NCBI GenBank assembly: GCA_017549105.1
Contig: JAFYVN010000009.1
Span: 1-40,896, forward strand
Length of the DNA stretch: 40,896 bases
From: Clostridia bacterium
Lineage (GTDB): Bacteria; Bacillota; Clostridia; Oscillospirales; Acutalibacteraceae
Reading direction: 5' to 3'
The notes beneath the pieces are model-generated. The model made no database searches. It saw only the letters and a list, made by a program, of their open reading frames with translations, and was not told the origin of the DNA. Made by a program: the position numbers and the translations under genes. Position 1 is the stretch's first letter; every line of letters starts with the position of its first letter. Shown here piece by piece: positions 1-40,896 of this stretch.

Positions 1-715
1 CGGTCTGAATTTCTGCGAGGCTGTTTGCGATTGCTTCGTCTGCGGTCTTCATTATGTCTTCAATAAAGTCACCTGCAGCGATTCTGATTTCAGCCGACCA
101 CTTGTTAGCCTTATCGATAGCTTCGTCGGAACGGCGTCTTGCATCCTCGATTGTTCTCTCTGCCTGCTCTGTTGCGGCGGAAACAATATTTTCTGCCTGA
201 GCCTTTGCGCCTGCAATTGTTGAAGCAGCCTCTTCCTGAGCGGTGGCGGTGATTGCTTCTGCTGTTGCCTTTGACTGGATAACGATTTCGCTGCTGTCAA
301 CCATAGCTGCAGCTTCAAGCTGAGCGTTTGCACGGATAATTTTTGCATCCTCGTTTGCGGAGTTGACAATCTGCTTTGCCTGTGCTTCTGCTTCGGCAAC
401 CTTGTTCTTTGAGTAATCCTCAGTCTTGAGAACGAGTGCTCTTACCTTATCTTCTGCTGTGGAAATAAGTGCTCTTGATTTTTCCTGAGCGCCTGTAACA
501 GCGTTTACAGCCTCGTCCTTAGCCTTGATGAGGATGTTGTTTCTGTCTGCAACGATAGCTCTTGCCTGAGTGATTTCGTTCGGAAGATTGAGTCTGATAT
601 CCTCGATAGCTGTTCTGATAGCTGCGGCATCTACGCCGATTTTGCTTGAAAGAGGGACCTTTGTGCCCGCTTCAAGTATATCTTCAATCTGGTCAAGTAA
701 ATTCTCAATATTCAT
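1..715 (-). CDS. Coiled-coil protein resembling V-ATPase subunit H, 3' end cut off by the window
   Basis: The frame is open from an ATG at 715 down to base 1, so 238 residues are visible and the C-terminus is missing. The protein begins MNIENLLDQIEDILEAG and from about residue 40 is a nearly unbroken alanine/glutamate/lysine-rich helix with heptad character, such as AEAEAQAKQIVNSA and ATAEAITATAQEEAA. There is no signal peptide or membrane segment. Proteins of this type are commonly annotated as vacuolar-type ATPase subunit H or DivIVA-like, but no ATPase genes are nearby and the composition alone could drive that match. Its ATG overlaps the coaD stop codon (ATGA), so it is translationally coupled to coaD. 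The real role is unknown; a structural or cell-division-associated coiled coil is equally plausible. Confidence 0.8.
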   Translation of the reverse strand, partial: MNIENLLDQIEDILEAGTKVPLSSKIGVDAAAIRTAIEDIRLNLPNEITQARAIVADRNNILIKAKDEAVNAVTGAQEKSRALISTAEDKVRALVLKTEDYSKNKVAEAEAQAKQIVNSANEDAKIIRANAQLEAAAMVDSSEIVIQSKATAEAITATAQEEAASTIAGAKAQAENIVSAATEQAERTIEDARRRSDEAIDKANKWSAEIRIAAGDFIEDIMKTADEAIANSLAEIQT

Positions 716-1212
716 TTCGAAAAACCGTTCCTTTCTTTAATTCGTCTGATTATATCTTCACTTACTTCGGCTGGAATGAATTCGGTGATATCTCCGCCGA
801 ACTCGCAAACTTGTTTGACAACGCTTGATGAGAGGTACATATTCTCCGCATTTGCGGTTAAAAAGACTGTTTCAAGCTCGGGATTGAGCTTTTTGTTGGT
901 GAGTGCCTGCTGGAATTCGTATTCGAAATCCGAAACCGCACGCAAGCCTTTTACGACGGCGCACGCACCTTTTTCTTTTGCGTATTCCGCAAGCAGACCG
1001 CAATGCATTTCAACCTCAACGTTTCCGATATCCGTAAGGCTTCTCTTGAGAAGCTCAACTCTTTCTTCAACCGAGAAATATCCGTTGGTCTTGCTGCGGT
1101 TTATCATTACGCATACGATAACCCTGTCAAAAAGCTTTGCCGCACGTCGGATGATATCGATATGCCCGATGGTTACGGGGTCAAAGCTTCCGGGGCAGAT
1201 AGCCGTTTTCAT
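712..1212 (-). CDS. coaD: Phosphopantetheine adenylyltransferase
   Basis: This cytoplasmic enzyme transfers AMP from ATP to 4'-phosphopantetheine, making dephospho-CoA in the penultimate step of coenzyme A synthesis. The 166-residue product has the usual family length. It begins MKTAICPGSFDPVTIGH, containing the nucleotidyltransferase T-x-G-H signature, and has the C-terminal YLSSSVVKQV segment matching the family's ISSSxVR/K nucleotide-binding motif. It starts 4 bases after the rsmD stop, with an AAGGA ribosome binding site inside the end of rsmD. The rsmD-coaD pairing is a classical Firmicute arrangement. Its stop codon overlaps the start of the next gene, so the three genes are probably one transcript. 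Confidence 0.97.
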   Translation of the reverse strand: MKTAICPGSFDPVTIGHIDIIRRAAKLFDRVIVCVMINRSKTNGYFSVEERVELLKRSLTDIGNVEVEMHCGLLAEYAKEKGACAVVKGLRAVSDFEYEFQQALTNKKLNPELETVFLTANAENMYLSSSVVKQVCEFGGDITEFIPAEVSEDIIRRIKERNGFSK

Positions 1213-1216
1213 TCAA

Positions 1217-1753
1217 TCAGTCCTTCCGATAAACGGTTACGGCCGTTTTGCTGTATTTGTATTCTCTGTATTTTTTCAGTCCGCCGATTTCGTCATCAAG
1301 CTCTTCTCTGAACGGATGCTCACAGATGACAACTCCGCCCTCTGCGATATGCTCATCGATTTTGGACATCGCTTTCTGAAGAAGACCTGTTTCATAGGGC
1401 GGGTCAACAAATGCAATGTCAAAAACTTTATCTGTCATAGTCAGGAATGCGATTGAATCCGTCTGAGCAACGGTTGCAAGAGAATCAAGCTTTGTTTTTG
1501 AAAGATTTTCTTTGATGATTTTGATTGCATTTTTATCTGCATCAACGAAAACAGCATTTTTTGCACCTCTGCTGAGGGCTTCGATTCCGAGCTGACCGGA
1601 ACCTGCAAACAAATCAAGGATTCTGCGGCCTTCGATTTCGAACTGGATTGCGCTGAACACCGCTTCTTTGACCTTGTCGGTTGTGGGTCTTACATTATCG
1701 CCTTCAAGAGTTCTGAGTGTCATACCTCTTGCAGTGCCTGTTATTACTCTCAT
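1217..1753 (-). CDS. rsmD: 16S rRNA (guanine(966)-N2)-methyltransferase
   Basis: The product is 178 residues and is a Rossmann-fold, S-adenosylmethionine-dependent methyltransferase that modifies G966 in helix 31 of 16S rRNA during 30S assembly. Visible motifs are RVITGTARG at the N-terminus, the SAM-binding loop LDLFAGSGQLGIEAL, and the catalytic VDPPYETG (DPPY) motif characteristic of N2-guanine/N6-adenine methyltransferases. The ATG is preceded by a GGAGG sequence at a spacing of about 7. A promoter lies just upstream in the uvrC-rsmD gap. Translation of coaD follows with almost no gap. Confidence 0.96.
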   Translation of the reverse strand: MRVITGTARGMTLRTLEGDNVRPTTDKVKEAVFSAIQFEIEGRRILDLFAGSGQLGIEALSRGAKNAVFVDADKNAIKIIKENLSKTKLDSLATVAQTDSIAFLTMTDKVFDIAFVDPPYETGLLQKAMSKIDEHIAEGGVVICEHPFREELDDEIGGLKKYREYKYSKTAVTVYRKD

Positions 1754-1784
1754 TTGGAAACCTCCGCAGATAATGTATCAATCT

Positions 1785-1814
1785 ATTATCGCACTAAATA
1801 CGATTAAATGTCAA
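1785..1814 (-). promoter_or_regulatory. Probable promoter for rsmD-coaD operon
   Basis: On the minus strand a perfect TTGACA (plus 1809-1814) is followed after 18 bases by GATAAT (plus 1785-1790). It lies between the uvrC stop and the rsmD ribosome binding site and would give rsmD-coaD a start independent of uvrC. Confidence 0.6.
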
Positions 1815-1845
1815 GATAAATTATAAATATATGGTAAACTTTTTG

Positions 1846-3699
1846 TTAATTTAAGTCTTCGCTGTCTGTATTTTTACCGTGAAACGCTTCAAAAACCGCT
1901 CTTGCGGCATTTTTATTCATTCCTTTTACAGCAGAAAGCTCTTCTTCCGATGCTTCAGAAACGGCTTTCACTGTTTTGAAATGCTTAAGGAGAGCTTTGC
2001 ATCTGCTTTCGCCTATCCCCTCAATCGAAGTAAGCGTTGATGAAAGGGTCGATTTTTTGCGTCTGCTTCGGTGGAATTCGATTGCATAGCGGTGAACTTC
2101 TTCCTGGATGGTGGAAACAAGAGTGAATGCCGCTCGTTTAGAAGTGAGCGAAAGCTCATCGCCCGAAAGCGCAATTGCTCTTGTCTTATGGTGGGAATCC
2201 TTGACCATTCCGAAAAGGGGGATATTGAGATTATATTTTTCGAGTATCGGTTTTACCGCATTTACCTGACCGCTTCCGCCGTCAAGCAGAATGAGGTCGG
2301 GCAGTCTGCCGAAACCTTCACCGCTGTCTTTTTCTTCAAAATAACGCAATATTCTGCGTTCGATGACCTCCGCCATTGAAGCGTAGTCATCCTGACCCGA
2401 AAAGCCTTTGATTGCAAACCGTCTGTATGATTTTTTGTAGGGCACTCCGCTCTTAAAAACAACCATACCTGCAACGTTGTTGCTTCCTGCAGTGTGAGAT
2501 ATATCATATGATTCGATGAATTCGGGAGGAGATTTGAGTCCGAGAAGTGTGCCGAGTTCATCAAGTGCGGCAGTCGCTTTTCCCGTTTTGCCGAGATAAA
2601 TTCCGAGCTTCTGCGCGGCATTTGAGCGGCACATTTCCATCAGCGAATGCTGTTCGCCTCTCTGAGGAGTGACGATTGAAACCTTCCTTTTTGCAAGCGA
2701 AGAAAGCCATTCGCAGAGCACTTCGCTGTCGGCAACATCGCCGTCAACTGCGATTCTACGGGGAACAAAATCTCTTATTGAATAATAGCTTCTTATCAGT
2801 TCGTGACGGGCTTCGGGCATATCTTCGGGCAGGTCGATGATAAAATGTTCGGTGTCATAAAGTCTTGCATCCTTGAAGCGGATAACCGAAAGGCACGCCT
2901 TTGCATCCGAACACACAACGGCAAAAACATCCTGCTCTTCAACCGATGCCGCAACAACCTTCTGCTTTTCGGTAACTTTTTTGATTGCGTTGATCTTATC
3001 CCTGATTTTTGCCGCTTTTTCAAACTCGAGATTTTCCGAATATTCGAGCATTTTTGCGGTCAGGTCTTCAATCGCTTTACCCGAGCCATTTATGATGAAA
3101 TCTATCGCTCTGTCAACCGCTTCGGAATGCTCTGCCTCGGTCATTTTGCCTGCACACGGAGCGGCACACTGACCGATAAAATGGTTGAGACAAGGTCGGC
3201 TTTTTTTGAAATCTCTCGGAAAAACCTTTGTGCACTGCGGCAGAAGAAAAATCTTTTTTGCCGTGTCAATTGCGTTGGTGATGCCGTAAGAATTCGTGTA
3301 AGGTCCGATGTATTCCGCACCGTCATCGAGTTTCTGCTTGACGGCAGAGAAATTTTTCCATCCGTTTTTTGTGATTTTTATATAATGATATCCCTTGTCA
3401 TCCTTGAGAAGAATGTTATATTTCGGGCTGTGCTGTTTGATGAGCGAGCATTCAAGAATAAGAGCTTCAAATTCGCTGTCGCAGAGAATATAGTCAAAAT
3501 CTTCAACGTTTTCAACCATTCTGCGCACCTTTATCCACATTCCGTTCTGCGAGCCGAAATAGGAGCTGACGCGGTTTTTGAGTGCCTTCGCCTTGCCTAC
3601 ATAGATGATTTCACCCTTGTTATTCTTCATAAGATAAACACCGGGAGTAAGTGGAAGGCTCATTGATTTTTTGCGCAGATATGAAAGTCTCTCATTCAT
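1846..3699 (-). CDS. uvrC: Excinuclease ABC subunit C
   Basis: UvrC makes the two incisions around DNA lesions in nucleotide excision repair after UvrA/UvrB recognition. The 617-residue product carries an N-terminal GIY-YIG nuclease domain (TPGVYLMKN around residue 18 and IIYVGKAKALKNRV at about 31-44), a UVR domain for UvrB contact (FEKAAKIRDKI), the C-terminal RNase H-like nuclease region, and a helix-hairpin-helix pair (SIEGIGESRCKALL, AVKGMNKNAA). I place the start at 3699, not at the in-frame ATG at 3720, because GAGGTG precedes only the inner ATG at proper distance. The neighbouring rpsF promoter diverges from it. Nothing is truncated or missing. Confidence 0.97.
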   Translation of the reverse strand: MNERLSYLRKKSMSLPLTPGVYLMKNNKGEIIYVGKAKALKNRVSSYFGSQNGMWIKVRRMVENVEDFDYILCDSEFEALILECSLIKQHSPKYNILLKDDKGYHYIKITKNGWKNFSAVKQKLDDGAEYIGPYTNSYGITNAIDTAKKIFLLPQCTKVFPRDFKKSRPCLNHFIGQCAAPCAGKMTEAEHSEAVDRAIDFIINGSGKAIEDLTAKMLEYSENLEFEKAAKIRDKINAIKKVTEKQKVVAASVEEQDVFAVVCSDAKACLSVIRFKDARLYDTEHFIIDLPEDMPEARHELIRSYYSIRDFVPRRIAVDGDVADSEVLCEWLSSLAKRKVSIVTPQRGEQHSLMEMCRSNAAQKLGIYLGKTGKATAALDELGTLLGLKSPPEFIESYDISHTAGSNNVAGMVVFKSGVPYKKSYRRFAIKGFSGQDDYASMAEVIERRILRYFEEKDSGEGFGRLPDLILLDGGSGQVNAVKPILEKYNLNIPLFGMVKDSHHKTRAIALSGDELSLTSKRAAFTLVSTIQEEVHRYAIEFHRSRRKKSTLSSTLTSIEGIGESRCKALLKHFKTVKAVSEASEEELSAVKGMNKNAARAVFEAFHGKNTDSEDLN

Positions 3700-3722
3700 A
3701 AAATTCACCTCGTTTCGCATAT

Positions 3723-3751
3723 ATTATATACTTTTATGTCCGTTTTCGCAA
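3723..3751 (-). promoter_or_regulatory. Probable uvrC promoter
   Basis: The minus strand reads TTGCGA (plus 3746-3751), a 17-base spacer, then TATAAT (plus 3723-3728). The start point would fall about 15-20 bases before the uvrC start, which is close, and it also favours the inner ATG at 3699. It is back to back with the rpsF promoter. Confidence 0.6.
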
Positions 3752-3767
3752 TACCTGAAAATTTTTC

Positions 3768-3796
3768 TTGACAATTATTGATTCTTCTGTTAAAAT
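3768..3796 (+). promoter_or_regulatory. Strong sigma-A-type promoter for rpsF-ssb-rpsR
   Basis: TTGACA at 3768-3773, a 17-base spacer and TAAAAT at 3791-3796. Transcription would start near 3803, giving a leader of about 87 bases before the rpsF ATG. Confidence 0.85.
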
Positions 3797-3802
3797 AATA
3801 AA

Positions 3803-3889
3803 CCGCTGTGAAAACACAGCAGGATTAATCGAATTTTATCCTTGTCACGGATGCACCGTGACCAAAGACCAGAAGGAGGTGCTTTAAGA
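3803..3889 (+). promoter_or_regulatory. Structured rpsF mRNA leader, candidate S6:S18-binding autoregulatory element
   Basis: The untranslated leader holds a 6-bp hairpin (GCTGTG 3805-3810 with CACAGC 3815-3820), a possible pairing of AGGAT 3821-3825 with ATCCT 3838-3842, and a 7-bp hairpin (GTCACGG 3844-3850, loop ATGCA, CCGTGAC 3856-3862) just before the ribosome binding site at about 3873-3880. Many bacteria carry in this position an RNA bound by the S6:S18 complex, marked by a CCG trinucleotide next to a hairpin; a CACCG is present at 3854-3858. In the simplest fold this CCG is paired, so identification with that family is not certain. Confidence 0.5.
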
Positions 3890-4180
3890 ATGTCAGCAAA
3901 CATCAGCTATGAGACAATGATGGTTTTTTCAGTTGCCAAGGGCGAAGAAGCTGTTCAGCCTCTCATGGAGAAATTCAAGGCTATGATCGAAGCTAACGGC
4001 ACTCTTGAGAGCGTTGATGAATGGGGTAAGCGCAAGCTCGCATATCTCATCAACGACGAAGCAGAGGGTTACTACGTTCTCTTCAACTATCAGGCTACAC
4101 CTGAATTTCCCGCAGAGCTTGACCGTGTTGTAAAGATTACAGACGGCGTGCTTCGTTCACTCATTGTCAAGAAGAACTAA
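3890..4180 (+). CDS. rpsF: 30S ribosomal protein S6
   Basis: The 96-residue product matches the usual S6 length. It begins MSANISYETMMVFS and contains VDEWGKRKLAYLINDEAEGYYVLFNY, typical of the family's ferredoxin-like fold (shown here in part: WGKRKLAY). S6 binds the central domain of 16S rRNA together with S18. The start at 3890 is chosen because AGGAGGT lies about 9 bases ahead; the longer frame opening at TTG 3842 would run through the leader hairpin and is unlikely. It is first in the conserved rpsF-ssb-rpsR operon and may be regulated through the structured leader. Confidence 0.97.
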   Translation: MSANISYETMMVFSVAKGEEAVQPLMEKFKAMIEANGTLESVDEWGKRKLAYLINDEAEGYYVLFNYQATPEFPAELDRVVKITDGVLRSLIVKKN

Positions 4181-4192
4181 GGAGGTCGCAAA

Positions 4193-4639
4193 ATGTTAAA
4201 TAATGCCGTTATTATGGGCAGACTCGTTGCAGACCCCGAGCTTCGCACTACCGGAAGCGGAATTTCCGTATTATCCTTCACTGTTGCCGTTGACAGAGGC
4301 TTTGTCCGTCAGGGCGAAGAACGTCAGGCAGATTTCATTGACGTTATTGCTTGGAGACAGACCGCTGAATTTATCAGCAAGTATTTCCGCAAAGGCTCAA
4401 TGATTGCCATTCAGGGTCACATTCAGACCAGAATGTATGAAGACAAAAACGGTAACAAGAGAAAGGCTGTTGAAATTGTTGCAGATAACGTAAGTTTCTG
4501 CGGCTCAAAGAATGAATCAGGCAGCGGTTCTTCCTATTCAAGAGAAGACAGCTATGCAGCAGCACAGCCTGCTCCCTCATACTCAACAGCAGACGAAGGC
4601 GATTTCAAAGAAATTCCCGAAGACGACCTTCCGTTTTAA
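4193..4639 (+). CDS. ssb: Single-stranded DNA-binding protein
   Basis: SSB coats single-stranded DNA during replication, repair and recombination. The 148-residue product has an N-terminal OB fold (about residues 1-105; MLNNAVIMGRLVADPELR, FIDVIAWRQTAEF), a Ser/Tyr/Ala-rich flexible tail, and the acidic C-terminal tip EIPEDDLPF that recruits partner proteins. The ribosome binding site GGAGGT begins within the rpsF stop codon, and the gene sits between rpsF and rpsR as in most bacteria. Confidence 0.97.
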   Translation: MLNNAVIMGRLVADPELRTTGSGISVLSFTVAVDRGFVRQGEERQADFIDVIAWRQTAEFISKYFRKGSMIAIQGHIQTRMYEDKNGNKRKAVEIVADNVSFCGSKNESGSGSSYSREDSYAAAQPAPSYSTADEGDFKEIPEDDLPF

Positions 4640-4679
4640 GGTCGCATTAAACTGAAACTGAAAAGGAGGTTAAATCCAA

Positions 4680-4925
4680 ATGGCTTACGACAGAAGCGAA
4701 AGAAGACCCAACAAGAAGGGTCGCAGAAAGGTTTGTGCTTTCTGTGTAGATAAAGTTGAATGCATCGATTACAAGGATGTAAACAGACTCAATAAGTTCA
4801 CTTCAGACAGAGCAAAGATTCTTCCCCGCCGTGTTACCGGCACTTGCGCTAAGCATCAGCGTGAGCTGACAACCGCTATCAAGCGTGCACGTCAGATTGC
4901 TCTTCTCGCTTACACAAGCGACTGA
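4680..4925 (+). CDS. rpsR: 30S ribosomal protein S18, zinc-binding type
   Basis: The 81-residue product binds next to S6 on the 30S platform. It keeps the cysteine motif KVCAFCVDK near residue 20 plus a later TGTCAKHQ, so Cys-x2-Cys with a further Cys and His can hold a zinc ion (the C+ form); many bacteria encode C- paralogues without it. The core [16 protein letters not shown] is the S18 signature. AGGAGG lies about 10 bases ahead of the ATG, and a strong terminator follows. Confidence 0.97.
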
Positions 4926-4939
4926 TAAAATAAAATTAA

Positions 4940-4970
4940 CCTCCGTACCTTCGGGTGCGGAGGTTTTTTT
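4940..4970 (+). terminator. Intrinsic terminator of the rpsF-ssb-rpsR operon
   Basis: A 10-bp stem (CCTCCGTACC 4940-4949 with GGTGCGGAGG 4954-4963, one G-T pair), a TTCG tetraloop and seven T residues. Confidence 0.93.
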
Positions 4971-4985
4971 GTTTGATATGACAGA

Positions 4986-5021
4986 TACAAAAAGGGATGT
5001 CCCGTATTTGAGACATCCCTT
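4986..5021 (-). terminator. Intrinsic terminator for the metallophosphoesterase gene
   Basis: The 10-bp stem AAGGGATGTC (4992-5001) pairs with GACATCCCTT (5012-5021). Read on the minus strand it is followed by a T run (A-rich plus strand at 4989-4993). It faces the rpsR terminator tail to tail. Confidence 0.85.
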
Positions 5022-5027
5022 GAATTT

Positions 5028-8000
5028 TTATGCTATATCCCAGATAAGTTTAAGAACTCTGCCGAAAACATTCATTGCGGAGTTAACTATCTTCCAAAGA
5101 CTGCCGAAACTGAAATCGGCAAGGAAATCTTCAACAAGTCCGCTTGCGAATCCGTCGTTTTTGTCAGCAATTGAGTCGGGATTCTTTTCGATTGCGAAGC
5201 TGTCAACTCTGACTGCTTCTTCGCCGTCAACCTGATATGCGTTGTAGTAAAGAGCGTTGCCGTCAACGGTGATTGCGGAGAACATTGAATTTTCAACGTC
5301 TGCAAGAGCCTCTGCTCTGGGGAACTTTTCATCGGTTGCCGCAACATCCTTGGTGTGGTAAACCTTAACACCCGAAGTGCCGCAGATTGAATAGATTGTT
5401 CCTCTGGGGTCGTATTTTACGTTGTAATCAAGACCGTTATATGTTGTTGTGCCTTCCTTTGTAGGCATAACAACGTTGGCATTGAGCACGTCGGTTCTCA
5501 GATAGACATGGTCGTGACCCTGGAGAACAAGGTCAACTCCGAGATAGGGAAGAAGAGTGCCAAGCTGCTTTCTGAAGCCTTCAACGTCGCCGTCATCATA
5601 GTGCGAGCCGTTGGAATAGGGTGCCTTGTGGAGCACAACTATTTTCCACATTGCGTCACTCGACTTGATGTCATTCTTCATCCACTCAATCTGTGCATCG
5701 CTGAGTTTATCGTCCTCGTCATCGTTGGTGTTGAGCACGGTGAAATGAACATCATTATAATCGTATGAATAGTAAACGCCTGTGTCAAGCTCCTGTTCGG
5801 GAACGTTGGGAAGAACAAAGTTTTCGGTGATAACCGCACCTTCATCCTCGTGGTTACCTGTTGTGGGCATAAAGGGAAGATTGCGAAGCGCGGGAGTTGA
5901 GTTGAGAAGATATCTCCAGTGTTTGATGTTTCCGCCCATATCAACCTGGTCGCCTGCAGATACAATGAAACGTCCGTCGGGATAGGTCTTGACTGCAGTT
6001 TCGATTGTGTTTGCAAATCTTTCGTAGTGGCTCTGACGCTGTGCCTGGGGGTCGGTGACGTAGAAGAAGGTGAATGCATCGTCGCCGCCTTCAGCAGTTG
6101 TGATAACACCTGCATCGCTCCACCAGCCGTATTCGGCATTACCTACACGGTAGCTGTATTTTGTGCCGGGCTCAAGTCCGCTGAGCTTGACGGTGTGTTT
6201 GATGTATTCCTTTTCGAACGGAAGAATTACAAGAAGAAGACCTATATCCGCACCGGGATAGGTTTTGATTACGGGTTCGGCTGTTGCGGTGACGGTTATA
6301 CCATCGGGGATTTTTTCGCTGAAATCGGGATTTGCGCTGTAGGGAGCAATCTGGATATCAGAATCGGTGAGGCTGTATTTTGTGAGCCATGTGATGCTGA
6401 CTTCGGTTGATGAATCTTCACCGAGTGAAACTGCTATCTGCGAGGGCAGACGGTAGTTATCCTGAGTTGCAATAACATCAACCTTACCGTCATAAGGAAG
6501 ATTTACGTTGCTGTCTGAACCCTTTGCGGGGTTGCTGTCGGTCACAAGTGAGCCGAGCATCCAGGCGATTGTGCCGCCCCAGGATTCATACTGGCTGAAG
6601 GTGATGTATTCACCGAGGAGAGTGTCGATAATCGAATCGATTGAGCTGTAGTCTTCGGGGATGAAGGGGATTGAAAGCACGGATTCAACAAGATTGAGGA
6701 AGCTGTTGTCACCGCCTAAAAGAAGCTCAACGCTTTCCTGAAGAATTGCACCGAAAACATAGAAAAGGGTTCCCTTCGGGAAAAGTTCACCGGGATTGAA
6801 GTTGAGATTTGCAAGAATTTCGTTCTTCACAAGGTCATCTTTTACAACGCTGAGAAGAAGGTTGAAGAACTGCTCTGCAAGAACACCGCTGTCGAAGCCT
6901 TCAAGCGCATCGGCAATCCAGGGCATATCGCTGATATCTTCGTCGCCGCCGTAGAAGTTGAGCATTACCGAAACAGCCGCATCAGCAAGGTCACAGTATT
7001 CTTCGTTGATTTCGAAACCGAGAGTTTCTTTGTTATAAGTTGCGGGTTTATCGCTGACCTTGAAAGCGAGAAGCTTGTCAACAATCGCTTCAACCTTAGC
7101 GAGAGTTGCTTCGGGGTTCTTGACGTAAACTTCGTCAATCTGTGCACCGAAGTCGTTGAGGAAGCTCATAACATTGCCGCTTACGGTCAGGATTTCGATA
7201 GGTCCGAGTTCAAGACCGTTGGTGCCGAGTGCGCCTGCGATAAGAGCTTCAAGGTCAAGACCGACAGAAGCAAGATATTTAACAAGACCGCCTTCGGCAG
7301 TGATATCCGCAAAAATATCGGTAATCAGCGGACCGATTGAATCCATAATAAGAGTCTTTACTCCGCCTTCACCGAAGGTTCTGCCGAAAGAATATGTATA
7401 TTTGAAAGGCTTTTCGTAAACCTTTCCGCTGTCGGAAACAACGTTCTGATATTCGTCGATTTCCATGAGCTTCATATCGAGGTCGGTAGTTTTGCCGTCA
7501 GTAGTGAAATCGGCAATTCTGTAGCTGTTGGGGAAGCCTGTGAGAGTGGGAGTGAGGATATCATAGATTGTTTCACCGTTATCGGAAACATATGAAACAA
7601 CGTCATTTGTATGAAGATGACCGGTGAAGATATAGTTCATACCCGCATCGGCATATGCATCGGCAATTTTTTCCCATTCCTCAACAACGAAGGGCCAGAA
7701 GGTTGCTTCCTCGATATCCATATGGGGGATGAGGTTGTGATGCTGCATACCGATAACGGTAAGACCGCTGTTCTCTGCTTTTTCGCATTCTTCAGCAACC
7801 CAGTCAAGCAGTCCGTCGGCAATTCTGCCGTCAGTCATATGCTCGTTGTCTTCTGCACCGTTATCCTCACTGTACATACAGGAGTCAATTGCAATGAGTC
7901 TGTATTCACCGAGAGTGATTGCGTATGAAAGCATACCGCCTTTTTTGCCTTCTTCGGGAACAAAAACGCTGTCTGCTTCATCATATCCGAAATCGGCATA

Positions 8001-8492
8001 AATCTCTCTGAACTGCTCGGGTGAAGTGGGTTCTGCAGTCTCCTGAATGCCGTTTTCAAAGGTGCAGGCTTTGCTGTTGTTTATATCGTGGTTGCCGGGG
8101 ATAACAAAAACGGGGATGCCTGTTTCTTTTTCGAAAGCTCTGAATTTTTCCGCAAGAGCTTTGTGACCTTCAAGCTCACCGTCCTTTGTAAGATCACCGG
8201 GAACAAGAAGATAGGTTGCGCCGTCTTCAACAGCGTTTCTCATAACGCCGTCAAGTGCATTTTCGATAAGAGAATTGCCTTCGTCATACATCTTGTGCTT
8301 GTTTTTGACGAATGTTTTCCACTCGTCACCTCTGTTGCCTTTGAGAACATCGGGATAATAGTGGATATCGGTAACAACACCGAAACGTATGGAAGCGGTG
8401 TTTGCGCTTACAGCCATGGGAATGCACGCAATAAGTATTGCAAGCGAAAGCAGAATGCTTATCACTTTGGTCGAAAACTTCTTTTCTTTCAT
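5028..8492 (-). CDS. Secreted protein with two metallophosphoesterase domains (calcineurin-like plus purple-acid-phosphatase-like)
   Basis: The 1154-residue product starts MKEKKFSTKVISILL with a signal peptide cut near residue 30 (AVSA). The start at 8492 has an AGGCGGA site; the frame's more distant upstream ATG would bury the signal peptide. Domain 1 (about 34-300) has the metal-binding motifs TDIH 41-44, GDLTKDG 99-105, GNHD 133-136, QHH 250-252 and GHLH 291-294. A helical region of unknown fold spans about 375-670. Then a fibronectin-like purple-acid-phosphatase N-domain (about 680-800) leads to domain 2 with VTDPQ 812-816, GDQVDMGG 847-854, GNHEDEG 879-885, LHKAPYS 954-960 and GHDHVYLR 992-999. 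Both active sites look intact. Likely releases phosphate from extracellular substrates, which the sequence cannot name. The last 30 residues (LWKIVNSAMNVFGRVLKLIW) form an amphipathic helix. Confidence 0.9.
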   Translation of the reverse strand: MKEKKFSTKVISILLSLAILIACIPMAVSANTASIRFGVVTDIHYYPDVLKGNRGDEWKTFVKNKHKMYDEGNSLIENALDGVMRNAVEDGATYLLVPGDLTKDGELEGHKALAEKFRAFEKETGIPVFVIPGNHDINNSKACTFENGIQETAEPTSPEQFREIYADFGYDEADSVFVPEEGKKGGMLSYAITLGEYRLIAIDSCMYSEDNGAEDNEHMTDGRIADGLLDWVAEECEKAENSGLTVIGMQHHNLIPHMDIEEATFWPFVVEEWEKIADAYADAGMNYIFTGHLHTNDVVSYVSDNGETIYDILTPTLTGFPNSYRIADFTTDGKTTDLDMKLMEIDEYQNVVSDSGKVYEKPFKYTYSFGRTFGEGGVKTLIMDSIGPLITDIFADITAEGGLVKYLASVGLDLEALIAGALGTNGLELGPIEILTVSGNVMSFLNDFGAQIDEVYVKNPEATLAKVEAIVDKLLAFKVSDKPATYNKETLGFEINEEYCDLADAAVSVMLNFYGGDEDISDMPWIADALEGFDSGVLAEQFFNLLLSVVKDDLVKNEILANLNFNPGELFPKGTLFYVFGAILQESVELLLGGDNSFLNLVESVLSIPFIPEDYSSIDSIIDTLLGEYITFSQYESWGGTIAWMLGSLVTDSNPAKGSDSNVNLPYDGKVDVIATQDNYRLPSQIAVSLGEDSSTEVSITWLTKYSLTDSDIQIAPYSANPDFSEKIPDGITVTATAEPVIKTYPGADIGLLLVILPFEKEYIKHTVKLSGLEPGTKYSYRVGNAEYGWWSDAGVITTAEGGDDAFTFFYVTDPQAQRQSHYERFANTIETAVKTYPDGRFIVSAGDQVDMGGNIKHWRYLLNSTPALRNLPFMPTTGNHEDEGAVITENFVLPNVPEQELDTGVYYSYDYNDVHFTVLNTNDDEDDKLSDAQIEWMKNDIKSSDAMWKIVVLHKAPYSNGSHYDDGDVEGFRKQLGTLLPYLGVDLVLQGHDHVYLRTDVLNANVVMPTKEGTTTYNGLDYNVKYDPRGTIYSICGTSGVKVYHTKDVAATDEKFPRAEALADVENSMFSAITVDGNALYYNAYQVDGEEAVRVDSFAIEKNPDSIADKNDGFASGLVEDFLADFSFGSLWKIVNSAMNVFGRVLKLIWDIA

Positions 8493-8524
8493 TTCATTTC
8501 CGCCTTTCTTTTTTAAATCCGAAT

Positions 8525-8543
8525 GGGGCTGTTTTGCAGCCCC
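8525..8543 (-). other. Hairpin between the GH3 and metallophosphoesterase genes
   Basis: A perfect 7-bp stem GGGGCTG (8525-8531) with CAGCCCC (8537-8543) and a 5-base loop. On the minus strand it is followed by ATTCGGATTT, too poor in T for a full terminator; it may reduce readthrough or stabilise the upstream message. Confidence 0.5.
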
Positions 8544-8556
8544 ATAAGTTGTTTGT

Positions 8557-10974
8557 TTAGATATTCTTGAGAAGGGGGCCGATGCCTGCAATTGCACCGG
8601 GAATGCCCTTGAGAATCTTGCGGATGCCGCCCTTTTCGCCTGCAATCCACTTAACAAGACCGTCTGCCATATCCTCGCTCATTACACCGCCACTCATGCT
8701 GATGAAATCGCGGAACGGAGTCTGGAGTGCGATTGCCTGAGCAAAGCCTGCGGGAACGACTGTTGTAAGAAGCTTATAGAATCTTGCACCGTTCTTTGTG
8801 TGTGCGCAGCTTTCGAAGGTGTCCTGAATGGTGAGTTTTCTGTCGGGAGCGTATGTTGTGGGAGGAAGCTCTCTGCCGAGAACAGCGATGAACTGCTCAT
8901 CGGGAACATTCTGAACGTCGCCTGTGTAGTAAAGGGGAGCAACAGCAGAATAATCGGGGATTGAAACTGCTTCTGCGCTTACGTTGACTGTTGCAGAAAG
9001 TCTGATATCGGCACTTGATGCACCTACGAGGATATCGAAGTCACCGCTTTCAACGCACCAGTCGTTGATGTTTACATTATAGAAAGCAAATGCTCTCTTT
9101 GAAAGCTCAAATGCAATTTCCTTTTCTTCATCGGGATTGAGCCAGATTTTCTTAAAGCCCTTAAGCTCTTTTTCGGGTCTGTAGATTGTGCTTTCTTTAT
9201 CGGCAACATAAAGCTGAACGATTTCGTAGCCGGGAACTGCGCCTGTATTCTTGATCTTGACGGTTACTGTGAGAGTATCAGTATCCTTGATTGACTTTGC
9301 GGAAACCTTGATATCCGAATACTCAAAGGTTGTGTATGAAAGACCGAAGCCGAAGGGATAACGCACAGCTTTCTTTGCTTTTTCGTAGTATCTGTAACCG
9401 ATGTAAACGCTTTCGCGGTATTCAACTGATGCGGGGTTGCCGGGGAAGTTGTTCTTTGCGGGTGTATCTGCATAGAACATGGGATATGTTTCGGGGAGCT
9501 TACCGCTGGGGTTGACTGCGCCCGAAATAATGTCTGCAACTGCGCCTGCGCCTGCCTGACCGCCGAGATATGAGTTGAGGATAGCCGCAACACCGTCGTT
9601 CCAGGGCATTTCAACGGGTGAACCGCCTGCAAGAACGATGATTGCATTCTTGTTTACCTTAAGAATCTCTGCAACGAGCTTATCGTGTGCGTCGGGAAGA
9701 TTCATATGAGTTCTGTCGTAGCCTTCTGCTTCGTAATCGTCGGTAAGACCGATGAAGATAATCGCTGTTTCGCATCTCTTTGCAAGGTCTGCAGCCTGAG
9801 CAATGAGAGCATCGTTATTCTTTGCCTTCTTCAGCTTAAGTTCATAGCCCTGTGCGAATTCAACGTCGTAGCCGACCTTCTTGAGTTCGTCAAGAGCGTT
9901 GTCAAGCTGAGTGGGGTTGATGTGTGAAGAACCTGCACCCTGGTATCGGGGAGTTCTTGCAAGTTCACCGATAACAGCAACTTTGCCGCTCTTCTTAAGA
10001 GGAAGAATGCCGTTGTTCTTGAGGAGAACCATAGAATTTGCAGCAACCTTTCTTGCAAAAGGCTGGTCATCTGCATCGTTATATGCATAGTTTTTCTTTG
10101 AACCGTCAACGCACTTCTTGATGAGGTTGAGCATATTGAGAGCTCTTTCGTTGAGAACAGCTTCGTCGAGAGTACCGTTCTTGACAGCTTCAACAATCTT
10201 CTTTGCGCCTGAACCTGATGATGAGGGCATTTCGAGGTCGTTGCCGTTCTTAAGACCGAGAACTCTGTCGTTTACTGCGCCCCAGTCGCTGACAACAACG
10301 CCGTCAAATCCCCATTCATTGCGGAGGATTTCAAGCTGAGTGTGCTTGTTTTCGGAGCCGTGGAAGCCGTTGATTTTATTGTAGGAGTTCATAACAGTCC
10401 AGGGCTTTGCCTTCTTGACTGCGATTTCGAATGCAGTGAGATAAATTTCACGGAGTGCTCTTTCGTCAACAACGGAATCGCAGGTCATTCTGCGGGTTTC
10501 CTGGCTGTTTGCGCAGAAATGCTTGAGCGATGTGCCGACACCCATTGACTGAACGCCGTTGATGAAGCCTGCTGAAAGCTCACCTGCAAGGATGGGATCT
10601 TCTGCAAAATATTCAAAGTTTCTGCCGCAAAGGGGAGAACGCTTCATATTGATACCGGGTCCGAGAAGCACGCCGACTTCTTCTTTGAGGCACTTCTTAC
10701 CGAGAGCAACGCCCATTTCAAAAAGAAGCTCGGGGTCCCAGGATGCTGCGGTTGTTGCAGCTGTGGGATAGCTGATTGCGGGAACGCTGTTTGAAAGGCT
10801 GTCACCCGTCTTGCTGTAGTCCTTTTTGCGGAGTCCGTGAGGGCCGTCGCAGACCATAATTGAGGGGAAACCGTATTTTTCCATACCCTTAAGATGCCAG
10901 AAATCTGCACCGTCACAGATAGCGGCTTTTTCTTCAAGAGTCATCTGAGCAAGAATTTCGCTGGGATTTTTCAT
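8557..10974 (-). CDS. Glycoside hydrolase family 3 beta-glucosidase-type enzyme
   Basis: The 805-residue product has no signal peptide and should act in the cytoplasm on imported beta-linked oligosaccharides. The GH3 N-terminal barrel shows CDGPHGLR near residue 42, KHFCANSQE at 151-159, and the nucleophile motif VVSDWG with Asp230. The alpha/beta sandwich domain follows (GAGSSHINP, ILVLAGG-like segment), then a fibronectin III-like domain starting near YPFGFGLSYTTF. An additional C-terminal region after about residue 680 ends in a Gly/Ile-rich hydrophobic stretch (ILKGIPGAIAGIGPLLKNI). AGGAGG sits 8 bases before the ATG and only 13 bases separate it from rmuC. Substrate could be cello-oligosaccharides, gentiobiose or plant glycosides; the sequence does not decide. 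Confidence 0.93.
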   Translation of the reverse strand: MKNPSEILAQMTLEEKAAICDGADFWHLKGMEKYGFPSIMVCDGPHGLRKKDYSKTGDSLSNSVPAISYPTAATTAASWDPELLFEMGVALGKKCLKEEVGVLLGPGINMKRSPLCGRNFEYFAEDPILAGELSAGFINGVQSMGVGTSLKHFCANSQETRRMTCDSVVDERALREIYLTAFEIAVKKAKPWTVMNSYNKINGFHGSENKHTQLEILRNEWGFDGVVVSDWGAVNDRVLGLKNGNDLEMPSSSGSGAKKIVEAVKNGTLDEAVLNERALNMLNLIKKCVDGSKKNYAYNDADDQPFARKVAANSMVLLKNNGILPLKKSGKVAVIGELARTPRYQGAGSSHINPTQLDNALDELKKVGYDVEFAQGYELKLKKAKNNDALIAQAADLAKRCETAIIFIGLTDDYEAEGYDRTHMNLPDAHDKLVAEILKVNKNAIIVLAGGSPVEMPWNDGVAAILNSYLGGQAGAGAVADIISGAVNPSGKLPETYPMFYADTPAKNNFPGNPASVEYRESVYIGYRYYEKAKKAVRYPFGFGLSYTTFEYSDIKVSAKSIKDTDTLTVTVKIKNTGAVPGYEIVQLYVADKESTIYRPEKELKGFKKIWLNPDEEKEIAFELSKRAFAFYNVNINDWCVESGDFDILVGASSADIRLSATVNVSAEAVSIPDYSAVAPLYYTGDVQNVPDEQFIAVLGRELPPTTYAPDRKLTIQDTFESCAHTKNGARFYKLLTTVVPAGFAQAIALQTPFRDFISMSGGVMSEDMADGLVKWIAGEKGGIRKILKGIPGAIAGIGPLLKNI

Positions 10975-10987
10975 TGTTATGTCCTCC

Positions 10988-12313
10988 TTATATATCTGAA
11001 TTATCTTCTTCCAATTTTAATATTTCGTCGGCTCTTACACCGTCGATTTCTTCAACATTTTTGAGCTTTTTGCGAATGATTTCGTTTCGCTTGCCTGCTT
11101 CATCAAGCGATTTGCCCGCTTCGTCAATCTTTTGCCTTGCCTTCTGAAGAACAACACCGAATTTATCGTACTGTACTTTTGCTGCGGCAAGAAGAACTCT
11201 GACCTCGTTTGCCTTTTCGTTAATAGCAACGGCACGGAAACCGAGCGAAAGCGAGTTGAGCAGAGCGGTTATTGTTGACGGGCCTGCAATCATAACGTTG
11301 AATTCGCTCTGGATTTTTTCTGCAATACCCGAACGGGATGATGTTATCTCCGCATAAAGACCTTCGGTTGCAAGATACATAATCGCAAACGGAGTTGTCA
11401 GCGGAACGTTGATGTATTTTGTAATTGTTTTTGCTTCACCGAGAACTCTTGTTTCAAGAGCTTTTCTTGCAGCGGCAAGAGCTTCGGGGTCTGCCGAATC
11501 AGCGGCATCGCACAGACGGACGTAATCTTCCATGGGGAATTTCGAGTCAATGGGAAGATAAGTCATCTCTCCGCCGTCGCTTGACGGAATATGAACGGCA
11601 AACTCAACTCTGTCCTTTGAACCGGGAACGCATACAAAATTTGTTTCGTACATACCGGGGATTGTCTGGTCAAGAATCGCACCGAGCTGAACTTCTGCCC
11701 AGGTGCCTCTTGCCTTGACATTGGTGAGAACTCGGTTAAGGCTCGTTACATTTGCGGTAACGCCGTTTGAAAGCTCCTTCATTTCGCCGAGGGATTTATA
11801 AACATTCTCAAGTCTGTCGGAAACGGTTTTGAACGAGCTGTCGAGTCTCTGAGTCAGAGTTTCATTGAGCTTTTCATCAACGGTGACACGCATCTGCTCG
11901 AGCTTCTTTTCGTTGCTCTCTCTCATACGGTCAACCGCTTCGGTCAGAGCCTTACTCTGTTTTTCGTTCTGTTCGATATTGTTTAATCTTATTGTATTGA
12001 GCGATTCGGAAAGCGCCTTTTCCGTTCTGCCCTGATATTCGGTGTTATCGAGCCTGAGCTTTTCGATTTTTTCACTCATTTCGCCGAGGCTTTTTGCCGT
12101 TTCAAGACGCATAGCCTGCTGAGCAGAATAGGTTTCTCTTCTGCTTCTCTCAAACTCCGAGCCGAGCGACTGCGAAAGACCCGTAACCTTTTCGGCGGCA
12201 GAGTCTATCTTTCGTTCAACGGCATCACTGTTGCTTTTGCCTTGTTTCACAAGCAGAACCGCAAGCAAAACAACAATCACCGCAAGCATGGCAATAATTA
12301 TGTAAAATTCCAA
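10988..12313 (-). CDS. rmuC: DNA recombination protein RmuC family
   Basis: RmuC proteins limit DNA rearrangements at inverted repeats and carry a restriction-endonuclease-like fold. Here a single N-terminal membrane helix (YIIIAMLAVIVVLLAVLLV) is followed by a long coiled coil (to about residue 190) and the RmuC core (VKARGTWAEVQLGAILDQ, LPIDSKFPMEDYVRL, AIMYLATEGLYAEI). I choose the TTG at 12313 as start because GGAGG lies 8 bases before it, whereas the ATG at 12328 itself overlaps that GGAGG and has none of its own. The product is then 441 residues. It leads a transcript that continues into the GH3 gene, an unusual pairing. Confidence 0.93.
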   Translation of the reverse strand: MEFYIIIAMLAVIVVLLAVLLVKQGKSNSDAVERKIDSAAEKVTGLSQSLGSEFERSRRETYSAQQAMRLETAKSLGEMSEKIEKLRLDNTEYQGRTEKALSESLNTIRLNNIEQNEKQSKALTEAVDRMRESNEKKLEQMRVTVDEKLNETLTQRLDSSFKTVSDRLENVYKSLGEMKELSNGVTANVTSLNRVLTNVKARGTWAEVQLGAILDQTIPGMYETNFVCVPGSKDRVEFAVHIPSSDGGEMTYLPIDSKFPMEDYVRLCDAADSADPEALAAARKALETRVLGEAKTITKYINVPLTTPFAIMYLATEGLYAEITSSRSGIAEKIQSEFNVMIAGPSTITALLNSLSLGFRAVAINEKANEVRVLLAAAKVQYDKFGVVLQKARQKIDEAGKSLDEAGKRNEIIRKKLKNVEEIDGVRADEILKLEEDNSDI

Positions 12314-12346
12314 ACAACAGTCCTCCATTATAGTTATATATTGTAT

Positions 12347-12375
12347 ATAATAACATATATATATCCGGTTGGCAA
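12347..12375 (-). promoter_or_regulatory. Probable promoter for rmuC-GH3 transcript
   Basis: Minus strand TTGCCA (plus 12370-12375), a 17-base spacer, then TATTAT (plus 12347-12352). Confidence 0.65.
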
Positions 12376-12477
12376 GAGCGAAAACCCGAAATTATTATGA
12401 ATTTATTAAATTTTCTAAGAAAAACGCAACAAGAATTTAAGGTTTGCGAAGTACGGATTAAGAAGTGATTAAACCCG

Positions 12478-12506
12478 TTGACGCAGGCAAATCCTCACGC
12501 TATAAT
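12478..12506 (+). promoter_or_regulatory. Strong promoter ahead of the small membrane protein cluster
   Basis: TTGACG at 12478-12483, a 17-base spacer and a perfect TATAAT at 12501-12506. The expected start near 12513 lies upstream of a AAAGGAGC site and the ATG at 12541, which argues against frames that begin at 12465-12478. Confidence 0.8.
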
Positions 12507-12540
12507 CAAGCCATCGACGGCGGGAAAGGAGCTAAATCAA

Positions 12541-12669
12541 ATGTTATTCATTATTCTTACGGCTTGTCTGGCGGCAAAAATTATCGGCATGGCGGTTCTC
12601 ACGGACACGTCAATTTCAACTGCGGCAGCAGAAATAATCGCCGAATCTGTTGCAATGATGATCGGCTGA
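12541..12669 (+). CDS. Small hydrophobic protein (42 residues), unknown function
   Basis: The 42-residue product begins MLFIILTACLAAKIIG and is almost wholly hydrophobic or small-residue, with no charged cluster apart from one Lys, one Asp and two Glu; it could span the membrane once. Support for it being real is positional: an AAAGGAGC ribosome binding site 9 bases before the ATG, and a consensus promoter whose start point is only about 28 bases upstream. It is followed 36 bases later by a secreted acidic protein in the same direction. I do not recognise a family. A peptide toxin, a small membrane regulator or a bacteriocin-like peptide are all possible. Confidence 0.55.
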   Translation: MLFIILTACLAAKIIGMAVLTDTSISTAAAEIIAESVAMMIG

Positions 12670-12705
12670 TAAACACAAAAATTTGTATATAACGAGGGAA
12701 ACAAA

Positions 12706-13455
12706 ATGAAGAAATTTATTCAGAAAACAACATCAATTTTTATGAGTCTTGCGATGGTTGCGCTCATCGGCGCGCCTGCATACGCAGCAACGGCAGAAGA
12801 CGAAACAGAGCAGCTTAAACCCGAAATCATCGAATCTGTTCTTCCTGATATCGCAAGCGCAAAATCAACTCTTGCGGTTGATTTTGCGAAAGAGGAAGCC
12901 ATAGAAACAGAACTGCCTCCCGAGGTGTGTGACCACGGTGAAGAAGAATTTGCAGGGGAAACCGAAGATTCCGATGCGGAAGAAAACGAAGAAGAATTTG
13001 TTGCAACACCAACTGACCCTGTCGGCACACAAACACCCGAAATCTCAACTGAAGATATTTTTGATTACATTCAGTCCGAAGAAGTTCAGGATGTGCTCGA
13101 AGATGCGGGTGTTGACTTTGAGGAAGTTGAAGAGGAGATTGAAAACGGCAACTACGAAATTATTTATATAACTCAGGAAGAATTTGAGCAGATGAGAAAA
13201 GACAGTGCTCTTGGTGTTATGAAAACCTATCTGAGCGGTTTTGGTCAAAGTTTGCTTATACTTCTTATGATTCCTGCGGCGCCGATAATGTTTTTTGTTC
13301 CGTTTGTCGGTCCTCTTGCAACCGGTGTTATACTTGCATCGCCGCTGTTCGCTCTCGGCATGCTGGGTATTGCAATTCTTTCTCCTGTGCTTGCATACGG
13401 TGAGTATAAAAATTTTGAACTTGACCCCGGATATGAAATAGTTGACGAAAAGTAA
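12706..13455 (+). CDS. Signal-peptide protein with acidic region and C-terminal membrane hairpin, unknown function
   Basis: The 249-residue product opens with a clear signal peptide (MKKFIQKTTSIFMSLAMVAL, cut after AYA near residue 28). Residues of about 30-165 are very acidic (runs such as EENEEEF and DFEEVEEEIE). The C-terminal part has two hydrophobic segments at about 175-230 (LLILLMIPAAPIMFFVPF and ILASPLFALGMLGIAIL), then a polar tail EYKNFELDPGYEIVDEK. A GAGGG site precedes the ATG. The next gene has the same plan in shorter form, so the two look like diverged paralogues. No enzymatic motif is visible and I do not know the family. Confidence 0.85.
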   Translation: MKKFIQKTTSIFMSLAMVALIGAPAYAATAEDETEQLKPEIIESVLPDIASAKSTLAVDFAKEEAIETELPPEVCDHGEEEFAGETEDSDAEENEEEFVATPTDPVGTQTPEISTEDIFDYIQSEEVQDVLEDAGVDFEEVEEEIENGNYEIIYITQEEFEQMRKDSALGVMKTYLSGFGQSLLILLMIPAAPIMFFVPFVGPLATGVILASPLFALGMLGIAILSPVLAYGEYKNFELDPGYEIVDEK

Positions 13456-13466
13456 GGAGCTTTATT

Positions 13467-13895
13467 ATGAAAAAAATCATCGCATTATTTCTTGCCGTTA
13501 TAACCATATTTACAATGGCAATTCCCGCATTCGCAACGGATACCGCAACTCCGTCAGACCCGACAAATCAAGAAAATATTGAAACCAACGAATCCGAAAT
13601 TACTTACATCGATAAGCTCTCATCCGTTTATTCTGCAGGTGCGAAAAATTTTGCGAACGGTTTTGTTTTGACGGGATTTGCAACAATAGGCGCAATACCT
13701 CTGTTTGTTTTTCCTTTTGGTGCTATTGCTGTTTTTGCAGGGATTCCGGGAGGAATTGCATTGACTGTAATCGGTGCAGGTGAACTTGCAACCGCTCCGA
13801 TAATTGCCGCTTTTATGGATGAAAATACAAATCTTGAACCTTTAGAGGGTTTTGACGCGGAAGAAATACTGTCGTTGATGTTCGAAAATAACTGA
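13467..13895 (+). CDS. Short paralogue of the preceding signal-peptide membrane protein, unknown function
   Basis: The 142-residue product has a signal peptide (MKKIIALFLAVITIFTMAIP, cut near AFA), a short Thr/Glu-rich spacer, and a Gly/Pro/Phe-rich hydrophobic double segment (IGAIPLFVFPFGAIAVFAGI and IALTVIGAGELATAPIIAAF) before an acidic tail. The segment order, the GF...P..F..PF pattern and the acidic end parallel its upstream neighbour, 11 bases away. Both are probably cotranscribed with the 42-residue protein. The function is unknown. Confidence 0.82.
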   Translation: MKKIIALFLAVITIFTMAIPAFATDTATPSDPTNQENIETNESEITYIDKLSSVYSAGAKNFANGFVLTGFATIGAIPLFVFPFGAIAVFAGIPGGIALTVIGAGELATAPIIAAFMDENTNLEPLEGFDAEEILSLMFENN

Positions 13896-13900
13896 TGTGT

Positions 13901-13929
13901 TGATTTTTTTTGCTTGCTGTGATAGAATG
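13901..13929 (+). promoter_or_regulatory. mtnN promoter
   Basis: TTGATT at 13901-13906, 17-base spacer, TAGAAT at 13924-13929, just after the stop of the previous gene. Confidence 0.65.
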
Positions 13930-13943
13930 ACTTCATTCTATCG
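13922..13943. promoter_or_regulatory. Perfect 10-bp inverted repeat over the mtnN -10 box, candidate operator
   Basis: GATAGAATGA (13922-13931) and TCATTCTATC (13934-13943) are exact inverse complements around a CT centre. The -10 hexamer lies inside the left arm, and the right arm ends 7-8 bases before the AGAGGTG ribosome binding region. A repressor binding here would block the promoter. No T run follows, so it is not a normal terminator. Confidence 0.65.
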
Positions 13944-13957
13944 CAAGAGGTGTTTTT

Positions 13958-14650
13958 ATGACAGGTATTATCGGCGCAATGCGCATCGAGGTTGAAACAA
14001 TAAAATCGCTTATGGAAAACAAATCCGTTGAAACGGTCAGCGGTGTTGAATATGTAAAAGGTACTCTCCACGGCAAGGATGTTGTTATCGCTGTCTGCGG
14101 TATCGGCAAGGTTGCGGCAGCAATGTGCGCCCAGACGATGATTCTTCGCTACTCTCCCGACAGAATAATCAATACGGGTGTCGGCGGAAGCCTTTCAACA
14201 AAGCTTGCAATCGGTGATATTGCTGTTGCGGAAAGCCTTGTTCAGCACGATATGGACACTTCTCCTCTCGGCGACCCCGTCGGACTTATTTCGGGCATCA
14301 ATGTTGTCAATATGCCTGCCGATGAAAAGGTTGTTGAAACACTCGTAAAAGGTGTTGAAAAGCTTGACGGAATCAAGGCTCTCAAGGGCGTTATCGCATC
14401 GGGCGACCAGTTCATTGCAAGCGAAGAGAAGAAGAAATATATCGTTGATAACTTCGGTGCAATCGTGTGTGAAATGGAGGGCGCAAGCATCGCTCAGGTA
14501 TGCTACACAAACGGTGTACCTTTCGGTGTTGTGCGTGCGGTTTCGGATTGCGCAGACGGTTCATCCCATATGGATTACGGTGAATTCCTTCCGATTGCAG
14601 CGGCAAATGCGGCAAAGCTGATTGAATATTTTGTTGCTGAATGTGAATAA
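13958..14650 (+). CDS. mtnN: 5'-methylthioadenosine/S-adenosylhomocysteine nucleosidase
   Basis: This cytoplasmic enzyme splits adenine from methylthioadenosine, S-adenosylhomocysteine and 5'-deoxyadenosine, removing inhibitory by-products of SAM use and feeding autoinducer-2 synthesis. The 230-residue product has the family length. GIIGAMRIEVE at the N-terminus carries the catalytic Glu11 (E. coli Glu12 equivalent), CGIGKVAAA and NTGVGGSL are the phosphorylase-fold glycine loops, and CEMEGASIAQV plus RAVSD supply Glu174 and Asp197. AGAGGTG precedes the ATG. It has its own promoter and terminator, so it is monocistronic and is not clearly part of the following operon. Confidence 0.97.
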   Translation: MTGIIGAMRIEVETIKSLMENKSVETVSGVEYVKGTLHGKDVVIAVCGIGKVAAAMCAQTMILRYSPDRIINTGVGGSLSTKLAIGDIAVAESLVQHDMDTSPLGDPVGLISGINVVNMPADEKVVETLVKGVEKLDGIKALKGVIASGDQFIASEEKKKYIVDNFGAIVCEMEGASIAQVCYTNGVPFGVVRAVSDCADGSSHMDYGEFLPIAAANAAKLIEYFVAECE

Positions 14651-14661
14651 AAATTCTGTTG

Positions 14662-14689
14662 ACGGGCGTGTTTTTCACGTCCGTTTTTT
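14662..14689 (+). terminator. mtnN terminator
   Basis: 9-bp stem ACGGGCGTG (14662-14670) with CACGTCCGT (14676-14684, one G-T pair), TTTTT loop and a T run. Confidence 0.9.
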
Positions 14690-14737
14690 CAATTATGCAA
14701 CTTACCGCCTTTTTGCGAAAAATAAAAATATAATTTG

Positions 14738-14766
14738 TTGACATTTTACAATTAATTTGATAAAAT
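14738..14766 (+). promoter_or_regulatory. Strong promoter of the SCP2-aminotransferase-transketolase operon
   Basis: Perfect TTGACA at 14738-14743, 17-base spacer, TAAAAT at 14761-14766, 42 bases before the first ATG. Confidence 0.85.
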
Positions 14767-14807
14767 AAATTGAATATCTTTAATGTTTTATTAAGGAGGA
14801 AATCAAA

Positions 14808-15566
14808 ATGATTGACCAGAAAACATTGGCGTACATCAATCTGTACGGCGTGCTGGGTACTCTCGAAAACCTCTGCGAGCTTGCTCCCGAGGCAAAGAGT
14901 ATTCTCACAAACAAAAAGCCCATCTCAATCGGTTTTGAAGTCAAGGGCGGCCCCAGCGCTACCATCACCTTCAAAAACGGCAAGTGCAGAATGGAGCAGG
15001 GTTGCACGAAGTGCGACGTTAAGCTTCCCTTCAGCTCATGTGAAAAATTCAACGGACTTATCGACGGAACCGTTACTCCCATCCCCTCAAAGGGATTTCT
15101 TCACATCGGTTTCCTTCTTAAGGACTTCACAAAGCTCACAGACTTACTTAATAAGTATATGAGACCCGAACCCGCTGACCTTGAAGACGAAGATTTCTTC
15201 AGAATCAGCACAACTCTTATGATGTATACAATTTCCGTTGCTATCGCTCAGATCGGTAACAACGACGAAATCGGCAAGTTCTCCGCAGGCAATATGGTTG
15301 ACGGTGAAATTGCATTCAGCATCAAAGACGGTCCCGCAGCAACAATCAGAGTCAAAAACCACAGACTTCTTGCAGTCAAGAAACCCAGCGAAGCTCCCAG
15401 AGCTATTATGGAATTCTCGGGCATCAAGCTTGCAAGAGACCTCTTTGACGGCAAGGTTAACGCTATTGCTTGCGTAGGCAGCGGCGACATCGTTATGAAG
15501 GGCATGATTTCAATGCTCGACAACCTTAACAGAATTCTTGACAGAGTTGCTCTGTATCTTGCATAA
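14808..15566 (+). CDS. Tandem SCP2-like (sterol carrier/lipid-binding) protein
   Basis: The 252-residue cytoplasmic protein is built from two repeats of an SCP2-like fold. Repeat 1 (about 43-120) reads FEVKGGPSATITFKNGKC ... FNGLIDGTVTPIP ... LLKDFTKLTDLLNKYM; repeat 2 (about 165-250) reads SIKDGPAATIRVKNHRL ... RDLFDGKVNAIACVGSGD ... MISMLDNLNRILDRV. The order beta-strands, a F.G...DG.V step and closing helices matches SCP2 domains, which enclose a hydrophobic ligand. Assignment is by pattern, not by close homology. AAGGAGG precedes the ATG. It opens an operon with an aminotransferase 12 bases downstream and a second duplicated SCP2-like protein at the end, suggesting that the pathway handles a hydrophobic or acyl substrate. 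Confidence 0.68.
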   Translation: MIDQKTLAYINLYGVLGTLENLCELAPEAKSILTNKKPISIGFEVKGGPSATITFKNGKCRMEQGCTKCDVKLPFSSCEKFNGLIDGTVTPIPSKGFLHIGFLLKDFTKLTDLLNKYMRPEPADLEDEDFFRISTTLMMYTISVAIAQIGNNDEIGKFSAGNMVDGEIAFSIKDGPAATIRVKNHRLLAVKKPSEAPRAIMEFSGIKLARDLFDGKVNAIACVGSGDIVMKGMISMLDNLNRILDRVALYLA

Positions 15567-15578
15567 GGAGGAAGAGAA

Positions 15579-16841
15579 ATGAGCATGAAGATTAACACAC
15601 ACGCAAAAAGTGCCGAGCTTTTCCAGAGAGCGGCAAAGGTTATTCCCTCAGGTCTTTACGGCCATCAGGGTCCCGCAGAAGGCTGCTGCATCCCTGTTTC
15701 CGCATATCCTCTTTTCAGCCAGAAGGCACAGGGTACATATTTCTGGGATGTTGACGGAAATAAATATATAGACTATATGTGCGCATACGGTCCAAACGTT
15801 CTCGGCTACAATGACCCCGACGTTGATAAGGCTGTTATGGAGCAGATGAAAATTGAAAACTGCGTTACCGCACCTTCAACAAAGATTATCGAATTTGCAG
15901 AGCTTATGGTTGATACAGTTGCTTCCGCAGACTGGGCATTCTTTGCAAAGAACGGCGGCGACACAACAACTGCGGCTATTATGACCGCAAGAAACGCAAC
16001 CCACAGAAAGAAGATTATCTTCGTTAAGGGTTACTATCACGGTGTTGCTCCCTGGTGCCAGAAGGTTGACTATCCCGGTGTTATCCCCGAGGATGTTGCA
16101 AACAACCTTTATGTTGACTGGAACGATTTCGAGCAGCTCGAAAGAGTTGTTGCAGAGAACGAAGGCGAAATTGCCGCATTCATCTCAACTCCCTATATGC
16201 ACGGCAACTTCCTTGATAACGTGCTTCCCGCAGAAGGTTACTGGCAGAAGGTCCGTAAGCTCTGCACCGAAAAGGGCATCGTTCTTATCGTAGACGACGT
16301 TCGCTGCGGTTTCAGACTTGATCTTGCAGGCTCCGACCATCACTACGGCTTTGAAGCTGACCTTATCTGCTTCTGTAAGGCTCTCGCAAACGGCTGGAAC
16401 GTTTCAGCTCTTTGCGGTAAGGAATGGCTCAAGAGCGCAATCAGCGGTCTTTCATACACAGGCAGCTACTGGATGAGCGCAGTTCCCTTTGCAGCTGCTA
16501 TTGCTTGTATCAACAAGATGAAAGAAATTGACCTTCCCAAGTTCTGCCTCGAAAAGGGCACAATGCTCTGCGACGGTCTTAAGGCTGCTGCCGCAAACAA
16601 CGGCTTCAACCTCAACGTTTCGGGCGAACCCGCACTCTTCTATCTGATGCTTAAGGATGATGATTCACTTATGCTTCATCAGGAGTGGATTGCAGAGGTT
16701 GTCAAGAGAGGCGTTTATATGACCAACCACCACAACCACTTCATCAATGCAGCTCTTTCGGACGAAGACATCAAGCACACAATCGAAGTTGCTGAAGATG
16801 CATTCAAGGCTGTTCGCAAGAATCACCCCGAACTCGGCTGA
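15579..16841 (+). CDS. Class III PLP-dependent aminotransferase, glutamate-1-semialdehyde aminotransferase-like
   Basis: The 420-residue product has the full fold-type I length. The opening AKVIPSGLYGHQGP and WDVDGNKYIDYMCAYGPNVLGY are typical of the GSA-aminomutase branch. PLP contacts are visible at FFAKNGGDTTTAAI (124-134), YYHG 152-155, the DDV 239-241 (most relatives have DEV), and the Schiff-base Lys267 in CKALANGW. It is not likely hemL itself: no tetrapyrrole genes are near and the active-site neighbourhood (GGDTTT in place of SGSEA, DDVRCGF in place of DEVMTGF) differs. AAGGAGG lies before the ATG; a second ATG two codons later is possible. It sits between an SCP2-like gene and transketolase genes. 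The substrate is probably an aldose, ketose or ketol made by the transketolase. Confidence 0.88.
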   Translation: MSMKINTHAKSAELFQRAAKVIPSGLYGHQGPAEGCCIPVSAYPLFSQKAQGTYFWDVDGNKYIDYMCAYGPNVLGYNDPDVDKAVMEQMKIENCVTAPSTKIIEFAELMVDTVASADWAFFAKNGGDTTTAAIMTARNATHRKKIIFVKGYYHGVAPWCQKVDYPGVIPEDVANNLYVDWNDFEQLERVVAENEGEIAAFISTPYMHGNFLDNVLPAEGYWQKVRKLCTEKGIVLIVDDVRCGFRLDLAGSDHHYGFEADLICFCKALANGWNVSALCGKEWLKSAISGLSYTGSYWMSAVPFAAAIACINKMKEIDLPKFCLEKGTMLCDGLKAAAANNGFNLNVSGEPALFYLMLKDDDSLMLHQEWIAEVVKRGVYMTNHHNHFINAALSDEDIKHTIEVAEDAFKAVRKNHPELG

Positions 16842-16849
16842 TTCAAATG

Positions 16850-16996
16850 AATAATGAATAGTGAAAAATGAATAATTAAGGACGGGTTTTCACCCGTACC
16901 CGATATAAAAAGCGTCTCAGACCCGAAACTTTTTCATTCTTCACTTTTAATTTTTCATTTAAAAGAAATTGTAGGGCGGGATGCCCTAATCCCGCC
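16850..16996. repeat. AT-rich imperfect inverted repeat (MITE-like) with GTAGGG hairpin inside the operon
   Basis: The 188-base gap between aminotransferase and transketolase holds AATGAATA-type words at 16846-16875 and their inverse at 16933-16960 (TTTTTCATTC, TTTTTCATTT), a hairpin ACGGGT/ACCCGT at 16882-16897, and a GTAGGGCGGGAT unit at 16971 whose GGCGGGAT (16975-16982) pairs with ATCCCGCC (16989-16996). The latter resembles units near 40251 and 40306. No transposase is present, so it would be a non-autonomous or REP-like element. Confidence 0.6.
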
Positions 16997-17029
16997 GTTA
17001 AATTTATAAATTCTAAGGAGGAATTTACC

Positions 17030-17899
17030 ATGGCATTAACCAAGCAGGAATGGCTCGAGCTTGAAAAGCAGGCTAATGAGCTTCGTAAGCTTTGCCTTGA
17101 CACCACCTATTGGGCAGGCAGTGCTCACATCGGCGGCGGCATGAGCGTTATGGATATGCTCGCTATTCTTTATTACAAGTACATGAAGTACGACGTTGCA
17201 AATCCCCAGTGGGAAGACAGAGACCGTTTCATTCTCAGTAAGGGTCACGCAGGCGTTGCTCTTGCAAGCCTTGTCTGCCACGTTGGTTTTGACGACAAAG
17301 AAAAGCTCAAGACATTCAATCTCAGCAACTCAACAATGGGTATCCACCTTGACTCAAACAAGGTTAAGGGCATCGACGCTTCAACCGGTTCACTCGGTCA
17401 CGGTCTTTCAATCGCTCTCGGTACCGCTCTTGCAGCAAAGGTACTCGGCAAGGATTATATGACATATTGTATCCTCGGCGACGGCGAATGCGACGAAGGT
17501 TCAAACTGGGAAGCAGGTATGGCTGCTGCTCACTTCAAGGCAGACAACCTTATCGCTTTTGTTGACCGTAACAAGTGCATGATTGACGGCCCCACAGAAG
17601 AAGTTATGAAGCTTGAACCCCTTGCAGACAAGTGGCGTTCATTTGGCTTCGAAGTTATCGAGGTTGACGGTCACAACATGAACGCTCTTTCAGAGGCTAT
17701 CGACACTGCTCTCGCAGTTAAGGAAAAGCCCGTTATGATTATCGCTGACACCGTTAAGGGCGCAGGCGTTGATTATATGGAAGGCGACTACAAGTGGCAC
17801 TACGGCGCACTTAACGAAGAAAAATATGAGCTTGCAAAGGCAAGCCTTGAAAAGTATTATGCAGCACGTGTTGCACGTGCAGAAAAGGAGGGCATCTGA
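17030..17899 (+). CDS. Transketolase, N-terminal (subunit A) chain
   Basis: The 289-residue chain carries the thiamine-diphosphate pyrophosphate half of transketolase. Visible motifs are SAHIGGGMSVMD with His33, SKGHAGVALAS (71-81), TGSLGHGLSIALG (119-131) and the metal/ThDP motif GDGECDEGSNWE at 150-161 with Asn181. Two-chain transketolases are usual in clostridia and archaea, so this is a true split and not a frameshift: it has its own stop, and the partner chain has its own ribosome binding site (AAGGAGG) and ATG 3 bases on. An AGGAGG lies before this ATG. Transketolase transfers a two-carbon ketol unit from a ketose to an aldehyde acceptor; the acceptor here need not be a sugar of the pentose phosphate cycle because the operon is not a central-carbon one. 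Confidence 0.93.
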   Translation: MALTKQEWLELEKQANELRKLCLDTTYWAGSAHIGGGMSVMDMLAILYYKYMKYDVANPQWEDRDRFILSKGHAGVALASLVCHVGFDDKEKLKTFNLSNSTMGIHLDSNKVKGIDASTGSLGHGLSIALGTALAAKVLGKDYMTYCILGDGECDEGSNWEAGMAAAHFKADNLIAFVDRNKCMIDGPTEEVMKLEPLADKWRSFGFEVIEVDGHNMNALSEAIDTALAVKEKPVMIIADTVKGAGVDYMEGDYKWHYGALNEEKYELAKASLEKYYAARVARAEKEGI

Positions 17900-17901
17900 T
17901 C

Positions 17902-18912
17902 ATGGCAGGAGGACTGACTTATACCGCTACCGAATCAACCGCTTTCTCAACGGCTGAAATTTACGGTAAGGCTCTTTGCGAGCTTGGCGAAAAGCATCCT
18001 GAGGTTGTTGCTCTCACAGCTGACCTTGGCAAATCAACAAAAATCGGTATGTTCGGTGAAAAATTCCCCGACAGATACTTCAACGTAGGTATTGCTGAGC
18101 AGAATATGTTCGGTATGGCTGCAGGTATGGCAAGAGCAGGACTTGTTCCCTTCCTTTCCACCTTCTCGGTTTTCGCTTCTCTCAGAAGTGCTGACCAGCT
18201 TCACACCGACATCTGCTATCAGAATGTTAACGCAAAAATCATCGCTACCCACGCAGGCACATCCTTCGGTCAGGCGGGTTCAACTCACCACGCTATCTGC
18301 GATATGGCAGTTGCACGTTCAATCCCCAACCTCACCGTTATCTGCCCTGCTGACGGTCTTGAAACATACAATGCGGTTCACGCTGCATACGACAATTTCG
18401 GACCCTACTACATCCGTATCAACAGAGGTTTTGACCGTGTTCTTTACGAAACAAGCGACTACGGCTTCGAGGTTGGTAAGGCTGTGACAATCAACGAAGG
18501 TTCGGATATCACAATCATCGCTTGCGGTTCATGCGTATTCCAGGCATATCAGGCTGCAAAGTTCCTTGAGGTCAACGACGGTCTTAAGGTAAGAGTTCTC
18601 AATATGCACACCATCAAGCCTATCGATAAGGAAGCTATCATCAAGGCTGTTATGGATACCCGCCGCATCATCACCGCAGAAGACCACAATATCCTTGGCG
18701 GTCTCGGTTCAGCTGTTGCTGAAGTTATCGTTGAAGCAGGTAAGGGTTGCGCATTCAAGCAGCTCGGTATCCCCGACAAGTTCGCTCCCATCGGTCTCCA
18801 CGAAGATATTATGTCAACGCTCGGTATCGACCAGAACGGTATCATTGCTGCTGTCCGTGAAGTTATGGGTAAGGACTTCGAACTCGACGACGACTGGGAC
18901 GACGAAGCATAA
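17902..18912 (+). CDS. Transketolase, C-terminal (subunit B) chain
   Basis: The 336-residue chain supplies the pyrimidine-binding and C-terminal domains that pair with subunit A. It shows ALTADLGKSTKI, the catalytic Glu66 in GIAEQNMFGMAAG that activates the ThDP aminopyrimidine, the histidine-rich loop GQAGSTHHA (123-131), and the C-terminal domain (GSDITIIACGS, ITAEDHNILGGLGSAVAE). The acidic C-terminus (DDDWDDEA) is unusual. It starts 2 bases after the subunit A stop. Together the chains give a complete enzyme; 1-deoxyxylulose-5-phosphate synthase is less likely, since the length and the two-chain form fit transketolase better. Confidence 0.93.
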   Translation: MAGGLTYTATESTAFSTAEIYGKALCELGEKHPEVVALTADLGKSTKIGMFGEKFPDRYFNVGIAEQNMFGMAAGMARAGLVPFLSTFSVFASLRSADQLHTDICYQNVNAKIIATHAGTSFGQAGSTHHAICDMAVARSIPNLTVICPADGLETYNAVHAAYDNFGPYYIRINRGFDRVLYETSDYGFEVGKAVTINEGSDITIIACGSCVFQAYQAAKFLEVNDGLKVRVLNMHTIKPIDKEAIIKAVMDTRRIITAEDHNILGGLGSAVAEVIVEAGKGCAFKQLGIPDKFAPIGLHEDIMSTLGIDQNGIIAAVREVMGKDFELDDDWDDEA

Positions 18913-18921
18913 TTTGAGTTC

Positions 18922-18949
18922 TTTTCACTTTCTCGTTCGGTAGTGAAAA
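18922..18949 (+). other. Hairpin between transketolase B and the last SCP2-like gene
   Basis: TTTTCACT (18922-18929) and AGTGAAAA (18942-18949) form a perfect 8-bp stem with a 12-base loop. No T run follows, so it may set stoichiometry or protect the mRNA end instead of ending transcription. Confidence 0.4.
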
Positions 18950-19000
18950 TGAAAAACAACCTCAAATCCGTCATTAAAACAAGCGAAAGGAATGATTGAT

Positions 19001-19807
19001 ATGCCTTCAAGAGAAGACTATTTGACCAATAAAATTTTCCTTTGTGCGGTTCTGCCCCTTATCAAAACCATCGCTACGGATGACCCCAAGCTTGCCAAGA
19101 AATTTGAGCACGCTCATGCGGTTATCCAGGTCAGTGCAAAAGACCCCGAGTCTCCTGACGGCAAGTTTGCAACACATTTTGTTGTTAACAGCGGTGAATG
19201 GCTTTGCCACCCCAATAAGGTTGCTACCAATGCTCACATTGAACTCGAGTTCAAGAACATCGAGACAATGAACGCATTTTTCAAAGGAAAAATCGGACCT
19301 GCAACACTTCCCGCAATGAAGGGCGTTGCAAAGAAACCCGCCGTATTTATGGCATTTATGATGACACTTCTCAAAATGTCATCTCTCCTCACAGCTACCG
19401 AAGCTCCCGAGGATGAAGAATCAAAGAAACTCCTTGTTAAGTGCTATTTCTACCTGCTTTCGAGTGGTATCAGCACTCTCAACAAGCAGGGTCACGAGGA
19501 TATCCACAACTGGACTCTCAAGAGCCCCGACAGAGTTTATGCATGGGCAGTCAATGACTACCCCGAAATCTCCGCTTACATCCGCATCAAGGCAGGTAAG
19601 TCAAAGGCAGGCAGAGGCGTTTATAAGCGTGCTCTTCCCTTCTTCACAATGAGATTTGACAGCCTCGACAGTGCACTCGGCATTCTTATGGGTACCGCAG
19701 ATATGCTTGAATTCACAAAGACAGGTAAGCTTATTATGGACGGCGCACCCGAATTCGGTGCAGAAATCGGTAACTATATGATGCTTGTCGGCGACTACGC
19801 AAGATAA
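19001..19807 (+). CDS. Second duplicated SCP2-like protein, distal gene of the operon
   Basis: The 268-residue product has the same plan as the first operon gene: a first half with AHAVIQVSAKDPESPDGK and IELEFKNIETMNAFFKGKI, then a helical connector with a hydrophobic MAFMMTLLKMSSLL stretch, and a second half with ISAYIRIKAGKSKAGRG, FFTMRFDSLDSALGIL and TGKLIMDGAPEFGAEIGNYM. I recognise the SCP2-like layout by pattern only. The start at 19001 is preferred because AAAGGA lies 8 bases before it; the ATG at 18992 follows that site with no gap. A terminator follows. Having two different lipid-fold proteins bracket the enzymes argues that the intermediate or product is hydrophobic. Confidence 0.62.
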   Translation: MPSREDYLTNKIFLCAVLPLIKTIATDDPKLAKKFEHAHAVIQVSAKDPESPDGKFATHFVVNSGEWLCHPNKVATNAHIELEFKNIETMNAFFKGKIGPATLPAMKGVAKKPAVFMAFMMTLLKMSSLLTATEAPEDEESKKLLVKCYFYLLSSGISTLNKQGHEDIHNWTLKSPDRVYAWAVNDYPEISAYIRIKAGKSKAGRGVYKRALPFFTMRFDSLDSALGILMGTADMLEFTKTGKLIMDGAPEFGAEIGNYMMLVGDYAR

Positions 19808-19814
19808 ACAGACA

Positions 19815-19849
19815 ACGGGACGGTCTTTTGATATGCACCGTCCCGTTTT
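19815..19849 (+). terminator. Terminator of the SCP2-aminotransferase-transketolase operon
   Basis: 10-bp stem ACGGGACGGT (19815-19824) with ACCGTCCCGT (19837-19846), then TTTA. Confidence 0.85.
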
Positions 19850-19856
19850 ATATTAA
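19828..19856 (+). promoter_or_regulatory. Possible promoter embedded in the preceding terminator
   Basis: TTGATA at 19828-19833, 17-base spacer, TATTAA at 19851-19856. The -35 is in the terminator loop, so the next gene could start its own message here. Confidence 0.45.
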
Positions 19857-19875
19857 GCCCAAAGGAGCTTGCTTT

Positions 19876-20796
19876 ATGAAAAAATCAATTTTCGCTATTG
19901 CAATGGTTTTTGTTTTTATGTTTACTGTTATCAGTGGAGTTTCGGCAGAAAATAATGTTGAAAAAAGCGAAATAACTTCAACTGACACATCGGTACCAAC
20001 CATAACAATACCTGCACTCCCGATAGCATGTAACAATTGCCACACATACTTCAATGATAGAGAACAATACAATGAACACATTGCTTCTTGTAATATCCAT
20101 AAAGAGTGTGTTGGATGCCGGAAAACTTTCTATAATTCAGAACTATACGATGCTCATCTCCAAAACTGTATAGAAGAAAAAAGTTCACACTTAACGATCA
20201 AAGACCTTCTTGAGTTAATTTTAGACAACGCAAAAAGCAACAATAGCCAATGGGACGATATCGAAGCAACCATTATAAAAATTGTTGATATTCTCAGCAA
20301 CCTCAGTGGAGATCCCGATAATCTAGAAAAACTTGATGCAGCAGTCGCCGAACTTGAAGCGTTGGGTTTTGAAGATAGCGAATGGTTGATATCAATTCTG
20401 AAATCTAAAATAAAAACTCTTTACGCCGGTGAAATAGCTGTGATAAAAATCGATATCCGAACACCGTCACAGACAAAAATCAACTATGGCGATACAATTT
20501 TACTTCATGCAGATGTCGACTCCTTGCCCTCATATGCAACAATTCAATGGACTGCCGATAACGACAATTTTACAATAGTTGAAATTTCGGAAGACGGCAG
20601 AACCTGCAAAATTACTCCGAACAAATCGGGCGATACCGTATTCACTGCATCGGTTATCAACAAGGATAATGGCGGTGTGCACGGAAAAGACACTCAGACC
20701 ATGACATCAAATGCAGGTATTTTCCAAAAGATCCTCGCATTTTTTAAAAATCTGTTTAGATTCACAAAAGACATGCCCGAAGCAATTATATTCTGA
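19876..20796 (+). CDS. Secreted protein with two C2HC zinc-finger-like motifs, Ig-like domain and C-terminal amphipathic helix
   Basis: The 306-residue product starts MKKSIFAIAMVFVFMFTV with a signal peptide cut near VSA (residue 24). Two motifs follow: CNNCHTYFNDREQYNEHIASC (spacing C-x2-C-x12-H-x3-C; 21 residues, first and last are Cys) split here as CNNC and HIASC, and CVGC with HLQNC of identical spacing. The aromatic-leucine pattern is like classical zinc fingers. A helical middle (about 90-185) leads to an Ig-like domain (IKIDIRTPSQTKINYGDTI ... VFTASV) and a basic amphipathic tail (FQKILAFFKNLFRF). The start at 19876 has AAAGGAG before it. The Ig-like plus tail module is clearly related to that of the protein at 38749. 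The function is unknown. Confidence 0.85.
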   Translation: MKKSIFAIAMVFVFMFTVISGVSAENNVEKSEITSTDTSVPTITIPALPIACNNCHTYFNDREQYNEHIASCNIHKECVGCRKTFYNSELYDAHLQNCIEEKSSHLTIKDLLELILDNAKSNNSQWDDIEATIIKIVDILSNLSGDPDNLEKLDAAVAELEALGFEDSEWLISILKSKIKTLYAGEIAVIKIDIRTPSQTKINYGDTILLHADVDSLPSYATIQWTADNDNFTIVEISEDGRTCKITPNKSGDTVFTASVINKDNGGVHGKDTQTMTSNAGIFQKILAFFKNLFRFTKDMPEAIIF

Positions 20797-20827
20797 TATA
20801 TGTTAATTCAGTCTTATTGTTAAATAA

Positions 20828-20860
20828 CAAAACCCGACAGAGTAAATCTGTCGGGTTTTG
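20828..20860. terminator. Bidirectional terminator
   Basis: Perfect 14-bp stem CAAAACCCGACAGA (20828-20841) with TCTGTCGGGTTTTG (20847-20860) and a 5-base loop; A and T runs on both sides serve the plus gene and the converging minus operon. Confidence 0.92.
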
Positions 20861-20865
20861 ATTTC

Positions 20866-21090
20866 TTATTTCTTATTTACTTTCGGAATTATAAGACATC
20901 CCGCAATAACCGCAACCGCCGCAACAACCGCAACGATAACCCACACCATCGGCTGGCTGCCCGTATCGGGTGCGGAAACCGAATCGGGCGATGCCGCAAA
21001 TGCGCTGAATGCCGCTGTCACAACGCCGAGAATCATTATTGCGCAAAGCACGATTGCAACTATTCTGACTATAATATTATTCTTTTTCAT
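20866..21090 (-). CDS. Small secreted protein with sortase-like APDTG sorting signal
   Basis: The 74-residue product has an N-terminal signal peptide (IVRIVAIVLCAIMILGVV, cut near AFA), about 10 exposed residues (SPDSVSAPDTGSQP), a second hydrophobic helix (MVWVIVAVVAAVAVIAGC) and a basic end (KVNKK). The order xPDTG, hydrophobic span, basic tail is that of cell-wall-sorted proteins, and clostridial sortases tolerate first residues other than Leu. After both cleavages only a 10-15 residue peptide would remain, which is odd. It could equally be a small two-helix membrane protein. ATG 21090 has GAGGTG at proper distance inside the end of the mutase gene, so the two are cotranscribed; the in-frame GTG at 21099 is itself part of that site. 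Confidence 0.75.
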   Translation of the reverse strand: MKKNNIIVRIVAIVLCAIMILGVVTAAFSAFAASPDSVSAPDTGSQPMVWVIVAVVAAVAVIAGCLIIPKVNKK

Positions 21091-21100
21091 AATATTCACC

Positions 21101-22810
21101 TCATATTTTCAGCAGAGTTTTCATTGCGTTGCCAATGTCGGCAGCAACCTTCTCTGCGCCTTCCTTTGATTTTTCACAGCCTGTGACATAAACCTTGATT
21201 TTCGGCTCCGTGCCGGAGGGTCTTACTATTGCAAAATTACCGTCGGGTAATGTGTATGCAAGAATATTCGACTCCGGAAGCCCGATTGCTCTTTTTTTGC
21301 CCGTTGCGGTGTCGGTAATCATACCTTCGGCAAAATCGTGAACTTCAAGCACCTTAAGACCTGCAAGCTCTTTTGGCGGGTTGTTTCGGGTCTCTGCCAT
21401 AATTTCAGACATTTTCACCATTCCGCTTGCCCCTTCAAAAACGAAGTTGTAAAGGCGGTCAACATAAAATCCGAATTCGCCGTAAATATCATTGAGAACA
21501 TCAACAAGGGTCTTGCCCTTTTTCTTATAATAAGCCGCCATTTCGCAGACCATCAGCGATGCGGCAACGGCATCCTTATCTCTTACGTGTGTGCCGATAA
21601 GATAGCCGTAAGCTTCTTCGAATCCCATAATGAATCTGTGTTCTTCGCCCTCTTTTTCGAGATTCGTGACAAATTCACCGACATATTTGAATCCCGTGAG
21701 CACATCAACAACCGTGCATCCGTATTTGGCGGCAACTCTTGTGATGAGCGGAGTTGAAACAAATGATTTTGTCATAAGAGAGTTTTCGGGAAGAGTGCCT
21801 TTTTCTTTTTTCGACGAAAGCATATATTCGGCAAGCAGAACGCCCACATCGTTGCCCGAAAGAAGAACATATTCTTCGCCCGTGAGCACGGCAATGCCCA
21901 CTCTGTCGCAGTCGGGGTCGGTTGCAAGAAGCAAATCCGCCTTTTCTTCTTTGGTCATTTCGAGTGCGCACTCAAAAACCTGTCTGATTTCGGGGTTGGG
22001 ATAGGGGCAGGTGGGAAAAGTGCCGTCGGGCATTTCCTGCTCACTTACGACTTTCACATTTTCAAATCCCGCTCTTTTAAGGATTGTTCTGACGGGGATA
22101 TTTCCCGTGCCGTTGAGTGGAGTGTAAATTATTTTCAAATCCCGTGCATCGGGGTTAATCGGTCTTTCCATCACGAGCGAATAAAACTCCTCGGTAATTT
22201 CATCGGGAATATATCCGATAAGACCTTTCTCCATCGCCTCATCAAACGGAATGCGCTTGATATCTTCAAAGATATCAACTTTCTGAATAAATCCGTAGGT
22301 TGCAAGAGCCGCTTCATCGGTCATCTGATAACCCGAAGGGTCATAGCATTTATAGCCGTTGTATTTTGACGGATTGTGGCTTGCAGTGATAACTATTCCG
22401 CCGTCACAATTAAGGCGCTTGACTGCGTATGATAACATCGGAGTCGGTTTTAGGGTTGGAAAAATATATGCTTTAACTCCGTTTGCGGCAAGCACTTCGG
22501 CGCATTGTTTTGCAAAAAGGTCGGAATTGATTCGCGAATCGTAGCCGATTGCAACGCTCGGATTTTTGCCTTTGCTGTTCAGATAATCCGCAAGTCCCTG
22601 CGTTGCCTGGCAAACGGTGTAGGTGTTCATTCTGTTTGTTCCCGCACCGAGTGTGCCTCTTAACCCTGCCGTTCCGAATTCAAGATTTCTGTAAAAACGG
22701 TCGAGAATTTCTTCTTCGTTTCCCTTGATTGCAAGAAGCTCTGCATTGATTTCGGGATTATCTGCCGTCTTTTTGAGCCAGAGTTCATAAAGTGATTTCA
22801 CATCATTCAT
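21101..22810 (-). CDS. Phospho-sugar mutase (phosphoglucomutase/phosphomannomutase)
   Basis: The 569-residue product belongs to the alpha-D-phosphohexomutase superfamily and interconverts hexose 1- and 6-phosphates through a phosphoserine. The four hallmark elements are present: LEFGTAGLRG at the N-terminus, the phosphoserine loop TASHNPSKYNG, the metal loop LLATDPDCDRVG, the sugar loop GFEEAYGYLIG, and the phosphate-binding RPSGTEPKIKVY near the end. The length fits the PgcA/Pgm2-type branch of Firmicutes, so alpha-phosphoglucomutase for cell-wall or glycolipid precursors is the likeliest role. AAGGAG precedes the ATG. Confidence 0.95.
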   Translation of the reverse strand: MNDVKSLYELWLKKTADNPEINAELLAIKGNEEEILDRFYRNLEFGTAGLRGTLGAGTNRMNTYTVCQATQGLADYLNSKGKNPSVAIGYDSRINSDLFAKQCAEVLAANGVKAYIFPTLKPTPMLSYAVKRLNCDGGIVITASHNPSKYNGYKCYDPSGYQMTDEAALATYGFIQKVDIFEDIKRIPFDEAMEKGLIGYIPDEITEEFYSLVMERPINPDARDLKIIYTPLNGTGNIPVRTILKRAGFENVKVVSEQEMPDGTFPTCPYPNPEIRQVFECALEMTKEEKADLLLATDPDCDRVGIAVLTGEEYVLLSGNDVGVLLAEYMLSSKKEKGTLPENSLMTKSFVSTPLITRVAAKYGCTVVDVLTGFKYVGEFVTNLEKEGEEHRFIMGFEEAYGYLIGTHVRDKDAVAASLMVCEMAAYYKKKGKTLVDVLNDIYGEFGFYVDRLYNFVFEGASGMVKMSEIMAETRNNPPKELAGLKVLEVHDFAEGMITDTATGKKRAIGLPESNILAYTLPDGNFAIVRPSGTEPKIKVYVTGCEKSKEGAEKVAADIGNAMKTLLKI

Positions 22811-22841
22811 AGCCGATTCTCCTTAATTTGCTCCATTTTAT

Positions 22842-22870
22842 ATTTTACCTTTTTTTTATTTTATTGTCAA
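22842..22870 (-). promoter_or_regulatory. Phospho-sugar mutase promoter
   Basis: Minus strand TTGACA (plus 22865-22870), 17-base spacer, TAAAAT (plus 22842-22847). Confidence 0.75.
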
Positions 22871-22907
22871 TCAGCGCAAAACATTCTTTTTGTTAACATT
22901 TAATTAA

Positions 22908-22936
22908 TTGACTAAAAAATTCTTGTTTGTTATAAT
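22908..22936 (+). promoter_or_regulatory. Promoter of the beta-propeller/DUF4474/Nudix operon
   Basis: TTGACT at 22908-22913, 17-base spacer, TATAAT at 22931-22936, diverging from the mutase promoter. Confidence 0.75.
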
Positions 22937-22968
22937 AAATTAAATATTGCAATTTTGGGGTGAAGAAA

Positions 22969-23808
22969 ATGACAGCTTTTCAGTTGATGTTCAACAAGGT
23001 TCTCTCGACGGTTTTTGCGGTTGTACTTATTCCTTTTTCGGTGCTGACTCACGGGATTGACCTTATTTCCGCAGGCGAAAGAACCGATACGGAAAAGACA
23101 AATATCGTCGGAATCGGTGCGTATTTTCATTCTCAGGGTATGACTTCGGATGGCGAAACCCTTTATTTTTCATCAAAAACAACGCTTATCCGCACCGAAG
23201 GCGATGCCAAAACTCTCATCAACGCAAATTATTTTGCAATCCCCGATGAACTGAAGGATCTTGGTATTGCTCACGTCGGCGGACTGAGCTATTATAACGG
23301 CTATATCTATGCAGGTCTTGAAGACAGCAAGGTGTGGGATTACCCCATAGTCGGCGTTTACGATGCCGAAAGCCTTGAACTCGTTGACTATTATATTCTT
23401 GATGCAGAAATGATAACCCGAGGACTTCCCTGGGTCTGCGTCAATCCCGAAAACGGTTTGCTTTATTGCACCGACCATTCAAAGACTCCCACAAAACTTC
23501 TTGTTTACGATACCGCAAACGGAATGAGTTTTGTCAAAGAGGTTGCTCTTGAAGAATCGCCTTATGCAATTCAGGGTGCCGAATTCCTTGATGGCACAAT
23601 CTATGCCGCAACCAACGATGATACACAGGCGGTTTACACAATCAATCCCGACAGCGGTGAGGTTGAAAAGCTATTTGACCGTAATCTCACTTCGGGCAGC
23701 GAAGGAGAAGGTATGACTTTTATGACAAAGGACGGAAAAACCGTTCTGGTTGCTATGGATATGGGTCCTTTGTTCATCAACGCATTTGTGCGTGAATATG
23801 ATATATAA
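22969..23808 (+). CDS. Membrane-anchored or secreted beta-propeller-like protein, unknown ligand
   Basis: The 279-residue product starts MTAFQLMFNKVLSTVFAVVL with a signal peptide or anchor ending around residue 35. The rest reads as short beta blades with repeated turns such as GGLSYYNGYIYAG, YPIVGVYDAESLEL, KLLVYDTANGMSF and TIYAATNDDTQAVYTI, similar to NHL/YVTN-type propellers. No catalytic residues stand out. The ATG at 22969 is preferred over the GTG at 22960 because that GTG is part of a GGGGTG ribosome binding site. It leads an operon with a DUF4474-type protein 12 bases later. Confidence 0.78.
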   Translation: MTAFQLMFNKVLSTVFAVVLIPFSVLTHGIDLISAGERTDTEKTNIVGIGAYFHSQGMTSDGETLYFSSKTTLIRTEGDAKTLINANYFAIPDELKDLGIAHVGGLSYYNGYIYAGLEDSKVWDYPIVGVYDAESLELVDYYILDAEMITRGLPWVCVNPENGLLYCTDHSKTPTKLLVYDTANGMSFVKEVALEESPYAIQGAEFLDGTIYAATNDDTQAVYTINPDSGEVEKLFDRNLTSGSEGEGMTFMTKDGKTVLVAMDMGPLFINAFVREYDI

Positions 23809-23820
23809 GAGGAGATAATT

Positions 23821-24903
23821 ATGAAAAACAAAGCAACAACAATTGCCGTTGCAGGCGTTGCAGCAGCTATGGTCTGCATAGTTGCGGTGCTTGCAATCAG
23901 ACTGAACAACAGCAATAAAATGCCTGTTGCATCCGAGCCTTCGGATTTTTATGCGCAGGAAACTCAGCCGACATATCCTGTTTATCAGGATGAATATTTC
24001 CCTTCCGTGCCTGATTATTCAATGGAAAACCCCTATTTTTCTTCGCAGATTTCCGTGACCGAAACACTCACTCAGCTCCAGTCACAGACCGCAGCTTCAA
24101 CAACCGCTGTTCAGACTGAAGAAGCAACCGAGGAATCAACTGTACCCGAGAGCGAAACGGCAACGCTCACCGAAAAGGTGACCGAGCTTGCAACCGTTAT
24201 TACCAATGCGGCTTTCAAAGAAGTTTTCACCCTCCCGAAAGCACCCAAATATATTCCTCCCCAGTCAAGCATTGACTATGAAAAGGTTAACCTTGCATCA
24301 TACCGTTACGACGGCGACGGCAACTTCTATTACACCGATGATAAGGACTGCTGGCAGAAAAATTTCGGCTTCAACGAGGTTTATGATAACTTTGCTCCGC
24401 TTACAGTTATGTATTACGATACCGTAAGAACCACTTTTATTTATGACAATAAAGAGTGGATGATTCAGATGTGGAAGGGTCAGTACGGCTTACCGTTTAT
24501 CGGAGGCGAAGTCGGCGTTTATACAAGACCTATCGGCAGCGACGGCACTCATTATGTCTGTGCCGATAAGGAAGATTGGCTCAATATGGAAATGGCATTT
24601 ATGTGGGATGAATATTCTGACGGCAACTACAGAGCTGTTTTCAACCGTGACTACGAAAAATATTGGTGGTGCACAGGCTTTGTTGTGGGCTTCCCCAACG
24701 GCAGTCTGAGAAAAACTCTCAAGGAGTTCCGTATTGTTCATCACATCACATTCAAGGATGCCGAAATGGCAAACGCATTCTGCGAAGCCTTTGAAAAGAA
24801 CGGATTCACAAGAGTTTCAAAGCTCGATAACAATTCACCCGACACCTTTGTTCAGGTCGGAGCCGATGTCGGATTTGTCTGGCAGAATATTAATCACAAA
24901 TAA
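23821..24903 (+). CDS. Membrane-anchored protein, probable DUF4474 domain
   Basis: The 360-residue product has an N-terminal helix (AVAGVAAAMVCIVAVLAI, residues 9-26), a Pro/Tyr-rich stretch, a Thr/Glu-rich linker (about 80-128), and a C-terminal globular domain from about 165. That domain contains WMIQMWKGQYG at 213-223, GGEVGVYTRP after it, and YWWCTGFVVGFPNG, which I associate with the clostridial domain of unknown function DUF4474; this is memory of a pattern and needs a profile search. It is placed between a beta-propeller protein and a Nudix hydrolase. The biochemical role is unknown. Confidence 0.8.
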   Translation: MKNKATTIAVAGVAAAMVCIVAVLAIRLNNSNKMPVASEPSDFYAQETQPTYPVYQDEYFPSVPDYSMENPYFSSQISVTETLTQLQSQTAASTTAVQTEEATEESTVPESETATLTEKVTELATVITNAAFKEVFTLPKAPKYIPPQSSIDYEKVNLASYRYDGDGNFYYTDDKDCWQKNFGFNEVYDNFAPLTVMYYDTVRTTFIYDNKEWMIQMWKGQYGLPFIGGEVGVYTRPIGSDGTHYVCADKEDWLNMEMAFMWDEYSDGNYRAVFNRDYEKYWWCTGFVVGFPNGSLRKTLKEFRIVHHITFKDAEMANAFCEAFEKNGFTRVSKLDNNSPDTFVQVGADVGFVWQNINHK

Positions 24904-24904
24904 T

Positions 24905-25372
24905 ATGAGAAGCGAAAAAACAAGAATCGAACTGACCAATATGGTCATGATTGAGGATAAGCAGACGGGCAAGGTGCTTGTTCAGGAAAGACTTAAAAGC
25001 TGGACGGGTCTATCTTTCCCCGGCGGTCACGTTGAGCAGGGCGAAAGCTTTGTTGACTCCGCTGTCAGAGAAGTGAAGGAAGAAACGGGGCTTGATGTCC
25101 GTAATCTGCAGACCTGCGGGGTTATTCATTGGGTTCATAAAACACGCAAGGACAGATACATCGTTTTTCTTTACAGGACAAGTGATTTCAGCGGAAATCT
25201 GCTTGAAGCGACAGACGAGGGCAGGGTTTTTTGGATTGACCCCGAGGAACTGAAAACGCAGAAGCTTTCGTCAAACTTTGCAAACTATCTGCCGATGTTC
25301 ACGAGTGATGAATACTCCGAAGCTTTCGGCGAATGGTGCGAAGACGAACCCGATATATTGGTTTATAAATAA
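24905..25372 (+). CDS. Nudix hydrolase (MutT/8-oxo-dGTP diphosphatase-like)
   Basis: The 155-residue cytoplasmic product cleaves a nucleoside diphosphate linked to another group. The Nudix box is complete: GHVEQGESF...REVKEETGL, fitting G-x5-E-x7-REU-x-EE-x-GU, starting near residue 42. The N-terminus MRSEKTRIELTNMVMI resembles MTH1-like family members that act on oxidised nucleotides. Its ATG begins one base after the stop of the upstream gene and there is no clear ribosome binding site, so it depends on translational coupling. The in-frame upstream opening at 24734 lies inside the preceding gene and is not used. Confidence 0.92.
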   Translation: MRSEKTRIELTNMVMIEDKQTGKVLVQERLKSWTGLSFPGGHVEQGESFVDSAVREVKEETGLDVRNLQTCGVIHWVHKTRKDRYIVFLYRTSDFSGNLLEATDEGRVFWIDPEELKTQKLSSNFANYLPMFTSDEYSEAFGEWCEDEPDILVYK

Positions 25373-25385
25373 AAACATAACATTT

Positions 25386-25418
25386 CAACGGCAGAGGCAA
25401 TTCTGCCGTTGTTTTTTT
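25386..25418 (+). terminator. Terminator after the Nudix gene
   Basis: 10-bp stem CAACGGCAGA (25386-25395) with TCTGCCGTTG (25402-25411) and seven T residues. Confidence 0.92.
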
Positions 25419-25436
25419 GTCAAAATATGTTATAAT
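25409..25436 (+). promoter_or_regulatory. Possible promoter of the GLUG-repeat protein gene, overlapping the terminator
   Basis: TTGTTT at 25409-25414, 16-base spacer, perfect TATAAT at 25431-25436. It would give a leader of about 135 bases, AT-rich and without a clear fold, before the ATG at 25578. Confidence 0.5.
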
Positions 25437-25577
25437 ATTCTTGTGAGGCATAATATCGCAATATAAATGTAAAAAACTGTGAACTTTTTGTTTTTTTGCG
25501 TAACATTTTTGTTTTTTCGTCATATATATATGAGTTGGGAAATTATGGCTCAAAAAAAACAAACAGGAGGAATCTCT

Positions 25578-27266
25578 ATGAAAAAGTTTCTGGCAATCAT
25601 TTTAACCTTTGCTCTCTGCTTCGGAGTACTGTCGGTTGCTATTGCGGCTGAAGATGAAGCGGTTACAGCCGTACCCGACGGTTATATCGGCATTTATAGT
25701 GCCGAGGAACTGGACAATATCCGCAACAACCTCTCGGGCAAATACATACTTTTGAACAACATTGACCTCTCGTCTTACGAAAACTGGAACCCTATCGGCA
25801 CAAGCGAAACACCGTTCACAGGCGAGCTTGACGGCAACGGGTATGTAATTGAAAACTTAAGAATCAATACAGAATGCAACGATACCGGTACATACGATTC
25901 GGGATTGTTTGGTTACGTGAATGGCGCATCCATATCTGATATCATAATAAAAAATTCAGATATAAATATTAAATATGTTGGTAACGCAGAATCAAAATGT
26001 CGTTTTGGCAATATTGTCGGTTTCTCTCTCAACACAACACTAACCGGTTGTGTTGTTTCCGGCAATGTAAATATTGAGGGATTTTCCTCAGCAGAAATCG
26101 GCAGTATTGCAGGCAGATCAAAAACAAGTCAGCTTGTCTTTTGCGGCAACTATTCAAATATTGATGTAACAATCAGTTCATCAGCAACACAAATCAATGT
26201 CGGCGGTATTTCCGGAAGTGCCGCATCAACCGAAAAAAAGTGTTTCAATTACGGAAATATTTCGGTAAACGGAACCGATATTAACGATACTTGTACCGTC
26301 AGAATAGGCGGAATAGACGGAAACGGTTCAGAAAACATGGGTATAGCAAACAGCTATAACAGAGGAGAGCTTTCGGTTGGTTTTTCTGCAAAAAATGTTT
26401 ATATCGGAGGAATTGCCGGAGAATCCTATGTAATTAAAAATTCATACAACTCAGGAAACATCAATATTCCCGAAAACTTTTCCGGGTATGCAGGTGCTGT
26501 TTCGGGAAACCTCGCTTCGGATGTAATTTCTATCGGAGACGGATCTTCATTGAGCAATTCATATTATTTGAATTCTGAATTAATTCCGGCATACAACGCC
26601 GATTCCAAACCCGAAAGCTTTAATGAATATCCCTTTGAAAATGTAAAGCACCTTACTTCGGAAGAGATGAAATGCCAAGAATTATTTGTCGGTTTCAATT
26701 TTGATACAGTTTGGAAAATGGAAGAAAACGGATATCCGATTTTAAAAAACATGCCGATTATTCCCAAAGAAAAGGAAGATCCCTCAACAGAAGAAAGCAC
26801 AACAATGCCGGTTGCAACTCCTGTTGAACCATCGACAACCGCCCCCTCAACGGAGGAAAGCACAACCTTACCGGCTGCAACACCTATTGAACCTTCAACC
26901 ACCCAACCCACAACAGCGACAACCGAACCTGTAACGGAACCCACAACGGCAGAAATTGTTACAACCGTAAAGCCGACCGAGCCTGTCACAAATTCCGTGA
27001 CAGAACCTTCAACAGCTGTTGCCGTAACAACTCAGCCGGCAACGGAAATTGAACCCACAACAAATCCTATAGTCGAACCCTCAACCGCTCCGTCGGTTAC
27101 GGAAATAGAACCGTCAACAACAAACTTAACAGAACCTTCAGCGGCAACAACTACCGAACCGACAACCGAACCCGATAACGATATCGGCGTTCTTGCGTGG
27201 CTGATAAAAGTGTTAAAAACAATTGTTGATTTTATTGTTAAGATATTTGTTATAATAGGTTGCTGA
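25578..27266 (+). CDS. Secreted GLUG-like repeat protein with Thr/Pro-rich linker and C-terminal hydrophobic helix
   Basis: The 562-residue product has a signal peptide (MKKFLAIILTFALCFGVLSV, cut near AIA). Its body (about 50-385) is a beta-helix-like series of Gly-rich strands, for example FTGELDGNGYVIENLRIN, SGLFGYVNGASISDI, IGSIAGRS, VGGISGSA and IGGIAGES, typical of GLUG repeats found in surface proteins and adhesins. Residues 400-530 are a Thr/Pro/Glu/Ser linker (EPSTTAPSTEESTT and similar), probably exposed and possibly glycosylated. It closes with a strongly hydrophobic helix, VLAWLIKVLKTIVDFIVKIF. The start at 25578 follows AGGAGG; an earlier in-frame ATG at 25479 would hide the signal peptide. 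Confidence 0.88.
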   Translation: MKKFLAIILTFALCFGVLSVAIAAEDEAVTAVPDGYIGIYSAEELDNIRNNLSGKYILLNNIDLSSYENWNPIGTSETPFTGELDGNGYVIENLRINTECNDTGTYDSGLFGYVNGASISDIIIKNSDINIKYVGNAESKCRFGNIVGFSLNTTLTGCVVSGNVNIEGFSSAEIGSIAGRSKTSQLVFCGNYSNIDVTISSSATQINVGGISGSAASTEKKCFNYGNISVNGTDINDTCTVRIGGIDGNGSENMGIANSYNRGELSVGFSAKNVYIGGIAGESYVIKNSYNSGNINIPENFSGYAGAVSGNLASDVISIGDGSSLSNSYYLNSELIPAYNADSKPESFNEYPFENVKHLTSEEMKCQELFVGFNFDTVWKMEENGYPILKNMPIIPKEKEDPSTEESTTMPVATPVEPSTTAPSTEESTTLPAATPIEPSTTQPTTATTEPVTEPTTAEIVTTVKPTEPVTNSVTEPSTAVAVTTQPATEIEPTTNPIVEPSTAPSVTEIEPSTTNLTEPSAATTTEPTTEPDNDIGVLAWLIKVLKTIVDFIVKIFVIIGC

Positions 27267-27333
27267 TTCTGTAATTAAAACTATCATCCGGTCATATTTT
27301 TTCGACTCAAATAACTAATGATTGGAGACAGTT

Positions 27334-29148
27334 ATGAATTACAAAAAATTTATTTCGTTCTTTTTAGTTTTAAATATATTTCTCAATTCTTTTTCGTTTG
27401 TTTGCTACAGCGAAAATGCGGACATATCGATAAAAGAATTCAATCGTCAGCTATCTGATATGGTTGTTAAATACGATGGAATGCAAACTTCTTCAGTATC
27501 TTCAAACCTGCCTATTAATCGACTGATTGTTAAAACAGATTATAATGAAAAAATGGAAGAAAATTACGGCGCAATAGATAGTGTAGAGGGGTATAAATGT
27601 CTACATATTTTTCAATATGAAACACTTGAAAAAACAAATAAAGCATATTCTTCTTTCTTCGATGACGATATTGAGTATGTTATATATGACAAATACATAG
27701 AATTAGCAGAAAATAGCCTTTCAGACAGTATAAACACTGTTACAGACGAACATCTATCTTGGAACTCCGATGTTGCTCAAGTTGATGATGCTTTCAACCT
27801 AATTAAAGAAAAAGGATTAACTTGTGAGGAAATTTTAGTAGCTGTGCTTGATACCGGTATATATGCTGAACATGAATTTTTTGATTCTTCTCGACTGATT
27901 GACAGCGGATATTACAGAACAGATGAGGAGACAGGTATAAGTTATCCTTCGCTTATTGATGATTTAAATCACGGAACTCATGTTTCAGGAATTATTTATG
28001 ATAACACAATGCCAAATATCAAGCTTGCACCGTATAGGGTTTTTCCTTTGATTGGTATGGCTGAGTTATCGGTTATTTTTGGAGCTTTTGAGCAAGCGGT
28101 TTTTGACGATGTCGATATTATCAATATGAGTATTGGAAGTACGTTCAGCGATGAAATAATTAACGAAAACAGATTGTTTATCGAATCAATAGAAGAAGCT
28201 ACAAGTGAAGGAATTGTTGTAATTGCTGCCGCTGGAAATAAAAAAGCAAATGCAGATAAAGTTCTTCCCGGATTAGCTCCGGATGCTATCACAGTAGCAG
28301 CTACAGACAAACTTAATGCACCGGATATAAGTTATTCTGCAAGTGGAAATTGTGTTGATATTGCAGCACCAGGCACAAAAATCAATAGTACTGTACCTAG
28401 ATTATGGAATTGGTATGAACATGACATTGATGAAGAAAAAATTTATGACCCTAACCCTCAAAGTCTATATAAAGAAATGACAGGTACTTCAATGGCAACA
28501 CCTCTTGTAACTGCCGCAGCTGCAACTCTCAAATCAATCAGTCCCGATATGAGTGCCGCCGAGATTCAGCGTATTATAAAAGAAAACGCATATGTTCCCG
28601 AAGGTTGGGACACAAAATATGGCACAGGTATTGTCAATTTTTATAATATGGTCAAGCAGGATGTGAGCGGCAAGCCGACTATAAAGCTCAATTCTGACGG
28701 CAAAATCGAAATCACCGCACCCGAAGGTACAGATTCAAGACTGTATTACACTCTTGACGGCTCAATCCCCACAATCGATAACCATATTGTTTATACCGAA
28801 CCGTTCTCAATCAGCGGTAAAAATGTCAGAATGATAACTGCTGTATGCCACGAAAACGGAAAACTTATAGGTGAAGCAGCAAAATACCGTACAAATTCCT
28901 TCCATACTTTAGAACTTGATTACAAAGAAACCGTAAAACCGATAAACACAGAAGCAAAATGGTACTCTTGGAATACAGACGTTGCAACCGTTGACAGAGA
29001 AGGTAATATAACGGCTGTCGGTGTCGGCAAAACAACTGTCACTGCAATTCTCGATTCCGGCAGAAGAATAACTTATAACGTTCACGTTGAGTACACGTCT
29101 TGGCAGTGGTTCATTAGAATCTTCCTCTTCGGTTTTATTTGGTATTAA
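27334..29148 (+). CDS. Secreted subtilisin-like serine protease (S8) with chitobiase-like and Big2 domains
   Basis: The 604-residue product has a signal peptide (FISFFLVLNIFLNSFSFVC), a propeptide-like region to about 160, then an S8 protease domain with an intact triad: Asp173 in VLDTG, His213 in NHGTHVSG, oxyanion Asn302 in AAGN and Ser386 in GTSMATP. A chitobiase C-terminal-like domain (LYYTLDGSIPT, about 450-520) and a bacterial Ig-like Big2 domain (WNTDVATVDREGNITAVGVGK) follow, ending in the aromatic tail SWQWFIRIFLFGFIWY. The start has GGAG 6 bases ahead. The first two-thirds is noticeably more AT-rich than its neighbours, while the C-terminal third is like the rest of the genome. Confidence 0.94.
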   Translation: MNYKKFISFFLVLNIFLNSFSFVCYSENADISIKEFNRQLSDMVVKYDGMQTSSVSSNLPINRLIVKTDYNEKMEENYGAIDSVEGYKCLHIFQYETLEKTNKAYSSFFDDDIEYVIYDKYIELAENSLSDSINTVTDEHLSWNSDVAQVDDAFNLIKEKGLTCEEILVAVLDTGIYAEHEFFDSSRLIDSGYYRTDEETGISYPSLIDDLNHGTHVSGIIYDNTMPNIKLAPYRVFPLIGMAELSVIFGAFEQAVFDDVDIINMSIGSTFSDEIINENRLFIESIEEATSEGIVVIAAAGNKKANADKVLPGLAPDAITVAATDKLNAPDISYSASGNCVDIAAPGTKINSTVPRLWNWYEHDIDEEKIYDPNPQSLYKEMTGTSMATPLVTAAAATLKSISPDMSAAEIQRIIKENAYVPEGWDTKYGTGIVNFYNMVKQDVSGKPTIKLNSDGKIEITAPEGTDSRLYYTLDGSIPTIDNHIVYTEPFSISGKNVRMITAVCHENGKLIGEAAKYRTNSFHTLELDYKETVKPINTEAKWYSWNTDVATVDREGNITAVGVGKTTVTAILDSGRRITYNVHVEYTSWQWFIRIFLFGFIWY

Positions 29149-29157
29149 GCATTAAAA

Positions 29158-29196
29158 AACGAAGTTCAGGCGCAATGTCTGAACTTCGTTGATTTT
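29158..29196. terminator. Bidirectional terminator between the protease and the TetR gene
   Basis: 12-bp stem AACGAAGTTCAG (29158-29169) with CTGAACTTCGTT (29179-29190), A run on the left and TGATTTTTT on the right. Confidence 0.88.
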
Positions 29197-29754
29197 TTAT
29201 TGATTTTTAGGGAAGACGAGGAAGCTTGTTGCCGTTTCAACATTGATGAGCCTGCAGAGGATATCCGAAATATCTTCAATCGACTCAACCATTCCGTTGT
29301 CAAACCAGCGTTTGAAAACCGCAAGAACCGCTCCGACATAAAACTGAACGGCGTATTTTCCGCCTCTGTCCTCAATCGCAACGGGGAAATAGTTAAAAAT
29401 TCTTTCACCGAGCATATCCGTCAGTCTGTGACCGAGACCCGCATCATAAACCGCTTGAATAACATCAGCATTCTCCTGAAAGAAACCCGAAACTATCATC
29501 ATCATTCCTCGCAGGTCGTTTGCGCTTTCACCGTGAAGGTCTTTTAAAAGTTGCTTTTCACGGTCTGTCAGATGATTTATAAGAATATCATCTTTGCTTT
29601 TGTAGTTGCGGTAATATGCCATTCTCGACACGCCCGCAAGAGAAGTGATATCTGTTATCGATATGCTCTGATAGCTTTTTGTTTCCATAAGTCTGAGCAA
29701 GGCGGTGACGATGCACTCCTTGGTCAGAACGTTGACTTCGTTGACTTTTTCCAT
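29197..29754 (-). CDS. TetR-family transcriptional regulator
   Basis: The 185-residue product has a TetR N-terminal helix-turn-helix (TKECIVTALLRLMETKSYQSISITDITSLAGVSRMAYYRNYKSKDDIL, recognised by SITDITSLAGVSRMAYYRN) followed by an all-helical ligand domain that resembles TetR_C-type domains of the clostridial branch. Binding of an unknown small molecule would relieve repression. The gene diverges from a large ABC transporter and the 151-base intergenic region holds several TGTTACA half-sites, so it probably represses the transporter and itself. AGAGG lies before the ATG. Confidence 0.93.
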   Translation of the reverse strand: MEKVNEVNVLTKECIVTALLRLMETKSYQSISITDITSLAGVSRMAYYRNYKSKDDILINHLTDREKQLLKDLHGESANDLRGMMMIVSGFFQENADVIQAVYDAGLGHRLTDMLGERIFNYFPVAIEDRGGKYAVQFYVGAVLAVFKRWFDNGMVESIEDISDILCRLINVETATSFLVFPKNQ

Positions 29755-29771
29755 TGCTAACCTCTTTAACC

Positions 29772-29874
29772 GTTACAATCCATTGTTTTGTGTAACATTT
29801 TCAGTTTAAAATGTAATTTGTTGATGATTTATTCATAAACTAATGTTACAATCGTTACTGTTACAAGTGTAACA
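29772..29874. promoter_or_regulatory. Operator cluster for the TetR regulator and the ABC transporter
   Basis: The perfect palindrome TGTTACA-AG-TGTAACA lies at 29859-29874. Further half-sites are TGTTACA at 29844-29850, TGTAACA at 29791-29797 and GTTACA at 29772-29777, plus a second inverted repeat ACATTTT (29795-29801) with AAAATGT (29808-29814). The main palindrome ends about 30 bases before the transporter ATG. Several sites suggest cooperative control of the divergent pair. Confidence 0.7.
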
Positions 29875-29905
29875 TCGAAAAATTGCTTTGTCAAGAGGTA
29901 TTTTT

Positions 29906-32900
29906 ATGCTGAAACTGAAAAATATCGTTAAGGAATACCCCACGGGTGACACAAAGGTTGTCGCTCTCAAGGGCATAAATATCGAGTTCCGCAAAAACGA
30001 ATTCGTTTCGATTCTCGGACATTCGGGCTGCGGTAAAACAACTTTGCTCAATATCATCGGCGGTCTTGATCAATACACATCGGGCGACCTGATTATTGAA
30101 GGCAAGTCCACCAAGGATTTCAAGGACGGTGACTGGGACGGCTACCGTAACCACTCCGTCGGATTTGTTTTCCAGAACTATAATCTCATTCCCCATCAGA
30201 GCGTGCTTTCAAATGTTGAGCTTGCCCTTACTCTTTCGGGTGTTTCAAAAAGCGAAAGAAAGCAGAGAGCGAAGGAAGCTCTCGAAAAGGTCGGTCTCGG
30301 TGACCAGTTGAGCAAAAAGCCCAACCAGATGTCGGGCGGTCAGATGCAGAGAGTTGCAATTGCAAGAGCTCTTGTCAACAACCCCGAAATTCTTCTTGCC
30401 GACGAACCTACGGGCGCGCTCGACTCCGAAACAAGCGTTCAGATAATGGATCTTCTTAAGGAAATTTCAAAGGAAAAGCTTGTTGTTATGGTTACTCATA
30501 ATCCCGAGCTTGCCGATGAATATTCAACAAGAATCATCCGCCTTGTTGACGGTAATATCGTTGACGATACCAACCCCTACACAACTGAAGAAACCGAAAA
30601 GCATCAGAAATCAAGAGCCGAAAAGAAGTCCGAAAAGAAAGAGGCAAAGAAGAACAGAAAGCCTTCAATGTCTTTCTTTACCGCTCTTTCGCTCTCACTC
30701 AATAATCTTATGACCAAAAAGATGCGTACTTTCCTTACCTCATTTGCGGGAAGCATCGGCATCATCGGTATTGCTCTTATCCTTGCTCTTTCAAGCGGTT
30801 TCCAGGCATATATCGACTCCATTCAGCAGGAGACGCTCACCTCATATCCCGTTATGATTGAAAAAACCGCAATGGATATGAACGCTATGATGGGCAGTAT
30901 GACTGCCACCGTTTCGGGAGAAATCAACCACGGACGAGACAAGGTTTATTCAAATTCGATGGCATCGAGCATGATGGAATCGTTCTCTTCCGAAATCTGG
31001 CAGAACGACCTCAAATCCTTTAAAGAATATCTCGGCAGCGAAGCTTGCACCATAGATGATCTTGCAAGCAGTATTCAGTATACTTACGGTGGAAAACTCA
31101 ACATTTTCTCTCCCGATTTTACAAACGGAATCAATCAGGTTTATCCCAGTCCGATGATTTCAATTATGGAATCGATGATGGGCAGCGTAAATACCGGCGG
31201 AATGCAGATTGATACCTCCATGATGGCAAGCATGGAAAAATATATGAATTCCTGGCAAGAACTTATTGATAATCAGGCCCTTCTCAATGACCAGTATGAA
31301 CTCGTCAAAGGCAACTGGCCCCAGTCATATAATGAAGTTGTTCTTATCATCGATAAAAACAACGAAATCAGCGACATCGCTATTCAGGGTCTCGGTCTTA
31401 CAACCCAGGAAGAAATGATGCAGGCATTTATGGCTATGCAGAACGGAGAAGAAATCAAGGCAAAGACTTTTGAAATTGAGTACGACGAAATCCTCAGCAA
31501 AACATTCAGAATCGTTCTTGAACCCGATTATTTTGCTTATAACGAAGAAACAAAAACCTGGGACGATATGAGAGGCGACGAAGAATACGTCAAGAATCTC
31601 ATCAATAACGGTGAAGAAATCAAGGTTGTCGGTATTGTAAGACCCGCAGAAGGTTCTCTTATGGTTACCGCAACGGGCGCAATCGGCTACACTTCATCAC
31701 TTGTTGAATATATCATCAACGAAACAAACAACTGCGAAATCGTAAAGCAGCAGAAAGCAAATCCCGAAATCGATGTTTTTACGGGTATTTATTTTAACAA
31801 AGAGGACAGAATTCCCGTCAACAGCAAGCCTGCATCGGCTGCACCCGAAGTATCGGCTGTTTCTCTTGACCCGCAGATAAACACATCCGAATTCACTCCC
31901 GTTTCGGATACTCCGAAAGCAAGTGCAATGAAGCTTGGCGGTTCGGATGAACTTATTGCAACACCATTGGCTACTTCAACGGGTATGCCCGATTTCAGTC
32001 AGTTCCCCGCAGTTTCCGAAGAAGAAATTTACGCTTCGATTGACAGCACCTACAGTGGTGAAGAAGCCGAAAAAATGAAGCGCACTGTTGAGCTTATGCT
32101 CAAAACCGTTCTTTCAATCAGCGAAAGACGTGAGCTTGTCGGATATCTTGACGAGATGCTTGCAGGCCAGGAAATCGAGGGTATGGGTCAGGTCAGCGGC
32201 GAACAGGCGCTTACCTTCCTTCAGATGATGGATAAAACAACCAAGCTCAAGATGCTCAATGCAATTATGAGCGGAGAGTTTGCTCCGGCAACTCCTCCTT
32301 CGGGCGGTGAAGAAACTCCCGATAACCCCGAAACTCCCGTTGAAGGCGAAGAGAAACCCACGGATGTTCCCGCAGAGGTTATCCCCGAACCCGAGCCCGA
32401 GCCTGAACCGGAACCCGAACCTCTTGCTGCAAGCTACGAAGAAGCTCTTGAAATTCTTGGTGTTGCAGATCTCAACACCCCGCAGTCAATCTATATTTAT
32501 CCTACCGATTTCGAGTCGAAAGACCTTATTTCGGAGGAAATTGAAAAATACAACATCGCAAAAGAAGTTGAAGGAAACGCAGACGGCGCAATCAAATATA
32601 CCGATTATATCGGACTTCTTCTTTCCTCTGTAACAACGATAATCAACATCATTTCTTATGTTCTTATCGCGTTCGTTGCAATTTCGCTTGTTGTTTCGTC
32701 GATTATGATCGGTATTATCACCTATATTTCCGTTCTTGAAAGAACAAAGGAAATCGGTATTCTCAGAGCTATTGGTGCATCGAAGAGAGATATTTCAAGA
32801 GTATTCAACGCAGAAACGCTCATTGTCGGCTTTGTTTCGGGTGCAATAGGCATCGGCTCGACCTTGCTTATGATAATCCCCATCAATGCACTTATCGAGC

Positions 32901-33052
32901 ATTTCACAAAGCTTCCCAATATTGCACAGCTTCCCACAGACGGAGCAATTGCTCTTGTTCTTATCAGTATGACTCTCACATTTATTTCGGGTCTTATCCC
33001 GTCAAAGATCGCTTCGAGAAAAGACCCCGTGGTCGCTCTCAGAACGGAATAA
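29906..33052 (+). CDS. MacB-like ABC transporter, ATPase fused to FtsX-type permease with large extracellular domain
   Basis: The 1048-residue single chain starts with an ABC ATPase (Walker A GHSGCGKT 38-45, signature MSGGQMQR 142-149, Walker B ILLADEPTGALD about 162-173), a Lys/Glu linker, a first membrane helix (FAGSIGIIGIALILALSSGF, about 280-299), a large extracellular segment (about 300-860) and three more helices of the FtsX type (IIGIITYISVLERTKEIGILRAIGASKRDI marks the cytoplasmic coupling helix, cited here by LRAIGASKRDI). This is the mechanotransmission architecture of MacB and related exporters. The extracellular part ends in a charged Pro-Glu linker (EPEPEPEPEPEP) before the last domain. 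The start at 29906 has AAGAGG ahead. The adjacent TetR gene suggests induction by an exported compound such as an antimicrobial, but substrate is unknown. Confidence 0.95.
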   Translation: MLKLKNIVKEYPTGDTKVVALKGINIEFRKNEFVSILGHSGCGKTTLLNIIGGLDQYTSGDLIIEGKSTKDFKDGDWDGYRNHSVGFVFQNYNLIPHQSVLSNVELALTLSGVSKSERKQRAKEALEKVGLGDQLSKKPNQMSGGQMQRVAIARALVNNPEILLADEPTGALDSETSVQIMDLLKEISKEKLVVMVTHNPELADEYSTRIIRLVDGNIVDDTNPYTTEETEKHQKSRAEKKSEKKEAKKNRKPSMSFFTALSLSLNNLMTKKMRTFLTSFAGSIGIIGIALILALSSGFQAYIDSIQQETLTSYPVMIEKTAMDMNAMMGSMTATVSGEINHGRDKVYSNSMASSMMESFSSEIWQNDLKSFKEYLGSEACTIDDLASSIQYTYGGKLNIFSPDFTNGINQVYPSPMISIMESMMGSVNTGGMQIDTSMMASMEKYMNSWQELIDNQALLNDQYELVKGNWPQSYNEVVLIIDKNNEISDIAIQGLGLTTQEEMMQAFMAMQNGEEIKAKTFEIEYDEILSKTFRIVLEPDYFAYNEETKTWDDMRGDEEYVKNLINNGEEIKVVGIVRPAEGSLMVTATGAIGYTSSLVEYIINETNNCEIVKQQKANPEIDVFTGIYFNKEDRIPVNSKPASAAPEVSAVSLDPQINTSEFTPVSDTPKASAMKLGGSDELIATPLATSTGMPDFSQFPAVSEEEIYASIDSTYSGEEAEKMKRTVELMLKTVLSISERRELVGYLDEMLAGQEIEGMGQVSGEQALTFLQMMDKTTKLKMLNAIMSGEFAPATPPSGGEETPDNPETPVEGEEKPTDVPAEVIPEPEPEPEPEPEPLAASYEEALEILGVADLNTPQSIYIYPTDFESKDLISEEIEKYNIAKEVEGNADGAIKYTDYIGLLLSSVTTIINIISYVLIAFVAISLVVSSIMIGIITYISVLERTKEIGILRAIGASKRDISRVFNAETLIVGFVSGAIGIGSTLLMIIPINALIEHFTKLPNIAQLPTDGAIALVLISMTLTFISGLIPSKIASRKDPVVALRTE

Positions 33053-33066
33053 CAGTAAAAATCAAG

Positions 33067-33110
33067 TCGGCTTGAACAGGATATTTTTCTTGTTCAGGCC
33101 GATTCTGTTT
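33067..33110 (+). terminator. Probable terminator of the ABC transporter gene
   Basis: 12-bp stem TCGGCTTGAACA (33067-33078) with TGTTCAGGCCGA (33091-33102, one G-T pair) followed by a modest T-rich stretch. Confidence 0.65.
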
Positions 33111-33180
33111 ATTGATAAATTATATTGTTTTTTTCGACGGAATATGATATTATAATCAAAAAAAGGAAGGGGGAGTTACT

Positions 33181-34710
33181 GTGTTTGCACGCATAAACAG
33201 CATGGGTCTTTTCGGTATCGACAGCTATATGGTCGGTGTCGAAGTTGATTTCGGTCAGGGTTTACCGAGAGTTGAGCTTGTCGGTCTGCCAGATGCGGCG
33301 GTCAGTGAGTCCCGCAACCGTGTGCGTTCCGCACTGAAAAACAGCGGTTATTCCTTCCCGGCCGGACGTGTAACAATAAACCTTTCGCCCGCAGATATCC
33401 GCAAGGAAGGCCCCGTTTACGATTTGCCGATTTTCATTGCAATGCTCAGAGCAAGTGAACAACTTAAATGCAACACCGATGAGTTTGCTTTTATCGGCGA
33501 ACTTTCGCTTGACGGTCTTATCCGTCACGTCAACGGTGTTCTGCCTATGGTTATCCGAGCGCAGAAAAGCGGTATGAAAAAAGTTTTCGTACCTGCCGCA
33601 AACGCACTTGAAAGCTCCGTTGTAAACGGAATAGATGTGTACGCAGTTGAAAACGTCAATCAGGTTGTTAAATTTCTTAACGGTGAAGAAATTCTTGAAC
33701 CCGTGAGGTTTGATATATCGTCACAGCAGAATACCCGTATGTTTGCTCCCGATTTCAAGGATGTCAAGGGTCAGCAGGAAGCAAAATATGCTCTTGAAAT
33801 TGCGGCGGCTGGCGGTCATAATGTAATTATGGTCGGTCCTCCCGGTTCAGGTAAAAGTATGCTTGCAAAGCGTTTGCCGTCAATTCTTCCCGATATGACT
33901 TTTGAAGAAAGCCTGCAGACAACCGAGCTTTATTCCATAGCGGGTGCGCTCCCCGAGGGTGTTTCGCTCATAACGGAAAGACCGTTCCGTTCACCGCATC
34001 ATACGGTTTCTCCCGCAGGTCTTTCGGGTGGCGGCGCAATCCCGAGACCGGGTGAAATATCGCTTTCGCATAACGGTGTACTTTTTCTCGATGAACTTCC
34101 CGAATTTTCCAAAATTGCAATGGAAGTTCTGCGTCAGCCGATTGAGGATGGCAAAATCACAATCTCCCGTGCGAATGCATCGTTCACATATCCGTGTTCA
34201 GCTATGGTTGTTTGTGCAATGAATCCGTGTCCGTGCGGATATTACGGACATCCGAAGCGTGAATGCACCTGTCCGTCGGGTTCGGCAAGACGCTATCTTT
34301 CGAGAATTTCAGGTCCGATGCTCGACAGAATCGATATTCATATCGAGGTTCCGCCTGTTGATTTTGAAAAGCTTTCAAGCAAGCTTCCGTCAGAGCCTTC
34401 ATCGGAAATCAAAAAGAGAGTCAATGCCGCAAGAAAAATTCAGCAGGAGAGACTCAAAGGTTCGGGTGTTTCGTGCAACGCAAAAATGGATGCCGCAATG
34501 ACACGTGAGTTCTGCAGACCTACTCCGCAGGCAATGGCTTTGCTTGAAGAAGTGTTCAACAAGCTCGATTTTTCCGCAAGAGCTTATGATAAAATCCTTC
34601 GTGTTGCAAGAACGGTTGCCGACCTCGAAAACAGTCCCGTTATTGACGAAAACCACATTATGCTTGCCCTTCAGTTCAGAAGTCTTGACAGAAAACTCTG
34701 GGGACGGTGA
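33181..34710 (+). CDS. comM: YifB/ComM-family Mg-chelatase-like AAA+ ATPase
   Basis: The 509-residue product is a hexameric helicase-type protein implicated in integrating donor DNA during natural transformation. The N-terminal domain (ARINSMGLFGIDSYMVGVEVDFGQGLPR in part: LVGLPDAAVSESRNRVRSAL) is the ChlI-like Lon-fold domain; Walker A is MVGPPGSGKSMLAKRL and Walker B FLDELPEF; the C-terminal Mg-chelatase subdomain follows. The GTG start is supported by GGAAGGGGGAG at 8 bases; no better ATG is available. It has its own leader after the transporter terminator. The name ComM is a family name and competence in this organism is unproven. Confidence 0.93.
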   Translation: MFARINSMGLFGIDSYMVGVEVDFGQGLPRVELVGLPDAAVSESRNRVRSALKNSGYSFPAGRVTINLSPADIRKEGPVYDLPIFIAMLRASEQLKCNTDEFAFIGELSLDGLIRHVNGVLPMVIRAQKSGMKKVFVPAANALESSVVNGIDVYAVENVNQVVKFLNGEEILEPVRFDISSQQNTRMFAPDFKDVKGQQEAKYALEIAAAGGHNVIMVGPPGSGKSMLAKRLPSILPDMTFEESLQTTELYSIAGALPEGVSLITERPFRSPHHTVSPAGLSGGGAIPRPGEISLSHNGVLFLDELPEFSKIAMEVLRQPIEDGKITISRANASFTYPCSAMVVCAMNPCPCGYYGHPKRECTCPSGSARRYLSRISGPMLDRIDIHIEVPPVDFEKLSSKLPSEPSSEIKKRVNAARKIQQERLKGSGVSCNAKMDAAMTREFCRPTPQAMALLEEVFNKLDFSARAYDKILRVARTVADLENSPVIDENHIMLALQFRSLDRKLWGR

Positions 34711-34733
34711 GCCGATGTTGTGTCAAATACACA

Positions 34734-34762
34734 TTGATAATGCAATAAATATAGTATATAAT
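34734..34762 (+). promoter_or_regulatory. Promoter of the sufC-sufB-like operon
   Basis: TTGATA at 34734-34739, 17-base spacer, TATAAT at 34757-34762. Confidence 0.75.
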
Positions 34763-34794
34763 ATAAGAAACATAAAAAATATCGGAGAAAATAT

Positions 34795-35526
34795 ATGTTA
34801 AAGCTTGAAAAAGTTTCATTTAAGGTTGATGCTGACGGCAGAGAACTTGAAATCATCGATAATGTTGATCTGGAAGTTCCCGACGGAGCGTTCACCGTTA
34901 TAACAGGTCCCAACGGCGGCGGCAAGTCAACTCTTGCCCGTCTTATTATGGGTATCGAAAAGCCGACAAGTGGCAGAATTCTTTATAATGATATTGATAT
35001 CACAAATATGTCAGTGACCGAAAGAGCAAAGCTCGGTATCGGCTATGCATTCCAGCAGCCTCCGAGATTCAAGGGTCTTACCGTGCGCAGACTTCTTTCA
35101 CTTGCAGCGGGCAGTGAGCTTCCCGTTGACGAGTGCTGCGGATATCTGACAAGTGTTGGTCTTTGCTCGAAGGACTATCTCAACCGTGAGATGGATAATT
35201 CCCTTTCGGGCGGCGAAGCAAAGAGAATCGAGATTGCAACTCTTATGGCAAGAAAGCTCGGTCTTGCGATATTCGACGAACCCGAAGCAGGTATTGACCT
35301 CTGGAGTTTTTCAATGCTTGTTGAAAGCTTCAAGGCAATGAGCAAGGGCAGTCATAACAGCGTTATCATCATTTCTCATCAGGAAAGAATTATGCAGCTT
35401 GCCGATGAGATGGTGATTATTGCCGACGGTAAAGTCAAAGACAAAGGCTCAAAAGAAAGGATTTTTCCCCAGCTTATGGGCGAATTCAACGAAAACTGCG
35501 GTTTCAGAGGAAAGGAGGATAAGTAA
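34795..35526 (+). CDS. sufC: Fe-S cluster assembly ATPase SufC/SmsC
   Basis: The 243-residue cytoplasmic ABC-type ATPase drives opening of the SufB-type scaffold during Fe-S cluster assembly. Walker A is TGPNGGGKSTL, the signature LSGGEAKRIEIA, and Walker B plus D-loop IFDEPEAGIDLWSF, the last being the usual clostridial SufC form. AGGAG-like GGAGAA precedes the ATG. It overlaps the next gene by one base (TAATG). No sufS, sufU or sufD gene is adjacent, so the pair belongs to the minimal two-gene (SMS-type) system. Confidence 0.93.
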   Translation: MLKLEKVSFKVDADGRELEIIDNVDLEVPDGAFTVITGPNGGGKSTLARLIMGIEKPTSGRILYNDIDITNMSVTERAKLGIGYAFQQPPRFKGLTVRRLLSLAAGSELPVDECCGYLTSVGLCSKDYLNREMDNSLSGGEAKRIEIATLMARKLGLAIFDEPEAGIDLWSFSMLVESFKAMSKGSHNSVIIISHQERIMQLADEMVIIADGKVKDKGSKERIFPQLMGEFNENCGFRGKEDK

Positions 35527-36443
35527 TGGATAAAATAGACAGCAACCTTCTCGAATCCATTGCGGATCTTCACGAAATTCCCGCAGGAGCTTATAATATC
35601 AGAAAAAACGGTGAGGGATTTTCACGCCGTTCAACCGCTAATATCGAAATTGTTACCAAAACGGACAAGCCCGGTATTGATATTATCGTTGCTCCCGGCA
35701 CAAAGAATGAGAGCATTCACATCCCCGTTATCATCACAGAAACGGGTGTGAACGATCTTGTATATAATGATTTCTATATCGGTGATGACGCGGATGTTGT
35801 TATTGTTGCGGGTTGCGGAATTCACAACAGCGGTGATGACAAGTCACAGCACGACGGCATTCATTCTTTCCATATCGGCAAGAATGCGCGCATCAGATAT
35901 GTTGAAAAGCACTACGGAGAAGGTGACGGCAAGGGCGAAAGAGTTCTCAATCCCGTAACCTATGTTGAGCAGGATGAAAATTCGGTCTGCGAAATGGAAA
36001 TGGTGCAGATTAAGGGTGTTGACTCAACTGTTCGTGACACAAAGGCACATCTTGCGGCAGGTGCAAAGCTGATTATGACCGAGCGTCTTCTGACCCACGG
36101 TGAACAGTATGCACGTTCGGATATGGAAGTTTATCTTGACGGTGAGGGAGCCTCTTCGCAGATTATCTCCCGTTCGGTTGCAAAGGATAATTCAAAGCAG
36201 ATTTTCTATCCCAACGCAATCGGTAACGCAAAGTGCCGTGCGCACGTTACCTGCGATTCGATTATTATGGATAACGCAACGGTCAGCTCGATTCCCGCAA
36301 TAACCGCAAATTCAGCAGATGCACAGATTGTGCATGAAGCTGCAATCGGCAGAATCAATAACGATCAGCTCATAAAGCTAATGACCTTCGGAATGAACGA
36401 AGAAGAAGCTGAAGAGGTCATCATCCAGGGATTCCTGAAATAA
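35526..36443 (+). CDS. SufB/SufD-family Fe-S assembly scaffold, minimal type
   Basis: The 305-residue product is a right-handed beta-helix scaffold protein of the SufB/SufD family, shorter than classical SufB (about 460-480). Visible conserved elements include HDGIHSFHIGKNARIRYVEKHYG, GAKLIMTERLLTHGEQYARSD and the C-terminal MTFGMNEEEAEEVIIQGFLK (20 residues, here cited as AEEVIIQGFL). It would form a complex with the overlapping SufC and receive sulfur from a desulfurase encoded elsewhere. Whether it serves general Fe-S supply or a side role cannot be told from sequence. Confidence 0.9.
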   Translation: MDKIDSNLLESIADLHEIPAGAYNIRKNGEGFSRRSTANIEIVTKTDKPGIDIIVAPGTKNESIHIPVIITETGVNDLVYNDFYIGDDADVVIVAGCGIHNSGDDKSQHDGIHSFHIGKNARIRYVEKHYGEGDGKGERVLNPVTYVEQDENSVCEMEMVQIKGVDSTVRDTKAHLAAGAKLIMTERLLTHGEQYARSDMEVYLDGEGASSQIISRSVAKDNSKQIFYPNAIGNAKCRAHVTCDSIIMDNATVSSIPAITANSADAQIVHEAAIGRINNDQLIKLMTFGMNEEEAEEVIIQGFLK

Positions 36444-36463
36444 TACAATATATATAACGATTA

Positions 36464-36491
36464 AACAGGCAGCTTCGGTTGCCTGTTTTTT
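36464..36491 (+). terminator. Terminator of the SufCB operon
   Basis: 10-bp stem AACAGGCAGC (36464-36473) with GTTGCCTGTT (36478-36487, G-T pair), TTCG loop and six T residues. Confidence 0.9.
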
Positions 36492-36538
36492 AATTATTAA
36501 GAAATTATTATGGTTTTTCTATTGTTTTATAAACATGA

Positions 36539-36567
36539 TTGACTTTTGTTTTGGGAGTTACTAAAAT
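36539..36567 (+). promoter_or_regulatory. Promoter of the Big2 surface protein gene
   Basis: TTGACT at 36539-36544, 17-base spacer, TAAAAT at 36562-36567. Confidence 0.7.
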
Positions 36568-36628
36568 ATAGATACAGCACCGACAGGTGTACTGCTTATA
36601 GGAAATATAATTTTTGGAGGAATTAAAT

Positions 36629-38614
36629 ATGAGAAGAGCAATTTCGATTTTATTGTCAGTTTTGGTGTGTTTACTTACGATGGTAATAGGCTTCGCATCG
36701 GAAGAAACTGAGATTAAGCCGATTTCCGATTATGTTGCGGTAAATCCGATTTTTGGGTTTAAAAATGGCGAGATCGTTTCTTCGGATTCGTCTGATGAAA
36801 TGGTTGCGGTTATAACAAAAAATGAAAACAACGATTGTTTTTTGAATTGTTCATCAGACGGAGAAACTTTTGGATCATATAATCTAACAGAAAAATTGGC
36901 TGAGTTTCTGCCGGATAACACAGAATTACTTGGAGATGCGAGCGTTCAGTTTGTGGATTCAATGTTGTTTGTAACTGGTATGTTATTAAATAAAACAGAT
37001 TATTCGGGTTATGATTACATCGTTAATTTTGATCATCAAAATGGTTTTTATAATTTCAAGATGTTTGACAGAAAATTTAATGAAGAAGGACCGAATGGCG
37101 GAAATGTCAAAATCAAAAAATACAATGATGTGTACGTGCTTTATGCAGAAAAAAGATGTGCATTTAACACTCTTGTAGAAAATATAGATGATGCCAATGA
37201 TTATTCATATTTATTTTACTGCAACTACTATATTTCGAGTGATTTGAAAATGTGGAAGAAATGTTCGACACCGACATTTGAAGGAGGAAGATTTAGCGAA
37301 AGCTATTCTTTTTTTGAAATGAACGTTTCTGAAAAGGGAATTCTTTTTCTGGGATATGAGTATTGGTGGAATGCCGAGTTGGCCACTCCGGGCATAGAGA
37401 TGTTTATTAAAACAAATGATTTTGAGAATTATGAAGAACTTGATATGTCTGTGTTCAATATTCATAATGATGCACCGTATACATTTGAATATCATATGAC
37501 CGATTTAACCAATGGCGATATTGCCTTGGTTTACTCAAGTGCATATGGAAAAATAAATGAAGAATATGGATGGATTGAATATCCGCTTATAATCAAATAC
37601 CTTGATTGTTTCATAATTGATATGACAAGTGGAGAAATAATTAATATCATTTCTGATAGCAATGATTCGGGTTTAGGTTGGGTGTGCAATAATATGTCTC
37701 CCACAATGAGCATTGCAACGATTCCTGAAAAAGATACAGCAACAATCTTTAATTATGATTGCAACACAAAGAAAGTAACAAAAAAAGAGATGTCTAACGA
37801 AAAAATCCAAGAAGTAAGAACGGATATTTCTACAGGAAAATATGATTTCTGGAATTATGAAGAAAATGCAACTTATATTATAGGTTATACCCAAGCGACA
37901 AATGATATCATATCCTTTATAGATTCCGAATATTCGGATGTGAAGCTTTTTGGAGTAGATCACAAAGACGGTCTTTTTGTTTGGGATAAACAAGGTCTTC
38001 TTTATCTCTGTTCTGATGATGAATGTGTTTCGATTTCTTTACGACATTTGATGAATGCTCTTAATCCCGAAGAACCCACAACGGATATACCCGAAGAATC
38101 TACAACCGATATTTCTCAGGAACCCTCAACCGGTGTTCCTGAAGAGTCTACAATAAGCATACCCGAAGAATCAACAACCAATGTCCCTGAAGAGCCTACA
38201 ACAAACATACCCGAAGAATCAACATCCAATATACCTGAAGAACCCACAACAAAACCTGCTGTCAAAGCGGATTCGGTTGAAATTGTGGTAAAAAAAGATT
38301 TTGAGGATTCAAATACTGCTGAATTTACATATGAAATCAACCCTTCAAATGCAGAGTACAAGAGCGTTGTATGGACTTCTTCCGATGCAAGCATTGCAAC
38401 CGTTGACAAAAACGGTGTCGTTACAACTTATGGAGTTGCAGGAACCGCAAACATTTCTGTAACTGTTACAAATAACGACGGTTCAACGGTTTCGGACAGT
38501 ATTGAGGTTACAGTTGAAGATGTAAATTCCGAAGAAAGCATAATTGATATGATTATCAATTTCATTGCAATGATTATTGATTTCATTTTGCAGCTGTTTG
38601 CAATATTTGCTTGA
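36629..38614 (+). CDS. Large secreted protein with Pro/Glu/Thr octapeptide repeats, Big2 domain and C-terminal hydrophobic helix
   Basis: The 661-residue product has a signal peptide (MRRAISILLSVLVCLLTMVI, cut near FAS). Residues 30-475 form a body with repeated beta-type blocks and aspartate-rich turns (for example FLNCSSDGETFGSYNL and CNYYISSDLKMWKKCS), perhaps a beta-propeller of the sialidase/BNR kind; no catalytic Arg/Glu set is apparent. A linker of eight octapeptides PEEPTTNI-type (480-543) leads to a Big2-like Ig domain (VVWTSSDASIATVDKNGVV) and a strongly hydrophobic end (MIINFIAMIIDFILQLFAIF). GGAGG lies 9 bases ahead of the ATG. The body is more AT-rich than its surroundings. Confidence 0.88.
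   Translation: MRRAISILLSVLVCLLTMVIGFASEETEIKPISDYVAVNPIFGFKNGEIVSSDSSDEMVAVITKNENNDCFLNCSSDGETFGSYNLTEKLAEFLPDNTELLGDASVQFVDSMLFVTGMLLNKTDYSGYDYIVNFDHQNGFYNFKMFDRKFNEEGPNGGNVKIKKYNDVYVLYAEKRCAFNTLVENIDDANDYSYLFYCNYYISSDLKMWKKCSTPTFEGGRFSESYSFFEMNVSEKGILFLGYEYWWNAELATPGIEMFIKTNDFENYEELDMSVFNIHNDAPYTFEYHMTDLTNGDIALVYSSAYGKINEEYGWIEYPLIIKYLDCFIIDMTSGEIINIISDSNDSGLGWVCNNMSPTMSIATIPEKDTATIFNYDCNTKKVTKKEMSNEKIQEVRTDISTGKYDFWNYEENATYIIGYTQATNDIISFIDSEYSDVKLFGVDHKDGLFVWDKQGLLYLCSDDECVSISLRHLMNALNPEEPTTDIPEESTTDISQEPSTGVPEESTISIPEESTTNVPEEPTTNIPEESTSNIPEEPTTKPAVKADSVEIVVKKDFEDSNTAEFTYEINPSNAEYKSVVWTSSDASIATVDKNGVVTTYGVAGTANISVTVTNNDGSTVSDSIEVTVEDVNSEESIIDMIINFIAMIIDFILQLFAIFA
38066..38257 (+). repeat. 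Eight tandem 24-base repeats encoding PEEPTTNI-type octapeptides
   Basis: Eight in-frame units, each Pro-Glu-Glu-Pro/Ser-Thr-Thr-x-Ile/Val-like, occupy 38066-38257 of the secreted protein gene. Copy-number change by slippage would lengthen or shorten the stalk without shifting the frame. Confidence 0.85.
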
Positions 38615-38640
38615 TTTTTTAAAAGAGCATTTATCACTAT

Positions 38641-38670
38641 GCACCCCGGTTTGCTCCGGGGTGCGTTTTT
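38641..38670 (+). terminator. Terminator between the two distal secreted protein genes
   Basis: 9-bp GC-rich stem GCACCCCGG (38641-38649) with CCGGGGTGC (38656-38664), then GTTTTTT. Confidence 0.93.
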
Positions 38671-38680
38671 TGTTATGCAC

Positions 38681-38709
38681 TTGCATTGTTTTCAAAAAAA
38701 TGATATACT
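38681..38709 (+). promoter_or_regulatory. Promoter of the last secreted protein gene
   Basis: TTGCAT at 38681-38686, 17-base spacer, TATACT at 38704-38709. Confidence 0.65.
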
Positions 38710-38748
38710 TTAAGTATCAAAAATTGACCCGAAGGAGAATAATACATA

Positions 38749-40170
38749 ATGAAAAGAAATCCCAAGCGAATTATTGCTTTTATAATGTGCGTGCTGATTG
38801 CTGCAAGTGCGCTGATATTCAACAATGCATCCGCAGCAGGCATTTCAAAAATTGATTCGTACGAATCTCTTGTTTCAAATTACGGCACGGCAATCGGTGA
38901 TGACGGTCTGACCGACGGTTTTGTATATGTCGGAACTGAATTTTATGAAGAGGATGGCAACCTGACCGATTATTTTGTCAATCCCGGAGACAAGCTGACT
39001 GTAAAAGTCTATCTCAAGAGCAATATGTACACTGCAGACTGCAATCTTATCACTCTTTTTGATAACACATTTTTTGATGTTAAAATTGTCGATGACGGCG
39101 CACCGACCGATGGTGACGGCTACACAAGTATGCACGAAGAAGCAGTCATCAACGATAACCACCCGGTAGTTATGTCTCACGGAATTACGCATATAGCAAC
39201 CTCAAAAAATCTTACTGCCCAAGGATTGGGTGCCGTTCAAAAATTCTGCGGATTTTCTCAGGAGTATCTCGAGAATACCGACCTTGTTCAGAATTCATCG
39301 GTTATAAATATACAAAAATCCGATGCGCCCTATGAAATGACATCCGACGAATGGATTTTCAGCTATTATGTCCATGTCAAAGAAGATCTCGCTGAAGGCA
39401 CAAAGGGTATTGTCGATTCGCCCGATGCAATCTGGCAGTCAGCGATACGTGAAGTTAATGGCAAGACTAAGCATGACCCGAGAATGCTTGCAAAGGTTCC
39501 CGTTCGTCATATAACGGAGGACGTCAAAAATGCAGGTGATTTTGTTCAGATGGCTTCTGAAATGGATAAAGGCACCCTCGATTATTTTATCAATGATGAT
39601 ATGTATCACGAGTTCATAATCGGAGAGGAAGGCGTTCCCGATGTTACCGATCCGCCCGAATATCCGACGGATACACCTGATGAGCCTTCAGATTATCCCA
39701 CGGATACTCCTGATGAACCCTCGTATCCTTATTATCCCGACGAACCGGATTATCCATCAGAGCCGGAATACCCCACAGAACCGCCTACAACCAAGCCGAC
39801 TATTCCGGATGTAACCGTAGGCAATGCAAGGATTGAAATTTTGACTCCTTCAACAACCGAAATCAAATACGGCGACGGCATAATTCTGCACGCAGATGCC
39901 GTTGTTCCCGCAGGTGCAAGAATTGAATGGGAAGCAAACAACTCTAATTTCAGCTACAGCTATTCTGCTGATGGCACAAGATGCACTGTTTATTCAAAGG
40001 AAGACGGTATGACTGTTTTCACTGCCAAAGTAATCGATGCAAACGGAAATGTGCTTTGCGAAGATGAACAGACATTGACTTCAAAAGCGGGATTTTTGTG
40101 GAGGATAATTGCGTTCTTCAAGCAGATCTTCGGTCTCAACCGAATCATCGAACAAGTAATTAAATTTTAA
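38749..40170 (+). CDS. Secreted protein with cohesin-like/Ig-like N-domain, Pro/Tyr/Asp-rich linker, Ig-like C-domain and amphipathic tail
   Basis: The 473-residue product has a signal peptide (IIAFIMCVLIAASALIF, cut near ASA). Residues 30-290 hold a beta-sandwich-type domain (NPGDKLTVKVYLKSNMYTAD..., LITLFDNTFFDVKIV), reminiscent of cohesin-like folds, though no family is certain. The linker (about 305-350) has two copies of YPTDTPDEPS. The C-terminal Ig-like domain (RIEILTPSTTEIKYGDGIILHAD) and tail (FLWRIIAFFKQIFGLNRIIE) match the same parts of the zinc-finger-like protein at 19876 almost position for position. GAAGGAG precedes the ATG. It is probably displayed on or released from the cell surface. 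Confidence 0.87.
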   Translation: MKRNPKRIIAFIMCVLIAASALIFNNASAAGISKIDSYESLVSNYGTAIGDDGLTDGFVYVGTEFYEEDGNLTDYFVNPGDKLTVKVYLKSNMYTADCNLITLFDNTFFDVKIVDDGAPTDGDGYTSMHEEAVINDNHPVVMSHGITHIATSKNLTAQGLGAVQKFCGFSQEYLENTDLVQNSSVINIQKSDAPYEMTSDEWIFSYYVHVKEDLAEGTKGIVDSPDAIWQSAIREVNGKTKHDPRMLAKVPVRHITEDVKNAGDFVQMASEMDKGTLDYFINDDMYHEFIIGEEGVPDVTDPPEYPTDTPDEPSDYPTDTPDEPSYPYYPDEPDYPSEPEYPTEPPTTKPTIPDVTVGNARIEILTPSTTEIKYGDGIILHADAVVPAGARIEWEANNSNFSYSYSADGTRCTVYSKEDGMTVFTAKVIDANGNVLCEDEQTLTSKAGFLWRIIAFFKQIFGLNRIIEQVIKF

Positions 40171-40180
40171 ATTACCGTAA

Positions 40181-40206
40181 GGCGGGGGCAATGCTCCCGC
40201 CGTTTT
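40181..40206 (+). terminator. Probable terminator after the last protein gene, also resembles a dispersed repeat
   Basis: 9-bp stem GGCGGGGGC (40181-40189) with GCTCCCGCC (40193-40201), followed by GTTTT. Confidence 0.65.
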
Positions 40207-40250
40207 AATTTAAATGGAAGTTTTAATTTTTAGGGAATAAATGTAATATC

Positions 40251-40277
40251 GTAGGGGACGACCTCCGTGTCGTCCCG
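40251..40277. repeat. GTAGGGG hairpin repeat unit, copy A
   Basis: GTAGGG followed by GGGACGAC (40255-40262) pairing with GTCGTCCC (40269-40276). The same GTAGGG-stem-CG layout occurs at 40306 and 16971. Confidence 0.7.
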
Positions 40278-40305
40278 AAAATCAGATAAAAGAAAAAGAC
40301 ACATC

Positions 40306-40329
40306 GTAGGGGCGACGTTTCGTCGCTCG
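40306..40329. repeat. GTAGGGG hairpin repeat unit, copy B
   Basis: GTAGGG then GCGACG (40312-40317) pairing with CGTCGC (40321-40326); 29 bases after copy A. Confidence 0.65.
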
Positions 40330-40629
40330 TAAATTATCGGATAAATATATTTGGTGCAGGGCAGTATGTCCACAACCCACCGATAAAGAGTAATACAGTC
40401 AGAAATGCATTAATGAATAATATAAATAAGGATAATGAAATAAATATATATAATAAACTCAAATAATCAACCGTATTGAACATATATAGAATAAAAAGAA
40501 AAGAAAAACCGTACAGAAACAAGCAAGAGAAAACCTCCAAACCCAGTAATATCAACGGATGCGAGGATTCGCGCCATCAGAAACACACGGAGCGGTTGAT
40601 AAGTACTCGAAAAAAGTTTAAAAAAAGTG

Positions 40630-40658
40630 TTGACAAATGGGGAAGGATTTGATATTAT
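40630..40658 (+). promoter_or_regulatory. rRNA operon promoter
   Basis: Perfect TTGACA at 40630-40635, 17-base spacer and TATTAT at 40653-40658. Confidence 0.9.
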
Positions 40659-40664
40659 AGTCGA

Positions 40665-40868
40665 GCACTCCGCAAGAGAGCGGAGAGAAACGCACCTTGA
40701 AAATTAAACAACGATTCAAGAAAAAACCCTTGAAGATTAATTTGAGTATGTACTTTCAAGTACAGCAGTAATTCTCGTGAAGAACGAGGAAAAGATGTCA
40801 GTGAATGACATTTTGAGCGATTAAAGAGCTCTGAAAATGATTTGGACGCCGAAAGGTGTTTAGATAAG
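40665..40868 (+). promoter_or_regulatory. rRNA leader
   Basis: The transcribed leader contains hairpins CTCCGC/GCGGAG (40668-40685), TGTACTT/AAGTACA (40749-40764) and ATGTCA/TGACAT (40795-40811), and the clostridial-type sequence GCACCTTGAAAATTAAAC near 40691. These features are typical of pre-rRNA spacers where processing stems and antitermination elements lie. Confidence 0.75.
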
Positions 40869-40896
40869 ATTTTTAGAGAGTTTGATCCTGGCTCAG
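40869..40896 (+). rRNA. 16S ribosomal RNA, 5' end only
   Basis: AGAGTTTGATCCTGGCTCAG at 40877-40896 is the universal start of bacterial 16S rRNA (positions 8-27). The mature 5' end should lie about 8 bases earlier. The window ends here, so only the first 28 or so bases are present. Confidence 0.97.

What the first reader, a model, noticed from the sequence alone, without database searches (positions are those of the whole stretch)
14738..19849. Operon of two duplicated SCP2-like proteins, a class III aminotransferase and a split transketolase: candidate undescribed aminated-lipid or amino-polyol pathway
Seen: one strong promoter, closely spaced genes (12 and 2 bases between some) and a terminator enclose SCP2-like, aminotransferase, transketolase A, transketolase B, SCP2-like. 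Known: SCP2 folds bind lipid-like ligands; transketolase moves a HOCH2-CO unit onto an aldehyde; class III aminotransferases aminate aldehydes or ketones. Inference: ketol transfer to a long-chain aldehyde followed by amination of the ketone would produce a 2-amino-1,3-diol, the sphingoid head, without serine palmitoyltransferase. A soluble amino-sugar or amino-polyol is the alternative. No characterised pathway with this gene set is known to me.
Basis: partly seen in the sequence, partly recalled or inferred. Interest (0 to 1): 0.88.

Follow-up and report, generated by a model that had tools for sequence, protein, structure and literature searches.

The report
Possible transketolase route to sphingoid bases
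Gut and other Gram-positive bacteria carry a conserved five-gene set whose enzymes look built to join or split the head of sphingolipid-like fats by a sugar-chemistry reaction (transketolase plus amine transfer) instead of the textbook enzyme; if true it would be a new way to make or break these lipids.

Summary
In detail: SCPa (14808-15566), class III aminotransferase AT (15579-16841), split transketolase TkN (17030-17899) and TkC (17902-18912), SCPb (18992-19807). All five genes in this order occur in 22 of 35 database loci (the other 13 are cut by a locus end), in 9 of 17 fetched regions, and in another family of the phylum. AT's nearest solved relative is FumI, which deaminates a sphinganine-like fumonisin core at C2. 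In three genomes SCPa-AT is clustered with a serine palmitoyltransferase (SPT)-like and a 3-ketosphinganine-reductase-like gene; in an order sample 5 of 5 SCPa-AT genomes without the variant transketolase carry SPT, against 36 of 290 others. The operon transketolase has lost the Asp-Arg pair of the acceptor pocket; 28 second split transketolases keep it. Best reading: a sphingoid-type module in which AT and transketolase interconvert amino-diol, 1,3-dihydroxy-2-ketone and fatty aldehyde. I lean to biosynthesis; catabolism is not excluded.

The parts
14738..14766 (+). sigma-70-like promoter, TTGACA-17-TAAAAT with TG before the -10
14808..15566 (+). SCPa, 252 aa, SCP2-like protein
   Evidence: Pfam SCP2 25.8 bits over cut-off 21.3; 12 of 28 aligned members match SCP2 at E 0.01 or better
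15579..16841 (+). AT, 420 aa, class III aminotransferase nearest to FumI among solved structures
16842..17029 (+). 188-base spacer with an inverted repeat 16975-16996; length varies in relatives
17030..17899 (+). TkN, 289 aa, thiamine-diphosphate half of a split transketolase; Asn97 (17318-17320) where the second split transketolases have Arg
17902..18912 (+). TkC, 336 aa, pyrimidine and C-terminal half; Ala18 (17953-17955) and Ala125 (18274-18276) where the second split transketolases have Arg and Asp
18992..19807 (+). SCPb, 271 aa, distant homologue of SCPa
19814..19847 (+). terminator-like hairpin followed by a T-rich run

Best explanation
The operon encodes a module, predicted to be highly expressed, for a sphingoid-type long-chain amino-diol. 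Proposed mechanism: a remodelled split transketolase moves a HOCH2-CO- unit from a sugar donor onto an aldehyde without polar groups, probably long-chain, giving a 1,3-dihydroxyalkan-2-one; the FumI-like aminotransferase exchanges the C2 ketone and amine, probably with alanine/pyruvate, giving a 2-amino-1,3-diol; the SCP2-like proteins hold the greasy intermediates. I think the net flow is biosynthetic (about 0.4 for this full statement including direction; about 0.6 that AT and transketolase act on this amino-diol/keto-diol/aldehyde series in either direction). Shown: gene set, conservation, relatedness to FumI, loss of the acceptor-pocket pair, SPT/KdsR linkage elsewhere, codon bias. Inferred: substrates, direction, role of the SCP2-like proteins.
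For: AT: FumI 6hbs at 300 bits (1.7e-88) against 165 bits for the next, a glutamate-1-semialdehyde aminomutase; FumI moves the C2 amine of hydrolysed fumonisin B1 to pyruvate (PMC2933618, passages). SPT/KdsR: SCPa and AT are in one tight gene cluster with SPT-like and SDR genes in L063, L066 and L067; the best PDB relative of the L063 gene is Sphingobacterium-type SPT 3a2b/8guh at 402 bits against 278 for the best entry named AONS/KBL; best NCBIfam models are SPT (516 bits, cut-off 640) and KdsR (217.6 bits, cut-off 400), both below cut-off. In the order sample 5 of 5 SCPa-AT genomes without the variant transketolase carry SPT, 36 of 290 others do, Fisher 4e-5, not corrected for kinship. Transketolase: among distinct TkC rows at 48% identity or more to the window, none has the Asp at 125 (44 after dropping four partial second reads) and 41 of 44 lack the Arg at 18; TkN has Asn97 in 41 of 41 such rows, while 28 of 28 readable second split transketolases have Arg there together with the Asp. 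In E. coli transketolase D469 and R91 form a salt bridge, and a D469T-based series was evolved from phosphorylated towards non-polar aldehydes (PMC5073344, abstract start, passages). The AT tree nests SPT-type rows inside transketolase-type rows (support 92/91), as if transketolase was dropped once where SPT exists. Codon adaptation of the operon is 0.63-0.85; the ribosomal-protein reference genes score 0.71-0.83 against themselves. Transhydrogenase-like genes stand divergent to SCPa-AT in G906 (L131) and to TkN-TkC-SCPb in G022 (L117).
Against: AT is kept, and co-clustered, where SPT and KdsR already give the amino-diol; there it would have to run the other way or do something else. 36 of 41 SPT genomes of the order sample lack AT at the cut-off used. 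G905 has both SPT and the full operon. Absence of SPT from f1 genomes is weak evidence, because most sampled genomes lack SPT. FumI works in the deaminating direction. G199 has an aldehyde dehydrogenase gene after TkN-TkC-SCPb and an alanine dehydrogenase gene about 1.2 kb from SCPa-AT; G022 has an iron alcohol dehydrogenase gene after AT. In G735 and G963 SCPa-AT stands with neither SPT nor the variant transketolase. From recalled biocatalysis work, transketolase tends to give 3S products whereas common sphinganine is 3R. I saw no gene in the conserved block that would form a fatty aldehyde or a ceramide, and did not search the genomes for such genes.
Confidence: 0.4

Rival explanations
1. 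Same chemistry, catabolic direction: AT deaminates sphingoid bases to keto-diols with pyruvate, the transketolase moves the two-carbon head onto a sugar phosphate and releases a fatty aldehyde, an alternative to sphingosine-1-phosphate lyase.
For: FumI deaminates. Aldehyde dehydrogenase after TkN-TkC-SCPb and alanine dehydrogenase near SCPa-AT in G199, iron alcohol dehydrogenase after AT in G022. A TetR gene after the operon in L127 (Pfam) and TetR-like genes, judged by eye, near L074 and L076. Ceramidase-family matches in 14 of 33 f1 genomes with SCPa (the operon-type transketolase on the same contig as SCPa in 30 of these 33) against 2 of 28 without, Fisher 0.003; all but one (G040) are weak and they cluster by clade. 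Many loci come from ruminant guts.
Against: SPT-like and KdsR-like genes in the same cluster as SCPa-AT are a biosynthetic setting. The five-gene block holds no transporter, hydrolase or regulator. Ribosomal-protein-like codon bias is odd for a minor substrate, though a GH3 enzyme of the window has it too.
Confidence: 0.25
2. A soluble amino-polyol or amino-sugar pathway; the SCP2-like proteins bind small ligands.
For: Transketolases and class III aminotransferases commonly act on soluble substrates (recalled); GntE and aminomutase models score 227 and 234 bits with AT, below their cut-offs of 525 and 398.
Against: FumI relation, SPT/KdsR linkage, and loss of the Asp that in E. coli transketolase points into the active site.
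Confidence: 0.15
3. A different long-chain amine, for instance a second amine on the chain (two-headed base) or an amino-ketone made by an aminomutase-like AT, on top of the SPT product.
For: AT and SCPa are retained with SPT and KdsR; AT is in the wider aminomutase family.
Against: Does not explain the linkage to a transketolase, which looks like the older association in the AT tree.
Confidence: 0.12
4. An ordinary pentose-phosphate transketolase with unrelated neighbours.
For: Split transketolases are known, for example in Carboxydothermus (PMC7661550, passages). In the 63.9%-complete own genome this is the only transketolase found.
Against: Conserved in different flanks and in more than one family; a second, canonical split transketolase at 28 loci checked.
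Confidence: 0.03

Closest known systems
FumI, aminopentol aminotransferase (PDB 6hbs, 6hbv; Sphingopyxis sp. MTA144 in PMC2933618)
   Same: Nearest solved relative of AT, aligned over residues 11-416; class III aminotransferase acting on a sphinganine-like C2 amine.
   Different: FumI deaminates hydrolysed fumonisin, a mycotoxin core with a C1 methyl; no SCP2-like or transketolase partner appears in the passages read.
Split-gene transketolase of Carboxydothermus hydrogenoformans (PDB 6yak, 6yaj)
   Same: Two-gene architecture, best PDB match of both halves.
   Different: It keeps the Arg and Asp residues that the operon enzyme has lost (alignments).
Evolved E. coli transketolase carrying D469T
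   Same: Loss of the Asp that pairs with R91, linked to acceptance of other aldehydes (PMC5073344, abstract start and passages).
   Different: Laboratory variants; here both partners of the pair are changed in nature.
Bacterial SPT plus 3-ketosphinganine reductase
   Same: Relatives of both share gene clusters with SCPa-AT in L063, L066, L067.
   Different: Uses serine and an acyl thioester (recalled); not found at E 1e-60 in any of the 35 f1 genomes searched.
Pseudomonas sphBCD sphingosine genes (PMC11893366, abstract and passages)
   Same: Bacterial sphingoid-base metabolism with a predicted PLP enzyme (SphD).
   Different: Periplasmic oxidoreductase and cytochrome c; no transketolase or SCP2-like gene in the operon as described in the passages.

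Membership tests
FumI-type long-chain aminotransferase | class III aminotransferase closer to FumI than to aminomutases | tested here: met
   300 against 165 bits in the PDB search
FumI-type long-chain aminotransferase | transfers a C2 amine of a long-chain base to pyruvate | not testable with these tools
   needs enzyme assay
Glutamate-1-semialdehyde aminomutase (hemL) | score over the curated NCBIfam cut-off | tested here: not met
   TIGR00713 209.4 bits against 527.3; NF000818 234 against 398
Transketolase | TPP-binding, pyrimidine-binding and C-terminal domains | tested here: met
   PF00456, PF02779, PF02780 over cut-offs
Pentose-phosphate transketolase | acceptor-pocket Asp/Arg pair and a further Arg (E. 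coli D469, R91, R358; the numbering of R358 and its phosphate role are recalled) | tested here: not met
   Ala125, Asn97, Ala18 in the window; relatives; Ser45 and His117 kept
SCP2 (PF02036) | Pfam score over cut-off, SCPa | tested here: met
   25.8 against 21.3 bits
SCP2 (PF02036) | Pfam score over cut-off, SCPb | tested here: not met
   no match; 1 of 22 aligned members at E 0.0018; homologous to SCPa by profile
SCP2 (PF02036) | internal hydrophobic cavity | not tested
   structure prediction switched off; no PDB match for the SCPa profile, only an insignificant one (E 0.53) for SCPb
SPT-based sphingoid synthesis | SPT in the genome | tested here: inconclusive
   none at E 1e-60 in the own genome, which is 63.9% complete, nor in 34 other f1 genomes

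The most novel reading that the evidence does not exclude
An SPT-independent pathway in Bacillota makes sphingoid-type 2-amino-1,3-diols by transketolase C-C bond formation on a fatty aldehyde followed by transamination, a natural counterpart of the laboratory transketolase-transaminase cascade (recalled), and in one lineage the transketolase was dropped after entry into SPT-bearing genomes.
Probability: 0.33. Interest if true: 0.9.

Novelty: new variant of a known kind. Interest (0 to 1): 0.74.

Why it matters
SPT is the textbook entry to sphingoid bases and a phosphate-dependent lyase the textbook exit (recalled). A transketolase-based entry or exit in gut Clostridia would mean that surveys by SPT genes miss producers or consumers of bioactive lipids, and would give a natural enzyme pair for chiral amino-diols. 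The hypothesis is directly testable with three purified proteins and one lipid extract.

Tried and rejected
Structure prediction of SCPa and SCPb for a cavity was switched off; profile searches of solved structures gave nothing usable. A simple mutual exclusion of SPT and transketolase was considered and dropped: G905 has both, and most sampled genomes lack SPT anyway. Ceramidase enrichment was kept only as weak evidence. Literature: five searches listed no paper on a transketolase route to or from sphingoid bases or on this gene set; I saw listings and abstract starts only (one search listed 15 of 140 papers), and the library holds open-licence papers only. The purely pentose-phosphate reading was rejected because of the second split transketolase in relatives. 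The 188-base spacer was considered as an internal terminator; its hairpin lacks a long T run, and the gap is as short as about 30 bases in relatives. Rows left out: three SCPa genomes (G013, G060, G144) were not given; G000 and G022 were not given; four partial second reads (L057, L058, L122, L123) are dropped from the 48 TkC rows printed.
Full report
What is there. The five genes, their spacings, a promoter-like site and a terminator-like hairpin are present as described. Pfam assigns SCP2, Aminotran_3, Transketolase_N, and Transket_pyr plus Transketolase_C; SCPb has no match of its own but is homologous to SCPa by profile comparison. The window lies in a 1.24-Mb assembly estimated 63.9% complete.

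Conservation. A scan of GTDB contigs with SCPb gave 35 loci, all from assemblies of uncultured Clostridia, many from ruminant guts; a few loci are two contigs of one assembly. All five genes in order are present in 22 of 35 (SCPb itself is cut by the contig end in two, L035 and L052); the other 13 are cut by a locus end, among them L054, which also has long gaps between the genes. The scan selected for SCPb, so this counts order, not frequency. Unselected searches found SCPa in 37 of 150 genomes of the family, the own one included, and AT (E 1e-90 or better) in 11 of 295 of the order, 3 of 341 of the class, and (E 1e-80) 6 of 378 of the phylum, the own one included each time. Of 17 regions fetched for distant copies, 9 had all five genes and 8 only SCPa-AT: seven from other families and one, G022, from this family. 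G022 and G199 have TkN-TkC-SCPb elsewhere in the genome. In the phylum sample G905 and G1046 carry the full operon, G877 SCPa-AT-TkN-TkC up to a contig end, G906 SCPa-AT with an unlinked TkN-TkC, G963 SCPa-AT only. Flanking genes differ between clades, so the block is a unit.

The aminotransferase. The nearest of all solved chains is FumI (300 bits) and the next is an aminomutase (165 bits). FumI moves the C2 amine of hydrolysed fumonisin B1 to pyruvate (PMC2933618, passages). Curated aminomutase cut-offs are missed by a wide margin.

The SPT connection. In L063 (G402) the order is SPT-SDR-SCPa-AT, in L066 and L067 (G257, G270) SCPa-AT-SPT-SDR; in L063 and L066 the gaps are about 40 bases or less, with one overlap. 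The best PDB matches of the L063 gene are serine palmitoyltransferases (402 bits), ahead of the best AONS/KBL entry (278). Its best NCBIfam model is SPT, 516 bits, under a cut-off of 640; the SDR's best is KdsR, 217.6 bits, under a cut-off of 400: relatives by best hit, not members by cut-off. G184 and G189 carry the SPT-SDR pair unlinked. In the order sample of 295 genomes AT was found in 11, SPT at E 1e-110 in 41, the variant transketolase at E 1e-100 in 6. SPT is present in 5 of 5 genomes with AT but no variant transketolase, in 0 of 6 with both AT and transketolase, and in 36 of the 290 genomes other than the five, those 6 included. Kinship was not corrected; two of the five share a genus. 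Against a clean rule: G905 has both sets, G735 and G963 have neither with their SCPa-AT, and 36 of the 41 SPT genomes have no AT.

The transketolase. Aligned to the Carboxydothermus split enzyme and human transketolase, window TkC has Ala at the place of human-chain Arg318 and Ala at Asp424, while Ser45 and His117 are kept. One search printed 48 distinct rows of variant type; four are partial second reads of places also present (L057, L058, L122, L123), leaving 44. The type was defined as at least 48% identity to window TkC and no Glu-Asp at 124-125, but no row of that identity had Asp, so the definition dropped none. Arg at 18 remains in 3 of 44, all unlinked copies. TkN has Asn97 in 41 of 41 distinct rows of at least 48% identity. 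Of the 30 loci fetched as best PF02780 matches (L085-L114), 28 are readable split transketolases with Arg there and Asp in TkC, 28 of 28; L092 is partial (Asp present) and L094 is another TPP enzyme. Just below the 48% bound, L134 and L135 also have Asn with Ala or Gly; three other split enzymes (L140, L141, L146) have Asn with Asn or Leu, so the exchange is not unique to this group. In E. coli transketolase D469 and R91 form a salt bridge, and the S385Y/D469T/R520Q variant came from a series that shifted acceptors from phosphorylated to non-polar aldehydes (PMC5073344, abstract start and passages). That the Asp reads the acceptor's 2-hydroxyl and that R358 binds phosphate is recalled. So the operon enzyme is a specialised one with a less polar acceptor pocket; that its acceptor is a long-chain aldehyde is inference.

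Order of events. In a maximum-likelihood AT tree of 32 chosen rows the SPT-type rows and L079 form one group (support 92/91) inside transketolase-type rows; the SPT rows without L079 are rejected as a clade (p-AU 0.008); presence of transketolase changes at least twice. The deep rows are mostly transketolase-associated (L130, L131, L127, L128, L068, L070), L129 is not; rooting is by midpoint, and L068, L070 and L129 are long branches. This fits one loss of transketolase in a lineage that now sits largely in SPT-bearing genomes. It suggests that SPT-KdsR supply what transketolase supplied, but AT is retained, so AT must still be needed with SPT.

Expression. Codon adaptation against ribosomal-protein genes of near relatives is 0.63-0.85 for the five genes (the 11 reference genes against themselves 0.71-0.83); the 20 other window ORFs scored have 0.35-0.60 except a GH3 enzyme at 0.72. 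The operon values lie far above what their own third-base mix predicts (0.34-0.37), as do those of some other genes such as the GH3 enzyme. High steady expression fits a bulk biosynthetic role better than a scavenging one; it does not prove it.

Direction. For biosynthesis: codon bias, SPT/KdsR clustering, transhydrogenase-like genes divergent to SCPa-AT in G906 and to TkN-TkC-SCPb in G022, loss of transketolase where SPT exists. For catabolism: the FumI direction, an aldehyde dehydrogenase gene after TkN-TkC-SCPb and an alanine dehydrogenase gene about 1.2 kb from SCPa-AT in G199, an iron alcohol dehydrogenase gene after AT in G022, TetR genes, and ceramidase-family matches in 14 of 33 f1 genomes with SCPa against 2 of 28 without (mostly weak, clade-bound). 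Of those 33, the operon-type transketolase was seen on the SCPa contig in 30; G043, G063 and G077 are unverified. I lean to biosynthesis, about 3 to 2.

Verdict. The five searches named in Tried and rejected listed no paper on it in the library held.

Noticed in passing
L063:6910-8908, L066:11326-13291, L115, L116, L162: SPT-like and KdsR-like pairs occur in this order of gut Clostridia: SPT-like genes at E 1e-110 in 41 of 295 sampled genomes, so sphinganine synthesis may be more widespread in Bacillota than assumed.
   Followed up: partly
window 16842-17029: Spacer between AT and TkN with two inverted repeats (16882-16897, 16975-16996); the same gap ranges from about 30 bases upward in relatives, and the exact 16975-16996 repeat occurs in no fetched locus other than copies of the window, as if a small element was inserted.
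   Followed up: partly
L037, L038, L040, L041, L043, L044 after SCPb; L055:125-1147: An extended SDR (L037 copy: Pfam Epimerase, E 3.6e-8) follows SCPb in six loci and lies upstream of the operon in a seventh: a candidate sixth member.
   Followed up: partly
window 19867-20796: Protein with a leader-like start (by eye) and C2H2-zinc-finger-like motifs just under Pfam cut-offs.
   Followed up: no
window 8557-10974: GH3 glycosidase with ribosomal-protein-like codon bias (0.72), the only such gene outside the operon among those scored.
   Followed up: no
L118:5364-6734; L068:672-1811: Aldehyde dehydrogenase after TkN-TkC-SCPb, and alanine dehydrogenase divergent to and about 1.2 kb from SCPa-AT, in G199.
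   Followed up: partly
L054: The operon genes are separated by gaps of 1.3 to 2 kb with ORFs of their own, the widest spacing seen.
   Followed up: no
G040:C13:5986-7566: One strong alkaline-ceramidase match (E 5e-63) in a genome with the operon.
   Followed up: no
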